Origin: Actinomycetes bacterium
GTDB lineage: Bacteria; Actinomycetota; Actinomycetes; Streptosporangiales; Streptosporangiaceae
NCBI GenBank assembly: GCA_021792855.1
Contig: JAJYTW010000015.1
Coordinates: 1-38,480, forward strand
Length of the DNA stretch: 38,480 nucleotides
Direction of reading: 5' to 3'
This document shows, in pieces, positions 1 through 38,480 of this stretch (the first letter of the stretch is position 1; each line of letters opens with the position of its first letter). The notes under the pieces were generated by a model. It did not search any database. It saw only the letters and a list, made by a program, of their open reading frames with translations, and had not been told where the DNA came from. The translations under genes were made by a program, and so were the position numbers.

Positions 1-789
1 ATCAGGGAAATCCTCGGCATTCGCAGCAACCAGACGCTCAACGAGGCGCTGCGCGGCGTGCCGCCGCAGCCGTGGTCCCGCCGCCCCAACGCCAGGGACG
101 ACCTGCGAGCCAGGGCCAGGACGCTGCGCCAGCAGGGCCTGGATTACCGGGCGATCGCGGCCGAGCTAGGTGTCTCGAAGAGTTCCGTGTCCCTGTGGGT
201 CCGCGACCTGCCTCGTCCCGAGCGGCTGAGCGAAGAGGAGTACCGGGCCCGCGGCCGAGCGGCGGTCGATCGCTACTGGACCGCCGAACGGGCCCGCCGT
301 GCGGCGGTCAGATCCGCTGTCAGCGCCGCCGCCGCCAGCGAGATCGGGGCGCTCAGCGAGCGGGAGATCCTGATCGCCGGGGCGGTGGCCTACTGGTGCG
401 AGGGGACCAAGAGCAAGCCGTACCGGAAGGCCGATCGCGTGGTCTTCATTAACAGCGATCCTGGACTGATCACGTTCTTCCTGCGCTTCCTGCGCACCGC
501 GGGCATCCCGGCGAACCGATGCGCCTTCCGGGTCTGCGTCCACGAGAGCGCGGACGTGGCAGCCGCCGAGGACTTCTGGATCCGAGTCACCGGCGCGGCG
601 CCTTCGCAATTCCGGCGGCCCAGCCTGAAGACGCACCGGCCGGCCACGGTCCGCAAGAACGTCGGCGACGGCTACCACGGCTGCCTGCGGGTGGACGTGC
701 TCGGCGGCGCCCCGCTCTACCAGCGGATCGAGGGCTGGAGCCAGGCCATCCTGAGCGGCCTGCCCGGCACCTCGTCGGTGCGCGAGTAG
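1..789 (+). CDS. HTH protein with C-terminal endonuclease-like domain, 5' truncated
   Basis: The frame is open from base 1 and the GTG at 58 is internal to a conserved-looking N-terminal stretch (IREILGIRSNQTLNEALRG), so the true start lies before the window. A helix-turn-helix follows (YRAIAAELGVSKSSVSLWV, about residues 51-69 of the visible protein), of the kind in which a sparse code such as CxxxxxVSxxTVSxW binds DNA. The C-terminal half (AYWCEGTKSK, VFINSDPGLITFFLRFL, RVCVHE, LKTHRPATVRKN, GCLRVDV, LYQRIEGW) matches my memory of a widespread uncharacterised actinobacterial family with a LAGLIDADG-like, possibly endonuclease-derived, fold. DNA binding is well supported by the HTH; nuclease activity is inference. 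It ends with TAG just before a GC-rich hairpin and a tRNA gene. No target or partner can be read from the context. Confidence 0.75.
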   Translation: MREILGIRSNQTLNEALRGVPPQPWSRRPNARDDLRARARTLRQQGLDYRAIAAELGVSKSSVSLWVRDLPRPERLSEEEYRARGRAAVDRYWTAERARRAAVRSAVSAAAASEIGALSEREILIAGAVAYWCEGTKSKPYRKADRVVFINSDPGLITFFLRFLRTAGIPANRCAFRVCVHESADVAAAEDFWIRVTGAAPSQFRRPSLKTHRPATVRKNVGDGYHGCLRVDVLGGAPLYQRIEGWSQAILSGLPGTSSVRE

Positions 790-805
790 ACGAATCAGCA
801 TCTGC

Positions 806-823
806 CCGCGGCACGCGCCGCGG
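806..823 (+). terminator. GC-rich hairpin after the HTH gene
   Basis: A perfect 7-bp stem (CCGCGGC / GCCGCGG) with the 4-nt loop ACGC lies 16 nt after the TAG of the HTH gene. There is no T-tract, which is usual for actinomycete hairpin terminators. It would separate that gene from the tRNA gene. Confidence 0.5.
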
Positions 824-906
824 CGGCATGGGCTGGATCAGGCACGCCGCGGATCGCTATCGTTAAACCGCTTGGCCCTGAGCAACGTCACAAAATGTGA
901 TGGCTC

Positions 907-978
907 TCCGGCGTGGGGTAATTGGCAGCCCAACAGACTTTGACTCTGTATGTCCTGGTTCGAGTCCAGGCGCCGGAA
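907..978 (+). tRNA. tRNA-Gln (anticodon UUG)
   Basis: The 72-nt sequence folds as a complete cloverleaf. The acceptor stem is TCCGGCG with CGCCGGA, followed by an A discriminator. The D arm is GGG..CCC around a loop containing GGTAATTGG-type bases. The anticodon stem ACAGA/TCTGT holds the loop CTTTGAC, giving anticodon TTG for glutamine (CAA, with CAG by wobble). The T arm is CCTGG-TTCGAGT-CCAGG. CCA is not encoded, which is common in actinomycetes. It stands alone here, with no second tRNA or rRNA gene next to it. Confidence 0.96.
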
Positions 979-1202
979 CACTGCCCGCGACACCGTGGTT
1001 CGACGCCTAGCCCAGCGCGATTCGACGCTTAGCCCAGCGGGGGTCGACACCCAACCAACCGGGCGGCACGGCGGGCGGCCAGGGCACGGCGCGCGGCCGA
1101 CAGGCCAGCCTAGAGGAAAATCGGAACCTGTCACATTGCGTGAAGGCCACAGGTCTGGGCAGGGAATTCTGTGGAATTTCACCGTGTAGGTCTTGCTTAA
1201 CC
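979..1202. other. Non-coding stretch between tRNA-Gln and the desaturase operator
   Basis: I see no convincing gene here. It contains one short tandem duplication (999-1039, listed separately). The base composition becomes clearly more AT-rich from about 1130 as the desaturase promoter region is approached. A small open frame on the plus strand at 950-1189 runs through the tRNA and is rejected as coding. Confidence 0.6.
999..1039 (+). repeat. 19-nt imperfect tandem duplication
   Basis: TTCGACGCCTAGCCCAGCG (999-1017) recurs at 1021-1039 with one T for C change, giving a 22-nt period. It lies 20 nt downstream of the tRNA. No function can be assigned; it looks like a local slippage product. Confidence 0.7.
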
Positions 1203-1235
1203 TACGCTACCGTAAGCTACGGTTACGTAAGCGTA
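1203..1235. promoter_or_regulatory. 33-nt dyad operator upstream of the desaturase
   Basis: An extended imperfect palindrome begins TACGCT and ends AGCGTA, and carries matching CGTAA/TTACG blocks inside. Within it lie a perfect 6-bp inverted repeat (ACCGTA-AGC-TACGGT, 1210-1224) and the perfect 8-mer palindrome TTACGTAA (1223-1230). CGTAAGC also occurs twice as a direct repeat (1211-1217 and 1226-1232). This is typical of a TetR-family operator, and the TetR gene at 2371 is the obvious candidate ligand. It sits about 75-105 nt upstream of the desaturase start, where it could cover the promoter. The assignment to that TetR is inference. Confidence 0.7.
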
Positions 1236-1308
1236 TTCGCTCGGCCCATGACCTCGGTTATGCGGATCGCTCTTCCGACCGGCCCCAGCAAGCCACCAAG
1301 GAACCGTG

Positions 1309-2343
1309 ATGACCGCCACCACCGATCTCTCTGTCGCGGCCGACCAGGCCAGCGCAGAGCCGGCGCCCCGCCGCGCCCCGCTCCCCGACCTCAGCCCCGA
1401 ACCCAAGAGCTTCACCTCGCGCGTCCTGATCGGGATCTTCGTCGGCGTGCCCATGGCCGCCCTCGTCGCGGCCATCCCGGTCGCCTGGATCTGGGGCTTC
1501 CTGAACTGGCAGACCGCCGTGATCGCGGTCGTCTTCTACCTGATCTCCGGCCTGGGGATCGCGATGGGCTTCCATCGCTACTTCACCCACGGCTCGTTCC
1601 GCGCCAGGCGAGGGATGAAGATCGCGCTGGCGATCGCCGGGTCGATGGCGATCGAGGGCAGCCTGCTCGACTGGGTCTCCGACCACCGCAGGCACCACAA
1701 GTACAGCGACAAGGAGGGCGACCCGCACTCGCCGTGGCGGTTCGGCGATGACTGGCGGGCGCTCACCAAGGGCATGGTCTGGGCCCACATGGGCTGGATG
1801 TTCGACCGGGGCAAGACCTCGCACCAGAAGTACTCACCGGACTGGCTCGCCGACGACGACATCGCCGCGGTCAGCCGGATGTTCCCGCTGATCGTGGCCG
1901 GCACCCTACTGCTGCCCGCGCTGATCGGCGGCCTGGCGACGATGTCCTGGCAGGGCGCGGTGATCGCGTTCTTCTGGGCCGGCCTGGTCCGGGTGTCGTT
2001 CCTGCACCACGTCACCTGGTCGATCAACTCGATCTGCCACACCTTCGGCAAGCTCGAGTTCGAGGCCCGCGACAAGTCGCGGAACGTGGCCTGGCTGGCC
2101 ATCTTGTCGTTCGGTGAGTCGTGGCACAACCTGCACCACGCGGACCCGACCTGCGCCAGGCACGGCGTGTTCAAGGGGCAGATCGACATCGCGGCGCGGA
2201 TGATCTGGTTCGCCGAGAAGCTGGGCTGGGTGAGCAACGTCCGGTGGCCGGACGAGGGCAGGCTCACCGCCAAGAAGGTGGGCGCCGTTCGCGCACTTGG
2301 CTCCATGACCAAGCGCGCGGAGGCACGTCCGATTGACGCCTGA
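1309..2343 (+). CDS. Acyl-CoA (delta-9 type) fatty acid desaturase
   Basis: The 344-residue product is an integral-membrane di-iron desaturase that introduces a cis double bond into saturated acyl chains, adjusting membrane fluidity. All three histidine boxes are present: HRYFTH (89-94), HRRHH (126-130) and HNLHH (273-277), the last preceded by GESW. Hydrophobic segments at about 40-62, 68-88, 193-212 and 216-236 fit the usual four-helix topology. The ATG at 1309 has AAGGA six nt upstream; the GTG immediately before it (1306) is too close to that site. The TetR gene follows after 27 nt, and a large dyad operator lies upstream. Together they suggest acyl-responsive or fluidity-responsive control. 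The family is certain; the exact position specificity is inferred. Confidence 0.93.
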   Translation: MTATTDLSVAADQASAEPAPRRAPLPDLSPEPKSFTSRVLIGIFVGVPMAALVAAIPVAWIWGFLNWQTAVIAVVFYLISGLGIAMGFHRYFTHGSFRARRGMKIALAIAGSMAIEGSLLDWVSDHRRHHKYSDKEGDPHSPWRFGDDWRALTKGMVWAHMGWMFDRGKTSHQKYSPDWLADDDIAAVSRMFPLIVAGTLLLPALIGGLATMSWQGAVIAFFWAGLVRVSFLHHVTWSINSICHTFGKLEFEARDKSRNVAWLAILSFGESWHNLHHADPTCARHGVFKGQIDIAARMIWFAEKLGWVSNVRWPDEGRLTAKKVGAVRALGSMTKRAEARPIDA

Positions 2344-2370
2344 GTCGGTGATGCCGGGCATGATGGAGGC

Positions 2371-3033
2371 GTGACCAGCCAGCCCCGAGCCTCCAGCCGC
2401 AAGCGGATGACCGGCAAGCAGCGGCGCGAGCAACTGCTCGACGTGGGCCGCCGGGTATTCGCCGAGCGTGGCCTGGACGGCGTCTCCATCGAGGAGATCG
2501 CCGCCCAGGCCGGCGTCTCCAAGCCCGTGGTCTACGAGCACTTCGGCGGCAAGGAAGGCTTGTACGCGGTGGTCGTCGACCGGGAGGTCGAGCGGTTCCT
2601 GCAGATGGCCACCGACCTGCTGCAGGGCGAGGACACCATGGCCAAGTTCGAGGTCGCCGCCGTCGGCCTGCTGCGCTACATCGAGGACAACAGCGACGGG
2701 TTCCGGATCCTGGTCCGCGACTCGCACCCGGCGTCCGGGTCAGGCACCTTCGGGAGCCTGATCAGCGACATGGCCGGGCAGGTCGAGTACATCCTGGCGG
2801 ACGTGCTCAAGACCAGGGGTTACGACCCGAAGCTGGCGCCGATGTACGCGCAGATGCTGGTCGGCATGGTGACGTTCGCCGGCCAGTGGTGGCTGGACGC
2901 GCGCAAGCCGGCGATCGAGGACATGGCCGCGCACCTGGTCAACCTGGCCTGGAACGGCATGTCCAGCCTCGACCCGAAGCCGCGGATCTCGGACGAGGCG
3001 AAGCGCCTGCTGCGGGACAAGCCGTCAGCCTGA
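2371..3033 (+). CDS. TetR-family regulator, probable desaturase regulator
   Basis: The 220-residue protein has a TetR N-terminal domain with an HTH at about residues 38-57 (VSIEEIAAQAGVSKPVVYEHF) and the usual KEGLY start of helix 4. The C-terminal ligand domain is helical, with the conserved-looking segments FRILVRDSH and GMVTFAGQWWLDARK. The GTG at 2371 has GGAGG only 1 nt upstream; the ATG at 2407 (residue 13, MTGKQRRE) is a possible alternative start that leaves the TetR domain intact. It is co-directional with the desaturase at a 27-nt distance. A desaturase/TetR pair is common in actinobacteria, so it likely binds the dyad at 1203-1235 and senses acyl-CoA. The ligand is inference. Confidence 0.88.
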   Translation: MTSQPRASSRKRMTGKQRREQLLDVGRRVFAERGLDGVSIEEIAAQAGVSKPVVYEHFGGKEGLYAVVVDREVERFLQMATDLLQGEDTMAKFEVAAVGLLRYIEDNSDGFRILVRDSHPASGSGTFGSLISDMAGQVEYILADVLKTRGYDPKLAPMYAQMLVGMVTFAGQWWLDARKPAIEDMAAHLVNLAWNGMSSLDPKPRISDEAKRLLRDKPSA

Positions 3034-3035
3034 TC

Positions 3036-3059
3036 CCACCGCGGACTGTGCCGCGGGGC
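3036..3059. terminator. Bidirectional terminator between tetR and tam
   Basis: CCGCGG (3039-3044) and CCGCGG (3051-3056) pair around the loop ACTGTG. Two outer C-G pairs extend the stem beyond one mismatch. It fills the 25-bp gap between the convergent TetR and tam stop codons, so it can serve both transcripts. Confidence 0.6.
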
Positions 3060-3838
3060 TACCGGCGGCGGGCGACCGCGAACACCCGGCGGAACCGCAG
3101 CGGCGTGCCGTAGGGCCGGGCCGGATAGGCGGCCCGGAGCGCCTGCCCGTACTCGGCCAGGAACCGCTCGCCCGCCTCGGCGTCGAGCGCTGCGAGGACC
3201 GGGCGCAGGCCGGTGCTGCGGTACCACCGGAGCACCGGGTCCTCGCCGGACAGGACGTGCACGTAGGTGGTCTCCCAGGCATCCACCTCGCAGCCGGCGC
3301 CGGCCAGCAGATCCAGGTATCCGACCGGATCGGCGCGCTGCGCGGCCAGGTCGACGTCGGCCAGCAGCGGCCGCCAGCGCGGCGCGGCGATCAGTTCGCG
3401 CAGCAGCCGGTAGGACGGCTCATCGTCATTCGCCGGGACCTGAAGCGCGAGCCAGCCACCCGGGGCCAGCCAGCCGGCCCACCGGGTCAGCAGGTCCTGG
3501 TGACCCGGGACCCATTGCAGCACCGCGTTGCATACGATCACGTCCGGCGCCCGCTCCGGCCGCCAGGCCCGGACGTCCCCGGCGGCGAACCGCAGCCGGA
3601 GTCCGGATTCCTGCCTGGCCAGGGTCTGCCCGGCCGCCGCGACCATCTCGGCCGAGTTGTCGACGCCGAGCACGTCCGCGGCCGGCCAGCGACGGGCTAG
3701 GGCGGCGGTCATCTCGCCGGGTCCGCAGCCAAGGTCGACGACGTGCCCCGGGCTCTCGGCGCCGATCCGCGCGGTCAGGTCGAGGAACGGGCGGGCGCGC
3801 TCGCTCGCGTAGTGCCGGTACAGGTTCGGGTTCCACAT
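3059..3838 (-). CDS. tam: Trans-aconitate 2-methyltransferase
   Basis: The 259-residue SAM-dependent enzyme methylates trans-aconitate, the spontaneous isomer of cis-aconitate that inhibits aconitase, and so protects the TCA cycle. The start MWNPNLYRHYASERARPF is characteristic of Tam. SAM motif I is VVDLGCGPGEMT (33-44), followed by VLGVDNSAEMV, and then the Tam-like VLQWVPGHQDLL and LALQVPANDDEPSY. The ATG at 3838 has AAAGG 8 nt upstream. It diverges from a MarR gene across a region with two operators, the same layout as tam/tamR in Streptomyces coelicolor. Length and motifs are intact. Confidence 0.93.
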   Translation of the reverse strand: MWNPNLYRHYASERARPFLDLTARIGAESPGHVVDLGCGPGEMTAALARRWPAADVLGVDNSAEMVAAAGQTLARQESGLRLRFAAGDVRAWRPERAPDVIVCNAVLQWVPGHQDLLTRWAGWLAPGGWLALQVPANDDEPSYRLLRELIAAPRWRPLLADVDLAAQRADPVGYLDLLAGAGCEVDAWETTYVHVLSGEDPVLRWYRSTGLRPVLAALDAEAGERFLAEYGQALRAAYPARPYGTPLRFRRVFAVARRR

Positions 3839-3850
3839 CGGCGCGACCTT

Positions 3851-3868
3851 TATCTCGACGTCAAGATA
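3851..3868. promoter_or_regulatory. MarR (TamR-type) operator 1, proximal to tam
   Basis: TATCTCGACGTCAAGATA is an 18-nt palindrome with 16 of 18 positions symmetric. It begins immediately 5' of the tam ribosome-binding site when read on the minus strand, so a bound dimer would block tam expression. The core TCTCGACGTCAAGA is repeated exactly at 3890-3903. Confidence 0.8.
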
Positions 3869-3889
3869 AAAGTTCTACCAGTCTGGAAG

Positions 3890-3903
3890 TCTCGACGTCA
3901 AGA
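3890..3903. promoter_or_regulatory. MarR (TamR-type) operator 2, over the regulator promoter
   Basis: TCTCGACGTCAAGA is an exact second copy of the core of operator 1, spaced 37 nt from it. It abuts the probable -10 element TATGAT (3906-3911) of the MarR gene. Binding here would give autorepression. Confidence 0.8.
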
Positions 3904-3905
3904 GA

Positions 3906-3911
3906 TATGAT
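3906..3911 (+). promoter_or_regulatory. -10 element TATGAT of the MarR gene
   Basis: TATGAT matches the -10 consensus at five of six positions and is followed by 7 nt and then the ATG at 3919. Transcription would start at or next to that ATG, giving a leaderless mRNA. This argues that the ATG at 3907, which lies inside the -10, is not the real start. Confidence 0.55.
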
Positions 3912-3918
3912 TGCCGTC

Positions 3919-4458
3919 ATGGGCGACACGACGGCCCCGGACAGCGACGAGGTCGACGACCTGGTCGCCGGCTGGCGGTCCGAGCGGCCCGATCTGGACG
4001 TGGAGCCGCTTCAGGTCCTCAGCCGGGTGTCCCGGCTGGCCAGGCACCTGGACCGGGAGCGCAGGGACGCGTTCGCGGCGCACGGCCTGCAGGTCTGGGA
4101 GTTCGACGTGCTGTCGGCACTGCGCAGGCAGGGGCCGCCCTATCAGCTCAGCCCCGGCGCCCTGCTCCGCGCGACCCTGGTGACCTCGGGAACGATGACC
4201 AACCGGATCGACCGGCTCGCCGAGAGCGGTCTGGTCAGCCGGCGACCCGACCCCCAGGACCGGCGCGGCGTCCTGGTCGCGCTGACGCCACGGGGTGCCG
4301 CGGTGGCGGACGCCGCGCTGGCCGACCTGATGCTGGCCGAGCGCGAGTTGCTCGGGCAACTGGACCGCGCCGAGCGCACCGAGCTAGCCATGCTGCTCCG
4401 GCGACTGCTCGCGCCCCTGGATGCCGGCCATCCGCGCGAGCCAGCGCCCGACGCCTGA
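3919..4458 (+). CDS. tamR: MarR-family regulator of the tam divergon
   Basis: The 179-residue protein is a winged-helix MarR regulator: LSRVSRLARHLDRERRD forms helix 1, LSPGALLRATLVTSGTMTNRIDRL holds the recognition helix region, and SRRPDPQDRRGVLVALTPRG forms the wing. In S. coelicolor, TamR is divergent from tam, binds sites in their shared promoter and releases them on binding citrate, aconitate and related metabolites. The same gene pair and paired operators are present here. I prefer the ATG at 3919 because a good -10 lies 7 nt before it and no Shine-Dalgarno sequence supports 3907. The gene symbol rests on context plus family; the ligand is inferred from the characterised orthologue. 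Confidence 0.85.
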   Translation: MGDTTAPDSDEVDDLVAGWRSERPDLDVEPLQVLSRVSRLARHLDRERRDAFAAHGLQVWEFDVLSALRRQGPPYQLSPGALLRATLVTSGTMTNRIDRLAESGLVSRRPDPQDRRGVLVALTPRGAAVADAALADLMLAERELLGQLDRAERTELAMLLRRLLAPLDAGHPREPAPDA

Positions 4459-4490
4459 CCCAGCGCCCGACGCCTGACCCAGCGCCCGAG
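4441..4490 (+). repeat. 19-nt tandem repeat across the tamR stop codon
   Basis: The unit CCAGCGCCCGACGCCTGAC is present twice in full (4441-4459 and 4460-4478) and then partly (4479-4490). The first copy contains the TGA of the MarR gene. Because 19 is not a multiple of three, gain or loss of a unit would not extend the frame cleanly. It is most likely a slippage product at the gene end. Confidence 0.85.
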
Positions 4491-4531
4491 ATCAGCCAAG
4501 CGCGCGGGACCGGCCGGACCCGCGCAGCCGG

Positions 4532-4574
4532 TACCCTCCCTCGCATGACCGGACTCTGGCCCTCCGCCGCATGA
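4532..4574 (+). promoter_or_regulatory. Probable leaderless promoter and 9-codon leader ORF
   Basis: TACCCT (4532-4537) is followed by 7 nt and an ATG at 4545. That ATG opens a short frame, MTGLWPSAA, whose TGA (4572-4574) overlaps the ATG of the SGNH lipoprotein (4571) as ATGA. The lipoprotein has no Shine-Dalgarno sequence before its ATG, so translation may be handed over from this mini-ORF. The arrangement is seen in the sequence; coupling and leaderless transcription are inference. Confidence 0.45.
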
Positions 4575-5554
4575 CCAGGTTCTGGATCCGCGCCGCCCGC
4601 CGGGGCGGCCGCGCGACCGCGGCGCTGCTCACCGCCTCGGCCGCCCTCGCGCTGGCAGCCTGCAGCGCGTCGGCCGGCACCGGTCCGGCGGCCGCGCCGC
4701 AGGCGCGCCACTCCCCGGGATCGCCGGGCCCGACGCGGGCGTCGGCGCTTGCCACCCTGACCGCGCGTGGCGCCGGCCCGCACTATTACCTGGCGCTCGG
4801 GGACTCGCTCGCGGTCGGCATCCAGCCGGACCTGGCCGGGGTTAGCCGGCCCACCACTTCGGGCTACCCGTCCCAGCTCAACGCGCTGCTTCGCCGCCAT
4901 GGGGCACGCCTGAGGCTGGTCGCGCTCGGGTGCTCGGGAGAGACCACGAGCACGATGCTGCACGGCGGACGGTGCCGTTATCCGCGCGGATCCCAGCTTG
5001 CCCAGGCCGTCGCGTTCCTGCGCACCCATCCGGGTGCGGTTCCGCTGATCACGATCGACATCGGCGCCAACGACCCCGGCTCGTGCCTGCGCGCGCACGG
5101 CGTCGGCGCGATGCTCGGCTGCGTGAACACCGCCGCCAGCACCGCGCTGCGGCAGCTTGGCTTGATCCTGGCCCGACTCCGGACGGCCGCGGGGCCGGGT
5201 GGGCTGATCGTCGGCATGACCTACTACGTGCCCGAACTCGCCGCCTGGGGCCAGGGCAGCGGCGGCACCGGGCTAGCCGTCCTGGCCGACAGTCTGGTAG
5301 CGGGCCTGGACCGGCAGCTAGCCGCGGTGTACCGGCGGCACGACGCGCGAGTCGCCGACGTGTTCGGCGCGTTCGCGAGCGCGGACTTCGCCGGGCGGGT
5401 CCGGCTCGCCGGGCGGTCCGTCCCGCCGAACGTGGCCGACATCTGCTCGCTGACCTGGATGTGCGCCCCGGCGCCGCGCGGTCCCAACGTGCACGCCACC
5501 AGCGCGGGGTACCGGGTGATCGCGCGCGCGTTCTGGCGGGCGATCACCGGCTAG
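4571..5554 (+). CDS. Lipoprotein SGNH/GDSL-family hydrolase
   Basis: The 327-residue protein is a predicted secreted esterase or lipase. An Arg-rich N-terminus and hydrophobic core end in the lipobox LAAC (Cys31), followed by a Ser/Gly/Pro-rich linker. SGNH blocks are visible: LALGDSL with Ser79, VALGCSGETT near 118-126, IDIGANDPGS with Asn167, and NVHATSAGY with His308 near the C-terminus. Paired cysteines (RCRY, SCLR, GCVN, ICSLTWMC) suggest disulfides in the extracellular fold. The substrate is unknown; acyl esters of lipids or cell-wall polymers are plausible. It converges with the ABC-F gene, only 9 nt away, with a hairpin spanning both stop codons. Confidence 0.88.
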   Translation: MTRFWIRAARRGGRATAALLTASAALALAACSASAGTGPAAAPQARHSPGSPGPTRASALATLTARGAGPHYYLALGDSLAVGIQPDLAGVSRPTTSGYPSQLNALLRRHGARLRLVALGCSGETTSTMLHGGRCRYPRGSQLAQAVAFLRTHPGAVPLITIDIGANDPGSCLRAHGVGAMLGCVNTAASTALRQLGLILARLRTAAGPGGLIVGMTYYVPELAAWGQGSGGTGLAVLADSLVAGLDRQLAAVYRRHDARVADVFGAFASADFAGRVRLAGRSVPPNVADICSLTWMCAPAPRGPNVHATSAGYRVIARAFWRAITG

Positions 5555-5569
5555 CCGCCGGGTTCAGCC
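5545..5569. terminator. Bidirectional hairpin spanning two convergent stop codons
   Basis: CCGGCT (5545-5550) pairs with AGCCGG (5564-5569). The TAG of the lipoprotein lies at the loop edge and the minus-strand TGA of the ABC-F gene lies in the right arm. With only 9 nt between the genes, this is the only visible transcription barrier. Confidence 0.5.
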
Positions 5570-7393
5570 GGAGACCTCCTCGGCCACCGCCAGCCACCGC
5601 TCCTCCAGCGCGATCTTCTCAGCCTGCAGCGCGCGGAGCCGGTCGCCAAGCTCGATCAGCCGCGAGTAGTCACTCGCCGCGCCGGCCATCTCAGCGTGCA
5701 GGTCAGCCTCCTGCCCGGCCAGCCGCTCAAGCTGCCGGTCAAGCCGGGCGAGTTCCTTCTTCGCCTGCCGCTGCCGCTCTGCCGTCGGTGCCGGTCCCGC
5801 GCCGGGCGACCCGGCCGGTCCGGTGCCCGCCGAACCCGCGCCGGTCCCGGCGCCGGCGGCGTCGGCCTCCCGGTCCCGCCGGTCCAGGTACTCCTCGACG
5901 CCGCCGGGGAGCAGCGCGACCGACCCGTCGACCAGCGCGACCACATGGTCGGTCACCCGCTCCAGGAAGTACCGGTCGTGGCTGACCACCACCACCGAGC
6001 CGGGAAAGCCGTCCAGCATGTCCTCGAGTTCGGTGAGCGTCTCGATGTCCAGGTCGTTGGTCGGCTCGTCAAGCAGCAGCACGTTCGGCTCGGCCATCAG
6101 GACCATCTGCAACTGGAGCCGCCGCCGCTCGCCGCCGGACAGTTCGGCGACCGGCGTCCACTGCCGTTCCCCGCGCAGCCCGAGCCGGTCAAGAAGCTGG
6201 CTGGCGGACAGTTCGCGCTTGCCGATCCGCACCTCCCCACGGACCTGCTCGGCCGCCTCGAGCACCCGCAGGCCGGGGTCGACCGGCGCGGGCTCCTGGG
6301 TGAGGTAGCCGATCCGGACGGTCTTGCCGGTCACCACCCGCCCGGTCACCACGAGCCCGGCTGCCGCCTCGCTGGCCCCGGCCGTCTCGATGGCACCGGC
6401 CGGCCCGATCCGGCCGGCCAGCAGGCCGAGCAGCGTCGTCTTGCCGCTGCCGTTGACGCCGACCACACCGACCCGGTCACCCGGGCCGAGCTGCCAGGTG
6501 GCCTCCCGCAGCAGTGCCCGCGGCCCGGCCGTCACGCTCACCCGGTCCAGCTCAAGAACGGTCTTGCCGAGCCTGGCCGCGGCGAGCGAGGCCAGTTCCA
6601 CGGTGTCCCTGGGCGCTGGCTCGTCCGCGATCAGCGCCGCCGCGGCCTCCATCCTGAACCTGGGCTTGCTGGTCCTGGCCGGTGGCCCGCGCCGCAGCCA
6701 GGCCAGTTCCTTGCGGAGCAGGTTCCGCCGCCGCTCGTCCTGCGCCGCCGCCAGCCGTGCCCGCTCGGCCCTGGCCAGCACGTACGCGGAGTACCCTCCC
6801 TCGTAGCCGTGCACCTTGCCGTCGGCGACCTCCCAGGTGCGGTCGCTGACCTCGTCCAGGAACCACCGGTCGTGGGTGACCACCACGAACGCCCTGGCAT
6901 GCGCCTTCAGGTAGCCGGCCAGCCATCGGATCGCCTCGATGTCCAGGTGGTTGGTCGGCTCGTCGAGCAGTAGCAGGTCGTGCGTGCCGCGGAGCAGTGC
7001 GGCCAGCGCCACCCGGCGCCGCTCACCGCCGGACAGCCGCTCCGCGGACGCGTCGTAGTCGATGCCGCCGAGCAGTTCGGCGAGCAGCGCCCGGCCCCGC
7101 GCGTCGGATGCCCACTCGTGCTCTGGCTGCCCGCCGAACACGATCTCCCGCACCGTCCCGGTGAGCCGCTCGGATTGCGGCAGGTAGCCGATCGCGGCGT
7201 CCCTGGCCCGGGTGGACCGGCCCGCGTCCAGGTCGATCGCCCCGGCGAGGGCCGCGAGCAGCGTCGTCTTGCCCGAGCCGTTGCGGCCGACCACCCCGAT
7301 CCGGTCCCCGGCCGCGACGCCCAGCGAGACACCGTCGAGCAGCTTCCGGGTGCCGTAGGACTTGACCGCCGCCTCGAGGTTGGCCAGGTTCAC
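5564..7393 (-). CDS. ABC-F family ATPase (Uup-like)
   Basis: The 609-residue protein carries two ABC ATPase domains and no membrane segments, so it belongs to the ABC-F translation-factor group that acts on the ribosome. Walker A motifs are GRNGSGKT (36-43) and GVNGSGKT (312-319). Both signatures read LSGGE (120-124 and 418-422). The Walker B segments LLLLDEPTNHLD and LLLDEPTNDLD are present. A short linker (about 205-255) and a C-terminal coiled-coil (about 535-609, RQAKKELARLDRQLERLAGQ) resemble Uup. The true start is the GTG at 7393, whose GTGA overlaps the ispE stop; the longer open frame to 7462 is read-through of ispE sequence. Position after ispE suggests housekeeping rather than antibiotic resistance. 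Confidence 0.92.
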   Translation of the reverse strand: MNLANLEAAVKSYGTRKLLDGVSLGVAAGDRIGVVGRNGSGKTTLLAALAGAIDLDAGRSTRARDAAIGYLPQSERLTGTVREIVFGGQPEHEWASDARGRALLAELLGGIDYDASAERLSGGERRRVALAALLRGTHDLLLLDEPTNHLDIEAIRWLAGYLKAHARAFVVVTHDRWFLDEVSDRTWEVADGKVHGYEGGYSAYVLARAERARLAAAQDERRRNLLRKELAWLRRGPPARTSKPRFRMEAAAALIADEPAPRDTVELASLAAARLGKTVLELDRVSVTAGPRALLREATWQLGPGDRVGVVGVNGSGKTTLLGLLAGRIGPAGAIETAGASEAAAGLVVTGRVVTGKTVRIGYLTQEPAPVDPGLRVLEAAEQVRGEVRIGKRELSASQLLDRLGLRGERQWTPVAELSGGERRRLQLQMVLMAEPNVLLLDEPTNDLDIETLTELEDMLDGFPGSVVVVSHDRYFLERVTDHVVALVDGSVALLPGGVEEYLDRRDREADAAGAGTGAGSAGTGPAGSPGAGPAPTAERQRQAKKELARLDRQLERLAGQEADLHAEMAGAASDYSRLIELGDRLRALQAEKIALEERWLAVAEEVSG

Positions 7394-8373
7394 GCGATCG
7401 CTCCGGCGCTGACCACGCTGGCGCCCGGCGCCGGGCCAGTGACCTGCACCACCGCCCGGCACACCCCGGCTCCGGTGACGCCGACCGCCAGTTCGCTCGC
7501 CGCGTCCGCGTCGGCGGCCAGGAAGGCGCAGGTCGGCCCGGAACCGGAGACGACCGCGCCGAGCGCCCCGTGCTCCCGTCCAGCCGCGAGCGCGCGCCGC
7601 AGCAGCGGCTGCAGCGACAGCGCCGCGGGCTGCAGGTCGTTGCTCAGCAGCGGCCCCACCGCGGCCGGGTCGCCGGACCTGAGCGCGGCCATCAGGGCGG
7701 TGTTCAGCTCGGGCTCGGGCACCGGGTCGGGATCGCCGTCGCCGGACGCGCGGCGCGCGGCGCGCAGCCGGTCACAGGTGGCGTAGACGTCTGGCGTGGA
7801 AAGGCCGCTGGCGCCGAAGGCGAGCACCCAGTGGTAGCTGCCGGAGACCAGCGCCCGGGTCAGCCGCTCGCCCCGGCCGAGGCCGACCGCGGTCCCGCCG
7901 AGCAGCGCGAACGGGACGTCGCTGCCGATCTGGGCGCCGATCTCGCTGAGTTCGTCCGGGCCGATGCCCGCATTCCATAGCTCGTTGCAGGCCACCAGGG
8001 CGGCGGCGGCGTCGGCGCTGCCGCCGGCCAGGCCGGCCGCCACCGGGATCCGCTTGCGGATCTCGATCCGCACCCCAGCACCGCCCCGCCCGCGCCGTCC
8101 GGTGGCCCTGGCCAGCGCGGCCGCCGCCCGGACGGCCAGGTTGGCCGGCCCGAGTGGCACGGCCGGGCCGCCCTCACCGCTGACCGACACGCTGGTCCGG
8201 TCCGCCTCACTGACCGTGATCTCGTCGAATAGCGAGACCGCGTGGAACACCGTCACCAGGCCGTGATAGCCGTCGGGCCGGGGCGGGCCGACCGAAAGCT
8301 GCAGGTTGACCTTGGCCGGGACCCGCACGGTCACGGCGCCGGCCGACCCGCGAATGGGTGTCACATGCGTCAC
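7390..8373 (-). CDS. ispE: 4-diphosphocytidyl-2-C-methyl-D-erythritol kinase
   Basis: The 327-residue GHMP kinase phosphorylates CDP-methylerythritol in the MEP pathway that supplies IPP and DMAPP for quinones, carotenoids and lipid carriers. Seen are AKVNL with Lys21, the glycine/serine-rich ATP loop [15 protein letters not shown] (110-124), [11 protein letters not shown] with Asp152, and the C-terminal [10 protein letters not shown] motif. It starts with GTG, sharing GTGA with the rsmA stop, and ends in GTGA shared with the ABC-F start, so three genes are translationally coupled. All catalytic motifs are intact. Confidence 0.96.
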
Positions 8374-9248
8374 GATTCGATGATCGTAGCCGCCTGGCTG
8401 GCCGCCTCGGCAATCCGGATGTAGTCCTCGACGCCGATCGCCTCGCCGCGCAGTGCTGGGTCGACGCCCGCGGCGGTCAGCACCCGGCCGGCCCGCTCCG
8501 CCGACCCGGCCCAGGAGGCGAGCGCGGCCCGGAGGGTCTTGCGCCGCTGGGCGAACGCGGCGTCGACGACCGCGAAGACCTCGGTCCGGCCGGCCAGGCC
8601 ACCGCCCCGTGCGGCCGCCCGGCGGGTGAACGCGACCAGCGCGGAGTCGACATTCGGCACCGGCCAGAACACGCTGCGGGACACGTTCCCGGCCCGCCGG
8701 GCCGTGCCGTACCAGGCCAGCTTGACCGACGGCACGCCGTAGGTCCGGCTACCCGGCGGCGCGCACATCCGGTCCGCGACCTCCGCCTGCACCATCACCA
8801 GCGCGCTGCGCACCGACGGCAGCACCTCGATCAGGTGCAGCAGCACCGGCACGGCCACGTTGTAGGGCAGGTTCGCGACCAGCGCCGTCGGCGGATCCCC
8901 GGGAAGGTTGCCGATTGCGAGCGCGTCGGCGTTGATCACCTCAAGGCGGCTGGCCAGGCCGGGCGCCCGTTCGGCCGCGGTGACCGGAAGTTCGGCCGCG
9001 AGCACCGGGTCCACCTCGACCGCGACCACCCGGCGGGCCGCCGAAAGCAGGCCGAGGGTGAGCGAGCCGAGGCCGGGTCCGACCTCCACCACGACGTCGT
9101 CGCCGGTCAGGCCGGCCAGTCCGACGATCCGGCGGATCGTGCCGGGGTCGATCACGAAGTTCTGGCCGAGGCGCTTGGCCGGCCGCACCCCGAGGCGGGC
9201 GGCGATCTGCCGGATCTCGGCCGGCCCGAGCAGGGCCGCGCCGGTCAC
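8370..9248 (-). CDS. rsmA: 16S rRNA dimethyladenosine transferase
   Basis: The 292-residue protein (KsgA) dimethylates two adjacent adenosines in helix 45 of 16S rRNA during 30S maturation. [10 protein letters not shown] (25-34), the SAM motif [10 protein letters not shown] (55-64), VEVD (77-80) and the catalytic NLPYN (126-130) are all present, followed by [10 protein letters not shown] and [12 protein letters not shown] of the family. The start is a GTG at 9248, 19 nt after the tatD stop. No rpfB-like gene lies between tatD and rsmA, unlike in mycobacteria. Confidence 0.97.
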
Positions 9249-9267
9249 CGGGCCGCCAGATCCCGGC

Positions 9268-10152
9268 TCATCGCGGCGGGCCGCCAGCCTGGTCGTCGTC
9301 CCACCGGCCGAACACTCGCTCGCCGGTCGCCGCGACCGCGGCGGCCAGGTCTGCCACGTCCATCCGCTTCACCTGCGCAACGGCCCGCAGCGTGTGCGCG
9401 ACCTGGGCCGGGGCGTTCTGCCTGCCCCGGTTCGGAACCGGGGTGAGGTACGGCGCGTCGGTCTCGACCAGGATCAAGTCTGCCGGGGCAACCTCGGCGG
9501 CCTCGCGCAGGTTGACCGCGCTCGGGAAGGTGAGGTTGCCGGCGAAGCTCATCACGTACCCGGCGTCGGCGCAGCGCTTGGCGAGGTCGGCGCCGCCGGA
9601 GAAGCAGTGGAAGATCACCCGCTCCGGCGGCCCCTGCTCCTCTAGCACGGCGAGCACGTCGTCGTGCGCCTCGCGATCGTGGATCATCAGTGCCTTGCCG
9701 GTGGCCTTGGCGATCTCGATGTGCGCGGCGAACCACTCCCGCTGCAGCCTCGGCGGGGCGGTGTCCCGGTAGTAATCCAGGCCGGTCTCGCCGACCGCCC
9801 GCACCCTCGGCAGCGCCGCCAGCCTGGCGATCTCGGCGAGCACCTCGTCGGTCCCGGCGAATCCGGTGGGCCGGCCCTCGGAGTCCAGGCCGTCCCGGGC
9901 CCGGGCGGTGTCGTTCGGGTGGATCGCGACCGCGGCGTAGACGTTGCCGTGCGCGGCCGCGCAGTCCGCTGCCCACCGGGACGTGGGCACGTCCACGCCG
10001 ACGGTCACCACCCGGGTGATCCCCGCCTGGCTGGCCTCTGCCAGCGCCCGCTCGACCGGTTCGGTCAGCATGTCCAGGTGGGTGTGCGCGTCGAAGCAGG
10101 GCACCGGCAGCGGGTCAGGCACCGGCGCCCACGGCGCGGTCCTGGCGGTCAT
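9268..10152 (-). CDS. tatD: TatD-family metal-dependent deoxyribonuclease
   Basis: The 294-residue TIM-barrel hydrolase belongs to the TatD family of 3'-5' DNases. The metal ligands are visible: DAHTHLD (His23, His25), the Glu in VGETGLDYY, His in MIHDRE, His in IFHCFSGG and Asp in [10 protein letters not shown]. The ATG at 10152 overlaps the metG TGA as ATGA, which fixes the start; the same frame stays open a further 930 bases inside metG but is shadow. Coupling with metG and rsmA is the standard bacterial arrangement. Confidence 0.95.
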
Positions 10153-11948
10153 TTCCCGGCCAGCCTGGCGACTTCCTCCTCCGCCACCTTCGGGTCGATC
10201 TTGGCGAACAGCGGCGTCGGTGCGGACAGCGGCGTTCCCGGCCGGATCGGCCGGGACTCCCAGACCGCCGCGCCGGTGTAGTCCCCGGTGATCACCGGGT
10301 ACGGCTTGCCGCCGTCCTCGCTGACCTCGTCGATCCGCGGCATGTCCGCCCAGGTCCCGGCCCCGCCCAGCATCTCGTGCACCCGCTGGGAGGATTTCGG
10401 CAGGAACGGGGTCAGCAGCGTCTTGCCGTCGTCCACAAGCTGGAGCGCGACGTGCAGGATCGTCTTCATCCGCTCCGGGTCGGACTCCCGCAGCTTCCAC
10501 GGCGCCTGGTCGGACAGGTACTTGTTCGCCTCGCCGATCGTCCGCATCGCCTCGGTGATCCCGGACTTGAACCGGGACCGGCCCAGCGACTCGCCCACGG
10601 CGGCGAACGCGGCCCGGGACTGGTCGAGCAACCGCCGGTCGGCGTCGGTGAGGTCGCCGGCCGCCGGGATCGAGCCAATGTTCCTGGCGGCGAACGAGAT
10701 CGACCGGTTCACCAGGTTGCCCCAGTTCGCGACAAGCTCGTCGTTGTTGCGCCGGATGAACTCGCTCCAGGTGAAGTCGGTGTCCTGATTCTCCGGCCCG
10801 GCCACCGCGACGTAGTAGCGCAGCGCGTCCACGTCGTAGCGCTCCAGGAAGTCGCGGACGTAGATCACCACGGAGCGGGAGGAGGAGAACTTGCGGCCCT
10901 CCATCGTCAGGTACTCGCTGGAGACCACCTCGGCAGGCAGGTTCAGCGCCCCGAGCGACCCGGGCGTGCCGCCACTGGCGCCCTGGCCGTTGTAGCCGAG
11001 CAGCATGGCCGGCCAGATCTCGGAGTGGAAGACGATGTTGTCCTTGCCCATGAAGTAGTAGGACAGCGCGTCCGGCGACTGCCACCAGGCGCGCCAGGCG
11101 TCCGGGTCACCGGACCGCCTGGCCCACTCGATCGAGGCGGACAGGTACCCGATCACCGCGTCGAACCAGACGTAGATCCGCTTGTCCGGCCGGTCCCGCC
11201 AGCCGTCCAGCGGGATCGGGACGCCCCAGTCCAGGTCCCTGGTGATCGCCCTCGGCTGCAGGTCGCCGAGCAGGTTGAGGGAGAACTTCAGCACGTTGCT
11301 GCGCCACTGCCCGCTCTTGGACTGCAGCCAGGACCCCAGCACGTCGGCGAAGGCGGGCAGGTCGAGGAAGAACTGCTCGGTCTCGACGAACGCCGGGGTC
11401 TCCCCGTTGATCTTGGAGCGCGGGTTGATCAGATCGGCCGGGTCTAGCTGGTTGCCGCAGTTGTCGCACTGGTCGCCGCGGGCCGACTCGTAGCCGCAGA
11501 TCGGGCAGGTGCCCTCGATGTAGCGATCCGGCAGGGTGCGGCCGGTGGACGGGGAGATCGCGCCGAGCGCGGACCGAGCGAAGATGTAGCCATTGTTCAG
11601 CAGGCCGGTGAAGATCTCCTGGGTCACCGCGTAGTGGTTCTTCGTGGTGGTCCTGGTGAACAGGTCGTAGCTCATCCCGAGGCCCGCCAGGTCGGTGGCG
11701 ATCACCCGGTTGTAGCGGTCCGCCAGTTCCCGCGCGGTCACGCCCTCCGCGTCGGCCTGCACCTGGATCGGCGTCCCGTGCTCGTCGGTGCCGCTGACCA
11801 TCAGCACCTTGTCGCCGATCATCCGGTGGTACCGGCTGAACATGTCGCACGGCAGCCCGAAGCCGGAGACGTGCCCGATGTGCCGGGGCCCGTTCGCGTA
11901 CGGCCACGCGGGCGCGGCCAGGATGTGACGGCTGTTCGTAGGCGACAT
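10149..11948 (-). CDS. metG: Methionyl-tRNA synthetase
   Basis: The 599-residue class I synthetase charges tRNA-Met. The HIGH motif is HIGH (23-26) within [14 protein letters not shown] zinc knuckle has Cys148, Cys151, Cys161 and Cys164 (CPICG and CDNCG). The KMSKS loop is the variant KFSSSRS, which I recall from other actinobacterial MetRS. The anticodon-binding helical domain occupies the C-terminal third; no C-terminal Trbp111 tRNA-binding domain is present at this length. The ATG at 11948 follows TACCCT by 7 nt, so the transcript could be leaderless. It heads the tatD-rsmA-ispE-abcF series and lies 88 bp after rsmI. Confidence 0.97.
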
Positions 11949-12036
11949 GCTCTCTAGGGTAGGACCACCGCGACCGCGACCGCCCCTGGATTACCCCCGC
12001 CTACCGACCGGGTGGCACCGGGTCAGTGGCACAGGG
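11949..12036 (-). promoter_or_regulatory. metG upstream region with -10 TACCCT
   Basis: On the minus strand TACCCT (11961 to 11956) precedes AGAGAGC and then ATG at 11948. The spacing suits a start of transcription at the ATG, though AGAGAG could also act as a weak ribosome-binding site. No clear -35 is seen. Confidence 0.4.
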
Positions 12037-12039
12037 TCA
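12012..12039. repeat. 14-nt tandem duplication ending at the rsmI stop
   Basis: GTGGCACCGGGTCA (12012-12025) is followed directly by GTGGCACAGGGTCA (12026-12039), one mismatch. The final TCA is the minus-strand TGA stop codon of rsmI, so the end of the gene has been duplicated into the spacer. Confidence 0.75.
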
Positions 12040-12918
12040 GCGGGTCCTGGCGCGGACCACGGCGTCGTAGACCTCTCGTTTGGGCCGGCCAAGCCTGGCG
12101 GCGACGTCCGCGATCGCCTCCTTGCGGGTCAGGCCGGCCTGCTCGGCCGCCGCCACCCCGGCGGCCAGGTCCGCCTCGCTCACTTCCGTCCCGGCCCCGC
12201 CGGCGCTGGCGCCGGCCACCACCAGGGTGATCTCGCCGAGCACGCCGCCGGCCGCCCAGTCGGCAAGCTCGGTGAGCGTGCCGCGCCGGATCTCCTCGTG
12301 CGTCTTGGTCAGTTCCCGGCACACCGCCGCCCGGCGGTCCGCGCCGAACGCCTCCGCCAGTGCGGTTAGCGTGCCGGCCAGTCGGCGCGGCGACTCGAAG
12401 AAGACCATCGTGCGGCGCTCGTTGGCCAGGTCGGCGAGGCGGCGGGTCCGCTCTCCGGCCCGCCGCGGCGGGAAGCCCTCGAAGCAGAATCGGTCGGTCG
12501 GCAGCCCGGACGCGGCGACGGCGGCGGTTACGGCGGACGGCCCGGGCAGCACGGTGACCGGGATGTCCTCCCGCACCGCGGCGGCTACCAGCCGGTACCC
12601 AGGGTCGCTGATGCCCGGCATCCCGGCGTCGGTCACGACCAGCACGTCGCGGCCCGCCCGCAGGTCGGCGAGCAGGCCGGGCAGCCTGGCCGACTCGACA
12701 TCCTCGTAGTAGGAGATAAGCCGCCCGGCCACGGTGATCCCGAGTTCCCCGGCCAGCCTGCGCAGCCGGCGGGTGTCCTCGGCGGCGACGACGGCCGCGG
12801 TGGCGAGCGCGGCGGCCAGTCGGGGCGAGGCGTCGTCCGGCCGGCCGATCGGCGCGGCCGCCAGGATCAGCGTGCCCGGGTCGGCCGATCCGTCCGTGCG
12901 AGGCTCTGCGTGGTTCAT
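12037..12918 (-). CDS. rsmI: 16S rRNA (cytidine-1402 2'-O)-methyltransferase
   Basis: The 293-residue SPOUT-unrelated, tetrapyrrole-methylase-fold enzyme methylates the ribose of C1402 in the decoding centre. Characteristic segments are GTLILAAAPIGRPDDASPR near the start, AAEDTRRLRRL, VVTDAGMPGISDPGYRLV (the SAM-binding region), PGPSAVTAAVAASGLPTDRFCFEGF, and FFESPRRL. The ATG at 12918 lies 8 nt after TACGGT on the minus strand, pointing to a leaderless message. It diverges from pmt, a neighbourhood I recall from other actinomycetes, and is followed by metG. Confidence 0.95.
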   Translation of the reverse strand: MNHAEPRTDGSADPGTLILAAAPIGRPDDASPRLAAALATAAVVAAEDTRRLRRLAGELGITVAGRLISYYEDVESARLPGLLADLRAGRDVLVVTDAGMPGISDPGYRLVAAAVREDIPVTVLPGPSAVTAAVAASGLPTDRFCFEGFPPRRAGERTRRLADLANERRTMVFFESPRRLAGTLTALAEAFGADRRAAVCRELTKTHEEIRRGTLTELADWAAGGVLGEITLVVAGASAGGAGTEVSEADLAAGVAAAEQAGLTRKEAIADVAARLGRPKREVYDAVVRARTR

Positions 12919-12959
12919 CGCGGCCCACCGTAACGCCGGCCGGCCCTACCATGTCTGCG
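12919..12959. promoter_or_regulatory. Compact divergent rsmI/pmt promoter
   Basis: On the minus strand TACGGT (12932 to 12927) lies 8 nt before the rsmI ATG. On the plus strand TACCAT (12947-12952) lies 7 nt before the ATG at 12960. The two candidate start points are about 42 bp apart, so the upstream promoter parts overlap and the two polymerases would probably compete. Confidence 0.45.
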
Positions 12960-14555
12960 ATGACTGCATTCGGGTACGCGCCCGCGTCGGCCGGCGCGGC
13001 GGACTCCGCGGGCGACGAGCCTGGCCGGTCGCTGCGCGAGCGACTGGTGCCGCCGATGCCGCCGCCGTCGGTGTGGGGTTGGCTCGGCCCGGTGCTGGTC
13101 ACCCTGTTCGGGGGGTTCCTGCGGTTCTACCGGCTCGGCGTCCCGCACGCGGTGGTCTTCGACGAGATCTACTACGTCCCCGACTCGTACTCGATCCTGC
13201 GGCACGGCGTGGAGATCAACCACGTCGCCAGTTCCTCGAAGCTCCAGGCGCTGCTGCTGCATGGCAATCCGCACATTTTCATCGGCGGCGGCGAGTACGT
13301 GGCGCATCCGCCGCTCGGCAAGGTCGCGATGGCCGGCGGGGAATGGCTGTTCGGGCTGAACCCGTTCGGCTGGCGGGTCGCGGTGGCTCTCGCCGGGACG
13401 CTGGCGATCCTGATGACGGCCCGGATCGCCCGCCGGATGACCAGATCCACCCTGCTCGGCTGCGTGGCCGGACTGCTGATGTCGCTGGACGGGCTGGAAC
13501 TCGTGCTGTCCAGGACCGGGATCCTGGACATGTTCGTGACGTTCTGGGTGCTGGCGGCGTTCGGGATGCTGGTGCTGGACCGGGACGCCTCCCGGGCCCG
13601 GCTCGCCGCACTCGCGGAGGCGGCGCCCGCCGGGGACTTCGACGGCGGCGGGCCGGCGCTCGGGATCCGCTGGCGGCGGGTCGCCGCGGGGGTGCTGCTC
13701 GGCATCGCCTGCGCCTCGAAGTGGAACGGGATCTGGTACATCTTCGCGTTCGCCGGCCTCGCCGTTGCCTGGGACCTCGGCGCCCGCCGCGCGGCCGGCT
13801 ACACCGACCGGCTTGGCGGCTGGCTGCGGCGGGACGCGAAATGGCTGCCGGTCTGGTTCGCCATCGTGCCCGGCATCACCTACCTGGTCTCCTGGGCCGG
13901 CTGGTTCGCCAGCAGTCAGGGGTACGACCGGAACTGGGCCGCCCAGCACGGCAACCACATCCCGATCTGGTCGGCCCTGGACTCGCTGTACCAGTACAAC
14001 AAGTCGATGCTGTCCTTCGGCCTCGGCCTGTCCTCGAAGCAGGGCTACGTCTCCGAGCCGTGGACCTGGCTTTACCTCGGCCGGCCGGTGTCGTTCTTCT
14101 ACGCCACGCCGAAGTCCTGCGGCGCCCCGTCCTGCTCCCAGGAAGTTCTCGCGATCGGCACGCCCGCGATCTGGTGGGCGTCCATCCTGGCCCTGGCGTT
14201 CTGCCTGTACTGGTGGTTCACCCGGCGGGACTGGCGGGCCGGCGCGGCGCTGGTCGGCGTCGCCGCGGGCTGGCTGCCCTGGTTCTGGTTCGCCTGGCAC
14301 GACAACCGGACCGAGTACTACTACTACGCGATCATCTTCCTGCCGTACCTGGTGATCGCGATCACGCTGTGCCTGGGCCTGATCCTGGGACCGGCCGACG
14401 CCAGGCCAAGCCGGAGAACGGTCGGCGCCATCACGGTCGGCGTCTACCTGCTGCTGGTGCTGGCCAACTTCGCCTTCATGTACCCGGTGCTGACCGCCGA
14501 GGTGATCCCGTACGCCGCGTGGCATCAGCGGATGTGGTTCTCCAGCTGGATTTAG
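12960..14555 (+). CDS. pmt: Dolichyl-phosphate-mannose-type protein O-mannosyltransferase
   Basis: The protein (531 residues from the ATG at 12960; 534 if the in-frame ATG at 12951 is used) is a GT39 membrane enzyme that transfers mannose from polyprenyl-phosphate-mannose to Ser/Thr of exported proteins. The catalytic acidic pair is in VVFDEIYYVPDSYSIL (Asp68, Glu69), in the first extracytoplasmic loop. Other family segments are AHPPLGK, GDGLELVLSRTGILDM-like sequence near 170-190, CASKWNG, and a C-terminal block of helices ending GVYLLLVLANFAFMYP. About ten or eleven hydrophobic segments are visible. I prefer 12960 because a -10-like TACCAT lies 7 nt before it. Several Ser/Thr/Pro-rich exported proteins in this window are plausible clients. 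Confidence 0.94.
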   Translation: MTAFGYAPASAGAADSAGDEPGRSLRERLVPPMPPPSVWGWLGPVLVTLFGGFLRFYRLGVPHAVVFDEIYYVPDSYSILRHGVEINHVASSSKLQALLLHGNPHIFIGGGEYVAHPPLGKVAMAGGEWLFGLNPFGWRVAVALAGTLAILMTARIARRMTRSTLLGCVAGLLMSLDGLELVLSRTGILDMFVTFWVLAAFGMLVLDRDASRARLAALAEAAPAGDFDGGGPALGIRWRRVAAGVLLGIACASKWNGIWYIFAFAGLAVAWDLGARRAAGYTDRLGGWLRRDAKWLPVWFAIVPGITYLVSWAGWFASSQGYDRNWAAQHGNHIPIWSALDSLYQYNKSMLSFGLGLSSKQGYVSEPWTWLYLGRPVSFFYATPKSCGAPSCSQEVLAIGTPAIWWASILALAFCLYWWFTRRDWRAGAALVGVAAGWLPWFWFAWHDNRTEYYYYAIIFLPYLVIAITLCLGLILGPADARPSRRTVGAITVGVYLLLVLANFAFMYPVLTAEVIPYAAWHQRMWFSSWI

Positions 14556-14601
14556 GCTCGCGGGTACCCCGCGCGCGGGCCTACCGCGACCGTGACCCAT
14601 T

Positions 14602-14617
14602 CGCGAGGTTCCTCGCG
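14602..14617. terminator. Perfect 7-bp hairpin between pmt and the sigma gene
   Basis: CGCGAGG-TT-CCTCGCG is a perfect inverted repeat 47 nt after the pmt stop. It may terminate pmt; being nearly a continuous palindrome it could equally be an operator for the sigma-factor promoter downstream. Confidence 0.45.
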
Positions 14618-14622
14618 CTATC

Positions 14623-14641
14623 GTGATAATTTTGTTGTCAC
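14623..14641. promoter_or_regulatory. AT-rich imperfect inverted repeat in the sigma-factor leader
   Basis: GTGATAATTTTGTTGTCAC has 7-nt arms matching at six positions around a 5-nt centre. It contains GATAAT, a possible -10, and sits 21 nt before the sigma ATG. It is one of the most AT-rich patches in this part of the window and so likely part of the promoter. Confidence 0.4.
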
Positions 14642-14662
14642 ACGCACGAAGAGAAGGACGCG

Positions 14663-15250
14663 ATGGCCCCCGAAGAGAATGCCCCGGTGCCGCCGGACCG
14701 GCAGGCCGACTTCGAGCGCAGCGTCCGGCCGTACCTCGGCCAGCTATATCCGGCGGCGCTGCGGATGACCAGGAACGCCCCCGACGCCGAGGACCTGGTC
14801 CAGGAAACCCTGGCCAAGGCCTATAGCGCGTTCGGGCAGTTCACCCCGGGCACGAACCTGCGGGCCTGGCTGCACCGGATCCTCGCCAACACGTTCATCA
14901 GCGGCTACCGCAAGCGCAAGCGGGAGCCGGCCATCACGCCGGGCGCGGACCCCGGCGAGGACTGGCAGGCTGGCCGGGACCCGCTCGGCGTCGCCCGGTC
15001 GGCCGAGGCTGAGGCACTGGACCGGCTGACCGACTCCGAGGTGCTGCGCGCGCTCCGCGACCTGCCCGCCGACTTCCGGACCGCGGTCTACCTGGCCGAC
15101 ATCGAGGGCTACCCGTACCGCGAGGTCGCCGCGATCATGGGCACGCCGATCGGGACCGTGATGTCGAGGCTGCACCGGGGCCGGGAACGGCTGCGGAACG
15201 CGCTGTCCGGCCACCGCCCGTTCGGCTCCGGCGAGGCCGCGCTTACCTAA
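14663..15250 (+). CDS. SigR-like ECF RNA polymerase sigma factor
   Basis: The 195-residue protein has sigma region 2 (about 26-90: [52 protein letters not shown]) and region 4 (about 133-182: [34 protein letters not shown]). These match the SigR/SigH redox-stress group very closely. That group is normally followed by a zinc-binding anti-sigma gene (RsrA/RshA), but here the next gene is a convergent glycosyltransferase, and no HxxxCxxC protein is encoded nearby. It is therefore an orphan paralogue or is controlled at a distance. AGAAGGA lies 4 nt before the ATG at 14663. Function in thiol or oxidative stress is inferred from similarity only. Confidence 0.9.
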
Positions 15251-15299
15251 CTCGACGGCCGTCGGCATCGGGCCAGGCGCGTCTCGCGCAGCCGCCAGG

Positions 15300-17036
15300 T
15301 CACCGACGTGCGGCGTACAGGCTCAGGATCACCGACGAGATGCGCCAGCGGCCGACCAGGCGCAGCGCGCCGATCGCCCGGGCCTCGGCGGCCGCGGCGG
15401 GGGTCAGGCCGCCGCCCGGCAGCGGATGCGACCACCGCACCGTCCACACCCGCCGGACCGCCCGCAGTCGGGCGATCAGCACCCCGGCCGGAACCGGCAG
15501 CCCGCGCAGCGTGGCCGAGGCGACCGGGCTCTGCGCGAGGCCGATGTTCGCCAGCCGGCGGAACGGGGCCGGGTAGGCCATCCCCACCACGGCGGTGTCC
15601 CAGGGCAGGTAGACGACCGCGTCGCCGGGACGTTCATGCGCTGCCACCACGGCCGAGACCGCGCGTAGGTTGTCGGCCCGCGCCGTGGCGGCCCGGATCT
15701 GGACCTGCGGGCCGGCCACGGCGGCCAGCACCACCAGGGCGAGCAGCGCCGACGGGGCGGCCGATGCCAGCGTGGCGGCCCGGCCGGTCAGCCCGCGCCC
15801 GTGCGCGGCCCGCCCGGCCAGCACGACCAGCCAGACCAGCCCGGCGGCCGCCAGCAGCGAGAGCGCGGGCAGGCAGAACACGACGTACCGCTCGACGTAG
15901 ACCGGGTGCGCGAACGAGGCGGCGAGCAGCACCACCGGCGGCAGCACCAGCCAGGGCAGCGACACCACGGCGAGGGACAGTCCCGCGCCGCGGCGCAGTC
16001 CCCGGCCCGCCAGCAGGCCGAGCCAGCCGAGCAGCACGATCACCGGGATCGCCAGGGTTGCCCCGGCGAAGTCCCTGGCCAGCGTCGCCACCGTGGACGG
16101 CGTCGGCGTGGTCACCCAGTTGAGCTGACCGGCCTGGCGCAGGCTGTAGAAAGCGAGCGGCCCGAGCAGCACCGCCGCGACCACGCACGAGACCAGCCAC
16201 CGGGCCAGCGACCCGGGCACCGGCCGCAACACGGCCTGCGGACCGGCGGGCGGCGTCCCGTCGGGCGGCGTCCCATCCGGTCCGCCATTGGCCGTGGCCG
16301 GGCGGCGCGCAAGCAGCAGGCTGACCCCATGCGCGATCGCGAGCAGCACGGCGAACAGGTTGAACGCACCGGTCAGCGCCATCGCGGCGGCATAGCCGGC
16401 CCACCACGGCCAGCGGCCCGAGGCCGCGGCCCGTACCAGCAGGTAGCTGGCCAGCACGGCGCACAGCGAGGTCAGCGCGTACGGCCGGGCCTCCTGCGCG
16501 TACCTGGTAGTCAGCGGGACGCTGACCAGCAGCAGTCCGGCCAGCAACCCGACGGCGGACGGGGCGGGCAGTCCGCTGACCCGGGCAAGCCTCCGGCCGA
16601 GCACCGCGGTCAGGCCCGCCGCGGCGCACATCGCGATCAGGGACGGCAGCCGGAGCACGGTCGCCGAGATCCCGCCGGCCAGGATCACCGGGTGCAGCAG
16701 CAGGTAGTACGGGCCGTGCACGGCGTCCTGGTTGCGGGTCAGCGCGAGGATCGCGCCGGCCGGGCGGGCCGCGCCCGAGATCGTAGCCGCCTCGTCCCGC
16801 CACAGCGACGGCCCGGCGATCCGGTAACCGCCCACCACGAGTTCGGCGAGCACCGGCACGACGGCTACCAGCCAGCCTGGGAACGTCCTGGCCGGCACTG
16901 GCCGGCTCGCTGCCGGGCCAGCGCCGGTCGACGGCCGATCGGGTGACGGCTGATCGGGTGACGGCTGATCGGGTGACGGCTGATCGGACGGCGAGCTTCG
17001 CCGACCGGCGTCCGCGCCGGTCCCCAGGCCACGCAT
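15300..17036 (-). CDS. GT-C fold polytopic glycosyltransferase
   Basis: The 578-residue protein has a cytosolic Ser/Pro/Asp-rich N-tail, then about ten to twelve hydrophobic segments. The GT-C acidic motif WRDEAAT (79-85) lies in the first outer loop after helix 1, and HGPYYLLLHP and RYAQEARPYAL follow, as in ArnT/PMT-like mannosyltransferases using polyprenyl-phosphate sugars. It has a C-terminal soluble part (about 470-578). Its start is 9 nt after the stop of the GT2/glycerophosphotransferase gene, so the two are surely co-transcribed, and it may decorate the same wall polymer. The donor and acceptor are unknown. The N-tail includes four near-identical SPDQP/SPDRP units. Confidence 0.85.
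   Translation of the reverse strand: MRGLGTGADAGRRSSPSDQPSPDQPSPDQPSPDRPSTGAGPAASRPVPARTFPGWLVAVVPVLAELVVGGYRIAGPSLWRDEAATISGAARPAGAILALTRNQDAVHGPYYLLLHPVILAGGISATVLRLPSLIAMCAAAGLTAVLGRRLARVSGLPAPSAVGLLAGLLLVSVPLTTRYAQEARPYALTSLCAVLASYLLVRAAASGRWPWWAGYAAAMALTGAFNLFAVLLAIAHGVSLLLARRPATANGGPDGTPPDGTPPAGPQAVLRPVPGSLARWLVSCVVAAVLLGPLAFYSLRQAGQLNWVTTPTPSTVATLARDFAGATLAIPVIVLLGWLGLLAGRGLRRGAGLSLAVVSLPWLVLPPVVLLAASFAHPVYVERYVVFCLPALSLLAAAGLVWLVVLAGRAAHGRGLTGRAATLASAAPSALLALVVLAAVAGPQVQIRAATARADNLRAVSAVVAAHERPGDAVVYLPWDTAVVGMAYPAPFRRLANIGLAQSPVASATLRGLPVPAGVLIARLRAVRRVWTVRWSHPLPGGGLTPAAAAEARAIGALRLVGRWRISSVILSLYAARR
16936..16995. repeat. 15-nt in-frame tandem repeats coding SPDQP units
   Basis: The unit TGATCGGGTGACGGC occurs at 16951-16965 and 16966-16980, with a first copy at 16936-16950 differing by its first base and a diverged fourth copy from 16981. 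On the minus strand each encodes SPDQP or SPDRP. The 15-nt period keeps the frame of the glycosyltransferase N-tail, so copy number could vary without harm. Confidence 0.85.
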
Positions 17037-17045
17037 GGGCGCAGT

Positions 17046-20000
17046 CTAGCCGCCGAAGATCCGGTCGCAGGCCCGCGCGGATGCCTTGCCGTCGTCCAGC
17101 GGGCAGAACCGCGCGGTGAACTCGGCGTGCGCGTCCCGGTACCGTTCGGCGACGTGGTCGATGTCCGCCAGTGCCTCGACCACCTCCGCCGAGGTACGCA
17201 GCAGCGGACCGGGCGCGGACGACTCGAAATCGAAGTAGAAGCCGCGCACCTGGTCCCGGTATCGCTCCAGGTCGTAGGTGAAGAACAGCATCGGCCGCCC
17301 GGTCGGGGCGAAGTCGAACATCACCGAGGAGTAATCGGTGATCAGCACGTCGGCGATCGCGAGCAGGTCGTTGATGTCCGGATAGCCGGTCACATCCAGC
17401 GTGAACCCGTCCCTGGCCGCCGGGATCCCGCCCGCCATCAGGTGGTGGCCGCGGATCGCCAGCAGGTAGTCCCCGGCGAGCCTGCGGCCGGCCGCGGCCA
17501 GGTCGAGCCGGAAGTCCAGCCGGTAACCGCCGGAGGCGTCCCTGGTGTCGTCTCGCCAGGTCGGCACGTACAGCGCGACCCGGCGGCCGGGCGGAACCCC
17601 GATCAGCCGGCGGATCCGCTCTCGGTCGTCCCCGGCAGTCGCCCCGGTACCGGTAGTCGCCCCGGGGCCGGACGCCTTCGCCAGCAGTGCGTCGTTGCGC
17701 GGGTAGCCGGTCTCGGCGATCTCGCCGCCGAACCGGAACGCCCGCCGCAGGATCGGGGTGGCGAACGGGTCCGGCGACAGCAGCAGGTCCCACTGGGCGA
17801 CGTCGTGATCCATGAACGCGAAGTACCGCTGCCCGCTAGCGAAGCTGGGCCGGGCGATGTCGTAGCCAAGTCGCTTGAGCGGCGTTCCGTGCCAGGTCTG
17901 CGCGTAGCGCTGGCCGGGGCGGCGGCGCATCGGGGCCGGCATGTGGTCGTTCGAGATCAGGTACCTGGAACGGCCGAGCGCGGTGAAGTAGGCGGCGGAC
18001 CCGATCAGCACCGCATCCGCGCCCTCGGGAACGGTCACCGACCAGTCGGCGACGGCCCAGATCTGCCGCCGCCGGTCGCCGCGCCGCCGCAGTTCGTCGG
18101 CGATCCCGCGCGGGTTGTCGCCGGTCTGCTTGCCGGCGTAGCTCATCAGCAGGATCTGGTCCCGGAGCGGAAGCCGCCGGGCGATCGGGTAATAGACGTC
18201 GCGGAGCAGTTTCCGGCGGATCCGGCCTCGCTCGTAGCCGCGCAGGTAGGGGCCGACCCGAAGGAGCAGGCGCCCGCCCTCGGCGGAGCACCGGCAGGTC
18301 TTGCGGCCGACCCGGACCGGCCGCCCGTCCACCGCGGCCCCGCCGATCTCCGGCACCGTGTTCCCGGGCACCGTGTTCCCCGGCACCGTGTTCCCCGCCG
18401 CGGTGACCACGCCGATCTCCCACCGGCCGTCCCGCAGCGGCGCGACCTGGCCGAACGTCTCGACCGCGTCGACGTCGATGACGGCGGTGAACTCCAGTCC
18501 GGCGCCGGTGACTTCGAACTGGTGCCGCTCCCAGCCGTCGAGGTGCCTGAGCGTGATCCGGGGCGGCTCCGGGCCGGCCCCGCGCCCGCGCAGGATCAGC
18601 TTCCCGTCCGCGGTCCAGGCCTGCCCGGTGAGCACCGGGCCAGGCCCGCCGGCCATCTCGGCGGCGGGCTCACCAGCGGGCGGGGCGACTCCGTCCGCCG
18701 CCGGGCGCACGCCGATCCGCAGCCGCCGCCCGACCCACCGCGCGCCGAACACCAGGCCAGGAGCGACGGTCCGCTGCACTGGCCGGTCGGCGGCCGGTGC
18801 CGGGCTGTGCAGCCGGGCGGGCCGCCACGATCCCCGGCCGCGCACCAGCACGTAGCAGTCCCACTCGCCGGTCAGCCAGCGCCGCCCGGCCCGGAACCAG
18901 CGCGGGCTGACCACGCACCGGAAGCCGGACCAGTCGTAGCGGTACCGGTCCTGGCCGGACCCGGCGGTCACGTCCGGCCGGCGCACCGACCGGGCCGGCA
19001 GCACCACCGGCGGACGACGGCGCGACCTGGGCACCAGCAGCACCAGCTTGCTGGTCTGGCGGCGGTCGCCGACGTCCACCGACGGCAGGTAGGCCCAGCC
19101 GTCGATCACCAGCGACCCGCCGCGCCAGCCGAGCGCGTCGACGCCGACGTGCGGGTCGAGTTCCCGCCACTGCGGCCGGAACACCCGGTCGGGGATCGCC
19201 AGCGCGCGGTCCCGCCGGAACGGCAGGTCGGCGCGGAGTCCGCGGGCGGTCCGGACCATCGGCGGGGTCCTGGCCGGATGCCGGGCCAGCCACCCCGCGT
19301 ACTCGGTGAGCTCAGCCGTGCGTTCCCGTTCAATCAGGTGATAGGCCAGCTTGCGGGCGGCCGGCAGGTCGGCGCGGACCTTGGGGTCCACGGTGCGCAG
19401 GTACCCGGCCGCCAGCGGAACGAACTCGCGCCGGTAGTCCTCGCTGGTCAGCGAGAGGTCGCGGACGTATAGCCACAGATCGTTGAGCAGCGCCTTGTGC
19501 TGATGCGCCGCGACCATCGCCGGGGTGCCGCGCTCGCGGAGGAAATCCTCGATCATCCCGAACGCGGTGATCCGGTCCCTGAAGTTGGCGATCCTGGTCC
19601 TGGACTGGGTGATCGACGGGGCGTCGGCGTCCCGGTCCCGCCAGTAGTAGACCGGGTCGGTGATCACGTCCACTGCCCGGGCGAGCACGTGCGCCTTGGT
19701 CATCGCGACCAGGTCCTCCCACAGCATGCCCTCGGGGAAGACCAGTCCGGTGCGCTCCCAGAACGACCGCCGGTACAGCTTGTTCCAGACCGAGATGTCG
19801 TAGAACAACTCCGGGGTCCGGCTGATGTGGGTGCCGATCTGGCGGGCCTTGATCGCGCGATCGTGCAGGCCGGACTCGCCGAGACCGGCCGCGCTGAGCC
19901 GGCGCACGGCGCCGGACACGAAGTCCGATCCGGATCGCTCGAGCACGGCGAGCAGCCGCTCGTAGGCGTCCGGCGGCAGCATGTCGTCGCTGTCGACGAA

Positions 20001-20264
20001 GGCAAGATACTCGCCGGTCGCCGCGGCCATGCCGGTGTTGCGCGCCGCGCCCGGGCCGGCGTTGGGCACCTGGATCAGGGTGAACCGCGGGTCCGCGGCG
20101 GCCATAGCGCCAGCCACCACGGCGCCATCGTCGGTCGAGCCGTCATCGACCATGATCACCTCGAGCGCGGTGACCGTCTGGGCGGCGATCGAGGACAGGC
20201 AGTCGGCCAGGTCTCCGGCGCTGTTGTAGAAGGGCACCACGACGCTGATCTTCGGATCGCTCAT
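17046..20264 (-). CDS. Bifunctional GT2 glycosyltransferase / CDP-glycerol glycerophosphotransferase
   Basis: The 1072-residue protein fuses a GT2 domain (about 1-220; VVPFYNSAGDL, VDDGST at 39-44, FVDSDDMLPP with the metal-binding DSDD at 91-94) to a central beta-rich region (about 420-640) and a TagF/TarF-like domain (about 690-1072). The latter shows WHGTPLKRLGYD (from 791), SPDPFATPILRRAF, ETGYPRND, YVPTWRDD, AIRGHH and TDYSSVMFDF (from 976), the conserved catalytic segments for adding glycerol-phosphate from CDP-glycerol. It likely builds a teichoic-acid-like or glycosylated polyol-phosphate wall polymer on the cytosolic face. GGAAGGG lies 4 nt before the ATG at 20264; the longer frame to 20462 is shadow. 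A GT-C gene follows after 9 nt. Confidence 0.9.
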   Translation of the reverse strand: MSDPKISVVVPFYNSAGDLADCLSSIAAQTVTALEVIMVDDGSTDDGAVVAGAMAAADPRFTLIQVPNAGPGAARNTGMAAATGEYLAFVDSDDMLPPDAYERLLAVLERSGSDFVSGAVRRLSAAGLGESGLHDRAIKARQIGTHISRTPELFYDISVWNKLYRRSFWERTGLVFPEGMLWEDLVAMTKAHVLARAVDVITDPVYYWRDRDADAPSITQSRTRIANFRDRITAFGMIEDFLRERGTPAMVAAHQHKALLNDLWLYVRDLSLTSEDYRREFVPLAAGYLRTVDPKVRADLPAARKLAYHLIERERTAELTEYAGWLARHPARTPPMVRTARGLRADLPFRRDRALAIPDRVFRPQWRELDPHVGVDALGWRGGSLVIDGWAYLPSVDVGDRRQTSKLVLLVPRSRRRPPVVLPARSVRRPDVTAGSGQDRYRYDWSGFRCVVSPRWFRAGRRWLTGEWDCYVLVRGRGSWRPARLHSPAPAADRPVQRTVAPGLVFGARWVGRRLRIGVRPAADGVAPPAGEPAAEMAGGPGPVLTGQAWTADGKLILRGRGAGPEPPRITLRHLDGWERHQFEVTGAGLEFTAVIDVDAVETFGQVAPLRDGRWEIGVVTAAGNTVPGNTVPGNTVPEIGGAAVDGRPVRVGRKTCRCSAEGGRLLLRVGPYLRGYERGRIRRKLLRDVYYPIARRLPLRDQILLMSYAGKQTGDNPRGIADELRRRGDRRRQIWAVADWSVTVPEGADAVLIGSAAYFTALGRSRYLISNDHMPAPMRRRPGQRYAQTWHGTPLKRLGYDIARPSFASGQRYFAFMDHDVAQWDLLLSPDPFATPILRRAFRFGGEIAETGYPRNDALLAKASGPGATTGTGATAGDDRERIRRLIGVPPGRRVALYVPTWRDDTRDASGGYRLDFRLDLAAAGRRLAGDYLLAIRGHHLMAGGIPAARDGFTLDVTGYPDINDLLAIADVLITDYSSVMFDFAPTGRPMLFFTYDLERYRDQVRGFYFDFESSAPGPLLRTSAEVVEALADIDHVAERYRDAHAEFTARFCPLDDGKASARACDRIFGG
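18354..18398. repeat. 15-nt in-frame triplication in the GT2/TagF gene
   Basis: CACCGTGTTCCCCGG occurs three times in tandem (18354, 18369 and 18384) with one or two changes, encoding NTVPG units on the minus strand. It lies in the region linking the central beta-rich part to the glycerophosphotransferase domain, and the period preserves the frame. Confidence 0.85.
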
Positions 20265-20304
20265 CGCACCCTTCCTCGGCCGCGGGCGGCCGGGCGGCTG
20301 ATCG

Positions 20305-20318
20305 CCGTCCCGGGACGG
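20305..20318. terminator. 14-nt palindrome between echA and the GT2/TagF gene
   Basis: CCGTCCC-GGGACGG is a perfect palindrome just after the enoyl-CoA hydratase stop, inside the 58-nt spacer. It could partially terminate transcription before the glycosyltransferase genes or act as a protein site. Confidence 0.35.
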
Positions 20319-20322
20319 GCGG

Positions 20323-21087
20323 CTACTCCCCGCGCCAGACCGGCGCCCGCTTCTCCGCGAACGCGATGGCGCCCTCCATCGCATCCTTGGACCCGAACAC
20401 CGGGCCGATGATCTCCTGCTGCCGCGCGAACGCCTCGGCGGCCGGCCAGTCCGCCGACTCAACGACGACGCGCTTCGAGGCGGTCAGCGCCAGCGGCGCG
20501 CCCAGCGCGACCCGCGCGGCGAGTTCCCTGGCGGCCGCCAGCGACTGCCCGGCCGGGACCAGTCGGTTGACCAGGCCGGCCTCAGCGAGCCTGGCCGCCG
20601 GGACGTGCTCGCCGGTCAGCGCGATCTCCATCGCGAGGTGATAAGGGATCCTGGTCCGCAGCCGGATCAGTCCGCCCGCGCCGGCCACCAGTCCGCGCCG
20701 CACCTCGGGCAGGCCGAACTTCGCCTCCTCGCTGGCCACGACCAGATCGCAGGCCAGCACCAGTTCGAAGCCGCCGGCCAGCGCGTAGCCCTCGACCGCC
20801 GCGATCAGCGGCTTGACCGGCGGCCGCTCGACCAGTCCGGCGAAACCGCGGCCCTCAACTACCGGCGCGTCGCCGGCCAGGAAGGCCTTCAGATCCATTC
20901 CGGCGCAGAACGTCCCGCCCGCGCCGGTCAGCACGATCACGGCGACGTCCTGGCGGGCGTCGAAGTCCTCGACCGCCGCGGCGATGCCCCTGGCGACCTC
21001 GCCGTTCACCGCGTTCCGCGCCTGCGGGCGGTCGATCGTGATGACCGCGACGCCGTCCGCAACTTCGGTCTGGACCGCCTCCGACAT
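20323..21087 (-). CDS. Enoyl-CoA hydratase / crotonase-family protein
   Basis: The 254-residue protein hydrates 2-trans-enoyl-CoA or performs a related crotonase reaction. The oxyanion-hole segment is GGTFCAGMDLKAF (57-69), and both catalytic glutamates of true hydratases are present: Glu108 in LAGGFELVLACDL and Glu128 in FGLPEVRRGL. The C-terminal SKRVVVES and ending PVFGSKDAMEGAIAFAEKRAP fit EchA proteins. GGGAGG lies 7 nt before the ATG at 21087; the upstream in-frame extension to 21240 is not needed. It is first in a minus-strand set with the teichoic-type genes but probably functions in beta-oxidation, so the linkage may be only positional. Confidence 0.93.
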   Translation of the reverse strand: MSEAVQTEVADGVAVITIDRPQARNAVNGEVARGIAAAVEDFDARQDVAVIVLTGAGGTFCAGMDLKAFLAGDAPVVEGRGFAGLVERPPVKPLIAAVEGYALAGGFELVLACDLVVASEEAKFGLPEVRRGLVAGAGGLIRLRTRIPYHLAMEIALTGEHVPAARLAEAGLVNRLVPAGQSLAAARELAARVALGAPLALTASKRVVVESADWPAAEAFARQQEIIGPVFGSKDAMEGAIAFAEKRAPVWRGE

Positions 21088-21288
21088 GTGCCGCCTCCCG
21101 GCGCGGACTGGCTCCGCGGGCTCGTTAATCCTGGCTCGCAGCGATCTTACCGACGGCCCGGCGAGCGGGGCAGCCCGCGACGCCGGGCGACCGCGCGACA
21201 AAATGTTCCGAACTCGCGTCATAATCCTGGGCCACACCACTCCTTACTGGTCAGTAGGGGATCCCCGAGCACAGCAACTGGAGTGGCC
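21088..21288. promoter_or_regulatory. Divergent control region echA / DUF6230 gene
   Basis: The 201-bp spacer contains CATAAT (21220-21225) as a possible plus-strand -10, about 64 nt before the DUF6230 ATG, and the TetR-type palindrome at 21245-21256 between that -10 and the start. No gene is seen in it. Confidence 0.45.
21245..21256. promoter_or_regulatory. TetR-type operator upstream of the DUF6230 gene
   Basis: TACTG-GT-CAGTA is a perfect 5-bp inverted repeat with a 2-nt centre. Outside it, one T-G mismatch is followed by two further complementary pairs (CC...GG), giving arms of about 8 nt. This size and centre fit a TetR-family operator. The regulator is not encoded next to it. Confidence 0.55.
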
Positions 21289-21936
21289 ATGGCACCGCCC
21301 GAGAACAACACCCCGCAGAATCACCCGCACCGGGCGGCCGGGCGGGTCCGCTGGCGCCGATTCGCCTTCGCGCTCGTGCCATCGCTGGCCGTCGTTGCCG
21401 CCGTGCTCGGGCTCACCGCCCAGGGCGCGCTGGCCTCCTCCTTCTCGATCTCCGGCCAGCAGTTCCAGGTGTCGGCCAACGCGCTGAGCGGCCAGGGCTT
21501 CCAGCAGTTCGGAACCGTCGACTCCACCGCCGCCAGCCGGAAGATCGTGGTCGCCGAGTCGGAGATCGGCACCGCGACGCTCACCAGCCTGTGCCAGAGC
21601 GTGGTCACCACCATGCCGTTCGGGCTCGGCACCTACACCCTGCAGATCAGGGCCGGACAGGGCAGTACCCCGGTGTCGGCGTCGGGCCTGATCGTGGACG
21701 CCAATCAGCTATCCGGCAGCACCGCGGTGTTCCGCAACATCCACATCGGCCAGGATGCGAGCACGCTCACCGACGTGAACGGCGTCCCCCTCGGCCAGGC
21801 CGGGACCTTCGCCCAGCAGGCGACCCACATCACGATCGACAACCTCCGGCAAGTCGCCTACGCGACCTCGGCTGGCACCTTCACGCTGCCCGGCTTCAGC
21901 CTGCGGCTGAGCGCCGGCGACAAGCCCTGCTTCTAA
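21289..21936 (+). CDS. DUF6230-type secreted beta-rich protein
   Basis: The 215-residue protein has a basic N-terminus (HRAAGRVRWRR), a hydrophobic segment (about 25-46) and a signal-peptidase-like ALA-S site at 49/50. The exported part is Ser/Thr/Gly/Gln-rich with alternating beta pattern (ISGQQFQVSANALSGQGFQQ, FTLPGFSLRLS), and has two cysteines, one in TSLCQS and one in the terminal KPCF, that could pair. It matches my memory of the DUF6230 family, often annotated without evidence as cholesterol esterase; I see no catalytic triad. GGAG lies 5 nt before the ATG. The DUF6114 gene begins 5 nt after its stop, so the two form one operon. Confidence 0.82.
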   Translation: MAPPENNTPQNHPHRAAGRVRWRRFAFALVPSLAVVAAVLGLTAQGALASSFSISGQQFQVSANALSGQGFQQFGTVDSTAASRKIVVAESEIGTATLTSLCQSVVTTMPFGLGTYTLQIRAGQGSTPVSASGLIVDANQLSGSTAVFRNIHIGQDASTLTDVNGVPLGQAGTFAQQATHITIDNLRQVAYATSAGTFTLPGFSLRLSAGDKPCF

Positions 21937-21941
21937 CCGGC

Positions 21942-23258
21942 ATGTACGAATCAGACGAAACCATCTACCGGCCGGCGCCGACGGGCGGCCGGCTCGGGCG
22001 GTCCTGGCGCTCCTGGCGGGACTGGCGTCGCGGCCGGCCATTCTGGGGCGGACTGCTGCTCGTCCTCGCTGGGGTCGAGTTGCTGACCATCCCGCTGCCG
22101 CTGTCCGCGCTGGGCACGATCATCCACATCGGGATCGGCGGCACGCTCGGCATCCTGATCGGGGCCATCCTGATCGCGTGCGGGCTGCTGCTCTGGTTCC
22201 ACCCGGTACAGCGGACCTTCTACGCCATCGTCGGGATCCTGCTGGCGCTGTCCGCGCTGATCGCGACCAACCTCGGCGGCTTCCTGATCGGCACCCTGCT
22301 CGGGGTGGTCGGCGGGTCGCTCGCCTTCGGGTGGGCGCCGGGCACGCCACCGCGCGGCAGGCGGCGGGCGGACCCGGAGCACGACGACCCGGCCCCGGTT
22401 ACCCCCACGGCTGCGGGCTCCCGGCGCGGGTCCGGCCGGGCCGGCCGGCCGCAGCACGCCGGCCCGTCCCCCACGGTACGGTTCCCGGCCATCGCGGCGA
22501 CGGCGCTCGCGCTGATGGCACTGGCCGGCGGTCCGACTCTGGCCGCCGACCCGGCGGCGGGCACGGCGGCGGGCACGACGGCGGGAACCGCGGCCGCGCC
22601 GTCGCCGCCCGCTGCGCCTGGCTGCATCCTGCCCATCCTCTGCAGCCCGCCGCCGTCCCCGCCGCCACCGTCTCCGAGTCCGACCGGAACGCCCACCCCG
22701 AGCCCCACCGGAACGCCCACCCCGTCGCCCACCCCGTCGCCCGGGCCGACGCCAGGACCCACGCCTACCGGCATCCCGGGACCCCGGCCGAGCAGGTCAC
22801 CGGGCCCGAAGCCGAAGCGTCGGCGGGCCGCGGCGCCGACCCTGGTGGCCGCCTCCGTGCCGCTCACGTTCACGGCCGGATCGGCGGTGCTGAGCGGACT
22901 GCGCTACGACGGCATCGCGAGGGTCGCCACCTCCGCCGGACCGGTGCGCATGCTCAAGTTCAGCATGACCTCGCTGACCCTGTCCGGCGGCACCGTCCTG
23001 ACCGCCTACGAAGGCGGGTACACGCTGATCACGAGGAACTACTCGCTCGCGTTCAGCGGGAACGTGACCCTCTTCGCGACGAAGTTCTCCGGCGTGCTCA
23101 ACGTCGCCGGAGTGCCGACTGTCCGGCTCACCTTCACGCCGCAGAGCCCGCCGCCGGCCGTTCTGCCCACCATGACCTTTACCAGTGTCACGACCGATCA
23201 GCCGCTCACGCTCGCGGACTCTCTTGTCGCCAGGGCGCTGCTGATCACGAGCGGGTGA
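21942..23258 (+). CDS. DUF6114-type membrane protein with stalk and extra beta domain
   Basis: The 438-residue protein has four N-terminal hydrophobic helices (about 34-53, 58-86, 92-109, 111-131), the DUF6114 part. After a basic linker (135-180) comes a second signal-like hydrophobic segment (181-202, ending GPTLAA), then an Ala/Gly/Thr linker, two cysteines (CILPILC, 228-234), a Pro/Ser/Thr stalk (235-290) and a basic patch KPKRRR. The last 140 residues are a beta-rich domain with AVLSGLRYDGIARVATSAG and TSLTLSGG. The stalk suggests passage through the wall and possible O-mannosylation. It follows the DUF6230 gene by 5 nt. The ATG at 21942 has only a weak ribosome site (AACCGG), consistent with coupling. 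No function is known for this pair. Confidence 0.8.
   Translation: MYESDETIYRPAPTGGRLGRSWRSWRDWRRGRPFWGGLLLVLAGVELLTIPLPLSALGTIIHIGIGGTLGILIGAILIACGLLLWFHPVQRTFYAIVGILLALSALIATNLGGFLIGTLLGVVGGSLAFGWAPGTPPRGRRRADPEHDDPAPVTPTAAGSRRGSGRAGRPQHAGPSPTVRFPAIAATALALMALAGGPTLAADPAAGTAAGTTAGTAAAPSPPAAPGCILPILCSPPPSPPPPSPSPTGTPTPSPTGTPTPSPTPSPGPTPGPTPTGIPGPRPSRSPGPKPKRRRAAAPTLVAASVPLTFTAGSAVLSGLRYDGIARVATSAGPVRMLKFSMTSLTLSGGTVLTAYEGGYTLITRNYSLAFSGNVTLFATKFSGVLNVAGVPTVRLTFTPQSPPPAVLPTMTFTSVTTDQPLTLADSLVARALLITSG
22683..22724 (+). repeat. 24-nt period repeat coding the Pro/Thr stalk
   Basis: ACCGGAACGCCCACCCCG at 22683-22700 recurs exactly at 22707-22724. Each 24-nt period encodes an eight-residue TGTPTPSP unit. 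Shorter CACCCCGTCGCC repeats follow to about 22745. The length of the stalk can thus change by slippage without frameshift. Confidence 0.85.
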
Positions 23259-23301
23259 CCCGTGCGCGGACCGGACCGGCAGTCAGCCGCGCGCGGGTCA
23301 C
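23255..23301 (+). terminator. Strong hairpin terminator beginning at the DUF6114 stop codon
   Basis: A 15-nt arm at 23255-23269 (starting GTGACCCG, including the TGA stop) pairs with 23287-23301 at 14 positions plus one G-T pair, around a 17-nt loop. It is the best intrinsic terminator candidate in this half of the window and closes the DUF6230/DUF6114 operon. Confidence 0.8.
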
Positions 23302-23457
23302 CCCCGGACCGGTAGCCGGCCGCACCCCCGCCCGGGTCCCGCTCGGGCGCTAGCGCGGTCGGCTGCCGGTCCGGCACAATGTGCGTGCAACGGCCCGGGC
23401 GGCACGCACCGGCTCACCGACCGCCCCGAGTCAGCGGGCCGACCCACAAGGACGGGC

Positions 23458-24894
23458 ATGCCGGACGACGACGATTTCGAGGCATATTTCCGGCCGCGGC
23501 AGCCACCCGGCACCGGCCAGGCTGGCCAGGGCCCGGCCAGACCGCAGCCCCGTCCGGATGGTTACCCCGGCGCGCGCCGCCCGGCCAGCGTCCCGCCTCC
23601 GCCACCCAGGCAACTCCGGCCGGGTCAGCCGCCGGCCAGTGTCCCGCCGCCACGAGCACCCGGAGCGCCGCGGTGGCGGATCCCGGCCCTGATCGGCCTC
23701 GCGGTCGTGGTGGCCGCCGGCGGCATCGCCTACGTCGCCGGCCACCGGTCGCCGGCCAGCGCGGGCGGTCAGCGCGGCGGATCGACCGCGAGCCCGCGTC
23801 CATCCGGCGGCACGCCCGGCCGGCCACGGCCGGCCATGCTCGGAGCCGGCCGGGTCGGACCCCGTTCCGCGGTGCCGTGGAGCCTGGTCGGTCCGGGCTG
23901 GGTGCTCGCCGACTACACCCGGACACAGCTTCCGCGCGGGGTACCGGTCCCGGCCAGGCCGGTAACCTTGTTCCTGGTCGACCCGCGCGGCGGCCGGTAC
24001 ACGATGTACCGATGGCCAAGCACCTCCCGGGCCGCCAGCTATACCCTGCTCGACTGGTCCGGCGATCGCACCCGGGCGCTGTTCCTGGCGTCCGGGCCGA
24101 CCGCCCGCCGGACCGTGCTGCATCAGCTTCAGCTCGCGACCGGGACGATGACCAGGTTCACGTTGCCGGCCGGGACGAGCCCGGTCGGCTACACCCGCCC
24201 GGACGGGACCAACCTGCTCGCGATCGGCACCAAGCGCGGCCGCAGTGTCGTGCAGCGCTACGACCTGACCGGCGCGCTGGCCGCCACCCTCGCCACCGGT
24301 TCCAGCGTGGCCGGATCGCCGGACGGGGTGACTCTCGCGATCGGCACCGACACCGGGATCGGCGTGGTCAGCAACGCCGGCGGCAGGCTGCGCCGGCTCC
24401 GGATTCCCGGCATGACCGCGCGGTCCGGCTGCCAACCGGTCCGCTGGTGGAACGCCAGCACGGTGCTCGCCGGGTGCGAGCCGGCGGGCTCAAGCGCCCA
24501 GCAACTCTGGCTGGTCCCGATCGGAGGCGCAGCGCCAGCCGCACTCACGCCGGTCCGCGCCACCGGGCCGGACTACGGCGACGGCGACGCCTGGCGGCTG
24601 GCCTCCGGCCTGTACCTGCAGGCCGCGGGCGCCGGCTGCGGCACCTTCCTGGCCCAGCAGGCGCCGGACGGCTCGGCAACCCCGGTCGGCGGCCTGGCTC
24701 TGGCCGGCGGCGTCGACGTCGTCCTCGCCGTGGTCGGCCACCGGATGCTGATGCGGGCAGGCGTCGGCTGCCCGCCCAGCAGTTCGCTGATCTGGTTCAA
24801 CCCGGCCACCGGCACGGGCAATAACCTGCTCGCCGGGCCGCCTGGCGCGTTTGGCGTGACCGGGGCCGTGGCCTACGGCGGGCCGAACGGCTAG
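23458..24894 (+). CDS. Membrane-anchored extracytoplasmic WD40/TolB-like protein
   Basis: The 478-residue protein starts with an acidic MPDDDDFEAYF patch and a Pro/Arg-rich cytosolic tail, followed by one transmembrane helix (about 74-95). The outer part (about 120-478) is built of repeating beta strands with propeller-like segments (WVLADYTRTQL, GGRYTMYRWPS, RTRALFLASG, TLAIGTDTGIGVVSNAGG, QQLWLVPIGG). Five cysteines (GCQ, GCEP, GCGT, GCPP) suggest disulfides. This resembles the WD40/TolB-like beta-propeller proteins common in actinomycetes, but I do not recognise a specific family. AAGGA lies 5 nt before the ATG at 23458. It stands between terminators, so it is likely a single-gene unit. 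The function is unknown. Confidence 0.75.
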   Translation: MPDDDDFEAYFRPRQPPGTGQAGQGPARPQPRPDGYPGARRPASVPPPPPRQLRPGQPPASVPPPRAPGAPRWRIPALIGLAVVVAAGGIAYVAGHRSPASAGGQRGGSTASPRPSGGTPGRPRPAMLGAGRVGPRSAVPWSLVGPGWVLADYTRTQLPRGVPVPARPVTLFLVDPRGGRYTMYRWPSTSRAASYTLLDWSGDRTRALFLASGPTARRTVLHQLQLATGTMTRFTLPAGTSPVGYTRPDGTNLLAIGTKRGRSVVQRYDLTGALAATLATGSSVAGSPDGVTLAIGTDTGIGVVSNAGGRLRRLRIPGMTARSGCQPVRWWNASTVLAGCEPAGSSAQQLWLVPIGGAAPAALTPVRATGPDYGDGDAWRLASGLYLQAAGAGCGTFLAQQAPDGSATPVGGLALAGGVDVVLAVVGHRMLMRAGVGCPPSSSLIWFNPATGTGNNLLAGPPGAFGVTGAVAYGGPNG

Positions 24895-24905
24895 CCGCCT
24901 ATCCG

Positions 24906-24921
24906 GGCCCGGGATCGGGCC
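24906..24921 (+). terminator. Hairpin after the TolB-like gene
   Basis: GGCCCG-GGAT-CGGGCC is a perfect 6-bp stem with a tetraloop, 11 nt after the TAG. The rest of the 162-bp spacer to the next gene holds no other clear element beyond the ribosome-binding site. Confidence 0.55.
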
Positions 24922-25056
24922 GCGCTCCATGCCGTCTTTCGGCCTCGAAGCGTGCTCTTCCCGTTCTCGCCAAAAGGACATACGCTGCTAGCGGCCCGCG
25001 GCGCACGACCGGCCGGTGCTGACCTGGATCACGCTGCTCCGAAGAAGGGTTGTGAC

Positions 25057-26196
25057 GTGCGCTCATCCCATTCGGCCCGCCGATTCTCCCGGTTCCGCCT
25101 TGCCGCGCCGCTCGCCGCGGCCACGACCCTGGCGGCCGGACTGGCGGCTGCCAGCCCCGCCCAGGCAGTGACGGCCCCGCCGGGCGGACCGACCAGCCTG
25201 CGGATGCCCGGACAGCTTTCCGGTGTCGCGGCCATCTCCGCCCGCGATGTCTGGGCCGTGGGCTTCACGCTGGACAACGCCAGGTCGCGGAGCCTGATCG
25301 CGCACTGGAACGGCCGCACGTGGTCGCGGATCGTCGGCCCGGCAAGCACGTATCTGGGCGCGGTCGCGGCCACCTCCGCGCGCGACGCCTGGGCGGTCGG
25401 CGGATCGGCCACCAGAAGCGTCATCGAGCACTGGAACGGCCGGGCCTGGGCCGTCACGGCCAGCCCGAATCCGGGTTCCAGCACCAGCCTGTACGGCGTG
25501 GCCGCCACCGCCGCCAGCGACGCCTGGGCGGTGGGCAGCTACGACGTGACCAGCGGCAGCAGGAGCCTGATCGCGCACTGGGACGGGACGTCCTGGCGGC
25601 GGGTCGCCAGCCCGAGCCCCACTCCGAGCACATTCCTGTACGGGGTGGCAGCCACCCCGGCCGGCGGGGCCTGGGCGGTCGGCGGCGCGACCATGACCAA
25701 GAACCGCACCGAGCCGGTCGTCGCGAGCTGGAACGGCCGGGCCTGGACCGAGGCCCGGGTCCCCAACCCGGGCACGGCCGGGAGCATGCTCTTCGCCGTG
25801 GTCGCCACCTCCGGCCGCAACGTCTGGGCGGTCGGATTCTCGCTCACGAAGTCATTCGTTCAGCGGCCGCTGATCCTGCACTGGAACGGCGCGCGGTGGC
25901 AGCAGTCGGCCGCTCCGGGCAGCACCCGCGGCTGCCAGCTCATCGGCGTCACCGCGCTACCCGGCGGCCATGCCTGGGCAGTCGGCAACTGCGGCGACAA
26001 GACACTGATCCTGCGCTGGAACGGCCGTGCCTGGGCCAGGGTCGCCAGCCCCGACCCCCGCCGCCACGGCAACGACCTGCAGGCTGTGGCTGCCACCTCG
26101 GCAAGCATCGCCTGGGCGGTCGGTGCCACCGGCAACCACTCCGGTGGCACCAGCTACACCCTGGTCGCGCGCTGGAACGGCCGGGCCTGGAGCTAA
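25057..26196 (+). CDS. Secreted seven-repeat beta-propeller protein
   Basis: The 379-residue protein has a Sec signal peptide (residues 1-37, ending SPAQA) with Arg-rich start. The mature part consists of seven repeats of about 45-50 residues. Each has an AWAVG or VWAVG core (DVWAVGF, DAWAVGG, DAWAVGS, GAWAVGG, NVWAVGF, HAWAVGN, IAWAVGA) and a WNGRAW-type segment (seven copies), often followed by VASPNP-like turns. Seven units predict a closed seven-bladed propeller, probably a binding scaffold in the envelope or medium. The GTG at 25057 is preferred: AAGAAGGG lies about 8 nt upstream and the signal peptide follows at once, whereas the frame opened at 24952 adds an unrelated tail. Its stop overlaps the convergent carotenoid oxygenase stop. 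The ligand is unknown. Confidence 0.85.
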   Translation: MRSSHSARRFSRFRLAAPLAAATTLAAGLAAASPAQAVTAPPGGPTSLRMPGQLSGVAAISARDVWAVGFTLDNARSRSLIAHWNGRTWSRIVGPASTYLGAVAATSARDAWAVGGSATRSVIEHWNGRAWAVTASPNPGSSTSLYGVAATAASDAWAVGSYDVTSGSRSLIAHWDGTSWRRVASPSPTPSTFLYGVAATPAGGAWAVGGATMTKNRTEPVVASWNGRAWTEARVPNPGTAGSMLFAVVATSGRNVWAVGFSLTKSFVQRPLILHWNGARWQQSAAPGSTRGCQLIGVTALPGGHAWAVGNCGDKTLILRWNGRAWARVASPDPRRHGNDLQAVAATSASIAWAVGATGNHSGGTSYTLVARWNGRAWS

Positions 26197-27659
26197 GGCC
26201 GCCGGGCGAACCAGTTCGCGTGCAGGCCGTTGGGGACCGTGGCCGGGATCGCGATCCTGGCCCGCGGCGGACAGGGAAAGTCGGCGGCATCCCAGACATA
26301 GAGCCACGAGTGATCGTCGGCCACGGATCTGGCCAGGGTCATGTAGTAGCCGTCAAGTTCCCCGGACGCACCGTTCCGGGGCACGAAGACCACCTCGCCG
26401 ATCGACGCGTCGGTGTCCCAGGCCTCGCTGCGTCCGGTCGACATGTCCCACCGGACCAGACGATCGTGCTCTCCCCTGGCCAGGTCGTGCTTGCCGGACG
26501 CCGCGCCCACGGTCAGGTACCGGTGACGGCGCCCGGTCAGCCGGTCATCGATGCGCGGGAACTCGCTGGGGTGATCGCCCACCGAGGTCACGGTCGCCGC
26601 GCCGCGAGCCGGGTCGATGGAGACCCGGGTGAACTGACCGGCAACCGGGGTCCGCTGGTCGCCCGCGGCACGGCGATCGCCGGCCGCGAGCGACAGGCCG
26701 CTCCACGACGGGAAGTCGGCCACCACCCGGTCGCCGTCCTCGTAGGCGTTGGCGAAATGCCAGACCCAGAATGGGTCGAGTTCGACCGTGCTGACCGGCC
26801 CGTCTCCCGCGCGCGGCACCAGCACGATCCTGGTGCCCAGGTCGGGTTGCCATTGCAGCATGCTGCCGCCGGCCAGCATCGCGTTCACGTCCAGCACGGC
26901 CGGGCCGATCACGAACACCGCGTAGTGCTCGGTGATCGTGAAGTCATGGATCATGAAGGCCTTGTCGATGCCGGGCACTGCCGAGGGCGGGCGCGTCACC
27001 GAGCCATCCGGGCCGACGATGGCCCAGGTCAGGAAGGGCTCCTCGATGTCGTAGCGAAACACCACCATCTCGCCAGTGACTGGGTCGATCCGCGGGTGCG
27101 CGCACATCCCCAGCGGCAGGCCGCCGCCGAAGTCGAACCGGCCGATGGTCTGAAGTTCCGGGCTGACCTCGTAGGGCGGGGTGCCTTCCTCCAGAGCCAG
27201 GAAGCGATCGGCGTGACGGACGATATTGATGAACGCGTCCAGTTTGGTAGGCCAGCCGGGATCCGGATCTGGCCCGAGCAGATTCTGGTCGACGAACGCC
27301 GGGGTCATGATGCCCCCGTACAGCGCGCGTCCGGCCCGGTCCTCGGCCCGCAGTCCGTTCGTCCAGACCCACCGGTTGCGATAGCGGGCCTTCCCCCCGC
27401 CGATCCACACCGCGTGGATCATGCCGTCGCCCTCCAGTGGGTAGGTATAGCTGCCCAGCGGCGGGAACTTGGGATTGGGACCGTTGCGCATGAACACGCC
27501 ATCGATGTCCGCGGGGATCGTGCCCTCGACCCGCAGGTCGTCGGCGTCGGTCTCCCGGTCGACCGGGGCGAACCGCCCCGACAGGTACGGGCTGCTAGCC
27601 GGATTCACCGGCCGCAACCGATTCTGAGCGGTGTCAGCCAAGGTCAGCCCCCTTGCCAT
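26193..27659 (-). CDS. Carotenoid cleavage oxygenase family protein
   Basis: The 488-residue protein belongs to the RPE65/carotenoid oxygenase family, which cleaves double bonds in apocarotenoids, stilbenes or related compounds with a non-haem iron held by four histidines. The ligands are visible as His188 (CAHPRID), His238 (MIHDFTIT), His301 (VWHFANAYE) and His480 (GLHANWF). The N-terminal GVFMRNGPNPKFPPLGSY and GDGMIHAV are typical. No signal peptide is present. The ATG at 27659 lacks a ribosome site; a TTG at 27641 has AAGGGGG six nt before it and would shorten the protein by six residues. No carotenoid synthesis genes lie in the window, so the substrate cannot be told. Confidence 0.92.
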   Translation of the reverse strand: MARGLTLADTAQNRLRPVNPASSPYLSGRFAPVDRETDADDLRVEGTIPADIDGVFMRNGPNPKFPPLGSYTYPLEGDGMIHAVWIGGGKARYRNRWVWTNGLRAEDRAGRALYGGIMTPAFVDQNLLGPDPDPGWPTKLDAFINIVRHADRFLALEEGTPPYEVSPELQTIGRFDFGGGLPLGMCAHPRIDPVTGEMVVFRYDIEEPFLTWAIVGPDGSVTRPPSAVPGIDKAFMIHDFTITEHYAVFVIGPAVLDVNAMLAGGSMLQWQPDLGTRIVLVPRAGDGPVSTVELDPFWVWHFANAYEDGDRVVADFPSWSGLSLAAGDRRAAGDQRTPVAGQFTRVSIDPARGAATVTSVGDHPSEFPRIDDRLTGRRHRYLTVGAASGKHDLARGEHDRLVRWDMSTGRSEAWDTDASIGEVVFVPRNGASGELDGYYMTLARSVADDHSWLYVWDAADFPCPPRARIAIPATVPNGLHANWFARRP

Positions 27660-27701
27660 GGTCCACGACGACCAGCATGACCAGGGAACTTACAAGCTCA
27701 G

Positions 27702-27714
27702 TGAACCGCGTTCA
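27702..27714. promoter_or_regulatory. Small inverted repeat before the carotenoid oxygenase
   Basis: TGAAC-CGC-GTTCA is a perfect 5-bp inverted repeat about 45 nt upstream of the oxygenase start (minus strand), a position suiting an operator. Its short length means it may be chance. Confidence 0.3.
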
Positions 27715-27737
27715 ACGACCGGACAGTGCTCGCTCAT

Positions 27738-27790
27738 CATGATCGCGGAAAGTTTGGTTACCCGTGGGCACCGAACTTTCCACGATCATG
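27738..27790. repeat. 53-nt inverted repeat with 21-nt arms, possible dispersed palindrome
   Basis: The left arm (27738-27758, starting CATGATCGCGGAAAG) and right arm (27770-27790, ending CTTTCCACGATCATG when read forward) are complementary at 19 of 21 positions, with one of the two exceptions a G-T pair. The 11-nt loop can itself pair CCC with GGG. The element lies just after the SDR stop codon on the minus strand and before the carotenoid oxygenase, so it may terminate SDR transcription. Its size and lower GC content, unlike a normal terminator here, suggest a REP/MITE-like dispersed element. I recall similar ATGATCG-GGAAAG palindromes in actinomycete spacers, without a citation. Confidence 0.8.
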
Positions 27791-27797
27791 AGCTGAC

Positions 27798-28571
27798 CTA
27801 CTTGGGCTGGAACCTGATCCCGCCGTCGAACCTGACAACCTCGGCGTTCATGTAGTCGTTCTCGATCAGCGACCGGACAAGCTGGGCGAATTCCGATGCC
27901 CGGCCCATTCGCTTCGGGAACACCACCGGGGCGGCCAGCTTGGCCTTGAACTCCTCGCTGGCCGGGCCGACGCCGTAGATCGGGGTGTCGATGATCCCCG
28001 GGCAGATCGTGTTCACCCGGACCCCGATGGCGGCCAGGTCGCGGGCGGCCGGCACGGTCATCCCGATGATGCCGCCCTTGGACGCCGAGTACGCGATCTG
28101 GCCGGTCTGCCCCTCGATGCCGGCGATCGAAGCGGTGTTGATCACCACGCCGCGCTGGCCGTCGGCGTCGGCGGGGTCGGTCTTCGCGATCGCGGCGGCC
28201 GCGATCCGCATGAGGTTGAAGGTCCCGATCAGGTTGACGTCGATGACCTTGCGATAGGCGCCCAGGTCGTGCGGCGCGCCGTCCCGGCCGACGGTCCGTG
28301 CCGCCCAGCCGATGCCAGCGCAGCTCACCGCCACCCGCAGCGGGACACCAAGGCCATCAGCGGCGGCAACGGCCTGCGCCACCGACTCCTCATCGGAAAC
28401 GTCGGTGCGGGCGAAGACGCCGCCGATCTCCGTCGCGATGGCGGTGCCGCGGTCGGCGTTCAGGTCGGCCACCACGACCTTGCAGCCCGCGGCTGCCAGT
28501 TCCCGGACCGTGGCCTCGCCGAGTCCGCTCGCGCCGCCAGAGACAATCGCTGCCGTTCCGTTCAGGTCCAT
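27798..28571 (-). CDS. SDR-family dehydrogenase (3-hydroxyacyl-CoA dehydrogenase type-2-like)
   Basis: The 257-residue Rossmann enzyme has the cofactor loop SGGASGLG (11-18), Asp36 after strand 2 (VVVADLNAD), which favours NAD over NADP, CAGIG in place of NNAG, and the catalytic Ser148 (NTASIAG), Tyr161 and Lys165 (YSASK). Segments such as [32 protein letters not shown] and the ending [14 protein letters not shown] are typical of the HSD17B10-like group that oxidises 3-hydroxyacyl-CoA. The ATG at 28571 lies 6 nt after TATGCT on the minus strand, again suggesting a leaderless transcript. It diverges from the MFS gene. The substrate is inferred. Confidence 0.9.
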
Positions 28572-28797
28572 GGCCGGAGCATACTGTGCCGGGAGTCTCT
28601 CGCCCCGAGCCGGGCAGGTCCCGCCACGGCACCGCCCCGGGCAGTCCGCGCGCCGTCCGGCACCGCGCCCGGCACAGCCGGGCCGGGCCGGGAGATATCA
28701 CCGGGAATACGCATCAACCGCCCGGGCGCTGCGGCCGGACGGACCCGATTGGAGTCGGCCACGATTACCCGGCCGACGTCCGGAGAGGCTGATCTTC
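28572..28797. promoter_or_regulatory. Divergent SDR / MFS control region
   Basis: The 226-bp spacer has TATGCT at 28583 to 28578 as the minus-strand -10 for the SDR gene. It also holds a two-part hairpin (28735-28783) before the MFS gene. No gene is seen here. Confidence 0.45.
28735..28783 (+). promoter_or_regulatory. Two-tier 5' leader hairpin overlapping the MFS ribosome-binding site
   Basis: An outer stem pairs CCGGACG (28735-28741) with CGTCCGG (28777-28783). An inner perfect stem pairs GTCGGCC (28754-28760) with GGCCGAC (28771-28777), sharing one base at the boundary. The outer right arm runs into the ribosome site GGAGAGG (28782-28788). Folding would hinder initiation; the inner repeat alone could be a repressor operator. 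Regulation is inference. Confidence 0.45.
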
Positions 28798-30435
28798 GTG
28801 ACCAAGTATCGCGGCAGGCCCTGGGCAGTCCTGCTGGTCGTCTCGCTCGGCTTCTTCATGACGCTGCTCGATCTGACGATCGTGAACATCGCGATCCCGG
28901 ACATGATCACGCGGCTGCACGCGTCGCTGGCCGGGATCTTGTGGGTCATCAACGCCTACGCGCTAGTCCTCGCCGTGCTGCTGATCACCGCGGGCCGACT
29001 GGGTGACCTGCGTGGCCAGCGCAACCTGTTCAACATCGGCGTGGTGCTGTTCACCGCGGCGTCCGCCGCCTGCGGCCTGGCGCCCACGGTCGGCTGGCTG
29101 ATCGCGTTCCGCTCGATCCAGGGAGTCGGCGCGGCCCTGCTGATGCCGCAGACGCTCGCCATCCTGACGATGGTGTTCCCGCCGGAGCGGCGGGGCGCGG
29201 CCTTCGGCGTCTGGGGCGCCGTCGCCGGCGTCGCCACGATCGCTGGCCCGACCCTCGGCGGCCTGCTGGTCACCGCGTTCGACTACCGGTACATCTTTTT
29301 CATCAACGTGCCGATCGGCGCCGCCGTGATCGTGCTCAGCCTGATGCTGATCCCGGACCTGCGCACCGGGACCAAGCACCGACTGGACGTCCCCGGTGTG
29401 CTGCTGGCCAGCCTGGCGCTGCTCGCGATCTGCTACGGCCTGGTCGAGGGCCAGAAGTACAACTGGTCCACGATCACCTCGTTCATCTCGATCCCGCTGG
29501 TCATCGCCGTAGGCGTGGTGCTGCTCGCGGTGTTCCTGCTGCTCCAAGCGCGCAGCCAGGACCGTGAGCCGCTGATCCCGTTCGCGCTGTTCCGCGGCCG
29601 GAACTTCGCCCTGATGAACTGGGTGTCCGGCGCGGTGGCGATCGGCATGATGGGGATCTTCCTGCCGTTCACGATCTACCTGCAGTCCGCGCTCGGCTAC
29701 TCGGCGCTGAAGGCCGGCCTGGTGATGGCGCCCGCGTCGGTGGTCTCGATGTTCGTCGCACCGGTCGCCGGGCGGATGACCGACAAGATCGGTGGCAAGT
29801 ACATCCTGCTGACCGGACTGCTGCTGTTCGCGGCCGGGATGACCTGGACCACGCTGCTCGCCACCGCCACCGCGAACTGGCCGGAGTTCATCCCGAGCCT
29901 GGCGGTCGCCGGCTTCGGGATGGGCTGCACCTTCGCCCCGATGACCACCACTGCGATGCACAGCGTGCAGCCCAGGATGGCCGGCGCCGCGTCCGGCATG
30001 CTCAACTCGGTCCGCCAGGTCGGCGCGGTGATCGGCACCGCTGCGGTCGGCGCGCTGCTGCAGAACAGGCTCACCGTCGAACTGCCCGTCGCCGCGGCCG
30101 CGAAGGCGGCCGCCCTGCCGCCGGCTGTCCGGGTCCCGTTCGTCACCCGATTCACCCAGGCCGCGCAGGCCGGCGCATCGGTCGGGGCCGGCCAGGCGGG
30201 CAGCGGCCCGAAGGCGCCGGCCGGCACTCCGCCGGCGCTGATCACCGAGATCGCGCGCCTGGCCAGCGAGGCCTTCGCCTCCGGGTATGTGGCCGCGATG
30301 CGGACGACCATGATCCTGCCGATCGCCGTCGTGCTGGTGGGCGCGGTCAGCTGCCTGTGGATCAGCCGGTCCGGGCGGATGAGCAGCCCGGCGCAGGCGG
30401 CGCCTGAGCCGGAGGCCACGCAGGCGCCGGCGTGA
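28798..30435 (+). CDS. DHA2-family MFS multidrug exporter
   Basis: The 545-residue protein has about 14 transmembrane helices and is a proton-driven drug exporter of the DHA2 (14-TMS) type. Motif D1 is LDLTIVNIAIP (24-34), motif A is GRLGDLRGQR (66-75), and motif C appears as GAVAGVATIAGPTLGG. A long outer loop before the last helix is Ala/Pro-rich (about 430-500). The GTG at 28798 has GGAGAGG nine nt upstream. It shares GTGA with plsX, so export and an acyl-phosphate enzyme are translationally linked; the exported compound might be a lipid or fatty-acid-like molecule, but this is only inference. Confidence 0.92.
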   Translation: MTKYRGRPWAVLLVVSLGFFMTLLDLTIVNIAIPDMITRLHASLAGILWVINAYALVLAVLLITAGRLGDLRGQRNLFNIGVVLFTAASAACGLAPTVGWLIAFRSIQGVGAALLMPQTLAILTMVFPPERRGAAFGVWGAVAGVATIAGPTLGGLLVTAFDYRYIFFINVPIGAAVIVLSLMLIPDLRTGTKHRLDVPGVLLASLALLAICYGLVEGQKYNWSTITSFISIPLVIAVGVVLLAVFLLLQARSQDREPLIPFALFRGRNFALMNWVSGAVAIGMMGIFLPFTIYLQSALGYSALKAGLVMAPASVVSMFVAPVAGRMTDKIGGKYILLTGLLLFAAGMTWTTLLATATANWPEFIPSLAVAGFGMGCTFAPMTTTAMHSVQPRMAGAASGMLNSVRQVGAVIGTAAVGALLQNRLTVELPVAAAAKAAALPPAVRVPFVTRFTQAAQAGASVGAGQAGSGPKAPAGTPPALITEIARLASEAFASGYVAAMRTTMILPIAVVLVGAVSCLWISRSGRMSSPAQAAPEPEATQAPA

Positions 30436-31553
30436 GCGAGCCTGCCCCTCCTGGCGACCGGGCGGCCGGGGAACCCGGGCAGCATCTCGCCGACGGCGAC
30501 CCCGCGGCGCCCGGCCCGGCGCACCCGGTAATCGCGGTGGACGCGATGGGCGGCGATAACGCGCCCGAGCAGATCGTCGCCGGCGCGATCACCGCGTACC
30601 GCGAGCGGGGCATCCCGGTCGTGCTGATCGGCCGGCCCGGGCAGGTCCGGCCACTGCTGTCCCGGGCGGGCATGGTAGGCGCCATCCGGCTAGTGGCGGC
30701 CGAGGACACGGTGGCCATGGACGAGGGCGCGCTGACTAGCTGGCGGCGACCGCGCTCCAGCATCGCGATCGCCTGCCAGCTTGTCCACCTCGGCCAGGCC
30801 ACGGCCGTGATGTCCGCGGGGTCGACCGGGGCGATCGTCGGCGTCGCGCGGATGCGGCTGCGGGCCCTGCCCGGCCTGCTCCGGCCGGCGCTCGCGGTGG
30901 CGCTGCCGACCAGGCCGACACCCACCGTGCTTATCGACGCCGGCGCGATCGCCGATCCGAAGCCGGAGATGCTCGCCCAGTACGCCCAGCTCGGCTCGGC
31001 CTACGCCGAGGTAGCGTTTGGGATCACCGAGCCACGGGTCGGCCTGCTGTCCATCGGGGCCGAGCCGGGCAAGGGCAACAAGCTGGCGCGCCGCGCCTTC
31101 GAATTGCTTAGCGGCGACCAGTCGCATGGCGCGATTCCGATCAACTTCGCCGGGAACGTCGAGGGCGGCGATCTGCTCACCGGCGCGGTGGACGTAATCG
31201 TCACCGAGGGTTTCGCCGGGAACATCGCGCTGAAGACACTGGAGGGAACCGCCGCGTTCACCGCGCGGCAGTTCCGGGCGGCGATCGAGGGATCCCGCTC
31301 GGCCAGGCTCGGCACGGTGTTCCAGCGCCGCGAGCTTCGGGCACTGCGGGACCGGATCGACCCGGAGAGTTATGGCGGTGCCGCGCTGCTCGGCCTGGAG
31401 GGCGCGGTGGTGATCGCGCACGGGGCGTCAACCGCGCGCGGTGCCGCGGCTGCCTGCCAGCTTGCCGCGGAACTGGCCTCCGGCCAGATCGCGGCACGGA
31501 TCGCCGAGCGACTCGGGCCGCACCGGCCGGGGCCGTTCCGCCGCCGGACCTGA
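30432..31553 (+). CDS. plsX: Phosphate acyltransferase PlsX
   Basis: The 373-residue protein makes acyl-phosphate from acyl-ACP for phospholipid synthesis. Family segments are VDAMGGDNAP (36-45), MSAGSTGA, PRVGLLSIGAEPGKGN, NFAGNVEGGD, VIVTEGFAGNIALKTLEG and YGGAALLGLEG. The N-terminus has about 30 extra residues. One deviation is IDAGAIADPKP, where I recall an Asn in the usual D-G-A-N pattern, so Ile replaces it. It begins with a GTG overlapping the MFS stop (GTGA) and is not next to rpmF, fabD or acpP. It may be a second copy rather than the main housekeeping plsX. Confidence 0.9.
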   Translation: MSEPAPPGDRAAGEPGQHLADGDPAAPGPAHPVIAVDAMGGDNAPEQIVAGAITAYRERGIPVVLIGRPGQVRPLLSRAGMVGAIRLVAAEDTVAMDEGALTSWRRPRSSIAIACQLVHLGQATAVMSAGSTGAIVGVARMRLRALPGLLRPALAVALPTRPTPTVLIDAGAIADPKPEMLAQYAQLGSAYAEVAFGITEPRVGLLSIGAEPGKGNKLARRAFELLSGDQSHGAIPINFAGNVEGGDLLTGAVDVIVTEGFAGNIALKTLEGTAAFTARQFRAAIEGSRSARLGTVFQRRELRALRDRIDPESYGGAALLGLEGAVVIAHGASTARGAAAACQLAAELASGQIAARIAERLGPHRPGPFRRRT

Positions 31554-31616
31554 GCGTTGCCGCATGACCGCGCCCGGCGCGACCGCGTCGGGCCGAATCC
31601 GGTTGCGCCTCCTCGA

Positions 31617-31622
31617 TAGGCT
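31617..31622 (+). promoter_or_regulatory. -10 element TAGGCT of argS
   Basis: TAGGCT is followed by 7 nt and the argS ATG at 31630, implying a leaderless transcript. AGGA lies 1-2 nt before the ATG, too near to act as a ribosome site. No clear -35 is seen at the standard distance. Confidence 0.4.
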
Positions 31623-31629
31623 CTAGGAC

Positions 31630-33360
31630 ATGGCTTATCCCCAGGCCGCGCTGGCGGCGCAGGTGAGCGCCGCGCTCACCACCGAGTTCGGTCCGGACTA
31701 CGCCGACGCCGATCCGCTGATCCGGCCGTCGTCCTTCGCCGACCTGCAGTCCAATGTCGCGCTTTCGCTGGCAAAACGTCTTGGCCAGCAGCCCCGCGAG
31801 GTAGCCGCGCGGATCGCCGCGCGGATCGCCGATGCGCCGATGTGCGAACGGGCCGAGGTGAGCGGCCCGGGCTTCATCAACGTCACGCTTTCCGGCGAGT
31901 GGATCAGCGGCGAGGTCACCGCACAGCTTGCCGACGACCGGCTCGGGGTGCCGGCCGCGGCGAACCCGCAGCGGGTCGTGGTCGACTACTCGGCCCCGAA
32001 CGTGGCCAAGGAGATGCACGTCGGCCACCTGCGCACCACGGTGGTCGGCGACGCGTTCGTCCGGGCGCTGGAATACCTCGGCCACCAGGTAATCCGGGCC
32101 AACCACATCGGTGACTGGGGAACCAACTTCGGGATGCTGCTCGAGCACCTGCTCGACGTCGGCGAGGAAGCCGCCAGGGCCGACCTGGCGGCCGGTGACA
32201 TTAACGCCTTCTACCAGGCCGCGAAGGTCAAGTTCGACGCCGATCCGGCGTTCGCCGACCGGTCCCGTCGCCGGGTGGTGGCGCTGCAGGCCGGCGAGCC
32301 GGAGACGCTGCGGCTGTGGCAGATGCTGGTCAGCGACTCCCGGCTGTACTACAACGCGATCTATACCAAGCTGCGGGTCACGCTGACCGACGCCGACCTG
32401 GCGCCGGAGAGCTTCTACAACCCGATGCTGGAAAGCGTCTGCGCCGATCTGGAGGCGGCGGGCGTCGCCCGGATGGACGAGGGCGCGCTGTGCGCGTTCC
32501 CGCCGGGATTCACCGGCCGGGACGGCCGACCGCTGCCGCTGATCCTGCGCAAGAGCGACGGCGGCTACGGGTACGGCACGACCGACATGGCGGCGATCAG
32601 GTACCGGGTGACCGAACTCGGCGCGGACCGGATCACCTACGTGGTCGGGTCCGAGCAGGCGCAGCACCTGGCGATGGTGTTCACCGTCGCCAGGCAGGCC
32701 GGCTGGCTGCCGGACCGGGTGCGGGCCGAGCACGCGGCGATCGGCATGGTCACCGGAACCGACCGGAAGCGGTTCCGGTCCAGGTCGGGCGCGTCGGTGA
32801 AGCTGATCGACCTGATCAACGAGGCGGTCAGCCGGGCCGAGGAGGTCATCAAGGACCGGTACGACGAACCGGAACTGCGGGCCCAGATCGCCGAGGCGGT
32901 CGGCATCGGCGCGCTCAAGTACGCCGACCTGTCGGTCGCCAGGGAGTCCAGCTATGTGCTCGACTTCGACCGGATGCTCGCCCTGAACGGCAACACCGGT
33001 CCGTACCTGCAGTACGCGACGGCCCGGATCAGGTCGATCTTCGGCCGGGCCGAGCTGGCGCCGTCGGACGCCGCGGGACCGATCGACCCGGCCGAGCCTG
33101 CCGAGCGGGCGCTGGCACTCCGGTTGCTCGGCTTCGGCGCGGCGATCACCGAGGCCGTGGCGACCGCGGAGCCGCACAAGCTCGCCGGGTTCCTGTTCGA
33201 GGTGGCCAGCGACTTCACCGCGTTCTACGAGCAGTGCCCGGTGCTGAAGGCAGGCGATCCGGCCGTGCGGCAGTCCCGGCTGGCCATCGCCGCGCTGACC
33301 CTGCGGGTGCTGCTGACCGGACTGGGGCTGCTCGGGATCCCGGTCCCTGACCGGATGTGA
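31630..33360 (+). CDS. argS: Arginyl-tRNA synthetase
   Basis: The 576-residue class I synthetase charges tRNA-Arg. The N-terminal additional domain (about 1-105), the HIGH-type motif HVGH (130-133, in AKEMHVGHLRTT), DWGTNFGMLLEHL, the KMSKS-equivalent KRFRSRSG (380-387) and the DALR anticodon domain (about 455-576; YLQYATARIRSIFGRA, EVASDFTAFYEQCPVL) are all in order. ALKYADLSVARESSYVLDFD and LNGNTGPYLQYA are typical of ArgRS. It lies 76 nt after plsX. Lineage-specific second copies of argS exist in actinomycetes, so whether this is the sole copy cannot be judged. Confidence 0.96.
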   Translation: MAYPQAALAAQVSAALTTEFGPDYADADPLIRPSSFADLQSNVALSLAKRLGQQPREVAARIAARIADAPMCERAEVSGPGFINVTLSGEWISGEVTAQLADDRLGVPAAANPQRVVVDYSAPNVAKEMHVGHLRTTVVGDAFVRALEYLGHQVIRANHIGDWGTNFGMLLEHLLDVGEEAARADLAAGDINAFYQAAKVKFDADPAFADRSRRRVVALQAGEPETLRLWQMLVSDSRLYYNAIYTKLRVTLTDADLAPESFYNPMLESVCADLEAAGVARMDEGALCAFPPGFTGRDGRPLPLILRKSDGGYGYGTTDMAAIRYRVTELGADRITYVVGSEQAQHLAMVFTVARQAGWLPDRVRAEHAAIGMVTGTDRKRFRSRSGASVKLIDLINEAVSRAEEVIKDRYDEPELRAQIAEAVGIGALKYADLSVARESSYVLDFDRMLALNGNTGPYLQYATARIRSIFGRAELAPSDAAGPIDPAEPAERALALRLLGFGAAITEAVATAEPHKLAGFLFEVASDFTAFYEQCPVLKAGDPAVRQSRLAIAALTLRVLLTGLGLLGIPVPDRM

Positions 33361-33429
33361 AGCGGCCTCCCAGCGAAATCACAGCTTCTACCCGCGGCTG
33401 TCCCAGTCACGGCTGGCATCGTCGTGGAC

Positions 33430-34224
33430 ATGGAAAACTTCGATCAGCCACCCCACGCGGGGGCAACTAACCCGACCGAGCCGATCAGCTTCCAACCGCC
33501 GGCAGGCGGCGGACCGCACGGCGGCGGTCCTTCCTGGGGCGGGCCCGGCCGGCCGGCCGGTCAGCCGGGCGGCGACGACGGGCGGCGGCGCGGCCGTAAC
33601 CCGATCGCCCGCTGGGTCGCCGGCGCGGCGGCGGCCGCGATCCTGATCGGCGGCGGCACGCTGGCCGGTGTCGCGCTGGCCAGTCCGTCCGGGCAGGCCG
33701 CCAGCACCACCACGCTGACCGCGAACTCCTCGCCGCTGTCCGGCAGCCTCGCCGGGACGGCGGGCTCGGCCGCCACCGTGACCGGCTTCTCCTCCGGCAC
33801 GCCGGGCGCTGCCGGGCCGGGCATGAACCTGCGGGGCTGCCTGAAGTCCGCACGGGAACTGCGCGCCAAGGGCGACACTGCGGCGGCCCGCGCCAAGCGG
33901 CAAAGCTGCCTGCGCGGCATGCGGATGCTTGGCCGCCTGCTCCACCGTGGCCTGCACGGGGAGATCACGGTGCGGACGAAGAGCGGCGGCACCCGCACCA
34001 TCGCCTTCGAGCGTGGCATGGTCCAGTCGGTCTCCGGTTCCGCCGTCGTGGTGCGCGCCGCCGACGGGACGACCTGGACCTGGGCCCTGACCGGCAGCAC
34101 CAAGGTCGGCCGGGCCGGACACCCGGCCAGCGTGAAGGCACTTGGCAAGGGCGAGACCGTGATCGTGGTCGGCCCGGCCACCGCCAGCGGCTACACCGCT
34201 AGGCACATCGGCATCCGGAAGTAG
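33430..34224 (+). CDS. Small membrane-anchored protein upstream of a two-component system
   Basis: The 264-residue protein has a Gly/Pro-rich cytosolic tail, a basic GRRRGRNP patch, one transmembrane helix (about 60-84), a Ser/Thr/Gly linker (90-140) and a small outer domain. The domain has two cysteines (RGCLKS, QSCLRG), a basic helical part, and then a beta-rich end (GEITVRTKSGGTRTIAFERG, MVQSVSGSAVVVRAADGTTW) that recalls DUF5666-like OB domains. I do not recognise a named family. A GTG at 33424 is an alternative start two codons earlier; neither has a good ribosome site. It is followed by a strong terminator and then by the regulator genes, whose target it might be. Confidence 0.72.
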   Translation: MENFDQPPHAGATNPTEPISFQPPAGGGPHGGGPSWGGPGRPAGQPGGDDGRRRGRNPIARWVAGAAAAAILIGGGTLAGVALASPSGQAASTTTLTANSSPLSGSLAGTAGSAATVTGFSSGTPGAAGPGMNLRGCLKSARELRAKGDTAAARAKRQSCLRGMRMLGRLLHRGLHGEITVRTKSGGTRTIAFERGMVQSVSGSAVVVRAADGTTWTWALTGSTKVGRAGHPASVKALGKGETVIVVGPATASGYTARHIGIRK

Positions 34225-34246
34225 CGAACTGACGATCAGCGGCCGC

Positions 34247-34282
34247 ATGGCGCCTCCGGCTCACCCGAGCCGGAGGCGCCAT
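34247..34282 (+). terminator. Perfect 16-bp hairpin terminator
   Basis: A 16-nt arm (34247-34262) is exactly complementary to 34267-34282, with the loop ACCC. It begins 22 nt after the TAG of the preceding gene. It is the longest uninterrupted stem I found in the window, with no T-tract, and should insulate the two-component operon. Confidence 0.9.
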
Positions 34283-34377
34283 CCGGCGTTCCCGCCGATC
34301 CCGTACCCTGCCAGCAGCGGGACCGCGGGTATCCCGATCGCGGGGCACCCCGATCAGAACAGCGAGCCAGCAGCGAG

Positions 34378-35115
34378 ATGACTGAATCCGAACGCATTCC
34401 CCGGGTGCTCGTCGTGGACGACGAGCCGAACATCGCCGAGCTTGTCCAGGTTGCGCTGAAGTTCCACGGCTGCGAGGTGACCACGGCGGCCACTGGCGCG
34501 CAGGCCATTGCCCGCGCCGAATCCGACCGGCCAGACCTGATCGTGCTGGACGTGATGCTGCCCGATTTCGACGGCTTCGAGGTGTGCCGGAGGCTCCGGG
34601 CGGCCGGCGACGAGGTTCCGGTGATCTTCCTGACCGCGCGGGACACCTCGTCGGACACGGTGACCGGACTGGCGCTCGGCGGGGACGACTACGTGACTAA
34701 GCCGTTCTCGGTGGAGGCCCTGGTCGCCCGGGTCCGCGCGGTGCTGCGCCGGGCATCGCGGTCGGCACCGGGTGGCGGGACCCAGCCGGATGAGCCGCTC
34801 CGCGCTGGCGACCTGGAACTGGACGAGTCCCGGTGGACGGTCCGGCGAGCCGGCGTCCCGGTGGAACTGTCCCCGACCGAATTCCGGTTGCTCGCCTACC
34901 TGATGCGGCATCCGGGCCGGGTGCTGACCCGGGCGCAGATCCTGGAGAACGTGTGGGGCTGGGATTATGCCGGGGAGTCCCAGATCGTCGAGACCTATGT
35001 CAGCTACCTGCGCCGCAAGCTGGACCCGCTCGGCCCGCCACTGATCCATACGCAGCGCGGGGTCGGCTACAGCCTCCGGCCGCGCGAGCAGCCGGCCGCG
35101 CCGGACGGCCGGTGA
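34378..35115 (+). CDS. OmpR/PhoB-family response regulator
   Basis: The 245-residue regulator has a receiver domain (about 9-120) with the acidic pair Asp14/Asp15, phospho-acceptor Asp58 (LIVLDVMLP), Thr86 and Lys108 (VTKPF). The C-terminal winged helix (about 145-238) shows LSPTEFRLLAYLMRHPGRVL, WGWDYAGESQIVETYVSYL and GVGYSLRP. It is coupled to the histidine kinase by a GTGA overlap. No strong ribosome site precedes the ATG at 34378. The stimulus is unknown; the sequence looks like the TcrX/TrcR-type subgroup, but I would not name it. Confidence 0.94.
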   Translation: MTESERIPRVLVVDDEPNIAELVQVALKFHGCEVTTAATGAQAIARAESDRPDLIVLDVMLPDFDGFEVCRRLRAAGDEVPVIFLTARDTSSDTVTGLALGGDDYVTKPFSVEALVARVRAVLRRASRSAPGGGTQPDEPLRAGDLELDESRWTVRRAGVPVELSPTEFRLLAYLMRHPGRVLTRAQILENVWGWDYAGESQIVETYVSYLRRKLDPLGPPLIHTQRGVGYSLRPREQPAAPDGR

Positions 35116-36539
35116 CGCGCTCCGGCGGGCTGTCGCTGCGAGCCCGGCTGCTGGTGCTCCAGATCGCGGTCACGGCCGTGTTCCTGCTGATCATGGGAGT
35201 TGTCAGCACGGCACTGTTCGCCCGGCACCTGACCGGCCAGTTCAACGCCCTGGTGCTGGCCGAGAGCACCCGCAGCCCGGCCGAACTTGCCCAGCAGCCT
35301 GCCCCCGGGCTGGCGGCGGTGCTAGTCACCTTCGCCCCGTACCAGGTCAGTCCGCTCACCCGGCAGGGCAACCCGGCCACCCGGGCCCTGACCACGGCCA
35401 TCGGGCAGCTTGCGCCCGGCCAGGTGCGCCATCTTGGCCGCAGCGGCACGCTTTTCACCCCGCCGGCCGTCGGATCAATCCGGCTTGAGGCAGCGGCACG
35501 CCTGATCCCGCCCGGCCAGACCGCGTCCGGCCGACCGAGCGTGCTGGTGGTCGCCGAGCCGGGCTCGGCCCTGCGACGGCAGCTACGCGAGCTAATCGGA
35601 GTGGAGATGCTGACCGGGGCAGGACTGATCGCGCTGCTCGCGATCGGCGGGCGCTGGCTGATCGGACGCGGGCTCGAGCCGTTGGACGCGATGGCCAGGA
35701 CGGCGAACGACATCACCACGCGGGGCGACCTGACCGAGCGGATGACTCTGGCCGACCAGGACACCGAGGTGGGCAGGCTCGGTGCGGCGATCAACACCAT
35801 GCTGGACCGGATCCAGCAGGCCTTCGGCGCGAGGGTGGTGTCCGAGCGGAAGGTGCGCGAGTTCGCCGCCGACGCCTCTCATGAGCTGCGCACCCCGCTG
35901 ACCACGATCCGCGGATACGCGGAGCTGTACCGGCAGGGCGCGCTCGGCCCCGACCAGCTGCCTACCGCGATGCGCCGGATCGAGCAGGAGGCGCAGCGGA
36001 TGTCGACGCTGGTCGCCGAGTTGCTCGAGCTTGCCAGGCTGGACCGGACCTCCTCACTCGACCTGGCCGAGACGGACCTGGCGATGATCGTCCGCGACGC
36101 CGTCGCGGACGCCCGCGCCGTCGAACCCGACCGGCCGATCAGCGCGCAGGCACCGGAGCACCTGATCGCCCTGGTGGACGAGCGCCGGATCCGCCAGGTG
36201 CTGGCCAACCTGCTGGCCAATGTGCGGGCGCACACGCCCGCCTCGGCTGCCGCCTCGGTCCGGCTGGCAATCGTCCCAGACGGTGTTCTGGTCGAGGTCT
36301 CCGATGACGGTCCCGGCATGTCTGAACGGGACGCCGCGCGGGCCTTCGACCGGTTCCATCGTGCTGCCGGCCAAGGGCATGAAGGCCACGAGGATGGCCG
36401 TCTCCTGGGCGATCGCGGCAGCGGCCTGGGCCTGTCGATAGTGCAGGCAATCGCGGTGGCGCATGGCGGCCGGTCCACCCTGGAGTCTGCGCCAGGCCGG
36501 GGAACACGGGTGAGCATCTGGTTGCCTCAGCGGCGTTAG
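35112..36539 (+). CDS. Membrane sensor histidine kinase
   Basis: The 475-residue kinase has transmembrane helix 1 (about 11-35), an outer sensor region (about 40-158) without a recognised domain, helix 2 (about 164-184), HAMP (about 184-240), a dimerisation domain with His257 in ASHELRTPLTTIRGY, and an ATPase domain with the N box (NLLANVRAHTP), G1 (DDGPGM), F (FDRFHR) and G2 (GSGLGLSI). One His/Glu/Gly-rich insert (AGQGHEGHEDGRLLGD) lies in the ATP lid. The GTG start overlaps the regulator stop as GTGA. It phosphorylates the partner regulator; the signal is unknown. Confidence 0.94.
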   Translation: MTRSGGLSLRARLLVLQIAVTAVFLLIMGVVSTALFARHLTGQFNALVLAESTRSPAELAQQPAPGLAAVLVTFAPYQVSPLTRQGNPATRALTTAIGQLAPGQVRHLGRSGTLFTPPAVGSIRLEAAARLIPPGQTASGRPSVLVVAEPGSALRRQLRELIGVEMLTGAGLIALLAIGGRWLIGRGLEPLDAMARTANDITTRGDLTERMTLADQDTEVGRLGAAINTMLDRIQQAFGARVVSERKVREFAADASHELRTPLTTIRGYAELYRQGALGPDQLPTAMRRIEQEAQRMSTLVAELLELARLDRTSSLDLAETDLAMIVRDAVADARAVEPDRPISAQAPEHLIALVDERRIRQVLANLLANVRAHTPASAAASVRLAIVPDGVLVEVSDDGPGMSERDAARAFDRFHRAAGQGHEGHEDGRLLGDRGSGLGLSIVQAIAVAHGGRSTLESAPGRGTRVSIWLPQRR

Positions 36540-36779
36540 CAGGACAGCGGCCCTCGCTACGCCGCAACGGAAGGTGGCGAGGTCCCGCCACCAACCACGC
36601 GGAACCGCAGCGGGTGGGGCAGATGACTCTCAGTACGGTACGTTGATGGCTATCGCTGGATAAGCACGAATCATCCTAATCCTTATGCGATAGGGCATAG
36701 ATTTTGATCTAGTCACTTCCCAAGGCGCTGCGAGGCACGTCGCTGTGCCGTCAACCTGACCGACGGGATCTCAGTCTCA
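36540..36779. other. Lower-GC spacer before the last gene
   Basis: The first part holds a hairpin (36573-36592). From about 36640 to 36720 the sequence becomes unusually AT-rich for this window (for example ATTTTGATCTAGTC) and contains a small inverted repeat TATGC/GCATA (36684-36688 and 36695-36699). A promoter for the secreted gene is probably here, but I cannot place a confident -35/-10 pair. Confidence 0.5.
36573..36592 (+). terminator. Hairpin after the histidine kinase gene
   Basis: GGTGGCG (36573-36579) pairs perfectly with CGCCACC (36586-36592) around a 6-nt loop, 33 nt after the TAG. It is a modest terminator candidate for the two-component operon. Confidence 0.55.
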
Positions 36780-38480
36780 ATGTTCGAGCGACTTCTGCGG
36801 GGCGGTGCCACCGTTGTCATCGGGGTGCTGGGTCTGGCTGTACCGATAGCCCATGCTCAGGTGACCGCCCAGTCCAACGGCGTTCCGGGCGCGCAGACGA
36901 TAAACCTGCACGCCGATTATCAGCGGGCACTACCCACCGCGAAGGCCGGCCAGCCATCCGGCGTTGTCTACCCACTTGGACACGGGCCGGCTTCTGCTGC
37001 CGCAGCTGCGAACCGGTGCCCATCTGGCACCGGCATCGAGCCGAACTGCCAGCTCCAGTACAACGGCGGAAAGGTCCAGACCAACCCGCAGATCTACCTG
37101 CTGCTGTGGGGCCCGAAGTGGTCCACCAGCGCCGAGCGCGGCAGCGCGACGTATCTGGAGAGCTTCTACCAGGGCCTCGGGATGCAGCCGAGCGACACCT
37201 GGTCGGCAACCACGTCCCAGTACACCGGTACTAATGGCCTGCCGGTGTTCGGTACCTCGACACAGTTCATGGGCACCTATAACGACACCTCGACCCCACC
37301 GTACGGGGTGACCGATAGCCAGCTGGCCGCCGAAGCCGATGCCTTCGCCAGAGATCACGGACTGACCGGCAACCTGAACGCACAGGTCATCGTGGCCACG
37401 CAGGAAGGTACCTGCCCGCAGGGGTTCTACGCGCCGACCTGCGACAAGGGCCACGGCTACTACTGCGCCTGGCACACCAACACCCCGAACACCGGCGTGA
37501 CCTTTACTAACCTGCCCTACCTGCTGCAGTCGGGGTACGCCTGCGGAGAGAACTTTCTCAACAGCACCAGTCGGGGTAAGTACGACGGGCTAAGCATGGT
37601 CGGAGGTCACGAGTACGCAGAGACGATCACCGACCCGGTCCCTGATACCGGTTGGATTGACCGTAGCGACAACGTCTCCGGTGGCGAGATCGGCGACAAG
37701 TGCGCATGGGGCGGCACAAGCTGGGGCAGCCAGGATCCGTTCGGCAACGTGACGCTGCCCACCGGAACGTTCGCGATGCAGTCGCTGTGGAGCAACACAG
37801 CTGGCAAGTGCGTGATGAAGCCAACGGCGCCGGACCAGGTGAGCCCTATCAACCTGGCTACGCAGACCGCCAAGACCGGTGACGCCTATTCGCTGGCAGT
37901 GCACGCGAAGTCGAGCACGGGCGCACCCCTCGGGTATCGTGCAACCGGGCTGCCACCTGGCCTGTCGATGAATACGACCACCGGCAAGATCAGTGGGACC
38001 CCTCTCATGGTCATCGCCACTCTCGTCACCGTGAGCGCAGGGGACACGACCGGCGCAATGCAGTCAGCGACGTTCCAGCTGACCGTGGTCGCCGGCAAGG
38101 ACACGGTGTACGTCACCAACCCCGGGTACCAGCTAGACCGGGCCAATCAGAGTGTGAGCTTGCAGATCGCGGGCTACTCCAGCACCGGCAAGAAGCTGAC
38201 CTATCGCGCGACGGCGCTGCCCCCAGGACTATCGATCAGCAGCACCACCGGCCTGATCAGCGGTCGCCTGAAAATGCTCGCAACCACGTTTGTCAAGCAA
38301 GTCACCGTGACCGCTACCGATAGTGCGGGCAAGCAATACACAACCAGGTTCTACTGGACTGTGTCGCCGGTGACCGGCCAGCTCCGGGGCTACCGGAACG
38401 AATGCGCCAGCGACTACCTCTACCGCAGCGCACCCGGCACCCCCGCCGTCATCGACCCCTGCAACAGCACGCTCCGCGAG
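36780..38480 (+). CDS. Large secreted multidomain protein, 3' truncated by the window
   Basis: The ATG at 36780 opens 567 codons to the window end without a stop. A signal peptide (1-26, ending IAHA) is followed by an EXORDIUM/PHI-1-like region (about 90-350): PQIYLLLWGPKW, SFYQGLG, SQYTGTNGLP, then GGHEYAETITDP with His277/Glu278/Glu281, and GEIGDKC. I recall AHELAE and EIGDxC at the same places in plant PHI-1/EXO proteins. Two putative Ig domains of He_PIG type follow (about 353-438 and 440-527; GYRATGLPPGLSMNTTTGKI and TYRATALPPGLSISSTTGLI). The last visible residues (GYRNECASDY, IDPCNST) look like the start of a ricin-type trefoil. Third codon positions use more A/T than neighbouring genes, suggesting transfer. 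No good ribosome site is seen. A metalloprotease role is only inference. Confidence 0.8.
   Translation, partial: MFERLLRGGATVVIGVLGLAVPIAHAQVTAQSNGVPGAQTINLHADYQRALPTAKAGQPSGVVYPLGHGPASAAAAANRCPSGTGIEPNCQLQYNGGKVQTNPQIYLLLWGPKWSTSAERGSATYLESFYQGLGMQPSDTWSATTSQYTGTNGLPVFGTSTQFMGTYNDTSTPPYGVTDSQLAAEADAFARDHGLTGNLNAQVIVATQEGTCPQGFYAPTCDKGHGYYCAWHTNTPNTGVTFTNLPYLLQSGYACGENFLNSTSRGKYDGLSMVGGHEYAETITDPVPDTGWIDRSDNVSGGEIGDKCAWGGTSWGSQDPFGNVTLPTGTFAMQSLWSNTAGKCVMKPTAPDQVSPINLATQTAKTGDAYSLAVHAKSSTGAPLGYRATGLPPGLSMNTTTGKISGTPLMVIATLVTVSAGDTTGAMQSATFQLTVVAGKDTVYVTNPGYQLDRANQSVSLQIAGYSSTGKKLTYRATALPPGLSISSTTGLISGRLKMLATTFVKQVTVTATDSAGKQYTTRFYWTVSPVTGQLRGYRNECASDYLYRSAPGTPAVIDPCNSTLRE

What the first reader, a model, noticed from the sequence alone, without database searches (positions are those of the whole stretch)
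36780..38480. Chimeric secreted protein: EXORDIUM/PHI-1-like domain with HEYAE, two He_PIG domains and a probable trefoil
The sequence shows a signal peptide, a domain with a GGHEYAETITDP motif followed by a GEIGDKC segment, two tandem He_PIG repeats and a final part resembling a ricin-type lectin. The first domain resembles plant PHI-1/EXO proteins, in which a similar HELAE site is found (from memory). The HE-x-x-E pattern invites a metal site, but no classical HExxH is present. An unusual wall- or carbohydrate-directed effector is possible. Its codon use differs from the rest of the window.
Basis: partly seen in the sequence, partly recalled or inferred. Interest (0 to 1): 0.65.

Follow-up and report, generated by a model that had tools for sequence, protein, structure and literature searches.

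The report
Bacterial EXORDIUM-like domain fused to lectin
A soil actinobacterium secretes a modular protein whose main domain is a distant bacterial cousin of the plant cell-expansion protein EXORDIUM/PHI-1, joined to spacer and sugar-binding modules; its invariant metal-site-like motif and predicted fold hint that this still unexplained plant and bacterial family may be unrecognised metal-dependent enzymes.

Summary
The ORF at 36780-38480 (+) encodes a signal peptide, a ~265-residue domain with HEYAE (277-281) and EIGDKC (303-308), two He_PIG repeats, and the first 38 residues of a ricin-type trefoil cut by the contig end. The cut is an assembly break: contig C222 ends in the same 127 bp within a paralogue. 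A complete paralogue carries a full Ricin_B_lectin domain. The EXO/PHI-1 reading is right as remote homology. The window protein does not hit Pfam Phi_1 (PF04674). Its family profile matches bona fide bacterial Phi_1 proteins (hhalign probability 100, E 1e-51), 19 of 93 family members reach Phi_1, and one passes the Pfam cut-off. By tree it is a separate, fully supported subfamily spread over several phyla. H-E-x-x-E-x-x-x-D, a CxxH histidine, a tryptophan and E..D.C are invariant or nearly so in both subfamilies. Independent AlphaFold models of both (pLDDT 93 and 90) give metzincins as most top PDB matches, each match weak (best E 0.009). Most likely: a glycan-anchored, secreted metzincin-like metallohydrolase with a Glu-substituted HExxE site. 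Homology is shown; fold is likely; metal binding and catalysis are inferred.

The parts
36780..36857 (+). Sec-type signal peptide (residues 1-26, AHA|Q)
   Evidence: read directly from the translation
36858..37034 (+). N-terminal linker or possible propeptide (residues 27-85)
   Evidence: partly conserved in the closest relatives only (alignments start at residue 24-41 for L001-L006)
37035..37823 (+). EXORDIUM/Phi_1-superfamily domain, metzincin-like fold predicted
37473..37475 (+). invariant His232 of the CxxH motif (YCAWH)
   Evidence: 93/93 in A1, 27/27 in A4
37608..37634 (+). HExxExxxD motif, H277-E278-YA-E281-TIT-D285, on the predicted active-site helix
37683..37703 (+). GEIGDKC segment; E303, D306, C308 invariant
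37836..38099 (+). He_PIG (Ig-like) repeat 1, approximate limits
   Evidence: two He_PIG stretches; limits from the alignment
38109..38366 (+). He_PIG (Ig-like) repeat 2 (residues 444-529)
38367..38480 (+). first 38 residues of a ricin-type beta-trefoil lectin, cut by the contig end
38354..38480 (+). 127 bp identical to the end of contig C222: assembly break inside two paralogous genes

Best explanation
The gene encodes a secreted, modular, glycan-anchored protein of the EXORDIUM/PHI-1 superfamily. Shown: a signal peptide for export is present; the first domain is homologous to Pfam Phi_1 proteins; two Ig-like He_PIG repeats follow; the start of a ricin-type lectin ends the readable part, complete in a paralogue. 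Likely: the Phi_1-type domain folds like a metzincin metallopeptidase, with the HEYAE helix in the place of the HExxH helix. Inferred: His277 and Glu281, helped by Asp285 and/or His232, bind a divalent metal such as zinc; Glu278 is the general base; and the enzyme cuts a peptide or glycopeptide bond in an extracellular or wall glycoprotein to which the lectin holds it. E303, D306 and the cysteines would shape or stabilise the site.
For: Homology; all eight genomes that hit PF04674 in the class sample are also hit by the window-family profile. Motif: H277/E278/E281/D285 in 92-93 of 93 window-family domains and in 27 of 27 Phi_1 domains, with the CxxH His, W292, E303, D306 and C308 also invariant. 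Partial Phi_1 hits such as L095 (profile 171-234) land on the HExxE-to-EIGDKC segment, so the Pfam profile shares this core. Fold: the model of the window domain, pLDDT 93.1, pTM 0.92, has the motif on helix 194-209, and the 50 best PDB matches are metalloproteases by description or by known identity of the entry (CpaA in 6o38, snake-venom MPs, fragilysin, TACE). An independent Phi_1 model, pLDDT 89.7, gives ADAMTS4 (prob 0.99), a fibrinolytic SVMP (0.96) and archaemetzincin (0.84), about 40 of the best 50 being metzincins. Modules: ricin lectin, He_PIG and fungal-lectin-type domains recur in relatives.
Against: No single structural match is significant (best E 8.5e-3 and 8.9e-3; TM 0.2-0.45). 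The second His of HExxH is replaced by Glu in every member, and the metzincin motif HExxHxxGxxH is absent. Residue distances in the models could not be measured. No biochemical activity is known to me for any EXO/PHI-1 protein, and none turned up in the open library searched.
Confidence: 0.5

Rival explanations
1. A pseudo-enzyme: the fold descends from a zincin, but the HExxExxxD cluster binds calcium or only stabilises the core; the protein is a non-catalytic adhesin or glycan-binding signal, held by its lectin.
For: The second His is absent in all members; substituted and probably inactive zincins are common (PMC3650047); repeated Ig and lectin modules suit an adhesin; plant EXO acts as a growth and sugar-response mediator without a known reaction.
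Against: The general-base-equivalent Glu278 and His277 are kept in 92 of 93 plus 27 of 27 domains across several phyla; pseudo-enzymes often lose such residues. Inference, not proof.
Confidence: 0.3
2. An extracellular hydrolase or binding protein of a fold unrelated to zincins; the metzincin ranking reflects only a shared strand-helix order, and the acidic cluster acts as a carboxylate catalytic pair, for instance on wall polysaccharide.
For: Foldseek E-values above 0.008 and low TM-scores; a few glycosidase chains (3sur, 3gh7) appear among weak matches of the second model.
Against: Metzincins of several families dominate the top ranks for both independent models, and the HE sits on the matching helix in the secondary-structure order.
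Confidence: 0.17
3. The chimeric look is an artefact of misassembly that joined unrelated genes.
For: The ORF ends at a contig end inside a repeat.
Against: The same order of Phi_1-like domain, He_PIG and ricin lectin is found in a complete paralogue in the genome and in an independent genome (L003); Phi_1-like plus He_PIG occurs in L001 and L013.
Confidence: 0.02

Closest known systems
EXORDIUM/PHI-1 family (Pfam PF04674, Phi_1), plant EXO/EXL and bacterial Phi_1 proteins
   Same: Homologous over the whole ~260-residue domain; shared invariant C-x-x-H, HExxE, (S/T)D, W, E..DxC; secreted
   Different: Window protein is below the Pfam cut-off and lies in a separate, fully supported subfamily; carries He_PIG and ricin-lectin modules, whereas in plant EXO the conserved region makes up almost the whole ~300-residue protein (PMC2661892)
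Metzincins (ADAM/adamalysin, TACE, ADAMTS, fragilysin, archaemetzincin)
   Same: Best structural neighbours of both models; HE motif on a helix at the corresponding place
   Different: HExxExxxD instead of HExxHxxGxxH; similarity individually not significant
CLCA_X / CLCA metalloproteases
   Same: CLCA_X consensus HExxHxxxD has the same spacing as HExxExxxD here (PMC3650047)
   Different: Second metal ligand is His there, Glu here; no sequence relation tested. One paper calls the CLCA1 motif HEXXE (PMC6851300), but the family analysis gives HExxHxxxGxxDEY, so it is not used as a precedent

Membership tests
Phi_1 / EXORDIUM (PF04674) | Hit to the Pfam profile over the gathering cut-off | tested here: not met
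   Window protein: no hit at E<=10, none in its genome. Family members: 19/93 hit, best 3e-6; L019/L098 reaches 26.7 bits, cut-off 25
Phi_1 / EXORDIUM (PF04674) | Full-length homology to accepted Phi_1 proteins (superfamily level) | tested here: met
   hhalign E 1.3e-51 and 3.5e-52, 247-251 aligned columns
Phi_1 / EXORDIUM (PF04674) | Conserved residues of the family (CxxH, HExxE, S/TD, W, E..DxC) | tested here: met
Phi_1 / EXORDIUM (PF04674) | Direct sequence comparison with plant EXO proteins | not testable with these tools
   no plant sequences in the collections; only the Pfam profile stands in for them
Metzincins (clan MA(M)) | HExxHxxGxxH/D zinc motif | tested here: not met
   HExxExxxD in the family
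Metzincins (clan MA(M)) | Overall fold | tested here: inconclusive
   metzincins dominate the top matches of two models, but E >= 8.5e-3 and TM <= 0.45
Metzincins (clan MA(M)) | Zinc binding and proteolysis | not testable with these tools
   needs bench work
He_PIG (PF05345) | Profile hit over cut-off | tested here: met
   79.1 bits, cut-off 24, two stretches
Ricin_B_lectin (PF00652) | Three QxW beta-trefoil repeats | tested here: inconclusive
   only 38 residues present before the contig end, no Pfam hit alone; complete paralogue has the domain

The most novel reading that the evidence does not exclude
The whole EXORDIUM/PHI-1 superfamily, plant growth regulators included, is an unrecognised lineage of secreted metzincin-like metallohydrolases with a Glu-substituted HExxExxxD metal site; soil bacteria hold a large modular branch of it fused to lectins.
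Probability: 0.35. Interest if true: 0.8.

Novelty: new variant of a known kind. Interest (0 to 1): 0.55.

Why it matters
Plant EXO/PHI-1 proteins control cell expansion and sugar responses (PMC2661892, PMC3691544), but no reaction is reported for them in the papers read here. In 2009 a single bacterial homologue (Solibacter) was known. A broad, tractable bacterial branch with an invariant HExxExxxD core and a metzincin-like predicted fold turns 'what does EXORDIUM do?' into a testable question of metal binding and hydrolysis, and gives small soluble domains from cultured Streptomyces and Kitasatospora relatives for crystallography.

Tried and rejected
CLCA1 as an HExxE precedent: one paper says HEXXE, but the family analysis gives HExxHxxxGxxDEY; dropped. 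Viral structure library: nothing relevant. PDB sequence search with the family profile: no solved relative. NCBIfam: no hit. Conserved gene neighbourhood: none found; the neighbours (arginyl-tRNA synthetase, two-component system) do not recur by the relatives. Literature searches for a structure or enzyme activity of EXO/PHI-1: none found in the open library. Foreign origin from codon use: weak, since the paralogue on C95 has the same lower GC.

Full report
What is there. The window is the whole of contig C364 of a 4.7-Mb, 380-contig genome. The ORF at 36780-38480 (+) codes for 567 residues and runs off the contig. It starts with a clear signal peptide, has two He_PIG Ig-like repeats (related to repeats in the staphylococcal adhesin chain 4m03) and ends in 38 residues that match a stand-alone ricin-type lectin ORF of the same genome. 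Residues about 85-350 hit nothing in Pfam, NCBIfam or, as a family profile, the PDB by sequence.

Why it is cut. Contig C222 ends in the same 127 bases, inside a paralogous gene with 60% identity in the main domain. An exactly shared 127-base end is what a short-read assembler with k = 127 leaves at a repeat (inference from general knowledge of assemblers). So two paralogues share an identical lectin segment and the assembly breaks there; the truncation is technical. The complete paralogue on C95 shows the full architecture: Phi_1-like domain, He_PIG, Ricin_B_lectin. In all, the genome holds five copies of the domain.

Relatives. A scan of bacterial and archaeal species genomes gave 80 loci, from Actinomycetota, Acidobacteriota, Eremiobacterota, Pseudomonadota and Chloroflexota, most of them metagenome-assembled genomes, plus cultured Kitasatospora, Streptomyces, Streptacidiphilus, Actinocrinis and Trebonia. 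In a sample of the class, 23 of 297 genomes have the domain; none of the listed genomes of the same taxonomic family has it besides the window's own, so the distribution is patchy.

EXORDIUM/PHI-1 link. Searching genomes with Pfam PF04674 found genuine bacterial Phi_1 proteins. A profile made only from the window family finds them with E 1.9e-55 to 3.6e-12 (search space set to a million sequences), and reversed sequences give nothing. Profile-profile comparison gives probability 100 and E 1.3e-51 and 3.5e-52 over the full domain. Nineteen of 93 window-family domains reach Phi_1 by hmmscan, and one passes the Pfam cut-off. All eight genomes of the class sample with a Phi_1 hit are also found by the window profile. 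A maximum-likelihood tree puts the 27 Phi_1-positive rows and the window's clade on opposite sides of a fully supported branch (100/100), with a few mostly Chloroflexota rows on the Phi_1 side. So: same superfamily, separate subfamily. Plant sequences themselves could not be compared.

The motif. In the 93 domains His277 and Glu278 occur in 92, Glu281 and Asp285 in all 93; so do Cys229, His232, Cys255, Trp292, Glu303, Asp306, Cys308 and Gln334. The one H277/E278 exception (QDLTE, L039:1837-2655) is a diverging copy next to an intact one. The same HExxE-xx-(S/T)D is in 27 of 27 Phi_1 proteins. The pattern is HExxExxxD, the spacing of the CLCA_X consensus HExxHxxxD, whose Asp has been proposed as a metal ligand (PMC3650047).

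The fold. AlphaFold2 with the 93-row alignment gives pLDDT 93.1 and pTM 0.92, with the motif on helix 194-209 (numbered from residue 76) after a strand-helix-strand-helix-strand order. Foldseek against the PDB puts metalloproteases, nearly all metzincins, in the 50 listed places, but the best E is only 8.5e-3. A second model from an independent set of Phi_1 proteins (pLDDT 89.7) ranks ADAMTS4 (probability 0.99), a snake-venom fibrinolytic metalloproteinase (0.96), ulilysin, TACE, ADAM10 and archaemetzincin high, best E 8.9e-3. Consistency across two models and several metzincin families is the evidence; no single match is significant. Many PDB rows are the same protein (TACE), so counts overstate independence.

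How it may work. Secretion, glycan binding by the trefoil and spacing by Ig repeats are standard roles of such modules (established knowledge). The catalytic step, metal at H277/E281 with D285 or H232 and general base E278, is inference. The substrate is unknown; the lectin, and the fact that plant EXO is an apoplastic, cell-wall-associated protein (PMC2661892), favour a wall or extracellular glycoprotein.

Novelty. Bacterial PHI-1/EXO homologues were noted in 2009 for one species (PMC2661892). The large modular branch, the lectin fusions and the metzincin-like reading were not found in the open literature searched, though subscription papers and preprints were not covered.

Noticed in passing
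window 38354-38480 and C222:14779-14905 (L084): Two contigs of the genome end in the same 127 bases inside paralogous genes: the lectin segment was recently duplicated or gene-converted and breaks the assembly.
   Followed up: yes
L088:1411-1881 (C188): A small ORF with a stand-alone Ricin_B_lectin domain related to the tail of the window protein.
   Followed up: partly
L058, L066, L068, L069, L070: Proteins of about 700 aa with two Phi_1-like domains in tandem, each with its own HExxE motif, in metagenome-assembled genomes labelled Acidobacteriota and Gammaproteobacteria.
   Followed up: partly
G803:C1:227321-232230 (L112, L117-L119): Four Phi_1 genes in tandem in one genome of the same class as L019 (Acidobacteriia by its record title).
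   Followed up: partly
L039:1837-2655: A Phi_1-like copy with the motif changed to QDLTE beside an intact copy: a candidate pseudo-enzyme.
   Followed up: no
L100 (G493:C34): A long bacterial protein (over 800 residues) whose Phi_1 domain has CGYHYFT and HELIEAETDP, by eye and from memory the most plant-EXO-like segment seen, followed by repeats that look fibronectin-like.
   Followed up: no
window 26193-27659 (-): RPE65/carotenoid-oxygenase family protein (PF03055, E 4.9e-112).
   Followed up: no
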